A stretch of DNA of 51,201 nucleotides from Providencia burhodogranariea DSM 19968. GTDB lineage: Bacteria; Pseudomonadota; Gammaproteobacteria; Enterobacterales; Enterobacteriaceae. The DNA lies in contig NZ_KB233222.1 of the NCBI RefSeq assembly GCF_000314855.2, positions 381,495-432,695 on the forward strand, in the 5' to 3' direction. Below, piece after piece: positions 1 through 51,201 of the stretch (positions within the stretch are counted from its first letter, which is position 1; each line of letters begins with the position of its first letter). Both the position numbers and the translations under genes were made by a program. A model generated the notes under the pieces. It was not told the DNA's origin. It saw nothing but the letters and a program-made list of their open reading frames with translations, and did not search any database.

Positions 1-600
1 AGTTAATGCTTTGCTGATGTAACCTTTATCTGCATAAAGCTTATCCAAAAGCCCTTTGGAGAGCACCTTGACTGGCGTTCTATCATTAACATTTGCTGGC
101 GTGAGCTTCGCGGCAACAATCTCACCAAGATGGTTAACGATAATATGCAGCTTGAAACCGTAGAACCATCCCATCGTCGCTTTTCCTTTGGCCGCTGAGT
201 TTTTAAAAACTCGATGTCTTGGGAGCCGTAGGTTGTGGCACACTTTAATACGGGTTGAATCAATAAACTCAATGCCTGTTGGTTGACCTTTTAGATGGGT
301 AAAGAAGGAACTTAATGGCACTGAAACCTTCGGCATAACATCAAGAAAACGGGTGTAGCTCAGTAAGGTTGGAAAGTCTTTTTTGTGGTATACCGCAATG
401 AATCCAATATAAAAATGCTTAAAATCACGCTGATGAGACATATGGAATGCAATAATAATGGTCATAATTTCACTGCTTGTCATTCTTGTTTGGCGTAACC
501 GCTGGCACTCGCCACTTTCAATCAAGTGTTTTGGCCATTGAGGCATGAATAATTTGCAAAAATCATCGACATGACAGAATAAATTAACTAGATTACACAT
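1..600 (-). CDS. IS982-family transposase, N-terminal 200 residues (cut by window edge)
   Basis: Reading leftwards from the ATG at 600-598, the frame stays open for exactly 200 codons to the window edge. The conceptual protein begins MCNLVNLFCHVDDFCKLF and contains FIDSTRIKVCHNLRL, GKATMGWFYGFKLHIIVN, LTPANVNDRTPV and LYADKGYI. These are the hallmark blocks of the IS982-family DDE transposase, with likely catalytic Asp at 114 (FIDST) and 191 (ADKGYI). The enzyme would cut and paste the element using its terminal inverted repeats. No stop codon or frameshift is seen in the visible part, so the copy may be functional. The C-terminal part lies outside the window. Its family is clear from the motifs; activity is not known. 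Confidence 0.9.
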   Translation of the reverse strand, partial: MCNLVNLFCHVDDFCKLFMPQWPKHLIESGECQRLRQTRMTSSEIMTIIIAFHMSHQRDFKHFYIGFIAVYHKKDFPTLLSYTRFLDVMPKVSVPLSSFFTHLKGQPTGIEFIDSTRIKVCHNLRLPRHRVFKNSAAKGKATMGWFYGFKLHIIVNHLGEIVAAKLTPANVNDRTPVKVLSKGLLDKLYADKGYISKALT

Positions 601-702
601 AGTGGGTTCCTCAGTGAAAAGTCTCTTTTTTGGTCGAAAGATCTGATCACAGAACCCGCTTTAGTTCCCTTCTTTTTTGTTTTTCTTATCCCGAGTTCAG
701 GT
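1..702 (-). mobile_element. IS982-family insertion sequence, right-hand end inside the window
   Basis: The transposase gene is followed upstream (positions 601-702) by a non-coding end. Read on the minus strand, the outermost bases are ACCTGAACTCGGGATAAG, then a purine-rich stretch (about 660-684) before the gene. This fits the terminal inverted repeat and leader of an IS982-type element, placing the boundary near 700-702. The opposite end is outside the window, so the partner repeat and target duplication cannot be confirmed. It appears to have landed in the region next to yacG, where E. coli has mutT. Confidence 0.7.
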
Positions 703-1146
703 TAGTTAAAAAATAATTTCCCTGAAAAAGGCGAAGCGTGAGATAAATTTACTCCTAAGACGGCTGAACGATACATCTGTATTCACTACACAATTTATGT
801 GACTTGAAGTATGCCGAAGATACTGTAATATTAAATTATCAGTTATGCCTTATATCTTTACTAATCAATATGTTGAGGTTGAAATGTAAGGCATGGTTTT
901 AGCGGTAACTAAATCGATTTTATAATTAACTCAGTGTATCTGCCTTTTATTAGGTGTTGCTATGCAGTTGTTTTTTTTACTCAAAATCAAAAAAATTTAT
1001 TATCTAGTGAATTTTTGTATCCCATGAATTAACAATTATTTTATTGTCAGATAAATCACGTTAGGTATTAAATTACCAGTCGAGAGAAATTTTCATTTTT
1101 AAATGACTGGGCAAGCTCACATATTTAAATTATGTTCTGTTGCTTA
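703..1146. other. Intergenic DNA between the IS end and yacG, no gene seen
   Basis: About 440 bases of AT-rich sequence with frequent stops in all frames. The only notable motif is TGTGACTTGAAGTAT at 798-812. It resembles the ends of the inverted-repeat elements seen at 24115-24241 and 34457-34560, but no partner arm is found close by. I see no convincing promoter, terminator or coding remnant here. Confidence 0.5.
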
Positions 1147-1344
1147 CTAATTTTCCGGTTGCTCGCTCCAATTATCACTTTCAGAAATATCATTTTGACT
1201 GGCAATTCGTTTTTCTTCAGCAGCCCATTCCCCAAGATCTATCAATTGACAGCGTTTGCTACAGAATGGTCTAAATGGACTTTGCTCCCCCCAAATTACA
1301 ATTTTCTGACAGGTTGGGCAGTTAACTTCAATATTCTCACTCAT
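1147..1344 (-). CDS. yacG: DNA gyrase inhibitor YacG, zinc-binding
   Basis: A 65-residue protein with four cysteines in a C9-x2-C12 ... C28-x3-C32 arrangement, the zinc finger of the YacG family. The E. coli protein binds the GyrB C-terminal region and blocks DNA binding by gyrase. Length matches the family. The acidic, polar tail (about residues 45-65) is typical. It lies 16 bp downstream of zapD and is co-oriented with zapD and coaE, the usual coaE-zapD-yacG order, so one transcript from coaE is likely. Function is assigned by homology; nothing unusual is seen. Confidence 0.93.
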
Positions 1345-1360
1345 TTATTGCTTCCTCTTA

Positions 1361-2119
1361 TTAGCAGCAGGATAATTCAAAGGTCATTATTGTGGGTACA
1401 ATACCATTTTCACTGTCGATGTGAAGAAAACGAATAGCAAATCGTGTTTTATGGCCTGAAATTTGCGGATAAATAAGCTTATCAATGGATAGTCTTACTC
1501 TCAATAATTCTTTGTCCTCAACACTATCTTGATAAAAACCATTATGGCATTCTTTTGTTTCAAAAGAGCTCGCATGACGTAGTAAATTTAGAATTGTATC
1601 TAATGTATCTTTTAATGGAGTTAGGCCATCAAGCCAATCTTTAATAATCGGGTTTCTCTGTTCTTGTGGCATATGTAGCCAAAGCTGAAGCGTTGGGAGA
1701 TCAAAGCTACAGCAGCCACCGGGAATGGTTAAACGTTGTCGAACCATACTAATAATTTTATCATTTCTTAATTGCTGACCAAATCGTGGGACTGAGTTCA
1801 TATTCGCTGTTTTAGCCGATAGGTCGTTAAGAAGAGATGAGATAAGTTGGTTATCCGCATTTGGTGCTTCTGCCCATACAGCTAAGCGTTTTCGGTGCTT
1901 TTCAAGCTCTTTAATTAGGTCGGAACGTACCTCACCTCGATCGAGAATTTCAATTAGCTCGCAAACAGAACGGAGAAAAGCAATACCTGAGGTATAGGAT
2001 GTAATGTGGCTAAGTTCGTAAACTTGTTGTAGCAATGTTTCGAGGCGTAACCAGGAACGGATTTTTTCATTCAACGGGTATTCGTAAGTAACGAAGTCTA
2101 CGGTGTTTGACTCACTCAT
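1361..2119 (-). CDS. zapD: Cell division protein ZapD
   Basis: A 252-residue protein of the ZapD (YacF) family, starting [19 protein letters not shown]. The family forms symmetric dimers that bind the FtsZ C-terminal tail and cross-link FtsZ filaments in the Z-ring. It has an alpha-helical N-terminal half and a mostly beta C-terminal half containing [17 protein letters not shown]. Length is close to that of E. coli (247). The start codon overlaps the stop of coaE by 4 bp (2116-2119), implying translational coupling. yacG follows 16 bp further on. Confidence 0.95.
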
Positions 2120-2745
2120 ATCGATTTCCTATTTTTCTGTTGTGCCAGCGTCATATACCTTTTGTGCAGTTTGGCTACTTTATCAGAAATGTTCAATTCA
2201 CCATTATGGTTTGTAATCACATCATCAGCGTATGCTAAACGATGTTCTCTACTCGATTGCGCTTTTAAAATATTAGCAACCTGTTCTTCATTGACATTGT
2301 CCCTGTGCACTGTACGTGAAATTTGTTCTTCTGGTGTGACATCAATAACAAGCACACGGTCAGCTAAATGGGATAAATTGTTCTCAAATAGTAATGGGAC
2401 AATCCATAAAACATAAGGAGTATTAGCTTGTTGTAGTTGCTGCTGGGTTTTCTGATGAATAAGAGGGTGAAGCAAGGCATTTAGCCACACTTTTTCTGTT
2501 GTATCAGAAAAAATAATATCCCTAAGGTGTTGTCGATTGAGTGAACCATCTGAGTGAATTATATTTGTACCATAACGATTCAAGATAGCATTAAGAGCAG
2601 CTGAGCCCGGTTCAACCACTTGCCTAGCGATAACGTCAGCATCGACAAGTGGTATCCCGAGTTTTGCAAATTCATTGGCAACTGTTGTTTTTCCGCTACC
2701 GATACCACCTGTTAGAGCGACAATATAAGCCATATTTGTATTCAT
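2116..2745 (-). CDS. coaE: Dephospho-CoA kinase
   Basis: Catalyses the last step of coenzyme A synthesis, ATP-dependent phosphorylation of the 3'-hydroxyl of dephospho-CoA, in the cytosol. The 209-residue protein has the P-loop GGIGSGKT near residue 14 and the [13 protein letters not shown] substrate-binding block that follows. Length matches the family (206 in E. coli). It is the first gene of coaE-zapD-yacG. In E. coli guaC lies upstream; here the 288 bp up to hofC contain no recognisable gene and no clear promoter. Confidence 0.97.
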
Positions 2746-3033
2746 GCATGTTAAAAGACTAATAGGTTACACCGATTTTCTCCATTTGTCTTTATCCATA
2801 ATTCTATACATATTATAGGTTTATAAATGCCTTAATCATAAGAAGGTCCTATATTGATAAAAAGTAAAACCTTGTCGATTGCCTAAATAAGAAAGCTTAC
2901 TATTTGATTTATCTGGTTATCTATAAGTATTGGCCTTATTGTATACGATTAACTTTATTTGCCATTGAAAAACATCTTTAATTATTTTGTATTTCTATCA
3001 TAAATAAAGAAAATGCCATCATTATAAAATTAA

Positions 3034-4221
3034 TTAAACACCAGTTATGACGCTACCTAAATTAAATATAGGGAGGTACATAGCCAACATAAGAATTCCA
3101 ACTAAACAAGCCATTAGAAGCAGTAATATAGGCTCTAGGTTTTTAAGAGATTTTTCAATTAAAGTAGTATATTGAGTTGATAAATAATTAAATAAATATT
3201 GTACAAAATGAGCTAACTGACCTGATTCTTCAGCTATTGCAAGCAATTGAGGAACAATGCTTGGAAAAAGATATTTATGTTGCACAGCATTTGATAGTGA
3301 CTCACCTTTTACAACTGATTGATATACTTCTAAACTTTCTTTTTTAAATTTAAGATTATGGATTGCTTCAGTGGTACATTTTAAACATTCAAGCAACGGC
3401 AAGCCGGCTTGCAACGTAGAAGAGAGTGTTAAAAAATAGATATTAATATTTTTGAATTTAATTAATTTTTTTAGTAAAGGAACTTTTAATGTTAAATCTA
3501 TTAATAAATTGATATGTTGACCTATTAATTTGTAAATTAATAATACTAAAGTAACTATAGATAATAATAAATGGGCTAAGTATTCAATAATAAAATCTGA
3601 AATGTTAATCAGAATTTTAGTTACTATAGGTAAATCATGTTTGAAACTTTGATAGATGGTTTTAAATTCAGGTAATACATAAACTAACATGATGAAAGTT
3701 AATATAAATGAGAATGAAATTAATGTTACTGGGTATCGTAATGATTGGTTTATTTTTTGTTTTATTTTTAAATTATACTCTAGCATATCAGCAATGATAT
3801 AAAAGTTTTCGTTATATTTCCCTGTTTTTTCTGAAACTTTAATGAGATTGATAATAGAATGACTAAAAATTATTGGATACTTTTTCAAGCTATCCGATAG
3901 GCTATTTCCTTTTTTAATATCCTGAATAGCTAATGTAATAATTTTTTTCCAAAATGGCAGTCGACAATTTTTGTTAAGGATAGTTAGGCTTTGAAGTAAA
4001 TTTATTCCTGATGAGACTAATGTACTAAGCTGATGGAAAAAGTGAATTCGGTAATTTAAATTATTAGCATCTAAAATAAATATAGCTATTAATGTTATTT
4101 TAATGGGGGTTTGGTTAAGCTCTAGAACATCAAAAAATGCCATTTTTTTGTTTTTAGATACAATTATATCTTTAATAATAACACTATCATTAGTTAATGC
4201 TGTGTATGAATAAATAAACAT
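3034..4221 (-). CDS. hofC: Type IV pilus inner-membrane platform protein HofC (PilC/GspF family)
   Basis: The 395-residue protein belongs to the PilC/GspF family that anchors the assembly ATPase at the inner membrane. Two repeated T2SF-type cytoplasmic domains are visible (about residues 60-180 and 265-370). Each is followed by strongly hydrophobic segments, for example around LISFSFILTFIMLVYVLP and at the C terminus (LLLLMACLVGILMLAMYLP). Its start shares one base with the hofB stop (TAATG), so translation is probably coupled. Base composition is conspicuously more AT-rich than neighbouring housekeeping genes, with many AAA, TTA and ATT codons. The frame is intact. The match to E. coli HofC (400 aa) is by family and position. 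Confidence 0.9.
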   Translation of the reverse strand: MFIYSYTALTNDSVIIKDIIVSKNKKMAFFDVLELNQTPIKITLIAIFILDANNLNYRIHFFHQLSTLVSSGINLLQSLTILNKNCRLPFWKKIITLAIQDIKKGNSLSDSLKKYPIIFSHSIINLIKVSEKTGKYNENFYIIADMLEYNLKIKQKINQSLRYPVTLISFSFILTFIMLVYVLPEFKTIYQSFKHDLPIVTKILINISDFIIEYLAHLLLSIVTLVLLIYKLIGQHINLLIDLTLKVPLLKKLIKFKNINIYFLTLSSTLQAGLPLLECLKCTTEAIHNLKFKKESLEVYQSVVKGESLSNAVQHKYLFPSIVPQLLAIAEESGQLAHFVQYLFNYLSTQYTTLIEKSLKNLEPILLLLMACLVGILMLAMYLPIFNLGSVITGV

Positions 4222-5621
4222 TAAAACACCTCCACTTTCCCTGTGATTGAGTATAGTTCTTGTAATGTTGTTTCCCCTGATTCAATTAAATTTAATCCGG
4301 AATCAAAAAGAGTCGTAATGTTTTTTACACTATTTTTTTCATCATTAAAAATAGCGGTTAGAGAATCGTTTTCTATATACTCATAAATTGCAGTTCTTCC
4401 CATAAAGCCGGAAAAGCATAGCTCACAACCCGCTGATGACCACTCTTTGATTACTTGGCTTTCATTTATTTGTATTTGTTTATGATTTTTTTCCTTGCAA
4501 TGAGGGCATAATTTTCGAACTAACCTTTGTGCAATCACCATTTTTAAACAAGAGCTTAATTGTGACTTACCCACTCCTAATTGTGACATACGTTCAATCG
4601 CACTAAATGTACAATTTGTGTGTAGAGTCGATAGTACTAAATGGCCTGTTTGTGCAGCTCTTGTTGCTATTTGAGCAGTTTCTTCATCCCTTATTTCACC
4701 TATCATTACAATATCTGGATCTTGCCTAAGTAAAGCTCTTAATACATCGGCGAAATTTAATCCATATTTATCGTTAACTTGTACCTGATTTATTCCTTGT
4801 AGTGGAATTTCAATGGGATCTTCAATGGTGGATATATTGCGTGACGATTGGTTTAGATACTCTAATGCACTATAAAGAGTGACTGTTTTTCCGCTACCAG
4901 TAGGACCCGTTACAAGTATTAAGCCTTGTGGTTGCAATAAGTTTCTCTTTAAATTTTTAAGTAAATTTCCACGCATTCCAATCTGTTCAATAGAATATTT
5001 TAGTTGGGTACTGAGTATTCGTAGAACTAGTTTTTCACCATATAGTGTCGGTACAGTTGATAGTCGAATACTGTAGTTGTGTCCATCGAAGTGCCAATTC
5101 ATTTGCCCATCTTGTGGAAGTCGTTTTTCCGCGATATTCAATTTGGCGAGTATTTTTACTCGAGCGATAATTTCATTATTAATTTCAAGAGGAGGTGATG
5201 GAACATAGTAGAGCTTTCCATCAACTCGTAATCGAATTTTTATCCCTTGTTTTGTTGGTTCAATGTGAATATCAGAAGCTCGTTTTCTGACGGCTGTTTT
5301 AAATAAGTTTTCAACAAAATCAACAGCGGGTGAAGTCGTATTTAATTGTTCATTTTCATTTGCGTGATAGGTTGTTTCTGGTTCCTGAATCTCTTCATAT
5401 TTTTGATTGAAATAATGGTCAATTTTTTCCTTAGGCCAGATATCATAGCAGACAGAAACACTGGCAATGAATCGTAGTGTTGCAAGTACATTGTCATCAG
5501 GTTTTTTGGATGCTGCTATCGATAATCGCTTATGATTGTAATCAATAATAATAATATAATGTTTATCACATACGATTTTTAGTTCTTTAAATATAAATTG
5601 TTTTTCCCTGGTGGTGTTCAT
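4221..5621 (-). CDS. hofB: Type IV pilus assembly ATPase HofB (PilB/GspE family)
   Basis: A hexameric secretion ATPase that powers extension of the pilus made of PpdD. The 466-residue protein has Walker A GPTGSGKT, an aspartate-box region (ISTIEDPIE), Walker B (QDPDIVMIGEIRDEET) and a histidine box (GHLVLSTLHTN). A C-terminal tetracysteine zinc motif is present: CPHC followed by CELC about 30 residues later. The N-terminal MshEN-like region is short, as in E. coli HofB (461 aa). It lies 13 bp after ppdD and overlaps hofC by one base. No retraction ATPase, secretin or prepilin peptidase gene is in this window. Confidence 0.93.
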   Translation of the reverse strand: MNTTREKQFIFKELKIVCDKHYIIIIDYNHKRLSIAASKKPDDNVLATLRFIASVSVCYDIWPKEKIDHYFNQKYEEIQEPETTYHANENEQLNTTSPAVDFVENLFKTAVRKRASDIHIEPTKQGIKIRLRVDGKLYYVPSPPLEINNEIIARVKILAKLNIAEKRLPQDGQMNWHFDGHNYSIRLSTVPTLYGEKLVLRILSTQLKYSIEQIGMRGNLLKNLKRNLLQPQGLILVTGPTGSGKTVTLYSALEYLNQSSRNISTIEDPIEIPLQGINQVQVNDKYGLNFADVLRALLRQDPDIVMIGEIRDEETAQIATRAAQTGHLVLSTLHTNCTFSAIERMSQLGVGKSQLSSCLKMVIAQRLVRKLCPHCKEKNHKQIQINESQVIKEWSSAGCELCFSGFMGRTAIYEYIENDSLTAIFNDEKNSVKNITTLFDSGLNLIESGETTLQELYSITGKVEVF

Positions 5622-5634
5622 TATTCATCCTTGA

Positions 5635-6060
5635 TTAAAAAATGAAAGTGCGCTCACATAATGATTTCAATTTATCATTAACTTTGCTTTCACATGCAAC
5701 TTGCCACTGAAAAGATGAGCCGTCAACAGGAATAGATGGAGTTAATTTTGCAGATAGCCCAGAGAGGCTTTTATCTGCAATGAAAGTTATTATTCCTGAT
5801 TTGACATCTATGCTTTTAATATATTTTCCTTTTATATTACTTGGTATGTTTTCACTTCCTGAATTGCATGATGATAATGCTCCTTGGTTAACTGAGCATA
5901 TTTCAATACTATTTTTATACGGTAAAATGGTTTGTAGTACATCAGTCATTGCTGCTTTTTGCATATATCCTTGATAAGTTGGAATGGCAATTGCACTTAA
6001 TATCGAAATTATTGCTATAACAATCATTACTTCGATTAAAGAAAATCCTTTTTGATTCAT
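5635..6060 (-). CDS. ppdD: Major type IV prepilin PpdD
   Basis: A 141-residue prepilin. The leader MNQKG precedes FSLIEVMIVIAIISILSA, the class IVa pattern: prepilin peptidase cuts after Gly5, the new N-terminal Phe is methylated, and Glu at +5 is present. The first 30 residues form the hydrophobic packing helix. Four cysteines follow: a pair near 54/64 and a pair near 124/135, with the last likely framing the D-region. Length is close to E. coli PpdD. It is the first gene of ppdD-hofB-hofC; the next gene upstream, ampD, is separated by 391 bp. Confidence 0.94.
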   Translation of the reverse strand: MNQKGFSLIEVMIVIAIISILSAIAIPTYQGYMQKAAMTDVLQTILPYKNSIEICSVNQGALSSCNSGSENIPSNIKGKYIKSIDVKSGIITFIADKSLSGLSAKLTPSIPVDGSSFQWQVACESKVNDKLKSLCERTFIF

Positions 6061-6184
6061 ACTGCCTCCTTGTTAAATGAGGCTTTACCTTAAATCTTAA
6101 TGGATAGTCATTTAATTAACTAAAATATTTTTTGCGAGCATATGTAGAAAAAAAAGCATAAAAAATGTAGCGATTACATTTATA

Positions 6185-6200
6185 TTAGAACGTGATCGCA
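6185..6200 (-). promoter_or_regulatory. Possible Sxy-dependent CRP-S site upstream of ppdD
   Basis: On the strand read towards ppdD the sequence is TGCGATCACGTTCTAA. The left half matches the CRP-S half-site TGCGA exactly and the right half is degenerate. It ends about 125 bp before the ppdD start. A second TGCGA half-site is at 6133-6137. In E. coli and Haemophilus the pilus genes belong to the Sxy/CRP-S competence regulon, which makes the site plausible, but the right half is weak. Between this site and the hairpin at 6396-6432 the DNA is AT-rich with no gene. Confidence 0.35.
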
Positions 6201-6395
6201 AAGAAATAATTCGGTAAAAATTAGAATTGGAAACACTTCACTACCATGATAGAAACGTTAAATAGAAAAGCGCATAAAAAACTAAATGACGTTATTTTAA
6301 TAAGTAAAGATAGGTCAGAATATACATTATGATATTAGTTAATAGAATTTACGTTATAGCAGGAATGAATTATTATGAAACTAGTTATAAATAGT

Positions 6396-6432
6396 AATAG
6401 CTAATATATCGTTGCTGATAATATTAGCTATT
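6396..6432 (-). terminator. AT-rich hairpin downstream of ampD
   Basis: A perfect 11-bp inverted repeat, AATAGCTAATA / TATTAGCTATT, with a 15-base loop. It starts 20 bp beyond the ampD stop on the ampD transcript. The stem is AT-rich and the following tract is not a clean T-run, so it could be a weak terminator or an mRNA-stabilising 3' hairpin. Confidence 0.4.
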
Positions 6433-6451
6433 AATTATAATAATTATTTTA

Positions 6452-7006
6452 TCAAGAGCCTAATTTCCTGCTGAATTGTTGCCAATCGAAATAAGGACCT
6501 GGGTCCGTTTTACGGCCTGGTGCAATATCACTATGACCCGTAATATGATTTTCTAATGCAGGGTAAAGATTAATAAGTTGTTGTGTAAGTTTTACCAAAG
6601 CGTCGTATTGCGCGGAAGTAAAGGGCTCAAAATCTGTGCCTTCAAGTTCAATGCCTATCGAAAAGTCATTACATTTTTCTTTACCTTGATAGACTGACAG
6701 GCCTGCATGCCAAGCTCTTAAATGAAAAGGAACATATTGGATAATTTCACCATCACGTCGGATTAAACAGTGTGCTGAAACACGAAGATGTTTAATTTCC
6801 TCAAAAAATGGGTGTTCTGTAGGGTTCAGTGTGCCAGTAAAAAGTTGATTAATGTAAGGCCCACCAAATTGTCCCGGTGGAAGGCTGATATTATGGATGA
6901 CTAAAAGAGAGGGGGAGGTCTCTTCAGGGCGGTTATCATAGTGTGGTGAAGGGATATGAGTCACATTTTTTAACCAGCCATTATATATTTCCATATCAGG
7001 TACCAT
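6452..7006 (-). CDS. ampD: 1,6-anhydro-N-acetylmuramyl-L-alanine amidase AmpD
   Basis: A cytosolic zinc amidase that removes the peptide from 1,6-anhydroMurNAc peptides during peptidoglycan recycling. Its loss derepresses AmpR-controlled beta-lactamase in related species. The 184-residue protein belongs to the amidase_2 family. The zinc ligands are visible as His38 (VIHNIS), His158 (TGHSDIAPGRK) and Asp168 (KTDPGP). An AGAG sequence sits about 7 bases before the ATG. It diverges from nadC as in E. coli, but here the pair is flipped relative to ppdD. ampE, which follows ampD in E. coli, is missing: the DNA beyond ampD is a short hairpin and then the pilus operon. Confidence 0.97.
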   Translation of the reverse strand: MVPDMEIYNGWLKNVTHIPSPHYDNRPEETSPSLLVIHNISLPPGQFGGPYINQLFTGTLNPTEHPFFEEIKHLRVSAHCLIRRDGEIIQYVPFHLRAWHAGLSVYQGKEKCNDFSIGIELEGTDFEPFTSAQYDALVKLTQQLINLYPALENHITGHSDIAPGRKTDPGPYFDWQQFSRKLGS

Positions 7007-7061
7007 AGTATTCTCTTTTCTTTATTCGCTTGTATTCGTTATCTTTAGCAAAAAAGATTAG

Positions 7062-8027
<966 letters not shown>

Positions 8028-8082
8028 TATTTATTGTAATTAATTAAAACTATAGTTCTTTTATTTAATACCTAAATAAAAA

Positions 8083-8113
8083 TGCTGGAGTTACATATCC
8101 AGCAAATTTTTTT
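8083..8113 (+). terminator. Rho-independent terminator after nadC
   Basis: Stem TGCTGG / CCAGCA with a 10-base loop, then AA and a run of seven or more T. It lies 56 bp past the nadC stop. A second hairpin without a clean T-run, ACATTCTC / GAGAATGT, follows at 8128-8152. Confidence 0.8.
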
Positions 8114-8152
8114 AATTAAAAAATCGTACATTCTCTGACTTGTTGAGAATGT

Positions 8153-8954
8153 TTACTCAAGATAATTCATAATATGCCCAGCAATAAAGCAGGTTTATAG
8201 ATAATCATATGAATAGAATAGCTTAGCGGTATCCCCGTTCAGTGCAACTTGACTTTATAAGGGGAGTTGTTGGAGCCATTGAAAATTTTTCCATTCCAGC
8301 TTATGCCCAGAAGTAAAGATATAACTGCTAAATATCATACTTTTTAGCTGTAGTAGATAAATAATACATATTTAGGTTATGTAATAAAAATTTATCCTTT
8401 AGGTTATAGATTCGGATATGTTATGAACCTCCTTTTACCTCGTTGTGTTCACTATATGCTCTGCTAAATTGTCATTACATGTTCATTAGTGATGAGAAAG
8501 GTATCGAACGCGTTGCCATAATTGAAGGGGGGTTAAGCTGGAGTCACAAAGTTTCCAGTGTACGGCCCGTATGACGAATATGTGAGAGCTTTTTTTCGAC
8601 TTGCCAGCTTTTTGTATCGCTTCATTTGATATGCAAATTGAATATCCATGACTCATATATTGAGTAAAACAACAAATTACGTGAATATTTAACTACCTTG
8701 TTAATATTTGATGAACGTAATTTAGGTTATAATATATAGCTAGTGGCTTTTTGAATAAAAATGCATAAAAAACGATTTTATAAGTGTTTTAATGGCGGCT
8801 ATATCGTTTCAGTTTTTAATTTAAAAGCATATAAATGCAATTTTATTGTTAAATCCTAGTGTGGCGAGCGCAGGAAATAGTTATCAAAACATGCTAAATT
8901 TTAAAAAAATCTGTTAAAATTTGCAGGATTTGATGATTTAGCACAAGGTCTTTA
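8153..8954. other. Long nadC-pdhR spacer without a convincing protein gene
   Basis: About 800 bases where E. coli has aroP. No reading frame of useful length is present on either strand; the best is a 31-codon frame at 8479-8574, with no ribosome binding site I can support. The decamer TTTAGGTTAT occurs three times, at 8371-8380, 8398-8407 and 8721-8730, and the last merges into TTATAAT, a possible -10 element. A structured block lies at 8535-8613 and is listed separately. Confidence 0.5.
8535..8613 (+). other. Candidate structured RNA or attenuator-like element
   Basis: Two mutually exclusive terminator-like folds share the bases AGCT at 8536-8539. Fold A pairs AGCT (8536-8539) and TCACA (8544-8548) with TGTGA (8581-8585) and AGCT (8587-8590), followed by seven T (8590-8596). 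Fold B pairs AAGCTGG (8535-8541) with CCAGCTT (8604-8610), followed by TTT. A small DNA palindrome TACGGcCCGTA lies inside (8561-8571). This block looks more GC-rich than the surrounding spacer. I do not recognise it as a known RNA family. It could be the 3' end of a small RNA or the remains of a lost operon's leader. Confidence 0.35.
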
Positions 8955-8983
8955 TGGACAGCTAGTGAATACTTTGTTACTTT
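8955..8983 (+). promoter_or_regulatory. Likely pdhR promoter
   Basis: TGGACA (8955-8960), a 17-base spacer, then TACTTT (8978-8983) preceded by TG one base upstream, an extended -10. This predicts a start near 8990, which places the PdhR operator about 10 to 26 bases downstream of the start, the same layout as in E. coli. Confidence 0.55.
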
Positions 8984-8998
8984 ATTAATCCATAATGA

Positions 8999-9015
8999 AA
9001 TTGGTATTACCAATT
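8999..9015 (+). promoter_or_regulatory. PdhR operator
   Basis: AATTGGTATTACCAATT is a perfect inverted repeat of AATTGGT and ACCAATT around a 3-base centre. It matches the established PdhR consensus from the E. coli pdhR promoter. It lies 53 bp before the pdhR start. Repression of the whole pdhR-aceEF-lpd locus, relieved by pyruvate, is therefore expected to be conserved. Confidence 0.9.
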
Positions 9016-9067
9016 AACACTGGGTAATACCGAATCAATAATTACTCACTAATGATCACGGCAGGTT

Positions 9068-9838
9068 ATGGCTTACGGTAAAATTCGCCAACCAAAATTA
9101 TCTGATGTTATTGAGCAACGCCTCGAACATCTCATTTTCGAAGGGACATTACGCCCCGGCGAAAAGTTACCTCCTGAGCGTGAGCTAGCAAGACAGTTCG
9201 ACGTGTCTAGGCCATCAGTGCGTGAAGCTATTCAAACTCTGGAAGCCAAAGGGCTTTTATCTCGTCGCCAAGGCGGTGGCACTTTTGTGCAAAAGCAAAT
9301 GTGGCAAAGCTTTAGTGATCCTTTGGCTGAGCTTCTTGCTGGCAATCCAGAATCTCAATTTGATCTCCTTGAAACTCGTCATGCCCTTGAAGGAATTGCA
9401 GCTTACTATGCGGCATTGCGTGGGACCGATGAAGATTTGGAACGAATTCGACAAAGTTATGAATTAATAAAAAGTGCACAACAAACTAGTGACATCGATA
9501 CTGAATCCGATGCTGTTTTACAATATCAACTGATAGTTACAGAAGCCGCTCACAATGTGGTGATATTACATTTGTTGCGCTGCATGGTTCCTATGTTGGA
9601 ACAAAATATCCGCCAGAATTTTGAATTCTTATATACCCGTAAAGAAATGTATAACGCAGTTAGTGAACACCGCGCTCAAATTTTCTCCGCTATAATGGCA
9701 AGAGAACCTGAGAAAGCTCGAGAAGCTTCCCATCGTCACTTAGCATTTATAGAAGAGTTACTTTTGGATATAAGCCGTGAACAAACTAGGCGTGAACGTT
9801 CTCTACGCAGGTTACAGCAACACCCTGAATTAAATTAG
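9068..9838 (+). CDS. pdhR: Pyruvate-responsive repressor PdhR (GntR/FadR family)
   Basis: Represses its own operon and other respiratory genes until pyruvate binds. The 256-residue protein has an N-terminal winged helix-turn-helix ([20 protein letters not shown], then [17 protein letters not shown]). An all-helical FCD effector domain follows from about residue 95, with histidines in AAHNVV and [11 protein letters not shown] that belong to the metal/ligand site of this family. Length matches E. coli (254). A perfect operator lies just upstream, so autoregulation is expected. aceE follows after 165 bp. Confidence 0.97.
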
Positions 9839-9913
9839 TAATACGGATTACTGACTGCTGCGTCTGTATTACGATAACTACTCTTTTGAGAGTTATAGCG
9901 GCAACAACAGCAG

Positions 9914-9960
9914 GGCCTATCTTCCGGTTATTTTTTGGTAAAATAGCAGGAAGATAGGCT
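9914..9960 (+). other. Long hairpin in the aceE leader
   Basis: CCTATCTTCC (9916-9925) pairs with GGAAGATAGG (9949-9958), extendable by one or two pairs, around a 23-base loop containing a T-run. It ends about 45 bases before the aceE start and has no T-tract after it, so it is not a standard terminator. It may set mRNA stability or processing between pdhR and aceE. Confidence 0.5.
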
Positions 9961-10003
9961 CCACATAAACATTAAAAAATAGATAACAGATAAGGAATAC
10001 ACC

Positions 10004-12670
10004 ATGTCAGATATGTTGAAAAATGACGTGGATCCGATTGAAACTCGCGACTGGCTACAGGCGATTGAATCGGTCATCCGTGAAGAAGGTGTTGATCGTG
10101 CTCAGTTCATTATCGAACAAGTATTGAATGAAGCGCGTAAAGGCGGTCTAAATATTGCCGCTGGTGCATCTGGTAGTCCTGATTATATCAACACTATTGC
10201 TGTTGAAGATGAGCCTGCATACCCTGGTAACATGGATTTGGAGCGCCGTATTCGCTCCGCAATTCGTTGGAACGCAGTGATGACTGTACTGCGCGCTTCT
10301 AAAAAAGATTTAGAGCTGGGTGGCCACATGGCATCATTCCAGTCTTCTGCAACTTTATATGAAGTTTGTTTTAACCATTTCTTCCGCGCGCAAAATAATA
10401 AAGATGGTGGGGACCTTGTTTACTTCCAAGGCCATATCTCCCCAGGTATTTATGCACGTGCCTTCCTTGAAGGTCGTCTGACTGAAGAGCAGATGAATAA
10501 CTTCCGTCAAGAAATTGGTGGTAAAGGTTTATCTTCATACCCGCACCCTAAACTAATGCCTGATTTCTGGCAGTTCCCGACAGTATCAATGGGGCTAGGA
10601 CCATTAAGTGCTATCTATCAAGCTAAATTCCTTAAATATCTTGAGCATCGTGGCTTGAAAGATACTTCAGGACAAACCGTTTATGCATTTTTAGGTGACG
10701 GTGAAATGGATGAGCCAGAATCAAAAGGTGCAATTACAATTGCAACTCGCGATAAGCTCGACAACCTAGTATTCGTTGTTAACTGTAACTTGCAGCGTCT
10801 TGATGGCCCAGTTACTGGTAACGGCAAAATTGTTAACGAGCTAGAAGGCATCTTTAGTGGTGCTGGCTGGCAAGTAATTAAAGTGATGTGGGGCGATCGT
10901 TGGGATGCTCTGCTGCGTAAAGATACAAGCGGCAAATTGATCCAGCTGATGAATGAAACTCTCGATGGTGACTATCAGACATTTAAATCTCGTGATGGCG
11001 CTTATGTTCGTGAACACTTCTTCAATCGTTACCCAGAAACAGCTGCATTAGTTAAAGATATGACTGATGATGAAATTTGGGCGTTGAACCGTGGCGGTCA
11101 TGATCCGAAGAAAGTCTATGCAGCATTCAAAAAAGCAGCTGATACTCAAGGCAAACCAACAGTTATCCTAGCTCAAACCGTAAAAGGTTATGGTATGGGT
11201 GAAACTGCTGAAGGTAAAAACATTGCTCACCAAGTGAAAAAAATGAATATGGACGGTGTTCGTCACTTCCGTGATCAATTCAATGTGCCAGTTGCTGATG
11301 ATCAAATTGAAAAACTGCCATTTATCACTTTTGAAAAAGATTCAGAAGAGTACAAATACCTGCATGCGCGTCGTCAAGATTTAGGTGGCTACCTTCCTGC
11401 TCGTCGTACTCACTTTGACGAAAAACTGGAAATCCCAGCATTAGGTGATTTCAGTCAATTGCTTGAAGAACAATCTAAAGAAATTTCAACAACCATCGCA
11501 TTTGTTCGCGCATTAAATGTAATGTTGAAAAATAAATCGATCAAAGATCGTTTAGTACCAATTATTGCTGATGAAGCACGTACTTTTGGTATGGAAGGTT
11601 TATTCCGTCAAATTGGTATTTACAGTTCTAACGGTCAAAAATATACCCCACAGGATCGTGAGCAAGTTGCTTACTACAAAGAAGACTCTAAAGGTCAAAT
11701 CCTGCAAGAAGGTATTAACGAGTTGGGCGCGGGTGCATCATGGTTAGCTGCGGCAACCTCTTATAGCACTAACAACCTGCCAATGATCCCATTCTATATC
11801 TATTATTCAATGTTCGGTTTCCAACGCATTGGTGATTTATTATGGGCAGCAGGTGACCAACAAGCTCGTGGGTTCCTGATTGGTGGTACTTCAGGCCGTA
11901 CAACCTTAAATGGTGAAGGCTTACAACATGAAGATGGCCATAGCCATATTCAGTCACTGACAATTCCTAACTGTATCTCTTATGACCCAGCTTATGCTTA
12001 TGAAGTTGCTGTTATCATGCAAGATGGTTTGGATCGTATGTATGGTGATAAACAAGAGAACGTGTATTACTACATCACGACTCTGAATGAAAACTATCAC
12101 ATGCATGCAATGCCTGAAGGTGTTGAAGAAGGTATCCGTAAAGGTATCTATAAACTAGCTTCAATCGAAGGTAGCAAAGGTAAAGTTCAACTGTTAGGTT
12201 CAGGTTCTATGATGCGTCATGTTCGTGAAGCTGCTGATGTACTGTCTACTGAATATGGTATTGGCTCTGATATTTATAGCGTAACTTCATTCACTGAATT
12301 GGCTCGTGATGGTCAAGACTGTGAGCGTTGGAATATGCTGCATCCATCTGAAGCACCACGTGTGCCATATGTTGCTCAAGTTATGAATGATGCACCAGCT
12401 GTAGCATCAACTGACTATATGAAACTGTTTGCAGAACAAATTCGTACTTTCGTACCAGCAAGTGACTATCGCGTATTAGGTACAGATGGTTTCGGCCGTT
12501 CTGACAGTCGTGAAAACCTGCGTCACCACTTCGAAGTGGATACATCTTATGTGATCGTTGCGGCGCTGGGTGAATTGGCTAAACGTGGTGAGATTGATGT
12601 TAAGGTCGTTGAAGAAGCGATTAAAAAATACAACATCAATCCAGAAAAAGTTAACCCACGTCTGGCATAA
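10004..12670 (+). CDS. aceE: Pyruvate dehydrogenase E1 component, homodimeric type
   Basis: Decarboxylates pyruvate with thiamine diphosphate and transfers the acetyl group to the lipoyl arms of AceF. The 888-residue protein matches the gammaproteobacterial homodimeric E1 (887 in E. coli). The thiamine-diphosphate motif is seen as GDGEMDEPES with the downstream NCNLQRLDGPV, and further E1 signatures are QEGINELGAGASW and GEGLQHEDGHSH. The last contains a conserved active-site His pair. A TAAGGA sequence is 7-8 bases upstream of the ATG. aceF starts 13 bp after the stop, so the two are co-transcribed from the PdhR-controlled promoter and possibly from an internal one. Confidence 0.98.
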   Translation: MSDMLKNDVDPIETRDWLQAIESVIREEGVDRAQFIIEQVLNEARKGGLNIAAGASGSPDYINTIAVEDEPAYPGNMDLERRIRSAIRWNAVMTVLRASKKDLELGGHMASFQSSATLYEVCFNHFFRAQNNKDGGDLVYFQGHISPGIYARAFLEGRLTEEQMNNFRQEIGGKGLSSYPHPKLMPDFWQFPTVSMGLGPLSAIYQAKFLKYLEHRGLKDTSGQTVYAFLGDGEMDEPESKGAITIATRDKLDNLVFVVNCNLQRLDGPVTGNGKIVNELEGIFSGAGWQVIKVMWGDRWDALLRKDTSGKLIQLMNETLDGDYQTFKSRDGAYVREHFFNRYPETAALVKDMTDDEIWALNRGGHDPKKVYAAFKKAADTQGKPTVILAQTVKGYGMGETAEGKNIAHQVKKMNMDGVRHFRDQFNVPVADDQIEKLPFITFEKDSEEYKYLHARRQDLGGYLPARRTHFDEKLEIPALGDFSQLLEEQSKEISTTIAFVRALNVMLKNKSIKDRLVPIIADEARTFGMEGLFRQIGIYSSNGQKYTPQDREQVAYYKEDSKGQILQEGINELGAGASWLAAATSYSTNNLPMIPFYIYYSMFGFQRIGDLLWAAGDQQARGFLIGGTSGRTTLNGEGLQHEDGHSHIQSLTIPNCISYDPAYAYEVAVIMQDGLDRMYGDKQENVYYYITTLNENYHMHAMPEGVEEGIRKGIYKLASIEGSKGKVQLLGSGSMMRHVREAADVLSTEYGIGSDIYSVTSFTELARDGQDCERWNMLHPSEAPRVPYVAQVMNDAPAVASTDYMKLFAEQIRTFVPASDYRVLGTDGFGRSDSRENLRHHFEVDTSYVIVAALGELAKRGEIDVKVVEEAIKKYNINPEKVNPRLA

Positions 12671-12683
12671 GAGGTAATAATCA

Positions 12684-14540
12684 ATGTCTATTGAAATCCA
12701 AGTACCTGATATCGGTGCTGATGAAGTTGAAGTCACCGAAGTTATGGTTAAAGTTGGTGATAAAGTAGAAGCTGAACAATCACTGATCACTGTTGAAGGT
12801 GATAAAGCTTCTATGGAAGTCCCATCACCACAAGCTGGTGTGGTTAAAGAAATTAAAATTGCGGTTGGCGATAAAGTCACAACTGGTAAATTAATCATGG
12901 TATTTGAATCAGCAGAAGGCGCAGCTCCGGCTGCGCCAGCTGAGGCTCCAGCACAAGCTGCTGCTGCACCTGTAGCTTCTGCTCTTAAAGAAGTTGCTGT
13001 ACCTGATATCGGTGGCGATGAAGTTGAAGTTACTGAAATTATGGTTAAAGTCGGTGATTCAGTATCAGAAGAACAATCACTGATCACTGTTGAAGGCGAT
13101 AAAGCTTCAATGGAAGTACCAGCGCCATTTGCAGGCACAGTCAAAGAAATCAAAATTGTAGCGGGCGATAAAGTAAAAACTGGCTCACTGATTATGGTCT
13201 TTGAAATTGCAGGTGCAGCTCCAGCGGCCGCGCCAGCAGCAGCTGCAACACCAGCTCCAACGGCTTCTGCTATTAAAGATGTTAACGTGCCAGATATTGG
13301 CGGTGATGAAGTTGAAGTCACTGAAGTCATGGTTAAGGTTGGCGACAGCATTTCTGCTGAGCAATCAATCATTACTGTTGAAGGTGATAAAGCTTCAATG
13401 GAAGTCCCTGCACCATTTGCTGGTACAGTTAAAGAGATTAAAATTGCAGCGGGCGATAAAGTTAAAACTGGTTCGCTTATCATGACCTTTGAAGTTGCAG
13501 GTGCAGCACCAACTGCTCCAGCAGCATCAGTACCAGCTGCGCCAGCCGCTTCGACATCTGCACCAGCTCCTTCAGCACCTGCAAAAGCAACTGAGAGCAA
13601 AAATGAATTTGTTGAAAATGACGCCTATATTCACGCAACACCAGTTATTCGCCGTTTAGCTCGCGAATTTGGTGTTAATCTTGCTAAAGTCAAAGGTACT
13701 GGCCGCAAAGGTCGTATTTTACGTGAAGACGTTCAGTCTTACGTTAAAGATGCGATTAAACGTGCGGAAGCACCAGCAGCAGCTGGTGGCGGCTTACCAG
13801 GCATGTTGCCATGGCCTAAAGTCGATTACAGCAAATTCGGTGAAGTTGAAGAAGTTGAACTGGGACGCATTCAGAAGATTTCTGGTGCTAACCTTAGCCG
13901 TAACTGGGTAATGATCCCACATGTTACCTTGATGGAAGATGTTGATACCACTGAAGTTGAAGAGTTCCGTAAACAACAGAACAAAGAAGCTGAGAAAAAA
14001 CAGCTTGGTGTCAAAATTACACCATTAGTCTTTATCATGAAAGCTGTCGCACGTGCGCTAGAAGAAATGCCTCGCTTCAATAGCTCTATTTCTGAAGATG
14101 CTCAACGCTTGTTCTTAAAGAAATATATCAACATCGGTATTGCCGTTGATACACCGAATGGCCTTGTTGTTCCAGTTTTCAAAGATGTGAACAAAAAAGG
14201 TATCATGGAGCTTTCTCGTGAACTGATGGAAGTTTCTAAGAAAGCGCGTGCAGGTAAATTAACTGCTTCTGATATGCAAGGCGGCTGTTTCACAATTTCT
14301 AGCCTTGGTGGTATCGGAACTACCGGTTTTGCACCGATTGTAAATGCGCCAGAAGTAGCAATTATGGGTCTATCTCGCTCTTCCATGAAACCAGTATGGA
14401 ATGGCAGTGAATTCGTACCTCGCCTAATTCTGCCAATGTCTCTTTCGTTTGATCACCGTGTGATTGACGGCGCCGATGGTGCTCGCTTCATCACCTTAGT
14501 AGGTCAATTGATGAGCGATATTCGCCGACTGGTGATGTAA
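12684..14540 (+). CDS. aceF: Dihydrolipoyllysine acetyltransferase, pyruvate dehydrogenase E2
   Basis: Forms the 24-mer core of the complex and transfers acetyl groups from lipoyl arms to CoA. Domain order in the 618 residues: three lipoyl domains with GDKASMEVP sites at Lys41, Lys140 and Lys236, each followed by an Ala/Pro-rich flexible linker. Then comes the peripheral subunit-binding domain ([15 protein letters not shown], about 314-350) and the catalytic domain ending in [15 protein letters not shown], with His591 and Asp595 as active-site residues. Lipoyl domains 2 and 3 are near-identical even at the DNA level. A strong terminator follows. Confidence 0.98.
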
Positions 14541-14546
14541 TAAATT

Positions 14547-14577
14547 AGACCGGCTGATTAGCCGGTCTGTTTTATTT
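14547..14577 (+). terminator. Rho-independent terminator after aceF
   Basis: Perfect 8-bp stem AGACCGGC / GCCGGTCT with a 6-base loop, followed by GTTTTATTT. It sits 7 bp after the aceF stop and separates aceEF from lpd, so part of lpd expression must come from its own promoter in the 14578-14745 leader or from read-through. Confidence 0.88.
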
Positions 14578-14745
14578 AGGCTGGGGCAGAGTTTTTTACT
14601 GTTCATCCGAAACGTTGGGAGTTGTATCACGTAATGAGCCTTTTCAGGGTGTTAACAATTCTGTAAACTGCTCGTAGTGTGTACTTTCCAGTGGAATAAT
14701 TCGTTTTTTCGGCTGCCCCGCTGGACAAAACAAAAAGAGGTCATG

Positions 14746-16173
14746 ATGAGTACTGAAATTAAAGCCCAAGTAGTTGTACTTGGTGCAGGCCCTGCAGGAT
14801 ATTCTGCGGCTTTCCGTTGCGCTGACTTAGGTCTAGAAACAGTTTTAGTTGAACGTTATTCAACTCTAGGTGGAGTTTGTTTAAATGTTGGTTGTATCCC
14901 TTCGAAAGCACTGCTACACGTAGCAAAAGTGATTGAAGAAGCTAAAGCCTTAGGTGAACACGGTATTGTTTTTGGTGAACCAAAAACTGATATTTCTAAG
15001 GTTCGCGTCTGGAAAGAAAAAGTGATTAATCAGCTGACTGGTGGTTTGGCTGGTATGGCTAAAGGCCGTAAAGTTAACGTTGTTAACGGTCTTGGTAAAT
15101 TTACTGGCGCTAATACTCTGGTTGTTGAAGGCGAAAATGGTAGCACAACTATCAACTTTGATAATGCTATCATTGCTGCTGGTTCACGTCCTATTCAGTT
15201 ACCATTTATTCCTCATGAAGACTCACGTATTTGGGATTCAACAGATGCGTTAGAACTGAAAGAAGTTCCAGAGCGTCTGTTGGTTATGGGTGGTGGTATC
15301 ATCGGTCTGGAAATGGGAACTGTGTATCATGCACTGGGTTCTCAGATTGATGTTGTTGAGATGTTTGACCAAGTCATCCCTGCGGCTGACAAAGATGTGG
15401 TTAAAGTCTTTACTAAACAAATCAGTAAAAAATTCAATCTTCTTTTAGAAACAAAAGTGACCGCGGTTGAAGCTAAAGAAGATGGTATCTATGTTTCTAT
15501 GGAAGGCAAAAAAGCTTCCGCAGAACCGCAGCGCTATGATGCAGTTTTGGTTGCGATTGGTCGTGTACCGAATGGTAAAAACCTTGATGCAGGCAAAGCA
15601 GGCGTTGAAGTTGATGATCGTGGTTTCATTCATGTTGATAAGCAAATGCGTACTAATGTACCGCACATTTTCGCTATCGGTGATATCGTTGGTCAGCCAA
15701 TGCTGGCTCACAAAGGTGTTCATGAAGGTCACGTTGCAGCAGAAGTTATCTCTGGCTTGAAACATTACTTTGATCCAAAAGTTATTCCATCCATTGCCTA
15801 TACCGAGCCAGAAGTTGCTTGGGTTGGTCTGACAGAGAAAGAAGCTAAAGAGAAGAATATTAGCTATGAAGTTGCAACTTTCCCATGGGCTGCTTCAGGC
15901 CGTGCGATTGCATCAGATTGCTCTGAAGGTATGACTAAGCTTATTTTCGATAAACAATCTAACCGTGTTATCGGTGGTGCGGTTGTTGGTGTTAATGGTG
16001 GTGAGCTACTGGGCGAAATCGGTCTTGCTATCGAAATGGGTTGTGATGCTGAAGATATCGCATTGACTATCCATGCTCACCCGACACTATACGAATCAAT
16101 TGGTATGGCAGCTGAAATCTACGAAGGTAGCATCACTGACTTGCCAAATGCGAAAGCGAAAAAGAAAAAATAA
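14746..16173 (+). CDS. lpd: Dihydrolipoamide dehydrogenase (shared E3)
   Basis: An FAD flavoprotein that reoxidises dihydrolipoyl groups with NAD in pyruvate dehydrogenase, 2-oxoglutarate dehydrogenase and the glycine cleavage system (as L protein). It therefore also serves gcvTHP in this window. The start at 14746 (MSTEIKAQ) is preferred over an upstream in-frame ATG at 14677: GAGG lies 5 bases upstream and the product is then 475 residues, against 474 in E. coli. FAD motif GAGPAGYSA, redox disulfide GGVCLNVGC (Cys45 and Cys50), NAD motif GGGIIGLEMG and the C-terminal catalytic HAHPTL are all present. A strong terminator follows. Confidence 0.98.
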   Translation: MSTEIKAQVVVLGAGPAGYSAAFRCADLGLETVLVERYSTLGGVCLNVGCIPSKALLHVAKVIEEAKALGEHGIVFGEPKTDISKVRVWKEKVINQLTGGLAGMAKGRKVNVVNGLGKFTGANTLVVEGENGSTTINFDNAIIAAGSRPIQLPFIPHEDSRIWDSTDALELKEVPERLLVMGGGIIGLEMGTVYHALGSQIDVVEMFDQVIPAADKDVVKVFTKQISKKFNLLLETKVTAVEAKEDGIYVSMEGKKASAEPQRYDAVLVAIGRVPNGKNLDAGKAGVEVDDRGFIHVDKQMRTNVPHIFAIGDIVGQPMLAHKGVHEGHVAAEVISGLKHYFDPKVIPSIAYTEPEVAWVGLTEKEAKEKNISYEVATFPWAASGRAIASDCSEGMTKLIFDKQSNRVIGGAVVGVNGGELLGEIGLAIEMGCDAEDIALTIHAHPTLYESIGMAAEIYEGSITDLPNAKAKKKK

Positions 16174-16233
16174 TTTTCTTTTGTTACAGTGATGAACAAT
16201 ATTTTTAGTGTATTGTTTATCAAGTCAGCGTTT

Positions 16234-16266
16234 AAGGCCATTGAGGAAACTCGATGGCCTTTTTTT
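16234..16266 (+). terminator. Rho-independent terminator after lpd
   Basis: A 10-bp stem, GGCCATTGAG pairing with CTCGATGGCC (one G-U pair), closed by a GAAA tetraloop and followed by seven T. It is about 60 bp past the lpd stop. Confidence 0.93.
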
Positions 16267-16660
16267 GCTTTATAAATAAGCTGAAAAATAGCCTAATTTA
16301 AATTAGATCTGGGGGTTATGTTTGACTTATGAGTAATGTTGATGATTTTTTGGCATGGTAGCAATAGATAGCGATTTAGCTTAAAAAGAAAATAAAGTAG
16401 GTTGTTGATACTCTCTTTATAAATCGAAATGATTTACCTTATCAATTAAGAACCTGCGTTAATTGACCGAGTAAAAATAATTTGTGATATCAAAGGTAAA
16501 AAGCGACAAAAGAGGGTGCTATAAACCTCCAAATGCATTATAAAAAGTGGGGGCTTAATCTGCTCTTTATGATTGTTTATCGTATCTTAAATTAAAAATA
16601 AACTCGTAATTGTTTGTTAAGGCCTAAAAAAGCAGGGTATGTTGCTTTCTTGTGAATGAA

Positions 16661-16689
16661 TTAACATTTCATTCAAACTCTGCTATGCT
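16661..16689 (+). promoter_or_regulatory. Likely acnB promoter with overlapping palindrome
   Basis: TTAACA (16661-16666), a 17-base spacer and TATGCT (16684-16689) form a good sigma-70 promoter about 140 bp before the acnB start. An inverted repeat GAATGAA / TTCATTC (16654-16674) straddles the -35 box and could be an operator. The rest of the 650-bp lpd-acnB spacer (16267-16650) is AT-rich with no gene; E. coli has yacH here. A small GAGG/CCTC hairpin near 16514-16531 is unremarkable. Confidence 0.6.
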
Positions 16690-16827
16690 GGACGCCCGAA
16701 GCTGGACATAATTTTATAGCCATTGAGATTATGTGAGCAAGTTCCTCTGACCTGGCACCGGATGATGATTTTTCAGAATGGTGCAGACAGCCGGGTATAT
16801 AAATTACAATGAAGCGAGGAGAACGTC

Positions 16828-19425
16828 GTGCTAGAAGAATACCGTAAGCACGTAGCCGAGCGCGCTGCTGAAGGGATTGTCCCGAAGCCATTAGACGCGC
16901 CACAAGTAGCTGCACTGGTTGAACTACTGAAAAACCCACCTAAAGGTGAAGAAGATTTCCTATTAGACTTGCTAACCAACCGCGTACCGCCCGGTGTTGA
17001 TGAAGCAGCCTATGTCAAAGCTGGCTTTTTAGCCGCTATCGCGAAAGGTGAAACAACCTCTCCTCTTATCTCCCCTGATAAAGCAATTGAACTGTTAGGC
17101 ACAATGCAGGGTGGGTACAATATTCATGCACTTATTGAAGCATTGGATGACGCTAAACTTGCTCCGATCGCTGCAAAAGCACTTTCACATACTTTGCTGA
17201 TGTTTGATAACTTCTATGACGTAGAAGAAAAAGCTAAAGCGGGTAATGAATACGCTAAGCAAGTTATTGAATCATGGGCTAATGCTGAATGGTTCTTGGA
17301 ACGCCCGGCACTTGCAGAAAAAATGACCGTAACAGTATTTAAAGTTACGGGCGAAACGAATACTGACGATTTGTCTCCAGCACCAGATGCATGGTCTCGT
17401 CCAGATATTCCATTGCACGCACTCGCTATGCTGAAAAATGCTCGTGAAGGTATCGAGCCTGACGATCAAGGTAATGTTGGCCCAATAAAGCAAATCGAAG
17501 AGCTGAACAAAAAAGGTTTCCCATTAGCTTATGTCGGTGATGTTGTTGGTACAGGTTCTTCACGTAAATCAGCAACCAATTCAGTGTTGTGGTTTATGGG
17601 TGATGACATCCCATTCGTCCCTAACAAGCGTGGTGGTGGTGTTGTACTTGGCAGCAAAATTGCACCAATATTCTTTAACACGATGGAAGATGCAGGGGCG
17701 CTACCGATTGAAGTTGATGTGTCTAAGCTAAATATGGGTGATGTGATTGATATCTATCCATTTAAAGGTGAAGTTCGCAATCATGAAACCGGTGAATTAT
17801 TAGAAAAGTTTGAACTAAAAACAGATGTATTGGTTGATGAAGTTCGTGCTGGTGGTCGTATTCCGCTGATTATCGGTCGTGGCTTAACCAGCAAAGCGCG
17901 TGAATCATTAGGTTTAGAAGTGACTAACATTTTCCGTCATGCGAAATCTGTTGCTCAAAGTGACCGTGGATTCTCCTTAGCGCAGAAAATGGTTGGTCGC
18001 GCCTGTGGTCATCCAGGTATTCGCCCTGGCGAATATTGCGAACCTAAGATGACTTCTGTTGGCTCTCAAGATACAACAGGCCCTATGACTCGTGATGAGT
18101 TAAAAGACTTAGCTTGTCTTGGTTTCTCTGCTGATTTAGTGATGCAGTCATTCTGCCATACAGCTGCATATCCGAAGCCAGTTGATGTCACGACTCATCA
18201 TACATTACCTGATTTTATTATGAATCGTGGTGGTGTTTCTCTGCGTCCTGGCGATGGTATTATCCACTCATGGCTGAACCGCATGCTATTACCTGACACT
18301 GTCGGTACTGGTGGTGATTCACATACTCGTTTCCCAATTGGTATTTCTTTCCCAGCGGGTTCTGGCTTAGTTGCATTTGCTGCTGCAACAGGCGTTATGC
18401 CTCTTGATATGCCTGAGTCAGTTTTGGTTCGCTTTAAAGGTGAAATGCAGCCGGGTATCACACTTCGTGACCTTGTTCATGCGATCCCTCTATATGCGAT
18501 CAAAGATGGTTTACTGACTGTTGAGAAAAAAGGTAAGAAGAATATTTTCTCTGGCCGAATTCTTGAAATTGAAGGTCTACCTGAACTTAAAGTTGAACAA
18601 GCTTTTGAGTTGGCAGATGCATCAGCGGAGCGTTCTGCTGCGGGTTGTACGATTAAACTCGATAAAGCGCCAATCATCGAATACCTGCAATCAAACATTG
18701 TCTTGCTGAAGTGGATGATCTCTGAAGGTTATGGTGATCGTCGTACGATCGAGCGTCGAATTAAAGGGATGGAAAGCTGGTTAGCAGATCCTCAGCTTCT
18801 TGAAGCCGATGCAGATGCTGAATATGCTGCGGTGATTGAAATCGATTTAAATGATATCAAAGAACCGATTCTGTGTGCACCAAATGACCCTGATGACGCT
18901 CGTTTATTATCAGCTGTACAAAATGAAAAAATCGACGAAGTATTTATCGGTTCTTGCATGACGAACATAGGTCACTTCCGTGCCGCGGGTAAATTACTTG
19001 ACCAACACAAAGGTCAATTACCAACTCGTCTATGGGTTGCTCCACCGACTAAAATGGATGCAGCACAATTGACAGAGGAAGGTTATTACAGTGTGTTTGG
19101 TAAGAGTGGGGCACGTATTGAAGTTCCTGGTTGTTCGCTGTGCATGGGTAACCAAGCACGTGTTGCTGATGGCGCTACGGTTGTTTCGACTTCAACGCGT
19201 AACTTCCCTAACCGTCTTGGAACGGGAGCTAATGTATTCTTAGCGTCAGCTGAGCTGGCTGCTGTTGCTTCTCTGTTGGGGCGTTTACCAACTCCAGATG
19301 AATACTTACAGTTTATAAGTAAAGTAGATGAAACCGCAGCAGATACTTATCGCTACCTGAATTTTGATCAGTTAGAACAATATACTGAAAAAGCAGATAG
19401 TGTGATTTTCCAGACTACTGTTTAA
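16828..19425 (+). CDS. acnB: Bifunctional aconitate hydratase 2 / 2-methylisocitrate dehydratase
   Basis: Interconverts citrate and isocitrate in the TCA cycle with a [4Fe-4S] cluster, and in its cluster-free form binds mRNA. The 865-residue protein starts at a GTG ([16 protein letters not shown]) with AGGAG about 6 bases upstream, and equals E. coli AcnB in length. Cluster ligands are Cys710 (FIGSCMTN), Cys769 and Cys772 (GCSLCMGN). The N-terminal HEAT-like domain typical of AcnB precedes the swivel domain ([16 protein letters not shown]). It is transcribed alone from the promoter near 16661 and ends at a strong terminator. Confidence 0.98.
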
Positions 19426-19447
19426 TAAATTACTTTAAATAATTTAC

Positions 19448-19476
19448 AGGCTCCGAAATATTCGGGGCCTTTTTTC
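19448..19476 (+). terminator. Rho-independent terminator after acnB
   Basis: A 9-bp stem, GGCTCCGAA / TTCGGGGCC with one G-U pair, a very small loop, then seven T. It starts 23 bp after the acnB stop. Confidence 0.9.
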
Positions 19477-19557
19477 GTTTTAAAGCAGACTAGAGTAAAC
19501 ATTAATGTCTAACTAGAGGTATAATTACTAATAATAACGTCTGGTGTGGGGTGTTTT

Positions 19558-19929
19558 ATGGACTACCAATTTTTTCAGGATATTACCGGCGAAATATCTG
19601 CAAAATTTTCAATGGATCACGAAGCTATTGGCTATTGGCTTAATGAAGAAGTCAAAGGTGATTTAAGCCTATTAGATACAATAGAAGTTAGCTACGAGTC
19701 GCTCAAAGGAAGTGAAAAACAGTGGGAGCTGATTGGTCACGAGTACACGCTGATATTAGATGATGAAGAAGTCATGATCCGCGCCAATCAACTATCTTTT
19801 GAAACGGACGGTCTGGAAGAAGGTATGAGTTACTACGATAATGAAAGTGTCTCATTTTGTGGTATTGATGATTTTATTAGTATGCTGAATGAATACAGAA
19901 GATTTGTTTTAGAAAATAAAGTTAAATAA
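19558..19929 (+). CDS. yacL: UPF0231 family protein YacL
   Basis: A 123-residue acidic protein of unknown function, clearly YacL: it begins [20 protein letters not shown] and contains [17 protein letters not shown] and [20 protein letters not shown]. An in-frame GTG 12 bases upstream exists, but the ATG at 19558 gives the family start. No transmembrane segment or known catalytic motif is seen. It follows acnB as in E. coli. What normally comes next there (speD-speE) is replaced here by mscS, so yacL marks the edge of a synteny block. Confidence 0.93.
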
Positions 19930-20067
19930 AATTTTGTTTTAGTCTATTGTCTGATTTTAAAAATTGCAGCTATGATTTAAAAGATGTATTGCGTTATTTA
20001 CCTGAATAAAGGTGAATTAATCGGTATAAAGTTAGCAAAATAATTCAACTCAAAGCTAGAGGAATTT

Positions 20068-20943
20068 ATGAATACGGATGATGTTACAGGGGCGTTGAAT
20101 AACGCGACAGGTTGGTTCACGGCAAATCAGGATTTATTAGTTCAGTATGCGGTTGATATCGTTTCCGCTATTGTCATCCTTATTGTCGGTATGTTGATCG
20201 CTAAATGGGTTGGTCGTGGTTTACATCGTGTAATGACATTACGCGGTATTGATTCAACTGTGAGCGATTTTTTATCAGCAATTGCACGTTATACCATCAT
20301 TGCATTCACATTTATTGCTGTACTGGGCAAAATCGGTGTCCAAACAGCCTCAGTTATTGCCGTAATGGGTGCCGCTGGTTTGGCTGTAGGTTTGGCATTA
20401 CAGAATTCATTAGGTAACTTTGCCGCGGGTGTATTATTGGTTGTTTTCAGACCATTGCGTGCGGGGGAATATGTACAAATCGGCGCGGTGGAAGGAACAG
20501 TACAGCACGTCCAGATCTTCTCTACTACACTGAGAACATCAGATGACCGTATTATTGTCATCCCAAACGGTAAAATTATTGCAGACAACATCATTAACGT
20601 CACTCGTGAGCCAAATCGTCGAACTGATATTATCGTCGGTGTCGCTTATGATTCAGATATTGACCTTGTGAAAAAGGTTTTGGGTGATATTGTTGCAGCA
20701 GATAGCCGTATTCAACATGATAAAGGGGTGACAATCCGTTTACATGAAATGGCGCCATCATCTTTAAATTATCTGGTGCGCTTCTGGGCTACTAATGGTG
20801 ATGCTTGGCCTATCTATTGGGACTTAATGGAAAACTTTAAACGTGCGCTTGATAAGCACAATATTGGTATTCCATTCCCACAAATGGATGTTCATTTGTA
20901 TCAGCAAGCACAAGCGGCAGAGAAAAAAGCTTCAGCGGAATAA
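20068..20943 (+). CDS. mscS: Small-conductance mechanosensitive channel MscS
   Basis: A heptameric inner-membrane channel that opens under membrane tension during osmotic downshock. The 291-residue protein (286 in E. coli) has TM1 at about 25-55 and TM2 near 65-90. The Gly/Ala-rich pore helix TM3 reads VIAVMGAAGLAVGLALQNSL then GNFAAGVLLVVFRP. The beta domain (GEYVQIGAVEGTVQHVQIF) and the C-terminal alpha/beta vestibule follow. AGAGGAA sits 7 bases before the ATG. In E. coli it lies next to argO as here, but the left neighbour differs (fbaA there, yacL here). A terminator follows. Confidence 0.97.
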   Translation: MNTDDVTGALNNATGWFTANQDLLVQYAVDIVSAIVILIVGMLIAKWVGRGLHRVMTLRGIDSTVSDFLSAIARYTIIAFTFIAVLGKIGVQTASVIAVMGAAGLAVGLALQNSLGNFAAGVLLVVFRPLRAGEYVQIGAVEGTVQHVQIFSTTLRTSDDRIIVIPNGKIIADNIINVTREPNRRTDIIVGVAYDSDIDLVKKVLGDIVAADSRIQHDKGVTIRLHEMAPSSLNYLVRFWATNGDAWPIYWDLMENFKRALDKHNIGIPFPQMDVHLYQQAQAAEKKASAE

Positions 20944-20960
20944 GAATATTAATTAATAGC

Positions 20961-20998
20961 AAAGTGGGGGCCGTTCATATGAATTGTCCCCACTTTTT
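20961..20998 (+). terminator. Rho-independent terminator after mscS
   Basis: Stem AAAGTGGGG / CCCCACTTT enclosing an 18-base loop with a small CATATG centre, ending in TTTTT. It starts 17 bp after the mscS stop. Confidence 0.85.
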
Positions 20999-21320
20999 AT
21001 TAAAGAATTTAACGTTCAATCCTTGATTACCTATTGACGTAAATTACGAAATTTGAATACCTAGATAACACTTTTATTCATGTAACTCGCCATATACAAC
21101 CTTATTTTTAATTATTTAGATGAATTTTGTAATTAAAATGATGTTGCCAGTATAGCTTTAGTGCTTTTTATTAAGACATTTATGCCAGTAATACTTCGAT
21201 ATATTAAATTGCTTCATTATAAGTAACTCTAATCATGTATTAGAATTAATAATTTTAACTAATAATTCTTATTGATTAGAATTCATTTAAATAAAATGAA
21301 TAGTTATTGGGAATTAATGC
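20999..21320. other. AT-rich mscS-argO spacer
   Basis: About 320 bases with no gene. It presumably contains the argO promoter, which in E. coli is activated by ArgP bound to arginine; I cannot point to a confident -35/-10 pair or an ArgP site. Confidence 0.4.
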
Positions 21321-21938
21321 ATGTTTACGATTTATTTACAGGGTGCTTTATTGGGAGCCGCAATGATTCTTCCTTTAGGTCCACAAAATGCCTTTGTATT
21401 GCAGCAAGGAAGTCGAAAACAATATCATATAATGAGTGCATTTTTATGCTCGTTAAGTGATACGTTTTTAATTGTCGCAGGTGTATTTGGAGGAAGTGCT
21501 CTTCTTGGTCAATCTGAAATTCTTATGCAATTAATTACATGGGCTGGTGTCGTATTTCTTATTTGGTATGGATATGGCGCATTCCGCACCGCAATGTATA
21601 GTGATGATGTTATAATACAAGCGGAAAATAAAGTTGCAAATCGTTGGCGAGTCATAGTGACGCTGTTTGCTGTCACTTGGTTGAATCCACATGTTTATTT
21701 AGATACTTTTGTTGTATTAGGTAGTGTCGGTGGCCAGCTTGATAGCCAATTACGTCCATGGTTTACAGCTGGAGCCTTAACTGCATCTTTTGTCTGGTTT
21801 TTTGCACTGGCAATGCTAGCTGCTTGGTTTTCACCGATATTAAATAAACCTCGTTCGCAGCGAATTATTAATCTCTTTGTGGGCCTAATTATGTGGTTTA
21901 TTGCTTTTCAATTAGCAAAACAAGGGTTAGGTTATTGA
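21321..21938 (+). CDS. argO: L-arginine exporter ArgO (LysE family)
   Basis: An inner-membrane exporter of arginine. The 205-residue protein has about six hydrophobic segments and the LysE-family signature [19 protein letters not shown] near the N terminus, plus a second conserved block [16 protein letters not shown] in the middle. Length equals the family (211 in E. coli). The ATG at 21321 is chosen because the MFTIYLQG start matches homologues. Its regulator gene argP lies about 3 kb downstream. Confidence 0.95.
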
Positions 21939-22058
21939 TAATTTCTTATTAATCCGAAACTAATTTTACTGTCTATGTGCTAAGGTTTAGATAAGGTAGT
22001 GGGAGTCATTTAAATATATGATCCAACTACGTCTTATTATTATTTATTAGGAGGTCCT

Positions 22059-22793
22059 GTGAAGTTAAAGTCTCTTGTTCTTGCCACCATGTTGGCGGGT
22101 GTTACGGTTCCGGCTATTGCGCAAGCAAATCCACTTCCGGAAGGACCACATATTACAACATCAGGTAATGCAATTATTAAGGCTGTACCTGATATGGCAA
22201 CATTAAATATCAATGTTGAAGCCACTGAAAAAGATGCAGCAGCTGCGAAAGCTGATGTTGATAAACGTGTTGCTGAGTATTTTGAATTTCTGAAACAAAA
22301 TGGCATCGAAAAGAAAGATATCAATGCCGCTAATGTTCGTACTCAACCTAAGTATGAATACAATAAAGAATCTCAGCAATCATCAATTGTTGGCTATACC
22401 GCGGTTCGCTCTGTAGAAGTTAAAGTAACTAAATTGGACCAGTTAAATACACTTTTGGATGGTGCATTGAAAGCAGGTCTTAATGAAATCAACTCAGTGC
22501 AATTTGGTGTGAATAACCCACAACAATACAAAGATGAAGCACGTGAAAAAGCCATTAAGAATGCCATTGAACAGGCGAGTGCACTCGCAAAAGGATTTAG
22601 TGTTCAGTTAGGCCCAGTGTATAGCGTGAGCTATCGTGCTCCTGATGCTGTGCCATATCCTGCGCCAGTAATGAAATTTAGTGCAAGAATGGCTGCTGCT
22701 GATGCTCCAGCACCTAGTGTCAATGAAACTTATGACCAGCAAAGTATTGATTTTAACGACCAAGTGGATGTGGTTTTTGAATTAAAACGTTAA
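22059..22793 (+). CDS. yggE: Periplasmic SIMPL-domain protein YggE
   Basis: A 244-residue secreted protein with a SIMPL (DUF541) domain. An N-terminal signal peptide is visible, hydrophobic from about residue 5 to 20, with likely cleavage after AQA. The body, LPEGPHITTSGNAIIKAVPD through LDGALKAGLNEINSVQFGV, matches YggE, linked in E. coli to resistance to oxidative and heat stress; the mechanism is unknown. The start is a GTG, supported by the very strong upstream TTAGGAGGT although the spacing (about 3-4 bases) is short. Confidence 0.93.
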   Translation: MKLKSLVLATMLAGVTVPAIAQANPLPEGPHITTSGNAIIKAVPDMATLNINVEATEKDAAAAKADVDKRVAEYFEFLKQNGIEKKDINAANVRTQPKYEYNKESQQSSIVGYTAVRSVEVKVTKLDQLNTLLDGALKAGLNEINSVQFGVNNPQQYKDEAREKAIKNAIEQASALAKGFSVQLGPVYSVSYRAPDAVPYPAPVMKFSARMAAADAPAPSVNETYDQQSIDFNDQVDVVFELKR

Positions 22794-22820
22794 TTATATC
22801 AGATTGTTAGTGAATCCCAG

Positions 22821-22861
22821 GCCATTGCTCGTTACTTTATGAGTGATGGCTTATTTGATTT
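22821..22861 (+). terminator. Probable terminator after yggE
   Basis: GCCATTGCTC pairs with GAGTGATGGC (two G-U pairs) around a 10-base loop, followed by TTATTTGATTT. It lies 28 bp past the yggE stop and before the convergent FUSC gene. Confidence 0.6.
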
Positions 22862-22960
22862 ACACTAAAATAACCCTGTTTAGAGCTGAGATAGTGGTAA
22901 AAAGTAGGGAGAAGAAAAAAGGAGAGTTATTCTAAGTGTCTAGTCACTCAAGCACTAAAA

Positions 22961-23968
22961 CTATCCATTTTTTGTTTTATTTTTTAACGGGTTAGGATTT
23001 GCGGGAAGGAATAGAAGCATCAGTAAAGCAATAAAAATACCGCCGATGGTTAACATAACTCGGTTTGATGCCATGGTTAAGGGATCACCCTCAGGCAATA
23101 AATTAAATGCAAGTGCAATTGCAGTCAGGCAAAATGACCAGCCGCCATAGCGTTTAGCTCCAATCAATAGCATTGTGAATACCAATCCCCCCACAAGTAA
23201 TACATGTAACCAAGGTAATGGTGATAAGCCTAATAGCAATCCCCCCACGGCAGCACCAAGTAACGTACCAATCCCTCTTGCTTTCATTCGATAAATAGTT
23301 TGTTCTCGTGTTGGTTTCATGACTCGAAGACCCGCAGCAGTTAGCCAACAAGGATGTGATCCAGGGCTCATACAAGCTGCAATACTTCCTAACAATGATG
23401 CTAATATCATGCTAAACGCAAAGCGTTTTTGATTTTTATCTTTCAGTAAATCAATCGAATGTTCTTGTGCAACATCTTGAGTGGTTGGGATACAGATAAA
23501 GGCAACTATAGCTCCCCACAATAGTCCGACAGAAAAACAAATACCATAATTTGTTGGACCGCCAGCAGGTATTTGTCCAACTGATAAAAAGAAAGCTAAT
23601 GTCGCGAGTGCAACAGGTAATCGAAAATACCCTTCTTTTAATTCGCCAAGACATTGTGCAAATGCAGCGAGTAGTGCACAAAGGAAAAACATCCATGAAC
23701 CAAGCGTAACATTAACGCCAATTGTAGCAAATAAGCTAAAAATACAAGCAGATATAGTTAGTATTCGGTATTTATGTTTTGATGGAAGATAAGGGAAAGA
23801 GACCAATAATAAATAGGTACCGAAAGCCGCGATACTACCATATTGGGCATTACCCAATAAAATACCGACACTCCATGGGAATACAGTACTAAGTGCCATT
23901 AAGAATGCACGTACAGTTTTAGTGGAGGTCAGTAAACGCATATTTTTTGTGTAATTAAGCATCGGCAA
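22961..23968 (-). CDS. FUSC-family integral membrane protein
   Basis: A 335-residue, strongly hydrophobic protein with about ten transmembrane segments in two groups (roughly residues 18-165 and 185-325). The second half carries the FUSC-type pattern MKPTREQTIYRMKARGIGT, then LLGAAVGGLLLGL, as in aromatic-acid/fusaric-acid efflux relatives. It is half the size of E. coli YccS or YhfK and lacks their cytoplasmic domain. It sits between yggE and argP, which are adjacent in E. coli, and reads against yggE, so it looks like a lineage-specific insertion. Substrate unknown. An alternative start is the Met at residue 3. Confidence 0.8.
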   Translation of the reverse strand: MPMLNYTKNMRLLTSTKTVRAFLMALSTVFPWSVGILLGNAQYGSIAAFGTYLLLVSFPYLPSKHKYRILTISACIFSLFATIGVNVTLGSWMFFLCALLAAFAQCLGELKEGYFRLPVALATLAFFLSVGQIPAGGPTNYGICFSVGLLWGAIVAFICIPTTQDVAQEHSIDLLKDKNQKRFAFSMILASLLGSIAACMSPGSHPCWLTAAGLRVMKPTREQTIYRMKARGIGTLLGAAVGGLLLGLSPLPWLHVLLVGGLVFTMLLIGAKRYGGWSFCLTAIALAFNLLPEGDPLTMASNRVMLTIGGIFIALLMLLFLPANPNPLKNKTKNG

Positions 23969-24114
23969 GCTGGATATAAAGATTCATGTTTAAATAACTA
24001 TCATTATTATAAGGAAAAATGCAAATAAGCTTGAACTCTCAAAATATAAAAAAGTAATATTTAGTCATTTAAAGAACGAATAGTTTAAGCTTCATATTTT
24101 GCTTATGTTGAGTC

Positions 24115-24241
24115 ACTCGAATCACATTTTATCGAAGGTTTAGGGATAGTCGTATTTATTATTTACATTCATTCGAATTATTGAGGATATAAACGAATTG
24201 ATACAATATACCTATTATAGAGATAATAGTGTGATTCGAGT
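24115..24241. repeat. 127-bp element bounded by 12-bp inverted repeats
   Basis: ACTCGAATCACA (24115-24126) and its exact reverse complement TGTGATTCGAGT (24230-24241) bound 103 bases of AT-rich DNA with no coding capacity. A third related motif, ATTCGAAT, lies near the middle (about 24172-24180). It lies in the 373-bp gap between the FUSC gene start and the argP stop. It resembles a miniature inverted-repeat element or a set of operator half-sites for the FUSC gene. The remainder of the gap holds no gene. Confidence 0.5.
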
Positions 24242-24341
24242 CGCTAAGTATATTTAACATCAAAGCGTCTTAATGTGCGCAGGCATAAATTTACGTAATC
24301 TACTGGTTTATAGACGATTTAAATTTTAGTGCCTGCTGAAC

Positions 24342-25244
24342 TTAGAGGTCCTCTTCCTGCTTTAACAGGTGATGCCCAGTTTTTAGTAACGCATCAGTCA
24401 CTTTTTTCATGGTTCGGCTTTCTGGTGCAAAGCGATGCCAGTAGAGCATCCGACGTTGGCAGAGGCCTGGTGTTAAATCGACTAACTCACCATTTTTTAG
24501 CTCATTCGCTATTTGTAAATGAGGGATCATACAGCAAGTGGAACCTTGCCTTGCGAGTTGTACGAATGCTTCTGATGAATTGACAATATGGCAGGGGACG
24601 CTACCCGGCGAAAGCCCAAAGTTCTGCTGCACAAAGGCTTGGTGCATATCGTCAAGATGGTCAAAAGCTACCGCAGGCGCTTTGAGGAGTGATGAACGCG
24701 TTACACCATCAGGAAAATATTGAGCAGCGAAACCCGGTGATGCAACAAATATATAATCTAGAGCACCTAGCTTATCGACTAAACACCCCGGTAAAGCTTG
24801 AGGTTGAATACTGATAGCGCCGACAACTTCACCTCGTCTTAAACGTTCTTGCGTTCGTGTTTCATCTTCCACTTGTATATTCAAGCGAATAGGGCTGTTA
24901 CTTAAAACAGGATTTAGTGCAGGTAATAACCAAGTTGCTAAGCTATCAGCGTTAACAGCAAGTGAAAGCAATAGAGGTGTTGACCCTCCATTTTCATCGC
25001 CGAGCCACTGTTCTTCTAATAATTCAACCTGATGCAGCAGTGCTAATAGTTTTTGCCCTTGTTCTGTAGGATGTGGCGGCACTGTACGAACGAGTAATGG
25101 CTGACCAAATAAGTTTTCTAGCTGCTTAATACGCTGCGAAACAGCAGATTGTGTAATACACAATTTTTGTGCTGCTCGTTCAAAGCCTCTTTCACGAATG
25201 ACAGCATCCAGTGCTTGCAACGCGCGATAATCAGGGCGCTTCAT
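24342..25244 (-). CDS. argP: LysR-type transcriptional regulator ArgP
   Basis: Activates argO in response to arginine and represses or activates several lysine-related genes; earlier known as IciA. The 300-residue protein begins [20 protein letters not shown], with the helix-turn-helix [20 protein letters not shown] at about 20-40. The LysR substrate-binding domain (about 90-295) follows. Length matches E. coli (297). It diverges from rpiA, as in E. coli, over a 200-bp shared control region. Confidence 0.96.
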
Positions 25245-25445
25245 TGGGGGGATCTCCTTGGTATTATTCTACCGCTTACTATGCCATATTTTGTGTCAGA
25301 ACACCTGAAATATTGATTACATTATATGAATCACAAAAAACAGCATGGAAATGCTATTAACGAGGCTGAACTTGCAAGGTGTCCGATATATACTATTATC
25401 CATAAAATCTCATTCACCCTTAAATAAATGGTAGAAGACATGAGT

Positions 25446-26102
25446 ATGACTCAGGACGAACTAAAAAAAGCGGTAGGTTGGGCAGCATTGGAATACGTGA
25501 AACCCGGAACAATTGTTGGAGTGGGGACGGGGTCTACGGCTTCTCATTTTATTGATGCATTAGCGACAATGAAAGGTCAAATTGAAGGTGTTGTCTCCAG
25601 TTCAGAGGCATCAACAGCGAAACTAAAGGCACTGGGTATCCCTATTTTTGATTGCAATGAAGTTGACTCTCTAGATATCTATGTTGATGGTGCTGATGAA
25701 GTTGATCATCACATGAATATGATTAAAGGGGGCGGAGCAGCTTTAACGCGTGAAAAAATTGTTGCCGCTATTGCTAAAACCTTTATTTGTATTGTTGATC
25801 AATCTAAGCAAGTTGACGTTTTAGGTAAATTCCCATTACCCGTTGAAGTCATTCCAATGGCTCGCAGCTATGTTGCTCGTGAATTGGTTAAGTTGGGTGG
25901 GATGCCTGAATATCGTCAAAATGTTGTTACTGATAACGGTAATGTTATTTTAGATGTCTTTAATTTAAGCATTCTTGATCCTGTTGCTCTTGAAAATAAA
26001 ATCAATAGTATTGCAGGTGTTGTGACTGTAGGTTTGTTCGCAAATCGTGGTGCAGATATTGTATTGATGGGTACACCTGAAGGTGTCAAAACGCTGAAAT
26101 AA
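25446..26102 (+). CDS. rpiA: Ribose-5-phosphate isomerase A
   Basis: Interconverts ribose 5-phosphate and ribulose 5-phosphate in the pentose phosphate pathway. From [20 protein letters not shown] the product is 218 residues, equal in start and nearly in length to E. coli RpiA (219). In-frame ATGs at 25428 and 25440 would add six or two residues; the nearby GAAG-type sequence does not settle the choice. The active-site blocks [36 protein letters not shown] and KFPLPVEV are intact. It is divergent from argP. Confidence 0.96.
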
Positions 26103-26337
26103 CCTTAAGTTGCCATTGCTTTGATAGCAGCCTGAGGAACATTGATTAATGATGTGACTCAGGTATTTAAATATGCTTAAGATTCACCTGCCTTACAGTT
26201 TGATTAATATACATAAATCAAATAATGCTGCGCTTAGCTAGCTTATTTTTTATAGACAAAGCATGATTTCCATTCCTATTTTTTTAGTTATCAAATCTAA
26301 ATAAAAAATTTCACTATTTTTAATAACACAGTATTTT

Positions 26338-26353
26338 GGTGATATATCTCACA
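26338..26353 (+). promoter_or_regulatory. Probable CRP site upstream of serA
   Basis: GGTGATATATCTCACA matches the CRP consensus TGTGA-N6-TCACA in 9 of 10 fixed positions. It lies about 195 bp before the serA start. serA of E. coli is known to be under CRP and Lrp influence. The rest of the 444-bp rpiA-serA gap is AT-rich with no gene. Confidence 0.5.
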
Positions 26354-26465
26354 TTCATGCTTAATACATAGGCAAAATCCTTATTTTGTATTATGCCCCC
26401 TGATTTTCTGCCATATAACTTCTTTTTCTTTGTGTTTGAACATATGGTCTAGGCAAACGATTGTA

Positions 26466-26493
26466 TTGATACTGTGCTATTTTTTGCTATGTT
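26466..26493 (+). promoter_or_regulatory. Possible serA promoter
   Basis: TTGATA, a 16-base spacer and TATGTT, predicting a start near 26500, about 47 bases before the serA ATG. The match is moderate; other promoters upstream near the CRP site are possible. Confidence 0.35.
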
Positions 26494-26546
26494 GGTACAC
26501 GGAAAGTTCATCTGTTACGAATCTTAAGCATGATAGGGTAGGGGAA

Positions 26547-27797
26547 ATGGTCAAGGTATCTTTGGAAAAAGAAAAAATTAAATTTTTACTGTTGGAAGGT
26601 GTTCACCATAGTGCAGTTGATAATTTAAAAGCAGCAGGCTATACCAACATTGAATATCATAAAAGTGCGTTATCGGACGAAGAATTAAAAGAAGCAATAA
26701 AAGATGCTCGTTTTGTCGGTATTCGCTCCCGTACTCATTTGACTGAAGAGATTTTTGCATCAGCTGAAAAATTAGTTGCCGTTGGCTGTTTTTGCATCGG
26801 GACTAACCAAGTTGATTTAGATGCTGCTGCTAAACGCGGTATTCCAGTTTTCAATGCGCCTTTCTCCAATACTCGTTCTGTTGCAGAAATGGTTCTGGGT
26901 CAACTGTTACTATTATTACGTCGCATTCCAGAAGCTAATATGAAAGCTCATCGCGGTATTTGGGACAAGCAAGCAAAAGGCTGCTTTGAAGCACGTGGTA
27001 AACGCTTAGGTATAGTCGGATATGGTCATATCGGTACGCAGCTAGGCATTTTGGCTGAAGGGATTGGTATGAATGTCTATTTTTATGATATCGAAAACAA
27101 GCTCCCATTAGGTAATGCAACACAAGTTCGCACAATGGCTGAATTACTGAATATGAGTGATGTTATCAGCTTACATGTACCTGAAACATCAAGTACAAAA
27201 AATATGTTTGCCAAAGAACAGTTTGAATTGATGAAACCAGGTGCTATTTTCATCAATGCTTCACGTGGTACTGTCGTTGATATTCCAGCTCTGGCTGATG
27301 CATTAGAAAGTAAGCATTTATCGGGTGCCGCTATTGATGTGTATCCAACCGAACCTGCGGGTAACGATGATCCTAATGACCCATTCATTAGTGAGCTAAT
27401 TAAATTCGATAATGTGATATTAACACCACATATTGGTGGCTCGACGGAAGAAGCACAAGAAAATATTGGTTTAGAAGTTGCTAGTAAATTGGCTAAGTAC
27501 TCTGACAATGGTTCAACGCTTTCTGCGGTTAACTTCCCAGAGGTTTCTCTACCAGTACATACTCAAGATACAAATCGTTTATTGCATATTCATGAAAACC
27601 GCCCTGGTATGATGAATAGCATCAACCAAGTGTTTACTGAAAACAATATCAATGTAGATGGGCAATATCTACGTACAACAGGAAATGTCGGGTATGTTGT
27701 TATCGATATTATTACCCAACATGCTGATCAAGCGGATGCAATCCTGTTAAAATTAAAACAGCTGCCGGGCACTATTCGTGCACGTTTATTGTTCTAA
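26547..27797 (+). CDS. serA: D-3-phosphoglycerate dehydrogenase
   Basis: First committed step of serine synthesis: 3-phosphoglycerate to 3-phosphohydroxypyruvate with NAD, allosterically inhibited by serine. The true start is MVKVSLEKEKIKFLLLEG at 26547, with GGGG just upstream, giving 416 residues (410 in E. coli). An upstream in-frame ATG at 26430 adds 39 residues without homology. Rossmann motif GIVGYGHIGTQLGI, INASRGTVVDIPAL and the catalytic HIGGSTEEAQENIG are present. The C-terminal ACT domain (from about LLHIHENRPGMMN) binds serine. It converges on ygfA. Confidence 0.97.
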   Translation: MVKVSLEKEKIKFLLLEGVHHSAVDNLKAAGYTNIEYHKSALSDEELKEAIKDARFVGIRSRTHLTEEIFASAEKLVAVGCFCIGTNQVDLDAAAKRGIPVFNAPFSNTRSVAEMVLGQLLLLLRRIPEANMKAHRGIWDKQAKGCFEARGKRLGIVGYGHIGTQLGILAEGIGMNVYFYDIENKLPLGNATQVRTMAELLNMSDVISLHVPETSSTKNMFAKEQFELMKPGAIFINASRGTVVDIPALADALESKHLSGAAIDVYPTEPAGNDDPNDPFISELIKFDNVILTPHIGGSTEEAQENIGLEVASKLAKYSDNGSTLSAVNFPEVSLPVHTQDTNRLLHIHENRPGMMNSINQVFTENNINVDGQYLRTTGNVGYVVIDIITQHADQADAILLKLKQLPGTIRARLLF

Positions 27798-27836
27798 TGA
27801 ATTGACAGGTAAGATATATTTATCAATTAGTTATGG

Positions 27837-27867
27837 TGGCACTGAATTACCAGTGCCATGTTTTTTT
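27837..27867 (+). terminator. serA terminator embedded in the 3' end of ygfA
   Basis: Perfect 8-bp stem TGGCACTG / CAGTGCCA, 6-base loop, then TG and seven T. The right arm and T-run lie inside the last codons of the convergent ygfA gene (whose stop is at 27847-27849), where the T-run encodes the Lys-Lys of PKKTWHW. Confidence 0.9.
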
Positions 27868-28437
27868 GGGTGTAATAATCTCAGGTAACGGAATATCCCA
27901 ATGAGCGGTAGGGAGTGACTGTACTTGTTGGCAGTCATGAGCTAATCCTATTGGATAAAAGCCTTTTTGTTGCCAGTTAGCCAATGTCCTATCATAGAAC
28001 CCTCCTCCCATCCCTAAACGCTGCCCTTGATCATCGAAAGCGACAAGTGGGATCATCATTATATCTAACTGACTTAGTGGCAGTACACTGGTGATATCCA
28101 ATGGTGGTTCATCAATATTAAAGCGATTTTTTACTAGCCTCGTTTCTGGCGTATAGCGTAAAAATAATAAATTATGTCGATTGAATGGATGCAATACTGG
28201 CAGATATACTTCTTTGTTTTGCTGCCATAATGCATCAATAAGCGGATGAGTATCGATTTCACCATCAAAAGAGAGAAATAGAGCAATGTGTTGGGCATGA
28301 ATAATTGCGGGATGTTCTAATGCATTGTGCATAAGGTTTTGTGCTGCGAGCTGCTGCTCATGTGCCGTGAGTTCTTGACGTTTTTTTCGGATTTTTTTCC
28401 GAATATGTTGACGCATAGCTAATCGATTATCTTCCAT
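27847..28437 (-). CDS. ygfA: 5-formyltetrahydrofolate cyclo-ligase family protein
   Basis: Converts 5-formyl-THF, a by-product of serine hydroxymethyltransferase, into 5,10-methenyl-THF using ATP. The 196-residue protein carries the family blocks IRKKIRKKRQEL, LFLSFDGEIDTHPLI and MIPLVAFDDQGQRLGMGG, followed by FYDRTLA. Length is near E. coli YgfA (182). It lies downstream of zapA and the 6S RNA gene on the same strand, the conserved zapA-ssrS-ygfA transcription unit. Its position beside serA and near gcvTHP fits folate/one-carbon metabolism. Confidence 0.94.
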   Translation of the reverse strand: MEDNRLAMRQHIRKKIRKKRQELTAHEQQLAAQNLMHNALEHPAIIHAQHIALFLSFDGEIDTHPLIDALWQQNKEVYLPVLHPFNRHNLLFLRYTPETRLVKNRFNIDEPPLDITSVLPLSQLDIMMIPLVAFDDQGQRLGMGGGFYDRTLANWQQKGFYPIGLAHDCQQVQSLPTAHWDIPLPEIITPKKTWHW

Positions 28438-28583
28438 AGGAATAATACCTCCAGAGATATATTGAGAGTAATGTGATTTTTATTGGTTTGATGGAGGAAA
28501 GTATAGTGTAATTGATTAGAGAAAGCTGGTTTGGAATTTATTTAAGAATAAACTAGCTTGAAAACACAAGAAGTGAAAATTGA

Positions 28584-28764
28584 GGATCTCCGAGATGCCG
28601 CTGTAGGCTGTAACCCTTGAACCCTTGGTTCAAGGTGAACGTAGCTTTGCAACCTTTAGGCTTCCTGAACGAATCGGGCATGCTCACCAGCGCAAAAACT
28701 ACATTCTGTTTTATATGAATATCGGCTCAGGGGACTCGCCCACTTGCAAACATCTCAGAGAAAT
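28584..28764 (-). ncRNA. ssrS: 6S RNA
   Basis: Read on the minus strand from 28764, the sequence starts ATTTCTCTGAGATG and contains GAGTCCCCTGAGCCGATATT. The 3' half includes TTCACCTTGAACCAAGGG and TTCAAGGGTTACAGCC, and it ends at CATCTCGGAGATCC. These blocks match E. coli 6S RNA almost base for base, and the two ends pair (CTCTGAGATG with CATCTCGGAG). Length is about 181 nt (183 in E. coli). The RNA binds sigma-70 RNA polymerase as a promoter mimic in stationary phase. It lies between zapA and ygfA, the conserved location. Exact 5' and 3' ends are inferred by alignment from memory. Confidence 0.96.
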
Positions 28765-28875
28765 TTGGTTGAGTAATTACTTGTACTCGATGACTTCATT
28801 GTATGAAACTGGATTTAAAAAGCAACCCAATTTTTATTTATTTTTTTCATACTAATGTATGATAATTAAGCGGAT

Positions 28876-29205
28876 TTAGCCAAGGGGCATAACCTGCCTC
28901 TCAGTGATTGAAACCTGATCGTGTAATGCTTGCTCAATAGTTTGTTGCAGCATTTTTATTTTTTGTTCCATATTATATGCATAATCGCGAGTCTTTGTCT
29001 TTTCTTGTGTTAATTCGTGACACACGTTTAATGCAACGATAAAAATAAGCTGTTCTGTATTCGTAACACCACTTCTCGTTTTCAGATCTTGTAGGCGTTG
29101 TTCAAGTTCCTGTGCTGATGCTATTAGGGCTTCTTTTTGCTCTATAGGGCAATTGACTCTCATTGAACGCCCGAAAATTTGAATGTCAACAGGTTGTGCG
29201 GACAT
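28876..29205 (-). CDS. zapA: Cell division protein ZapA
   Basis: Binds FtsZ and bundles its filaments in the Z-ring. The 109-residue protein has the globular N-terminal part ([15 protein letters not shown]) and a C-terminal coiled coil (about 70-105), the tetramerising segment of ZapA. Length equals the E. coli protein (109). It is the first gene of zapA-ssrS-ygfA and diverges from ygfB over a 171-bp shared region. Confidence 0.96.
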
Positions 29206-29376
29206 GATACCTCCATACGAAATAGGACTCGCCGCAAATATAATGTTCGGCGTAACAGATATTAATTTCCGCTATATTGGCAGCTATATTGTAAATGCGG
29301 ACAAAAAGCTTACTGGTCTAGCGGCTATCCTTGATGGTAGCATATCATGAATCATTAGCTAACATGACGAATTCAG

Positions 29377-29955
29377 ATGTCTATACAAAAATCTTTACCA
29401 AATTATGAAACGTTGGATAACCTTCTCCAACAACACTCTATTGCACTCACTGCAGCTGAAATACACGGTTTAATCACAGGGCTTATTTGTGGTGGTAGTC
29501 GCGATCACGGCTGGCAGGCATTAGTCCACGATCTGGCTAATGACGGTTTAGCTTTTCCGCAAACTATTGCTCAACCGCTGCGTGAATTATTCGATGCAAC
29601 ATTTGAATCATTGGATGATACCGAATGTGCTTTTTTCATGCTGTCTCCAGATGAAAATGCATCGGTGTTTGACCATGCAGATGCATTAGCTGGATGGGTT
29701 AATCATTTTTTACTTGGAATCGGTGTCACTCAACCAAAATTTGCTGATAACAAAGAAATTGGTGAGGTTATCACTGATTTGCGCAATATCGGTATGCTAG
29801 GTTATGACGAAGATGAAGATCAAGAAGAGCTAGAACATGCTTTAGAAGAAGTTGTTGAATATGTCAGAGTTGCCGTCCAACTTTGCTATATCACTTTTAC
29901 TGAAGGTAAAAAACAGCCGACAGCAGTTGAAAATAGCAAGCCGACCCTTCACTAA
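29377..29955 (+). CDS. ygfB: UPF0149 family protein YgfB
   Basis: A 192-residue acidic, helical protein of the YgfB/YecA type. Conserved blocks are [38 protein letters not shown] and [20 protein letters not shown]. The unrelated-looking C-terminal tail ending KPTLH also matches YgfB. The biochemical function in enterics is unknown; a Pseudomonas homologue affects ampDh3 expression. It leads into pepP-ubiH-ubiI as in E. coli, but a 287-bp gap with a hairpin separates it from pepP. Confidence 0.94.
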
Positions 29956-30120
29956 AAAATGATGGTATTAGCAGTGGCATTTGCTTATTTGAGCTAAATA
30001 TCATTTCGCAGGATGAATCTGATACAAGTTAAGCTCTTTGCATTATAAGCTTTTGATCTATAGCTGCCATACTTCACAGTTGTATGGGGATGCATTCAAA
30101 TATCTGGGTCACAATGTTAT

Positions 30121-30152
30121 CTATGCTCATCGAGATTTTTCAATGAGTATAG
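30121..30152 (+). other. Hairpin in the ygfB-pepP spacer
   Basis: CTATGCTCAT pairs with ATGAGTATAG (one G-U pair) around a 12-base loop, followed by TGTTATTTATC. It may be a weak terminator for ygfB or a processing hairpin. A smaller CATAC/GTATG hairpin lies at 30069-30087. Confidence 0.45.
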
Positions 30153-30242
30153 TGTTATTTATCATTTTCATATGGCTAAAATTATTTTGAATATAAACGT
30201 GTGGTATAAACTCAATAATCTAGATAATAAGGCAGAAACGGT

Positions 30243-31559
30243 ATGAATAAGCAGGAATTTATTTCTCGTCGTAACGCATTATTGGCTCAGATGGAGCCAG
30301 CAAGCGCAGCTATTATTTTTTCTGCGCCAGAAGCTCAGCGTAATGCAGATTGTGAATATCCGTATCGTCAACATAGTGATTTCCTTTACTTGACCGGATT
30401 TAGCGAGCCTGAAGCTGTTTTGTTGTTAATTAAAAGCGATGAAAAACATAGCCATACTGTTCTTTTTAACCGTGTTCGTGATTTAACTGCTGAAATTTGG
30501 TTTGGCCGCCGTCTCGGGCAAGAGGCAGCTCCTGAAGCATTAGGTATCAGCAAAGCTCTTCCTTTTGGTGAGATAGAAGAGCAACTGTATCAATTATTAA
30601 ATGGTCTTGATGTGGTTTACCACGCTCAAGGTGAATTTGAATATGCAGATAAACTCGTTTTTGGCGCATTAGATATTCTACGCAAAGGCAGTCGCCGAAG
30701 CTTACGTGCGCCGGGAACAATGATCGATTGGCGTCCACTAGTTCATGAAATGCGATTGTTTAAGTCGGAAGCTGAAGTTGCCACGATGCGTAAAGCGGGT
30801 GAAATATCTGCACTGGCACATATTAGGGCAATGAAAACCTGTAAGCCGGGTATGTATGAGTATCAATTATGTGGTGAAGTTGAGTATGAGTTTACTCGCC
30901 ATGGTGCTCGCTTCCCATCTTATAACTCTATTGTTGGTAGTGGTGAAAATGGCTGCATTTTACATTACACCGAGAATGAAAGTGAAATGAAAGATGGCGA
31001 GCTGGTATTGATTGATGCTGGAGCCGAATTTGATGGTTATGCAGGTGATATCACACGAACTTTCCCTGTGAATGGTAAGTTTAGCCAACCACAACGCGAA
31101 ATTTATAATATCGTACTTAAAGCTTTAAATACTGCATTAGAGTTATATCGCCCAGGTACCAGTATTCATGAAGTAACCCAAAAGATCGTACGAATCAAAA
31201 TAGAAGGGCTCGTAGAGCTGGGTATTTTACATGGTGATGTCGATCAATTGATCGAAAACAAAGCACTCTTTCCATTCTTTATGCATGGTTTAAGTCATTG
31301 GTTGGGTTTAGATGTTCATGATGTAGGTTTCTATGGTGCCGATCGTGATCGTCTGTTAGAACCTGGAATGGTCTTAACGATTGAGCCAGGGCTTTATATT
31401 GCACCTGATGCAGATGTACCTCCAGAATATCGTGGCATTGGTATTCGTATTGAAGATGACATTGTGATAACTGAAGACGGCAATGAAAACTTGACGGATT
31501 TAGTTGCGAAAGATCCTGATGAAATTGAAGCATTAATGGCTATTGCTAAAAATGCTTAA
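30243..31559 (+). CDS. pepP: Xaa-Pro aminopeptidase II
   Basis: A cytosolic di-manganese peptidase that removes an N-terminal residue preceding proline. The 438-residue protein (441 in E. coli) has the N-terminal aminopeptidase-P domain (CEYPYRQHSDFLYLTGF) and the C-terminal creatinase fold. Metal ligands are visible in LIDAGAEFDGYAGDITRT (two Asp), HGLSHWLGLDVHD (His), TIEPGLYI (Glu) and GIRIEDD (Glu). It is followed after 28 bp by ubiH, the usual pepP-ubiH-ubiI operon. Confidence 0.97.
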   Translation: MNKQEFISRRNALLAQMEPASAAIIFSAPEAQRNADCEYPYRQHSDFLYLTGFSEPEAVLLLIKSDEKHSHTVLFNRVRDLTAEIWFGRRLGQEAAPEALGISKALPFGEIEEQLYQLLNGLDVVYHAQGEFEYADKLVFGALDILRKGSRRSLRAPGTMIDWRPLVHEMRLFKSEAEVATMRKAGEISALAHIRAMKTCKPGMYEYQLCGEVEYEFTRHGARFPSYNSIVGSGENGCILHYTENESEMKDGELVLIDAGAEFDGYAGDITRTFPVNGKFSQPQREIYNIVLKALNTALELYRPGTSIHEVTQKIVRIKIEGLVELGILHGDVDQLIENKALFPFFMHGLSHWLGLDVHDVGFYGADRDRLLEPGMVLTIEPGLYIAPDADVPPEYRGIGIRIEDDIVITEDGNENLTDLVAKDPDEIEALMAIAKNA

Positions 31560-31587
31560 TCGAGCAGTAAAAGGTAATTAACAAAAC

Positions 31588-32766
31588 ATGAATGTGATTA
31601 TTGTTGGTGGTGGAATGGCAGGTGCAACGACGGCGCTAGCTATTTCTTCCTTGAGTCAAGGTAAGTTATCAGTTTCCTTAATTGAAGCTTCTTTACCGGA
31701 AGGAAAACATCCGGGATTTGATGCACGTGCGATTGCGCTTGCTCATGGTACTTGTCAGCGGTTGTCAAAAATCGGTATTTGGGATTCACTTGCTGATTGT
31801 GTCACCCCGATAACGCATGTTCATGTTTCCGATAGAGGTCATGCAGGTTTTGTGAACATCGATGCTAAGGATTATCACATTCCCGAGCTTGGTAACGTGA
31901 TCGAATTGCATGATGCGGGAGAGCGCTTATTCTCATTATTACGTAAAGCTCCCGGTGTTACTTTGTACTGTCCTGCTAAAGTTGAAAATATTCAACGCCA
32001 TCTTGATAGTGTAACTGTTACGCTAAATAGCGGTGAGACTATAAATGGTTCACTATTAGTCGCTGCGGATGGCAGCCGCTCTGTGGTGGGGCAAGCTTGT
32101 CATATGCAATGGCAACAAGATGATTATGATCAAGTTGCTATTATAGCCAATGTTAAAACGTCAATTGATCCCCAAGGAAAAGCCTTCGAGCGTTTCACTG
32201 AGTTTGGGCCACTCGCATTATTACCGATGTCTCAAGGCCGTAGCTCCCTTGTGTGGTGTCACCAGCAGGAGCAAGCAGAAACCATCAAATCGTGGGATGA
32301 TGAAACATTTATCCATAAACTTCAGCAAGCTTTTGGCTGGCGTCTTGGTAAAATGACCCAAGTAGGAACACGTTTTTGCTATCCGCTTTCTTTGAGAAAA
32401 GCATTAAGTCCCATTAGTCATCGAACAGTTTTAGTCGGTAATGCGGCTCAAACACTGCATCCTATTGCAGGACAAGGCTTTAATCTTGGTATTCGTGATG
32501 TGATGCAATTAGCTGAAACAGTTGTTGCCGCTCACCGACAAGGGCAGGATATTGGTGCGTATTCACTTTTAAATACTTATCAGCAAGCTCGCGTTATTGA
32601 TAGAGACAAAACAGTCACCATGACAGATGGTCTTGTCCGAATTTTTGCGAATCGTTGTTTACCTTTAGTTATTGGACGTAATTTAGGTTTAATGGCAATG
32701 GAAATGCTACCATCAGCACGAAATGTATTGGCTCGCCAAACACTTGGCTGGGTAGCACATCAATAA
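31588..32766 (+). CDS. ubiH: 2-octaprenyl-6-methoxyphenol hydroxylase UbiH
   Basis: An FAD monooxygenase of aerobic ubiquinone synthesis that hydroxylates the ring at C1. The 392-residue protein has the N-terminal dinucleotide motif VGGGMAGATTALAI, the second FAD motif around LLVAADGSRSVVG and the family signature GNAAQTLHPIAGQGFNLGIRD. Length matches E. coli (392). It lies 28 bp after pepP and 25 bp before its paralogue ubiI; order and the LHPIAGQG-first arrangement distinguish it from ubiI. It works with other Ubi proteins in a soluble complex. Confidence 0.94.
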   Translation: MNVIIVGGGMAGATTALAISSLSQGKLSVSLIEASLPEGKHPGFDARAIALAHGTCQRLSKIGIWDSLADCVTPITHVHVSDRGHAGFVNIDAKDYHIPELGNVIELHDAGERLFSLLRKAPGVTLYCPAKVENIQRHLDSVTVTLNSGETINGSLLVAADGSRSVVGQACHMQWQQDDYDQVAIIANVKTSIDPQGKAFERFTEFGPLALLPMSQGRSSLVWCHQQEQAETIKSWDDETFIHKLQQAFGWRLGKMTQVGTRFCYPLSLRKALSPISHRTVLVGNAAQTLHPIAGQGFNLGIRDVMQLAETVVAAHRQGQDIGAYSLLNTYQQARVIDRDKTVTMTDGLVRIFANRCLPLVIGRNLGLMAMEMLPSARNVLARQTLGWVAHQ

Positions 32767-32791
32767 CCACAGAACTAAGAGGAATAAAAAT

Positions 32792-34021
32792 ATGCAATCG
32801 TTTGATGTGGTTATCGCCGGTGGTGGTATGGTTGGATTGGCGCTTGCCTGTGGATTGGAAGGGACAGGCCTTCGTGTCGCAGTGATTGAAAATCATCCCC
32901 CAAAGACAATATTTTCAGATAATGAACCCCATGAATTACGCGTTTCTGCAATCAATGCGGCAAGCGAAAAATTATTAACCTACCTAGATGTTTGGTCTGC
33001 CATTAAATCGATGAGAGCATCTGCTTATAATGGTATGGAAGTCTGGGATAACGATAGTTTTGGTCGTATCAAATTTGCAGCAGAAGATCAAAACCTGACT
33101 CATCTGGGGCACATTGTCGAAAACAACGTCATTCGTGATGCTCTATGGCAAAAAGCTGCGTCACTGCGTGATGTAACCTTAATGGCTCCAGCAACAATTC
33201 AAAAAGTTGTTTGGGGTGAAAACGATGTTTTTATCACCCTCACTGATGAATCTATGTTAACCGCAAGACTAATTGTTGGTGCTGATGGCGCAAACTCATG
33301 GTTGCGTGGTCATGCTGATATTCCACTGACATTCTGGGATTATGAACATACCGCTTTAGTTGCAACAATTCGTACTGAACAGCCTCATGAAGGAATTGCT
33401 CGTCAAGCTTTTGATGGCTCAGGGATATTGGCATTTTTGCCATTTAGTGACCCACATCTTTGTTCGATTGTCTGGTCTCAGCCAGCAATTGAAGCAGCTA
33501 GACGCCAGCAACTCGATAAACAAAATTTTGAAAAAGAGCTAGCAGTGGCATTTGATACTCGTTTAGGCTTATGTCAGCTGGAAAGCGATAGATTGACGAT
33601 ACCGCTAACTGGGCGATATGCCCGCCAATTTGCAGCGCAACGTTTGGCTTTGTTAGGCGATGCTGCGCATACTATTCATCCACTTGCAGGCCAAGGTGTT
33701 AACTTAGGCTTTATGGATGTTGCTATGCTACTTGGTGAAATCAAACGTTTACATCGTGAAGGCAAAGATTTCGGGCAATATTTGTATTTGCGTGGTTTTG
33801 AGCGTAGTCGCAAACATAGTGCAGCTCTTATGCTTGCTGGCATGCAAGGGTTCCGTGAGCTATTTGATGGTAATAACCCAGCTAAAAAATTACTACGTGA
33901 CTTAGGATTAATACTTGCGGATAGCCTACCGGGTATTAAACCTCAATTACTTAATCATGCGATGGGGTTATTTGATATGCCAGAGTGGCTAGAAACAGCT
34001 CAAGTTAAATCGGCAAAATAA
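32792..34021 (+). CDS. ubiI: 2-octaprenylphenol hydroxylase UbiI (VisC)
   Basis: An FAD monooxygenase that adds the C5 hydroxyl in aerobic ubiquinone synthesis; paralogue of UbiH. The 409-residue protein has IAGGGMVGLALACGLEG at the N terminus, LIVGADGANSWLR and GDAAHTIHPLAGQGVNLGFMD. It is a little longer than the E. coli protein (400) at the C terminus. It is the last gene of the operon; an imperfect terminator-like hairpin follows. The frame is intact with no oddities. Confidence 0.93.
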   Translation: MQSFDVVIAGGGMVGLALACGLEGTGLRVAVIENHPPKTIFSDNEPHELRVSAINAASEKLLTYLDVWSAIKSMRASAYNGMEVWDNDSFGRIKFAAEDQNLTHLGHIVENNVIRDALWQKAASLRDVTLMAPATIQKVVWGENDVFITLTDESMLTARLIVGADGANSWLRGHADIPLTFWDYEHTALVATIRTEQPHEGIARQAFDGSGILAFLPFSDPHLCSIVWSQPAIEAARRQQLDKQNFEKELAVAFDTRLGLCQLESDRLTIPLTGRYARQFAAQRLALLGDAAHTIHPLAGQGVNLGFMDVAMLLGEIKRLHREGKDFGQYLYLRGFERSRKHSAALMLAGMQGFRELFDGNNPAKKLLRDLGLILADSLPGIKPQLLNHAMGLFDMPEWLETAQVKSAK

Positions 34022-34032
34022 TAGACCTCAAC

Positions 34033-34066
34033 GATTGGCAGTGCTTAAAACTGCCAATCTTCTCTT
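34033..34066 (+). terminator. Terminator-like hairpin after ubiI
   Basis: Perfect 9-bp stem GATTGGCAG / CTGCCAATC with a 9-base loop, followed by TTCTCTT instead of a clean T-run. It starts 12 bp after the ubiI stop. Confidence 0.6.
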
Positions 34067-34413
34067 ATGACTTCCAACCTCATTCTTTAGTCAATTGTTT
34101 ACTCGTCTTAGTTAATTAACATTTCCTCTTCATTTTTATTATTAAAACTTGAGAAATTCTAATCACAAACAATTTTCGGATTAGTTTTAGTAATTTTAAT
34201 GCTCGGCAAGGGGATCAGTACTTGGTTAGAATTAGCAGCAATACGATGATTAATTCGACTCTTTTATCTTAATTATGGTGAGATTGAGTGATCATTCTCA
34301 ATTTTTTAACAAAATTTGCTGGATAATATCTCTTGTAATCAGTAATACAGAGTATAGATAGCCCTATTTTTTTTAATGGTTTCTTACTAAAAACAGTGGT
34401 AGTTTTTAATAAG
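34067..34413. other. AT-rich ubiI-gcvT spacer, left part
   Basis: About 350 bases with no gene and no regulatory site I can support. The remainder of the 609-bp gap carries a PurR-like site and a small repeat element (listed separately). No glycine-riboswitch aptamer is apparent upstream of gcvT. Confidence 0.4.
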
Positions 34414-34429
34414 ATGTTATCGTTTGCGT
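34414..34429 (+). promoter_or_regulatory. Possible PurR operator upstream of gcvT
   Basis: ATGTTATCGTTTGCGT matches the 16-base PurR consensus ACGCAAACGTTTGCGT at about 12 positions, with a perfect right half. It lies about 200 bp before gcvT. The gcv operon of E. coli is a known PurR target, which supports the call. Confidence 0.45.
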
Positions 34430-34456
34430 AGCGTTATTGGTTGTGTAGTGAAGATA

Positions 34457-34560
34457 ACTCGAGTTGCATCCGAATAAACTGCAAAGTTCTACTGATTAGC
34501 ATGCATAGCATGTAATCCTAGTTGCTGAGTAAAGTTAACAACGATACAACTTCAAGTATG
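34457..34560. repeat. About 100-bp palindromic intergenic repeat (MITE-like)
   Basis: The ends ACTCGAGTTGCATC (34457-34470) and GATACAACTTCAAGT (34543-34557) form an imperfect inverted repeat. In the centre GATTAgCATGC pairs with GCATGTAATC around an ATA loop (34494-34517). The ACTTCAAGTTGCA-type termini resemble small intergenic repeats I recall from Yersinia and Photorhabdus genomes. It sits directly between the PurR-like site and gcvT, so it is probably part of the gcvT leader or displaces the promoter. Confidence 0.5.
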
Positions 34561-34630
34561 ATGAAATTATCTTTTTCTACACCAACATGTGGCGCTCACC
34601 CTATCATATTCAAATGTAAAGAGGGTATTC

Positions 34631-35725
34631 ATGGCAAAGCAAACCCCGCTATATGATGAACATATAGCTTGCGGTGCAAAAATGGTGGATTTTCATGGTT
34701 GGATGATGCCGCTGCACTACGGTTCACAAATCAATGAGCATAATTTAGTGAGAACCGATGCTGGGATGTTTGATGTATCCCACATGACCATTGTTGATTT
34801 ACATGGGGAAGGCAGTCGTGACTTTTTACGCTACCTTTTGGCAAATGACATCGCAAAATTAACCGATAAAGGCAAAGCGCTTTATACCGGGATGCTAAAT
34901 GCGTCCGGTGGAGTAATTGATGATTTAATCGTTTATTACTTAGATGATGATTTTTATCGTTTAGTTGTTAACTCTGCAACCAGAGACAAAGATATTGCAT
35001 GGATTGAACAACATTCTAAATCTTATGTTGTATCAATTGAAGTTCGTGATGACCTCGCTCTCATTGCCGTTCAAGGCCCAACAGCACAGCAAAAAATAGA
35101 CTCTTTACTTACAGATGAACAGCGTGCTGCGATTGCTGATATGAAACCTTTTTACGGTATTCAAACGGGTGATTTTTTTATTGCTACCACAGGTTATACC
35201 GGTGAAAAAGGTTATGAAATTGCTTTGCCAAAAACACAAGTGATTGATTTTTGGCGCCAGCTTGTTGAAGCTGGCGTGCATCCTGCGGGATTAGGAGCGC
35301 GTGATACGTTGCGCTTAGAAGCTGGGATGAACTTATATGGTCAAGATATGGATGAAACCATTTCTCCACTTGCTGCTAATATGGGATGGACGATTGCTTG
35401 GAAACCTGAAGACCGTCAATTTATCGGACGTGAAGCATTAGAAAAACTCCGAGAGCAAGGAACGGATAAACTGGTTGGTATCGTTATGCGTGATAAAGGG
35501 ATATTGCGAGCGGGTCAAACTATTCGCTTTACCGATAACTTAGGTAAGTTGCAAGAAGGTATTATTACCAGCGGGTCTTTCTCGCCGACACTCGGTTTTA
35601 GTATTGCATTCGCGCGCGTGCCGACTGGAATACAAGATAAAGCAATTGTTGAGATCCGTAACCGAGAAATGCCTGTTGAAGTTGTAAAACCTGGTTTTGT
35701 ACGAGAAGGAAAAGCCCTCGTTTAA
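34631..35725 (+). CDS. gcvT: Glycine cleavage system aminomethyltransferase (T protein)
   Basis: Transfers the methylene group from aminomethyl-lipoyl GcvH to tetrahydrofolate, releasing ammonia. The start [11 protein letters not shown] at 34631 is chosen over an in-frame ATG at 34589 because it matches homologues and AGAGG lies 7 bases upstream. That gives 364 residues, as in E. coli. Folate-binding and catalytic blocks [43 protein letters not shown] and [12 protein letters not shown] are intact. gcvH follows after 54 bp. Regulation through PurR is plausible from the upstream site. Confidence 0.97.
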
Positions 35726-35779
35726 TCGCGGCTAATTCAAAATACATTTAAAAATTCAAGAATAAGAGTGAGGTTGATG

Positions 35780-36172
35780 ATGAGTAATGTTCCTGCTGAG
35801 TTGAAATATACACGTGAGCATGAGTGGGTTCGTTCTGATGGGAACGGTGAATATACCGTTGGGATTACTGAGCACGCGCAAGAACTATTAGGTGATATGG
35901 TCTTTGTCGATTTACCTGAGGTGGGTAGCGTCGTTGATATTGGTAGTGAATGTGCAGTTGTTGAATCAGTTAAAGCTGCTTCGGATATCTATGTGCCTTT
36001 AACTGGTGAAGTGATTGAAGTTAATGAAGATCTGGCTAGCTCTCCTGAATTAATCAATGAGCACCCATACCAAGAAGGTTGGATTTTCCGCATCAAAATT
36101 TCTGACGAATCTGAACTGAATGATTTGTTGGATGCAGATGCTTATTCAGCATTACTTGCTGAAGACGAATAA
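35780..36172 (+). CDS. gcvH: Glycine cleavage system lipoyl carrier (H protein)
   Basis: Carries the aminomethyl intermediate between GcvP, GcvT and Lpd on a lipoyl-lysine arm. The 130-residue protein starts at [20 protein letters not shown] is 6 bases upstream, so this ATG is preferred over the GTG at 35768. The lipoylation site is Lys65 in VESVKAASD. It lies between gcvT and gcvP, but a strong hairpin followed by TTTT separates it from gcvP. Confidence 0.97.
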
Positions 36173-36182
36173 AACTAATAGG

Positions 36183-36214
36183 CGCCCCGTTAATGATAAA
36201 TTTCGGGGCGTTTT
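36183..36214 (+). terminator. Terminator-like hairpin between gcvH and gcvP
   Basis: A 7-bp GC-rich stem CGCCCCG / CGGGGCG with a 14-base loop, followed by TTTT then GC. It begins 11 bp after the gcvH stop. It would attenuate transcription inside the gcvTHP operon, reducing gcvP relative to gcvT and gcvH unless read through. Confidence 0.7.
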
Positions 36215-36264
36215 GCTTTAAAGCCTACCTCACTCACAGCAGATAAAGGAATGGGAACACAGAT

Positions 36265-39141
36265 ATGACGATGTCACTCAGTCAGTTAGAAAACCGTTCA
36301 GAATTTATTCAACGCCATATTGGTTCATCAGAACAACAAATAAATACCATGTTGGAAACTGTTGGTTTAACGTCATTGGATGCGCTGACGGATAATATTG
36401 TACCTAAAGCTATTTTATTGGACGAACCCCCGAGAGTGGGGAGTGGCGCCACAGAGCAAGAAGCGCTTGCAGAACTTAAAGCAATTGCTTCTTTAAATAA
36501 ACGCTACAAAAGTTACATTGGAATGGGCTATGCACCAACAATCCTTCCTCCTGTTATTTTGCGTAACCTATTAGAAAACCCTGGTTGGTACACAGCTTAT
36601 ACTCCTTATCAACCCGAGGTATCGCAGGGGCGATTAGAGTCTCTGCTCAATTTTCAGCAGTTAACAATTGATTTAACGGGTTTAGATTTGGCATCAGCAT
36701 CATTATTAGATGAGGCTACTGCTGCTGCGGAAGCAATGGCAATGGCAAAACGCATTAGTAAATTGAAAGGCGCTGAGCGATTTTTTGTGGCTGATGATAT
36801 TCATCCACAAACATTAGATGTTGTCCGTACCCGTGCAGGGACATTCGGTTTTGAAGTTATTGTTGATAAAGCGGAAAAAGTGCTCGACCACGAGGGGATT
36901 TTTGGTGCGTTATTACAGCAGGTTGGCACAACGGGAGAGGTGCATGATTACAGTGATCTCTTTGCAACATTAAAAGAACGCAAAGTGGTGAGTTGTGTTG
37001 CTGCTGAAATGATGGCCTTAGTCGTATTATCAGCACCGGGGAAACAAGGTGCTGATATCGCCTTTGGTTCGGCACAGCGTTTTGGTGTTCCTATGGGCTA
37101 TGGTGGCCCTCACGCAGCCTTCTTTGCCTGTCGTGATGAATTCAAGCGTGCAATGCCAGGACGTATCATCGGTGTTTCTCGCGATGCAGCGGGCAATACA
37201 GCATATCGTATGGCTATGCAAACGCGTGAACAACATATTCGTCGTGAAAAAGCGAACTCAAATATCTGTACCTCACAGGTCTTACTGGCAAATATTGCTG
37301 CAATGTATGCTGTTTATCATGGCCCTCAAGGACTAAAACTCATCGCACAGCGAATTCATCGCTTTACGTCTATTTTTGCTAAGGCGCTTGAAGAAGCCGG
37401 CATTTCACTTCGCCATAAGAGCTGGTTTGATACTCTAGCGATTGAAGTTGCCGATAAAGCGGCGGTACTCGCACTTGCTGAAACAGCAAAAATTAACTTA
37501 CGTACAGATATTCTCGGTGCTGTAGGTGTTACCTTTAATGAAACTACGACACGCCAAGATCTGAATGATTTATTTGCAGTTATCACTGGGATTGAGCAAA
37601 AACTGGATTTTGAAAAGCTAGATAAGCAAGTTTCTGCTGAAGAAAGTGTAATTTGTGCTTCTATGCAGCGCGATGATGTCATTTTATCTCATCCAAATTT
37701 CAATCGTTATCATAGCGAAACTGAAATGATGCGCTATATGCACAGCTTGGAGCGTAAAGATTTAGCGCTTAATCAGGCCATGATCCCACTAGGCTCTTGT
37801 ACGATGAAGCTAAATGCTGCGGCTGAAATGCTACCGATTACTTGGCCTGAATTTGGCGAATTGCATCCATTCTGTCCACCTGAGCAAGCGCAAGGTTATC
37901 ATCAGATGATCGAGCAACTGTCCCATTGGTTGGTTCAATTGACTGGATATGATGCTGTTTGTATGCAGCCTAACTCTGGTGCTCAAGGTGAATATGCAGG
38001 CTTGTTGGCCATTCGTCGCTATCATGAAAGCCGTAATGAAGGTCATCGTAATATTTGTCTGATCCCTGCATCAGCACACGGGACAAACCCTGCATCTGCA
38101 CATATGGCAGGAATGGAAGTTGTAGTAGTACGTTGTGATGATGAAGGCAATATTGACCTTGTGGATTTACGTCAACAAGCTGAAAAACACAGTGCAGATC
38201 TTTCTTGTGTTATGGTGACTTATCCATCAACTCATGGTGTTTATGAAGAAAGTATCAAAGAAGTTTGCGAGATAATTCATCAGTATGGTGGTCAAGTCTA
38301 TCTTGATGGTGCCAATATGAATGCACAGGTAGGATTAACCACACCGGGCTATATCGGTGCTGATGTTTCTCATCTTAATTTACATAAAACGTTCTGTATT
38401 CCTCATGGCGGTGGTGGCCCAGGTATGGGGCCGATTGGAGTGAAGAAACACTTAGCACCATTTGTTCCAGGGCATTCCGTCGTTGAACAAGAGATGGTAA
38501 CAGATCAAGGTGCTGTTTCTGCCGCCCCTTTTGGTAGTGCATCGATTTTACCAATTAGTTGGATGTATATCCGCATGATGGGTTCTTATGGGCTAAGAAG
38601 AGCTAGCCAAGTTGCTATTTTGAATGCTAACTACATAGCTAAGCGACTCAGCAAGCATTATGAAATTTTATATACAGGTCGTGATGGTTATGTGGCTCAT
38701 GAATGTATTGTTGATTTACGTCCAATCAAGAAAGAAACAGGTATCAGTGAGTTAGATATTGCTAAGCGATTAATTGATTATGGTTTTCATGCCCCAACTA
38801 TGTCATTCCCTGTTGCCGGGACTCTAATGATCGAACCAACAGAATCAGAGAGCCTTGTTGAAATTGATCGTTTTGTTGATGCGATGTTGGCTATCCGGAA
38901 TGAGATTGACAAAGTTGCTAAAGGGGAGTGGACACTTGAAGATAACCCACTCGTTAATTCACCACATGTTCAGACTGAGCTAGCCGGTGAGTGGAACTAT
39001 TCATACAGTCGTGAGCTTGCAGTATTTCCAACTTTAGCTACAAGGGCTAACAAATATTGGCCAGCAGTAAAACGTTTAGATGATGTGTATGGTGACCGCC
39101 ATTTGCATTGTTCATGTGTACCAATTGAAGATTATATCTAG
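36265..39141 (+). CDS. gcvP: Glycine dehydrogenase (decarboxylating), P protein
   Basis: A pyridoxal-phosphate enzyme that decarboxylates glycine and loads the aminomethyl group onto GcvH. The 958-residue protein is the single-chain form (957 in E. coli), two homologous halves. The PLP-lysine lies in [20 protein letters not shown] in the second half. The blocks [19 protein letters not shown] and [11 protein letters not shown] are typical. A second ATG two codons in (36271) is also possible. It is last in gcvTHP, 92 bp after gcvH, and ends at a terminator. Confidence 0.98.
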
Positions 39142-39161
39142 TTAGCTTTCATTAAATAAAA

Positions 39162-39197
39162 AAAAGCCCGCAATGGATTGAAATTGTGGGCTTTTTT
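39162..39197 (+). terminator. Rho-independent terminator after gcvP
   Basis: An 11-bp stem, AAGCCCGCAAT / ATTGTGGGCTT with one G-U pair, an 8-base loop and a T-run of six. It starts about 20 bp past the gcvP stop. The A-run on its left gives it a T-run on the minus strand as well, though only gcvP points into it. Confidence 0.9.
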
Positions 39198-39280
39198 ATC
39201 AGCAGTGGTGGATTGTATATATATATCATAATTCACGTTTTTTAATCGATACTTATGTAACATGAATTATGGCGCGTATA

Positions 39281-39901
39281 TTAAAGCAACCAGCCTTTTT
39301 TTTGTGCTAATTCTAATTGCGGGAGAAGCTGTTCCCATAGCTCAGGAAAAACGTCAACAATAAATTTACTTCTATCTAGAACTTGTTCCAGACGAATATT
39401 ATTTTCAACCCAACTTTGGCCATTATTATGTAAGTTTAATAGCATTGGGGTGACTCTATCAATGACGTTAGCGAATTTTGAATCTAATGTTTCAGCTGCA
39501 TCATATTCATTCCAAAGTGCTAAAAACTGTTCATTTTGTGGGGATGGAAGTAATCCGAAAATACGAACAGCTGCTTTAACTTCTTGTTCTCGAACAGCTT
39601 CACGCGCAGCAATATCATAAACTAGAACATCTCCTGCATCGATTTCCACTACATCATGAACTAATGCTAATTTGATCGCGTGTTCTACATTAACTCCATC
39701 AACATAAGGCGCAAAGCTCATTGCTGCCATGGCAAATTGCCAACTATGCTCAGCCGTATTTTCATGTCTTTCATTATTGAGTAGTTTATTTTTGCGATAA
39801 ATACTTTTTAGTTTATCCAACTCCATTATGAATTGAATAACCTCGGTAAACGCGCCAAAATTCATGACTTCAACTGGCTTATTACCATTTACAGATGACA
39901 T
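39281..39901 (-). CDS. HD-domain phosphohydrolase (YfbR/HDDC2-like)
   Basis: A 206-residue HD-superfamily protein. The metal-binding pattern is visible as RHENTAEHSWQFAM (His ... His), then LVHDVVEIDAGD (HD ... E ... D). This is the HD_3 arrangement found in YfbR 5'-deoxynucleotidases and HDDC2. It probably hydrolyses (deoxy)nucleoside monophosphates, but the substrate cannot be read from sequence. It is not in this position in E. coli. It lies 11 bp downstream of ygfZ on the same strand, so the two are probably co-transcribed. Confidence 0.82.
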   Translation of the reverse strand: MSSVNGNKPVEVMNFGAFTEVIQFIMELDKLKSIYRKNKLLNNERHENTAEHSWQFAMAAMSFAPYVDGVNVEHAIKLALVHDVVEIDAGDVLVYDIAAREAVREQEVKAAVRIFGLLPSPQNEQFLALWNEYDAAETLDSKFANVIDRVTPMLLNLHNNGQSWVENNIRLEQVLDRSKFIVDVFPELWEQLLPQLELAQKKGWLL

Positions 39902-39912
39902 AGAAACCTCAA

Positions 39913-40902
39913 TTATTTTTCTTCTTCCAAAGAGTAAGGGAGTGGTTGAATGGTGAGTCGGCTTTGCTCATCGCCGGTGATTCTAAATACGCTGTCAGCT
40001 TCCATATCATTATTCATAATGATCTGAACATTTATTTCGCCATTAGCTAATTGTACCGCAGCAAGAATGGTGCCAGTTCGACGCCATTTATCCCCAAGTT
40101 GCCACTCAAGACCTTCTCCCGCAGCAGGGATTGATGTGCCAGTGCCTTTTAACCAATACATTGCACGTTTGTTCGCACCACGAAATTTTGCACGAGCAAC
40201 CATTTCCTGTCCAGTATAACAACCTTTTTTGAAGCTAATGCCATAAGGTAAGGCTTGTAAATTAGTTGCTTGTGGGAGATGTTGGGCACTATTGGTTGGA
40301 TCAATTACAGCGTAGCCAGCTTCTATATCTAATGATAGCCATTGCTCATCAGATACAACCGTAGCATTCAGTATGCTGCTGAGTCTTTGTGCCGTTAGCT
40401 CATCAGTGATAACTAAAAAACGCTCGCGAGGTAATGCTAATTGCAGCAAGGTAGATTCACCATCAACAACGACTTGGTTTTCAGCGTCAGGTAATTCATT
40501 AAAAATGATAGCTAATGCATCACGGGCACCTTTTCCTGCAATTCCTAATAATTTCAGATCAGTTTTATGTTCAAAGGACACTTTAGAGAAAACAGCATAT
40601 TTTTTTAGCTCTGCTAATTGATTTGCGAGCACACTGGCTCTTTCTATGTAAGAGAAACCATCAAGATGGTGGAATAGTCGCAAGTCACTCCACATTTTAC
40701 CTTTCGGGTCACAATGAGCCGTTAAGGTATGCTGGGATGGTGTTAATGCCGCAACATCGGCGGTAACTTGCCCTTGAATATATTTTTCAGCATCAAGGCC
40801 ATGTAAGTGAACTAACCCCCAGTTTTCCAGTGAAATCAATATAAGTGGTAAAGACTGAGAATCGAGAGGGAATTGTTGTGAGTGAGCAACTTCAGTAGTC
40901 AT
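39913..40902 (-). CDS. ygfZ: Folate-dependent tRNA-modification / Fe-S maintenance protein YgfZ
   Basis: A GcvT-like folate-binding protein needed for full activity of certain Fe-S enzymes such as MiaB. The 329-residue protein (326 in E. coli) contains the signature [17 protein letters not shown] with the conserved Cys, and the N-terminal [20 protein letters not shown]. It diverges from sdhE over 250 bp, as in E. coli. Distant homology to gcvT, also in this window, reflects a shared folate-binding fold, not a recent duplication. Confidence 0.96.
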
Positions 40903-41154
40903 GATTTCACCTGTTATTCTTTCATATCAGAAGATAGTAATGGTAAAAGAGCTGGATAACATTGCAAGTAGTTATTATGATGCGTTCTCAATTATCCAAT
41001 ATTTTTAAGCGGTGGGTTTAGATAAAAGCGGGATAGAGCAATGAAAAATAGCAACATTGCCTTCTATGTCATGTTTTCTTATCCCATTATCTGTTAGAGT
41101 GCTAAAAATAATCAATCTTATCAGCTAGCTGCAACAATATAAGGTCGTAGTGGA

Positions 41155-41421
41155 ATGGATATAGAGAACAAAGCAAGAATTCATTGGGCTTGCCGTCGTG
41201 GTATGCGTGAATTAGATATTTCCATCATGCCATTCTTTGAATATGAGTATGATAGTCTTTCAGATAAGGACAAACATACATTTATACGTTTACTCGAATG
41301 TGCTGATCCAGACCTTTTTAACTGGTTAATGAATCACGGTCGTCCAGAAGACGATGAACTATTCGGTATGATTAAACTCATTCAAAAAAGAAATAAAGAT
41401 CGTGGTCCTGTGGAAATCTAA
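41155..41421 (+). CDS. sdhE: FAD assembly factor SdhE
   Basis: Promotes covalent flavinylation of SdhA and FrdA. The 88-residue protein has the essential RGMRELDI motif near residue 15-22 and the acidic tail-proximal block [18 protein letters not shown]. Length matches the family (88 in E. coli). The 3' end overlaps cptA by 20 bp. It was formerly annotated as an antitoxin (CptB). Confidence 0.96.
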
Positions 41422-41812
41422 TCTTTTCATTTCATGGAAAACGCAGCTTTTTTCAACCTGTGCTCACGGGGCGATAGGCTTTGCGCTATTAGCTGCGCCA
41501 TGGGCTCAGGATAATTTAGTCATATGGCTGCCTTTGCTGGTTGTGGTTATTGCCAGCTGGGCGAAAAGCCAAAAAAATATCAGTAAAATTAAAGGTGTAC
41601 TCGTATTACTTAATGGCAATAAAGTTCAGTGGAAAAAGAATGAGTGGAGTATTATAAAACAGCCTTGGTGTAGTCAAGTTGGTATACTATTGACACTCAG
41701 CGCATTACAGGGAAAATCTCAGGAAATTCGCTTGTGGGTGGCAAAAGATGCACTATCGGAAGAGAGCTGGCGTAATTTAAATCAGTTATTACTGCAATAT
41801 CCTGATATTTAA
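41402..41812 (+). CDS. cptA: Inner-membrane protein CptA (YgfX family)
   Basis: A 136-residue protein starting at GTG ([17 protein letters not shown]), overlapping sdhE by 20 bp in another frame, so translation is likely coupled. Two N-terminal hydrophobic segments (about 15-33 and 37-52) are followed by a soluble part containing [15 protein letters not shown] and [19 protein letters not shown], typical of YgfX. In E. coli it was reported as a toxin that affects FtsZ and MreB; that role is disputed. It converges on fldB. Confidence 0.88.
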
Positions 41813-41855
41813 TCGTCAGATTTTATTGCAGTAATGGAATATTGGTATAGTTAGG

Positions 41856-42374
41856 TTACAGCAACTCTTCTATTTCGTTTAGGATTTGCATGCACCATTG
41901 TGCAATTCGCTCATCTGTTTCCTCAAATTGATTCACATCATCTAAGGCTAAACCGACGAATTGCGTACCATCGTCACTTAACGGTTTCGGGCTATCAAAC
42001 TCATACCCTTTAAGTGGCCAAAAACCAATAAATTTAGCCCCAGTTGGTTTGATTTGATGATAAAGCATGCCTAGTGCGTCAAGAAACCATTCACTGTAAT
42101 CAACCTGATCGCCCATTCCATACATAGCGATAATCTTATTGTTGAGTTGCAGATTGGGAAGCTCGTCCCAAATTGCTAGCCAGTCTTCTTGTATTTCACC
42201 AAAATCCCACGTAGGGATCCCAAAAATAAGGATTTCATACTGCTCCATCATTTCCGGTGGCGTATCGTTAACATTATGCAATGTAACAAAATCATCCCCA
42301 AGAATATCGCGTATTTTCTCAGCGACGATTTCGGTATAACAGGTGCTAGAACCGTAAAAGAGACCTATTTTCAT
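41856..42374 (-). CDS. fldB: Flavodoxin 2
   Basis: A 172-residue long-chain flavodoxin (173 in E. coli) that carries one electron via FMN; in E. coli it is part of the SoxRS response. The FMN phosphate loop [18 protein letters not shown] is at the N terminus, and the 60s/90s loops ([14 protein letters not shown] and [19 protein letters not shown]) are intact. It diverges from xerD, as in E. coli, and converges with cptA. Confidence 0.95.
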
Positions 42375-42478
42375 GTTATTGTAACTAGTTTTCGTTGCAG
42401 GAGATAAGTATTGTAACAGAATGAATGGTATTCAGGCATAATAGATTGTGTGGTGGTCTCGATGAGGAATATCGTTTC

Positions 42479-43381
42479 GTGGAAACAAAACAATTAAATC
42501 CATTAATAGAAAATTTTCTTGATACAATTTGGTTAGAGCAAGATCTAGCTGAAAATACGCTAGCGTCTTATCGGCATGATCTACACTTATTAGATAAATG
42601 GCTAGAAGCTAACCAATTGGATTTAGAAAGTGTTCAGTCAATTGATTTACAGTCTTTTTTAGCTGAGCGCATAGATAGCGGCTATAAAGCGGCAAGCTCT
42701 GCACGGTTATTAAGCGCAATGCGTCGATTATTTCAATATTTTTATCGTGAAAAAATTCGTCTTGATGACCCTTCCGCAGTTATTGCAGCACCTAAAATAC
42801 CTAAGCGGTTACCGAAGGATTTGAGTGAACATCAAGTTGAAGACCTGCTTAATGCACCTGCTATTGAAGATTCACTCGAACTTCGCGATAAAGCGATGTT
42901 GGAAGTACTTTATGCATGTGGGTTACGTGTTTCTGAGCTGGTGGGTTTAACTTTCCCCGATATTAGTTTACGGCAAGGTGTTATTCGTGTTCTAGGTAAA
43001 GGGGATAAGGAAAGGTTGATCCCTTTAGGTGAAGAGGCTATTTATTGGATAGAAAAATATATCCAAGAAGGGCGGCCTGACCTATTAAATGGTAAAGCGA
43101 GTGACGTTTTATTTCCTAGCAAGCGCGGAACAAAAATGACACGCCAAACATTTTGGTACCGTATTAAATATTATGCGGTGCTCGCGAATATTGATTCAGA
43201 AGCATTATCGCCTCATGTTTTACGACACGCTTTTGCTACACATTTACTTAATCACGGCGCGGATTTACGCGTTGTTCAAATGTTATTAGGGCACAGTGAT
43301 CTGTCCACAACACAAATTTATACACATGTCGCAACAGAGCGTTTGCGCATGTTACATGAGCAGCATCACCCTAGAGGGTGA
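42479..43381 (+). CDS. xerD: Tyrosine recombinase XerD
   Basis: Resolves chromosome dimers at dif together with XerC and FtsK. The start is taken at the GTG at 42479 (VETKQLNPLIENFLD), with GAGGA 10 bases upstream, giving 300 residues (298 in E. coli). An in-frame ATG at 42425 would add 18 unmatched residues. The catalytic residues lie in ACGLRVSELVGL (Arg), HVLRHAFATHLLNHG (His, Arg) and LGHSDLSTTQIYTHV (His and the nucleophile Tyr). It leads xerD-dsbC-recJ. Confidence 0.96.
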   Translation: METKQLNPLIENFLDTIWLEQDLAENTLASYRHDLHLLDKWLEANQLDLESVQSIDLQSFLAERIDSGYKAASSARLLSAMRRLFQYFYREKIRLDDPSAVIAAPKIPKRLPKDLSEHQVEDLLNAPAIEDSLELRDKAMLEVLYACGLRVSELVGLTFPDISLRQGVIRVLGKGDKERLIPLGEEAIYWIEKYIQEGRPDLLNGKASDVLFPSKRGTKMTRQTFWYRIKYYAVLANIDSEALSPHVLRHAFATHLLNHGADLRVVQMLLGHSDLSTTQIYTHVATERLRMLHEQHHPRG

Positions 43382-43400
43382 TTTGCGTAAAAGGATAATT

Positions 43401-44102
43401 ATGAAACGTAAATTATTATTATGGGCAGCTTGTATTGCAACATTTTCCGTCTCAGTTTCTGCGGCCACAGATGATAAAGTAATAGAAGAAAAACTCGCAA
43501 AATATAACATATCAGTAGAGTCTATTAAGCCATCACCTATTGTTGGATTAAATACTGTTGATACCTCAGATGGGATTATTTACGTTACGGATGATGGTAA
43601 ATATCTATTACAAGGCCCAATTTACGACTTAAGCGGAAACGCGCCAGTTAATATCTCTAATCAACCCTTGATGAAAAAAGTGGAAGCACTAAAAGATGAA
43701 ATGATCATCTTCAAAGCACCGAAAGAAAAATATGTCATCACAGTATTTACAGATATTACCTGTGGTTATTGTAAGAAAATGCATGAATCTATTGGTGAAT
43801 TAAATAGTAAAGGCATTACAGTTCGCTACCTTGCATATCCACGCCAAGGGTTAGAGCATGAATCAGCGAAGCAAATGGCATCAATTTGGTGTAATGCATT
43901 ACCGCAAAGCGCATTAACAAAAGCATTTAAAGGTGATGAGGTTGCCATCATTGATGATTGCAAAATTGATCTCAGTAAACATATTAAGTTGGGCAGCCAA
44001 TTTAAAATGACTGGCACACCAGCGATTGTGCTACCTGATGGTCAGTTACTTTCAGGTTATTTAGCGCCGGACTCTCTTTTACAACTACTCGAACAAAAAT
44101 AG
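43401..44102 (+). CDS. dsbC: Periplasmic protein disulfide isomerase DsbC
   Basis: Rearranges incorrect disulfides in the periplasm as a V-shaped dimer kept reduced by DsbD. From the ATG at 43401 (AAAGGA 8 bases upstream) the product is 233 residues, near the E. coli length (236). A signal peptide (KRKLLLWAACIATFSVSVSA) is followed by the dimerisation domain. The thioredoxin domain has the active site CGYC and a second structural Cys pair (SIWCNAL and IDDCKID). recJ begins 9 bp after its stop. Confidence 0.96.
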   Translation: MKRKLLLWAACIATFSVSVSAATDDKVIEEKLAKYNISVESIKPSPIVGLNTVDTSDGIIYVTDDGKYLLQGPIYDLSGNAPVNISNQPLMKKVEALKDEMIIFKAPKEKYVITVFTDITCGYCKKMHESIGELNSKGITVRYLAYPRQGLEHESAKQMASIWCNALPQSALTKAFKGDEVAIIDDCKIDLSKHIKLGSQFKMTGTPAIVLPDGQLLSGYLAPDSLLQLLEQK

Positions 44103-44111
44103 TTAATTATT

Positions 44112-45845
44112 GTGAATGTTGAAACTTTTTTACGCCAAAGAATATTAACTGATGAAATCTACACGTTAGACGGATTCCCTGAAATTCTTCAACGAGTATA
44201 TGCTCATCGTGGTATCACTGATATTGCTCAATTAGAACGAAAATCTGCTAATTTATTGGATTATCGTACATTATCTGGAATGGAAAATGCCTTATCACTG
44301 CTCTATAGCGCATTAGAAAATAACGACTCGATTACGATAGTGGGTGATTTCGATGCTGATGGCGCAACTAGTACGGCTTTGGCTATTCGTGCACTAAAAG
44401 CAATGGGATATGCTAATTTAAATTATATTGTTCCAAACAGATTTGAAAATGGTTATGGCCTTACGCCACTTGTCGTAGAAGAAGCTCATAAACATGGAGC
44501 TGATCTTATCGTCACGGTTGATAATGGCATTTCATCTCATGAAGGTGTTGACGCCGCACATCAACTTGGAATCAAAGTGATTGTGACGGACCATCATTTA
44601 CCCGGTGCTATATTACCAAGTGCAGACGCAATTATTAACCCTAACCTTGAAGATTGCCAGTTTGCTTCGAAATCCCTTGCGGGTGTTGGTGTTACCTTCT
44701 ATTTAATGTCAGCATTACGAGCCAAACTACGCCTTGAAGGTTGGTTTATTAAGCAAGGGCTAAACGAACCTAATTTAGCCGAGTTTTTGGACTTAGTTGC
44801 ACTTGGAACTGTTGCAGATGTTGTTCCACTTGATACCAATAATCGTATTTTAGTTCATCAAGGTTTAAGTAGGGTGAGGGCGGGGCGTTGCTGCGCAGGT
44901 ATTAAAGCCTTGATTGAAGTTTCAAAACGCGAATGCTCTCGTATGGTCGCAAATGATTTTGGTTTTGCGCTAGGGCCTCGTTTAAACGCGGCAGGTAGGC
45001 TTGATGATATGTCAGTTAGTATTGAGTTACTGCTAACTGATGATATGGCTTATGCGCGTGAGCTTGCTAACGAATTGGATGGTTTGAACCAATCTAGGCG
45101 CGAAATAGAAGCTGGAATGCAGCAGGAAGCGGCTGTTTTGTTTAATCAAATAGAGTACGGTAATAATCAATTACCCAATGGGTTAGCCATTTATCATCCA
45201 GAATGGCATCAAGGTGTGGTGGGTATTTTGGCTTCTCGTATTAAAGAGCAATATCATCGTCCTGTGATTGCATTTGCACCAGCAGGTGATGGTATTCTTA
45301 AAGGTTCAGGGCGTTCAGTCCAAGGTGTACACATGCGTGATGCTTTAGAACGTCTAAATACATTGCAACCTGGTTTGATGCAAAAATTTGGTGGCCATGC
45401 AATGGCGGCAGGTTTAAGTCTCGAAGAGACTAAATTTGAGTTATTTAAATACCATTTTGAACAGTTAATGGGAGAGATCATCCAACCTGAACAATTATCT
45501 GGGGTGGTTTGGAGTGATGGTGAACTAAAACGCAATGAGTTTTCTTTGGAAACAGCAGAGCTCATTCGTGAAAGTGGCCCTTGGGGGCAATCTTTCCCAG
45601 AACCTATATTTGATGGGCAGTTTCAACTTTTACAACAACGATTAGTCGGTGAACGTCATCTTAAATTGATGTTAGAACCAGTGAATGGTGGTCCGATGAT
45701 TGATGCGATTATGTTTAATATCGATGTTCGTAGATGGCCTGACAATAGTGTAAAGCGAGCAAAAATTGCATTTAAACTCGATGTAAATGAATTCCGTGGG
45801 CAAAAAAGTGTTCAGTTGATGGTCGAACATATTTGGCCTGAGTAA
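44112..45845 (+). CDS. recJ: Single-stranded-DNA-specific 5'-3' exonuclease RecJ
   Basis: Degrades single-stranded DNA from the 5' end in RecF-pathway recombination and mismatch repair. The 577-residue product equals E. coli RecJ in length. It starts at a GTG 9 bp after dsbC with no recognisable ribosome binding site, so it probably depends on coupling to dsbC. DHH motifs VGDFDADGATSTAL, VTVDNGISSHEG and VTDHHLPG are present, as is the DHHA1 block GGHAMAAGLSLEE. It is followed by a 137-bp gap holding the prfB promoter region. Confidence 0.97.
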   Translation: MNVETFLRQRILTDEIYTLDGFPEILQRVYAHRGITDIAQLERKSANLLDYRTLSGMENALSLLYSALENNDSITIVGDFDADGATSTALAIRALKAMGYANLNYIVPNRFENGYGLTPLVVEEAHKHGADLIVTVDNGISSHEGVDAAHQLGIKVIVTDHHLPGAILPSADAIINPNLEDCQFASKSLAGVGVTFYLMSALRAKLRLEGWFIKQGLNEPNLAEFLDLVALGTVADVVPLDTNNRILVHQGLSRVRAGRCCAGIKALIEVSKRECSRMVANDFGFALGPRLNAAGRLDDMSVSIELLLTDDMAYARELANELDGLNQSRREIEAGMQQEAAVLFNQIEYGNNQLPNGLAIYHPEWHQGVVGILASRIKEQYHRPVIAFAPAGDGILKGSGRSVQGVHMRDALERLNTLQPGLMQKFGGHAMAAGLSLEETKFELFKYHFEQLMGEIIQPEQLSGVVWSDGELKRNEFSLETAELIRESGPWGQSFPEPIFDGQFQLLQQRLVGERHLKLMLEPVNGGPMIDAIMFNIDVRRWPDNSVKRAKIAFKLDVNEFRGQKSVQLMVEHIWPE

Positions 45846-45982
45846 TGGGCATAGTTTTTGTTAAGAAAGTTTGTAGTAACATCGGTTTTGTGGGGTGCTA
45901 TAAACCTTAATGAAATTCCGTTATAATCGACGGTTTGTGTAGAATTCATTCTACTTAACGATCCAACATAAGACATTGAAAA

Positions 45983-47084
45983 ATGACCTTTGAAATTAAT
46001 CCGGTAAAAAGTAAGATTCAGGACCTGTCTGAACGGACAGCAGTTCTGAGGGGGTATCTTTGACTATGATGCCAAGAAAGAACGCTTAGAAGAAGTCAAT
46101 GCAGAGCTTGAGCAGCCAGATGTCTGGAATGAACCCGAAAGAGCACAGGCATTAGGTAAAGAGCGCTCCTCCCTTGAAGCAATTGTTGACACTATTGATC
46201 AACTAACTCAAGGTATTGAGGACGTTGAAGGTTTACTTGAACTCGCGATTGAAGCCGATGATGAAGATACCTTTAACGAAGCTGGTGAAGAGTTAGAACA
46301 GCTGCAAGCGAAGTTAGAGCAACTTGAATTTCGTCGTATGTTTTCAGGTGAATACGACAGCGCTAATTGCTACATTGATTTACAAGCAGGTTCTGGTGGA
46401 ACTGAAGCCCAAGATTGGGCAAGCATGTTGTTACGTATGTATTTGCGTTGGGCGGAATCGAAAGGCTTCAAAACAGAGATTATTGAAGAGTCGGATGGTG
46501 ATGTGGCTGGCTTAAAATCCGCTACTGTTAAGATTATTGGTGATTATGCCTATGGCTGGCTGAGAACCGAAACGGGTGTACATCGCTTAGTTCGTAAAAG
46601 CCCATTTGATTCAGGTGGCCGTCGTCATACATCGTTTAGCTCAGCCTTTATTTATCCTGAAGTTGATGATGATATCGATATAGAAATCAACCCAGCTGAT
46701 TTACGGATTGACGTTTATCGCGCATCTGGTGCGGGTGGTCAGCACGTAAACAAAACTGAGTCAGCGGTTCGTATTACACATATACCAACAAATATCGTGA
46801 CTCAATGCCAGAACGACCGTTCACAGCATAAAAATAAAGATCAAGCCATGCGCCAGTTAAAAGCTAAGCTTTATGAATTGGAAATGCAGAAGAAAAACGC
46901 AGATAAGCAAGTGATGGAAGATAATAAATCGGATATTGGCTGGGGAAGTCAAATTCGTTCTTATGTTCTTGATGATGCACGTATTAAAGATTTACGTACT
47001 GGTGTGGAAACGCGTAATACGCAAGCCGTACTGGATGGTGATTTGGATAAATTCATTGAAGCTAGTTTAAAAGCTGGCCTGTGA
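45983..47084 (+). CDS. prfB: Peptide chain release factor 2, with programmed +1 frameshift
   Basis: Releases peptides at UGA and UAA. The gene is read as 45983-46060, then shifts +1 and continues 46062-47084, giving 366 residues (365 in E. coli). The first part ([20 protein letters not shown] through LRGYL) ends at an in-frame UGA (46061-46063); after the shift it resumes [16 protein letters not shown]. The stop-recognition tripeptide SPF is in [12 protein letters not shown], and GGQ is at 251-253 ([12 protein letters not shown]). The residue equivalent to E. coli K-12 Thr246 is Ala, as in high-activity RF2. A TTATAAT -10-like element lies at 45921-45927. lysS follows after 7 bp. Confidence 0.97.
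46049..46063 (+). promoter_or_regulatory. prfB: RF2 programmed +1 frameshift site
   Basis: AGGGGG (internal Shine-Dalgarno, 46049-46054), then TAT, the slippery CTT (46058-46060) and TGA followed by C. This is the same arrangement as in E. coli prfB. When RF2 is scarce the ribosome pauses at UGA and slips one base forward, restoring RF2 synthesis. Confidence 0.97.
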
Positions 47085-47091
47085 GGGAAAA

Positions 47092-48609
47092 ATGTCTCAA
47101 CAACAACAGGGTGCAGAACAAGCTCCCGATTTGAATAACGAACTACAAAGCCGTAAAGAAAAATTGGTTGCTTTACGTGAAAAAGGGATTCCGTTCCCAA
47201 ATGATTTTCGTCGTGAAATTACATCAGAAAAGATCCACGCACAGTATGATGATAAATCAAACGAAGAACTGGAAGACTTAAATATCGAAGTTTCGATTGC
47301 TGGCCGAATGATGACTCGTCGTATCATGGGTAAGGCTTCATTCGCAACACTGCAAGATATGGGTGGTCGTATTCAAATTTATGTTTCTCGCGATGATTTA
47401 GCGGAAGGCATTTATAACGAACAATTTAAAAAGTGGGACTTAGGTGACATCCTAGGTGCGAAGGGCCGCTTATTCAAAACCAAGACGGGTGAATTAACCG
47501 TCCACTGTCATGAAGTTCGTTTATTAACGAAAGCACTTCGTCCATTACCAGACAAATTCCATGGTTTGGCTGATCAAGAAACTCGTTACCGTCAGCGTTA
47601 TCTTGACCTGATTGCTAACGATGAATCACGTCATACCTTTATGGTTCGTTCGAAGATCTTGGCTGAATTACGTAATTTCATGGTAGGTAAAGGATTTATG
47701 GAAGTCGAAACACCAATGATGCAAGTCATTCCAGGTGGTGCTTCTGCTCGTCCATTTATTACACACCATAATGCGCTCGATATTGATATGTTCCTGCGTA
47801 TCGCGCCGGAGCTATACCTGAAACGTTTGGTTGTTGGTGGTTTTGAACGAGTATTCGAAATCAACCGTAACTTCCGTAACGAAGGTTTATCACCACGTCA
47901 TAACCCAGAGTTCACGATGATGGAACTCTATATGGCGTATGCAGATTACCGTGATCTGATAGACCTCACAGAAGAGCTATTCCGTACATTAGCGCAGGAA
48001 GTTTTAGGCAATACGGTTGTGCAATATGGTGAGCAAGAGTTCGATTTCGGTAAACCATTTACTAAATTGACAATGAAAGAAGCTATTTGCAAATATCGCC
48101 CTGAAACTAATGTGTCTGATCTGGATGATATGGATAAAGCCGTTGCTATTGCACAATCTCTTAGTATTAAGATTGAGAAAAGCTGGGGCTTAGGTCGTAT
48201 CCAATGTGAAATCTTTGAAGAAGTCGCGGAGAGCCACTTAATTCAGCCAACATTCATTATTGAGTATCCAGCGGAAGTTTCACCATTAGCTCGCCGCAAT
48301 GATGATAATCCATTTATTACCGACCGTTTTGAGTTCTTTATTGGCGGGCGTGAGATTGGTAATGGCTTCTCTGAGTTAAATGACGCAGAAGATCAAGCAG
48401 AACGTTTTGCTGAGCAAGTTCGCCACAAAGATGAAGGTGATGATGAAGCGATGTTCTATGACGAAGACTACGTCACCGCATTAGAACATGGTATGCCACC
48501 AACAGCAGGTTTAGGTATCGGCATAGATCGTATGGTGATGTTATTTACTAACAGCCATACTATTCGTGACGTTATTTTATTCCCTGCATTGCGTCCATCT
48601 AAAGGCTAA
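47092..48609 (+). CDS. lysS: Lysyl-tRNA synthetase, class II
   Basis: Charges tRNA-Lys. The 505-residue protein equals E. coli LysS in length. An OB-fold anticodon-binding domain (about 65-150, [18 protein letters not shown]) precedes the class II core, with motif 2 ([20 protein letters not shown]) and motif 3 ([15 protein letters not shown]). It follows prfB by 7 bp as one operon. A clean terminator follows. Confidence 0.98.
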
Positions 48610-48624
48610 TTTAGATGTGCTTCA

Positions 48625-48655
48625 AATGCCCAGCTTAGTCTGGGCATTGTTTTAT
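48625..48655 (+). terminator. Rho-independent terminator after lysS
   Basis: Perfect 9-bp stem AATGCCCAG / CTGGGCATT, 6-base loop, then GTTTTAT. It starts 16 bp past the lysS stop. Confidence 0.88.
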
Positions 48656-49370
48656 ATCGATAATGAGCTTTATCGATAATATCCTAATTAATATAACAAA
48701 TCTTTGTTAAGTTATTACTTAAATAAAACTAGTTAGATAAAGTTCTTATAAATACTCATCAATACTCTAAATAATTCTATTTACATTAGTGGGAAAGGGA
48801 CGGTAGGAAAGAAAAGTATAGATAAAAAATGTGAATCGACTAGCTGAGTATAGTCAACAATCACGTAAGTAGAGGTATAAAGAGTATATAAGTGATGATT
48901 AACTGATAGTTGATATGAAAAATATACTAGTAACATTAGAACGTTAATATCCATATTATGGATAACTCGGTTCAGGTTTTTTAAAATAGATAAACAATAT
49001 AAATATATTTTTTGTTAAAAAATATTTCAAAACTAATATAATCGACTAAGAAAATAGCACAAATAAGTGTTATTAGATTGTAATGAAATAAGGCTTTAGA
49101 TTGGTAAACGTTCTAAATAAACATGTTAGGAGTTGACAGCTTTGCAGCCCTTATTAATTGCACTCATAAAGAGAGTGTCGATATATTGCTGAGATAAAAA
49201 CAATATGGCACGTCGGCTAATTAGTGTTAATATTAAATCAATTAACTTAAATTTATGAGATGACTCTATTTCTAGATTAGGGCTTATAGTAAATAGCTAA
49301 ATTTTAGCTTACACTGGGATCCTTGGGTATATTTATAATAGCAAAGAAAAAGTACTGTTAAGGTAACTAT
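48656..49370. other. Very AT-rich spacer upstream of the terminal operon
   Basis: About 715 bases with no gene. TATCGATAAT occurs twice as direct repeats (48655-48664 and 48671-48680, 16 bp apart), and TCGATATATT is at 49178-49187. Both resemble the high-affinity H-NS motif (TCGATAAATT type), and the DNA between is strongly AT-rich. TATAAT at 49334-49339 lies about 30 bp before the lipoprotein gene and could be its -10; the best -35 (TTACAC at 49309-49314) has a long 19-base spacer. Confidence 0.45.
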
Positions 49371-49925
49371 ATGTTTTCAAAAAATAATTTTATTACTGTG
49401 TCATTGCTTTTAGCTGGTACAGTCATTCTATCTGGTTGTTCTTTCGGTAATAATGCACGCACTACAGCACCAACAAGCAGCGAACCTGCGACTCAAACAT
49501 CACAAACGGATTATTCATATTCTGATTCACAAGCTGTTTTGAATTCTGCAACAAGTAACCGACCAACGGAAACAAGTAAACTAGCGACTGTTTCAAATGC
49601 TCAGATAATCACAGCAACGGAACAGGACTCATTGAATTCAAATGAATCTGATAAAGGGTCATTGCAATATTTAAACACCTGTATTAAAGAACTTAATGCA
49701 TTAAAATCGCTATCACCAACTGATTACAATCGTCTTGTAGGCTCTTTTAAAGAAGTTAGCGAAATAAATCAGCTTTATAAGCAAGTTGCATCGACGGCAA
49801 GCCCTGACACAATTGAACTGTTACAAATGGCGATAGAGTCTAAAACAAAAGTTCTTTGCGCTAAAGTTCGTTATAACTCAGTCTTATCTACCGAATCAAC
49901 ATTGGAAAAAATTAGTGGATTATGA
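49371..49925 (+). CDS. Predicted lipoprotein of unknown function
   Basis: A 184-residue protein I do not recognise. The N terminus MFSKNNFITVSLLLAG then TVILSGC is a lipoprotein signal peptide with lipobox LSGC (lipid on Cys23). Ser and Phe at +2 and +3 do not suggest the Asp +2 inner-membrane retention signal, so outer-membrane sorting is likely. Residues 25-95 are low-complexity, rich in Ser, Thr, Asn and Gln. Residues 98-184 look helical (LQYLNTCIKELNALKSL onward) with two Cys that could form a disulfide. AAGG precedes the ATG. The stop overlaps the next start (ATGA), implying coupled synthesis of a functional pair. Confidence 0.75.
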   Translation: MFSKNNFITVSLLLAGTVILSGCSFGNNARTTAPTSSEPATQTSQTDYSYSDSQAVLNSATSNRPTETSKLATVSNAQIITATEQDSLNSNESDKGSLQYLNTCIKELNALKSLSPTDYNRLVGSFKEVSEINQLYKQVASTASPDTIELLQMAIESKTKVLCAKVRYNSVLSTESTLEKISGL

Positions 49926-51201
49926 GAATTAACCTAAGGCTTTGTATATCTCTGGCACTTTTTTCGGCTGCTTTTAGTCAATTTGCTAAATCGGATAGCT
50001 TTAATAATGTCATTGATGACTTTGACAGTTACCTTAAACTCGAGCAAGAAGGTAAACTGCCTGAAAAACCATTGAATATTCAAGCTCAAGGTTATGATTC
50101 ATTATCATCTTTGCCGCTTGTTGCTGAGCCTAAAAAGCAACCGAGTTCTTCGCTAAAAACAAAAGGCTCGGTAAATAAGCCAGTTAAAACGAATACCACC
50201 GCGAAGGCTGTGGCTGCTCAACCGAAAAAAGAAGCAAAAGCTTCTTTATCGGAATGCCCAATACCAGAAATAAATATGGTAGAGCAGCCAACTGGCTCAG
50301 CACAGCAATCTTTACTATTATCATCGTACCCATATTTCTTTAACTCGAATCAGTGGCACCCTCAGTATTTATCTAAGGATTTTGCTAAGTATCAAGTTGT
50401 TTTAGATCCATTAGGGCTGTATTCCTCCAAGTTCTCGATGGCGGCATCGAGTGATAACTCAGCATATTTAGAGCAACTTGCGGATCTTTTAGGGCAACAA
50501 CAATCTACGCATCTATTTAAGTTTGGTGTTGCTCAAGGTACAGGGCAGTTGATTGCTTATCATCAATTATTGACGGATAGGCAATTAGTCGAAAAGTTAA
50601 TTGCACATAATAAAAGTGTGGCAGAACTTAGTCATACAATTGCAGAAAAACAATTCGAAATAGAACGAATCAATGCTGAATTAGCTTCGAATAAAAGTCA
50701 GATTGCTCTTTTACAAGAGCAATTAAAAGTAACTGATGACCAAGAAAGAATTACTTTACTCACCGATGAATTAACGTCAGTTAAAAATAATCTTGCACAA
50801 AAGCAAAATGATTTCGAGCAATTGACTTCACAGAATCAAAATGCTCAACAATTAATTAATACGCTCGAAGCCAAGCTCAGTGAAAGTGTTAGTGCTCAAT
50901 TATTAGCGGAAAAGCAGTTAGCTGAAAAAAATAAACAAGTTGAGGATGCTCAACAGCAAATTAATCAGCTGACCTCACAGCTTGCTCAGTTAGAAATGGA
51001 TTCTAGAGAACAAACTGAATTATTAGCTAAAACTAGGGACGAACAACTTAAATCAGTGAATGCAGATCTTGCACAACAGCAAGTATTGCTCAAACAGAAA
51101 GAAGCAGCATTGCAGTTAATCGAAAATGAAAGAGACGAAATTAAAGCTGAATTAGAGAAGCAACAAGATGTGGCTAAGGTTTTTGAAGCCGATTTGGAAG
51201 A
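49922..51201 (+). CDS. Secreted coiled-coil protein, C terminus outside the window
   Basis: An open frame from the ATG at 49922 through the window edge, at least 426 residues. It starts MRINLRLCISLALFSAAFSQ, a Sec signal peptide with no lipobox. A Lys/Ser/Ala-rich linker follows (about 70-110). A folded segment comes next (about 115-225, SYPYFFNSNQWHPQYL through FGVAQGTGQLIAYHQLL) that I cannot place in a family. From about residue 230 onward there is a long Gln/Glu/Lys/Leu heptad coiled coil. The overlap with the lipoprotein gene suggests an envelope-anchored complex. Possible fates include a C-terminal enzymatic or binding domain beyond the window; no function is assigned. Confidence 0.75.
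   Translation, partial: MRINLRLCISLALFSAAFSQFAKSDSFNNVIDDFDSYLKLEQEGKLPEKPLNIQAQGYDSLSSLPLVAEPKKQPSSSLKTKGSVNKPVKTNTTAKAVAAQPKKEAKASLSECPIPEINMVEQPTGSAQQSLLLSSYPYFFNSNQWHPQYLSKDFAKYQVVLDPLGLYSSKFSMAASSDNSAYLEQLADLLGQQQSTHLFKFGVAQGTGQLIAYHQLLTDRQLVEKLIAHNKSVAELSHTIAEKQFEIERINAELASNKSQIALLQEQLKVTDDQERITLLTDELTSVKNNLAQKQNDFEQLTSQNQNAQQLINTLEAKLSESVSAQLLAEKQLAEKNKQVEDAQQQINQLTSQLAQLEMDSREQTELLAKTRDEQLKSVNADLAQQQVLLKQKEAALQLIENERDEIKAELEKQQDVAKVFEADLE

Follow-up and report, generated by a model that had tools for sequence, protein, structure and literature searches.

A lipoprotein gene coupled to a long coiled-coil FKBP gene beside lysS in Providencia, and the linkage of its relatives to fimbrial and inverse autotransporter genes

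At the right-hand end of the window, by which we mean the whole 51,201-nucleotide stretch of Providencia burhodogranariea DNA analysed here (G000:C1:381495-432695), two overlapping genes follow the terminator of lysS. The first, which we call A, encodes a lipobox protein with a low-complexity linker, and the start codon of the second, B, lies within its stop codon (ATGA, at 49922). B encodes an exported coiled-coil protein whose ORF is still open at the end of the window (Table 1), and we read it onwards in a 17.5-kb extension to the right (L002). The initial annotation had described this arrangement and an AT-rich spacer after the lysS terminator, and both hold: the spacer is 72.5% AT compared with 61.0% for the whole window, a level reached by 2% of equal-sized windows. 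The H-NS-like motifs that it had also placed in the spacer are not above chance. Allowing at most one mismatch to a 10-base consensus, the window holds 9 matches where 8.25 are expected, and one of the 9 falls in the spacer. Promoter-like sites between 48590 and 49420 number 11 against an expected 5.1 (sd 1.9) and none of them is favoured; the promoter of A presumably lies inside the spacer.

Table 1 Features of the A-B locus, in window coordinates
Feature	Position	Strand	Remarks
Hairpin of the lysS terminator, bordering the locus upstream	48625..48648	+	9-pair stem, T-rich tail
AT-rich spacer 5' of A	48610..49370	.	72.5% AT
Gene A, lipoprotein of 184 aa	49371..49925	+	lipobox LSGC, Cys23, Ser at +2; homologues in 23/23 same-genus relatives
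A core domain, residues ~92-184	49644..49922	+	predicted three-helix bundle, Cys104 and Cys163
Gene B, start; continues to L002:4546	49922..51201	+	exported coiled coil, C-terminal FKBP_C
B mature N-terminal segment (contains FNNVIDDFDSYL)	49991..50047	+	proposed docking element for A
B variable low-complexity Lys/Pro/Ser/Thr linker, residues ~66-130	50117..50311	+	
B conserved N-terminal segment (Providencia), residues ~133-230	50318..50611	+	no credible Pfam match
B long coiled coil, first part	50615..51199	+	Pro/Gly-free 226-426, heptad power, weak coiled-coil profile matches

In the extension, B ends in an FKBP_C domain, and the next gene, which is convergent, encodes a regulator of the AraC type carrying ExsA_N (93.1 bits). 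A and B both have homologues in all 23 other genomes of the genus that we sampled, and all 24 Providencia genomes read share the ATGA junction. Among the 23 flanks fetched, lysS lies 5' of the pair in 22 and the ExsA-type regulator 3' of it in 22; the exceptions are G020 for lysS and G019 for the regulator, where the gene may sit beyond the 1.5 kb read. Proteus mirabilis (L076) has a recognisable version of the locus as well, with lysS, A, B and the regulator all present, an opposite-strand ORF that by eye is reductase-like between lysS and A, and an ExsD-like gene between B and the ExsA-type regulator (11925-12782, 12852-13685). The co-occurrence of the two genes beside lysS, which the initial annotation had proposed to check in Morganellaceae, is seen in these flanks, and the pair itself is spread more widely.

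The lipobox of A (...VILSGC) leads into a linker rich in T/S/Q/N. Across 12 Providencia rows this linker is variable and the last 84 residues are the best conserved part of the protein. The lipobox Cys, Cys104 and Cys163 are invariant in a 39-row alignment of A, and the pair of core cysteines is also found in all 46 rows of a second set; the two may be joined by a disulfide. Lipoproteins are sorted to the outer membrane when the lipobox Cys is not followed by Asp at +2. None of the 46 A rows has Asp at this position (the protein of the window reads LSGC-S), and A is expected from its lipobox and +2 residue to be an outer-membrane lipoprotein.

AlphaFold2 predicts a three-helix bundle for residues 92-182 of A with moderate confidence (mean pLDDT 49.8; 62-72 in blocks of residues 101-170 and at most 51 elsewhere). 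A fold look-up with this model returns generic helical bundles, none of them well above the rest, a result that excludes no family. No credible Pfam family was found for A with either 17 or 39 members: among the 39, DUF6491 matched 3 and three other names matched one each, all weakly. NCBIfam names among the 17 members (TssJ in 2; LpoB, Lpp/OprI and four others in one each) are weak and disagree with each other, so that they probably reflect lipoprotein signal peptides.

The frame of B comprises 1209 codons (1211 from stop to stop), of which about 454 in the middle (L002 ~2196-3556) are masked in this genome and the remainder was read. Residues 226-426 contain no Pro or Gly, and the region gives weak matches to coiled-coil profiles. 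Heptad periodicity in the two readable halves is 6.2 and 7.1 against a shuffle mean of 2.5, with maxima over 500 shuffles of 7.2 and 9.5 that exceed both values. In five unmasked relatives the coil, measured by subtraction, covers about 511-1501 residues, which would be about 76-223 nm as one straight helix at the usual rise per residue. The periplasm is about 20-30 nm wide. The coil would be several times this width and so could not stand straight across it, and we reject the straight periplasm-spanning filament of the initial annotation. Open frames of B in the 24 Providencia genomes, where two of the relatives' loci also contain masked bases, range from 1060 to 1905 codons except for four shorter ones (853, 344, 170 and 149 codons), two of which run into a contig end. 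A different kind of spacer is seen at L066:5461-7920, a B in which a long repeat of the PEKAEPVKPAAQQ type occupies the N-terminal half in place of the coil. Spacers of the TonB type resemble this repeat, and the substitution suggests that the length of the spacer may outweigh the sequence of the coil.

The C-terminus of B matches FKBP_C (PF00254) at 21.5 bits, narrowly above the curated cut-off of 21.1, and its matches in the PDB are FKBP structures including FkpA and Mip, down to 3.3e-9. Two distant B proteins (L138 and L063) reach 41.8 and 41.2 bits with FKBP_C and both also carry FKBP_N, for which the readable C-terminal part of the window's B gave no match at E <= 1. We examined the residues that we take, after the numbering and roles in FKBP12, to form the active site. 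Compared with three FkpA-type rows, Tyr26, Phe36, Asp37, Ile56 and Trp59 are replaced and Tyr82 is kept in 24 of 24 B rows, a count that leaves out L153 (not an FKBP), a duplicate P. mirabilis row and the FkpA-like row of L064. With five of six such residues replaced, the domain probably binds rather than catalyses, and a catalytic FKBP in B is unlikely. The initial annotation would have counted it against its own view if B belonged to a well-known family of established function, for example of the Mip/FKBP type; the domain places it there, although the active-site residues are replaced.

Upstream of the coil, residues ~133-230 have no credible Pfam match. We considered and rejected the possibility that this conserved segment of the Providencia proteins is a relocated part of the FKBP, for which a profile comparison with A4 gives a probability of 2%. 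A structural model of the N-terminal domain has very low confidence (mean pLDDT 41) and places a helix at 24-42. At L064:5283-6461, a 392-residue FkpA-like protein with some active-site residues changed is encoded directly before a second FkpA-like gene.

Like members of the FkpA/Mip family, B is exported and has a helical N-terminal part and a C-terminal FKBP_C, and distant B proteins keep FKBP_N. It departs from them by hundreds to about 1500 added coil residues, by its partner lipoprotein, by its replaced active site and, in the window, by having no reported FKBP_N. One reading of these likenesses is that B is a dedicated chaperone or isomerase of the Mip/FkpA type, whose coil provides multivalency and whose N-terminus is no docking site, with A as its anchor or co-chaperone. 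The FkpA-like pairing of FKBP_N and FKBP_C in the two distant members, the structural matches to FkpA and Mip, and the position of B genes amid fimbrial genes (see below) are consistent with it. We nevertheless hold it to be unlikely, as the active-site residues are replaced in every one of the 24 B rows and as it leaves unexplained the A genes that stand beside inverse autotransporters where no B is found.

We searched two samples of 295 genomes each, both of which include Providencia. Profile A1 finds A in 12 genomes of the order sample and in 82 of the sample of the GTDB family Enterobacteriaceae, in 48 of its 154 genera. We then read the neighbours of A and B in 110 stretches. Since these were chosen for their A or B hits and include related genomes, the counts are neither general frequencies nor numbers of independent events. 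Among 104 A copies, B (here any FKBP-profile match at E <= 1e-4) follows 43, directly in 40 and behind a split frame in 3. An inverse autotransporter (IAT) lies downstream of 19, directly for 17 and as the second ORF for 2 (one behind a split frame, one behind another A), and is adjacent in another orientation to 5 more, so that 24 copies are at or one gene from an IAT. A Sel1-repeat protein is downstream of 2 copies, and 35 have neither partner, some of them because a contig end cuts the stretch (e.g. L131, L137 and L139, all of which start like B). Three stretches fetched for A (L164, L225, L226) yielded no A frame from the ORF caller and stand outside the 104; the A of L260 was missed there and found separately.

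Seen from the side of B, the 295 genomes contain 49 genes scoring at least 210 bits; the next best reaches 171 bits, and the remaining matches score lower, mostly in frames of FkpA size. A coordinate test places A directly upstream of 39 of the 49. Ten remain: L251 and L252 are near contig ends, L253, L256 and L258 are beside an usher, L254, L255 and L257 are beside none of the features sought, L209 (G462) is a short fragment that follows a split frame and has A upstream, and L065 is a 6.2-kb stretch with no A or usher match. The initial annotation had also counted homologues lacking the lipoprotein as evidence against its view, and this is partly borne out, with 10 of the 49 B genes having no A directly upstream by the coordinate test.

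The relatives of both genes are linked to adhesins. Of 33 strong B ORFs, 15 share their stretch with a recognised usher gene, as against 0 of 21 IAT ORFs, with stretches of unmatched length, and only 11 of the 43 A-B pairs. In the annotation of plasmids from Serratia entomophila, Escherichia albertii and E. coli, B is called an FKBP-type isomerase and lies amid fimbrial genes; A, a 'hypothetical protein', is just upstream in the first, two genes downstream in the second, and was not found nearby in the third. Part of the B genes, often with A, sit in or beside chaperone-usher fimbrial operons, although A and B are not the usual subunit, chaperone or usher, and the Providencia locus has no such neighbours. 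Other A relatives lie directly upstream of inverse autotransporters of the intimin/invasin type (PF11924). The IAT_beta domain was confirmed by Pfam in three A-adjacent neighbours, and with 126 match rows in 109 genomes at E <= 1e-40, or about one IAT per genome, adjacency to A should rarely arise by chance. From this linkage we suggest a role for the pair in placing or building surface structures.

The same neighbours raise the alternative that B itself is surface-exposed or secreted, as a fibrous adhesin or spacer of variable length outside the cell, with A as its tether or export helper. A coil of up to about 1500 residues whose length varies within one genus would suit such a role, as would the IAT adhesins adjoining A relatives. 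Against this, no translocator gene is seen in the two-gene unit, and B relatives sit amid fimbrial genes that have subunits of their own. FkpA, the nearest enzyme, is periplasmic. We consider an external B rather improbable.

In a tree of A built from 46 rows and only 84 columns, with many forks left open, one clade unites 18 IAT-linked rows and one other. Nested with this clade are the B-linked A proteins of L215, L235 and L210, and the Providencia and Proteus proteins lie one step further out. The two kinds of partner share a feature at their mature N-termini, where a short amphipathic segment precedes a low-complexity linker in most B proteins seen. Across 12 Providencia rows, F27-L38 is invariant at 10 of its 12 positions, although the opening residues of the signal peptide are likewise conserved. 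Of 18 A-linked IATs, 11 carry, immediately behind their signal peptide, M..T..GL..L[MVI], a pattern composed after inspection of these very proteins, which include near copies (L135/L204, L168/L218, L234/L237); the other 7 have different short segments. The motif is found in 0 of 30 IATs without A, a few of which could be read over little of their N-terminus; by eye, many of the 30 have a LysM-like N-terminal region. These counts exclude the IAT of L077, which starts outside the stretch. Six of the seven A-linked IATs without the motif have their A in the tree, five of them in two early side branches (L221, L168; L161, L259, L244), with the A of the sixth, L078, outside these branches.

A moment scan of mature N-termini found a qualifying segment in 27 of 32 B proteins with A, in all 18 IATs with A and in both B proteins with a Sel1 protein. 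The 5 of 32 that lack one do so partly because of a misplaced cleavage site. Among B proteins without A, 2 of 5 qualified, both weakly (0.29 and 0.09), with a cleavage guess that may skip residues. The scan was run on B proteins and A-linked IATs and dropped B proteins with a called start inside the protein (e.g. L067, L136, L144, L147). Shared ancestry alone could account for the common N-termini of the A-linked IATs, and the B of one E. coli plasmid, which has the N-terminal segment but no A nearby, counts against a docking role for it.

A precedent for such docking is OutS. This small outer-membrane lipoprotein is a helical bundle with one Cys pair (the Cys61-Cys115 disulfide), and it renders an 18-residue segment of its partner, a secretin, helical (PMC3276575). 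On this precedent and on the N-terminal segments of the B and IAT partners, we propose that A may be pilotin-like, its partners likewise offering a short segment that could become a helix. The likeness would be one of design, as we found no sequence relationship between A and OutS/GspS: PF16549 is absent among the Pfam matches of 39 A members at E <= 0.01, and the OutS structure 3utk matches the A profile at positions 8-47 only, the end of the signal peptide, with an E of 0.26. We make no claim that A belongs to a pilotin family, and the partner that it would hold by the N-terminus is B or an IAT, not a secretin.

We favour, with somewhat less than even confidence, the view that A and B constitute an accessory module of the outer envelope, in which a pilotin-like docking lipoprotein works with a long, probably non-catalytic FKBP accessory of adhesin assembly. 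A would end up in the inner leaflet of the outer membrane, where its Cys-stapled helical domain could capture a short amphipathic segment at the N-terminus of a partner, as gene linkage and the N-terminal patterns suggest. Here the partner would be B, held by A at the outer membrane, with its long coil acting as a spacer that extends its reach. The FKBP domain, having lost most of the prolyl-isomerase active site, may bind a client without isomerising it, the likeliest client being a subunit of a fimbria or of another adhesin in transit to the surface. In another branch of the family, A may serve the inverse autotransporter in the same manner. Weighing against this view are the 35 of 104 A copies with neither partner, the low number of A-B pairs with an usher (11 of 43), the want of usher, PapD-type chaperone and IAT matches in the window and its extension, and the lack of sequence similarity to OutS beyond the signal-peptide end. 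A broader proposal, which we put forward as possible but doubtful, is that A founds a class of 'adhesin pilotins': an outer-membrane lipoprotein fold, stapled by cysteines, to which the short N-terminal helices of otherwise unrelated surface-system proteins (long coiled-coil FKBP accessories of fimbriae, inverse autotransporters) are bound, that switched its class of partner once and that kept a lineage-specific lock-and-key fit with the tails of its partners.

The regulator beside B bears on a further alternative, that the Morganellaceae pair has been orphaned and has taken on a new role under ExsA-type control (ExsA/ExsD in Proteus), for example as a partner of type III secretion or in another envelope process, and is no longer tied to fimbriae. 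The convergent ExsA_N regulator and its homologues in nearly all relatives, and the ExsD-like gene of P. mirabilis, fit this, as does the result that the window and its extension hold no match to an usher, a PapD-type chaperone or an IAT. They hold no Sel1 match and no further A or B either, and at E <= 1e-40 the genome as a whole has no IAT. A search for ExsD in Providencia gave no match in 31 relatives, but control genomes likewise gave none, so that the result speaks neither way. Yet a YscC-type secretin scores above the cut-off in 22 of 24 genomes of the genus, and the two exceptions, the window's genome (weaker secretin matches, the best at 133 bits versus a cut-off of 238) and its nearest relative G014, both keep the pair and the ExsA-type regulator. 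The regulator thus probably has a role beyond that secretion system, and we regard the orphan role as quite improbable.

In the literature, of which few subscription papers were covered, we found neither the A-B pair nor an A gene beside an IAT described. The C-terminal domain of B is of a known type, but we came across no publication on the lipoprotein family or on its use in common by fimbria-linked FKBP genes and inverse autotransporters. The original view of the pair as undescribed agrees with these searches except for the C-terminus of B. The pair is conserved and widely distributed, and we would describe it as a coiled-coil accessory with an FKBP tail and a lipoprotein of its own in preference to a periplasmic filament. 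Fimbriae and inverse autotransporters are not known to need such a lipoprotein partner for their assembly. If the proposed module is real, a family without a credible Pfam or NCBIfam model, present in 82 of 295 genomes and on E. coli plasmids, would join two major classes of adhesin. It would also offer a testable rule, that A recognises the extreme N-terminus of its mature partner, directly behind the signal peptide, and would account for the FKBP genes amid fimbrial genes that are named prolyl isomerases despite a worn active site.

Some arrangements differ from the common pairings. At L162:4876-14990 and L167:6029-14182 a large IAT gene is preceded by an A gene and faces a second, convergent A gene on its downstream side. 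In two stretches (L068:4719-6827 and L075), B is followed by a Sel1-repeat protein and no A gene was found; in the first of these the Sel1-repeat protein has a lipobox-like start, and an usher and fimbrial-type ORFs adjoin. On plasmids, 87 of the 108 records matched by IAT-type A are from Escherichia, and one E. coli plasmid (L267:11935-13495) carries two A copies one gene apart, with no IAT match in the 16.6 kb read.
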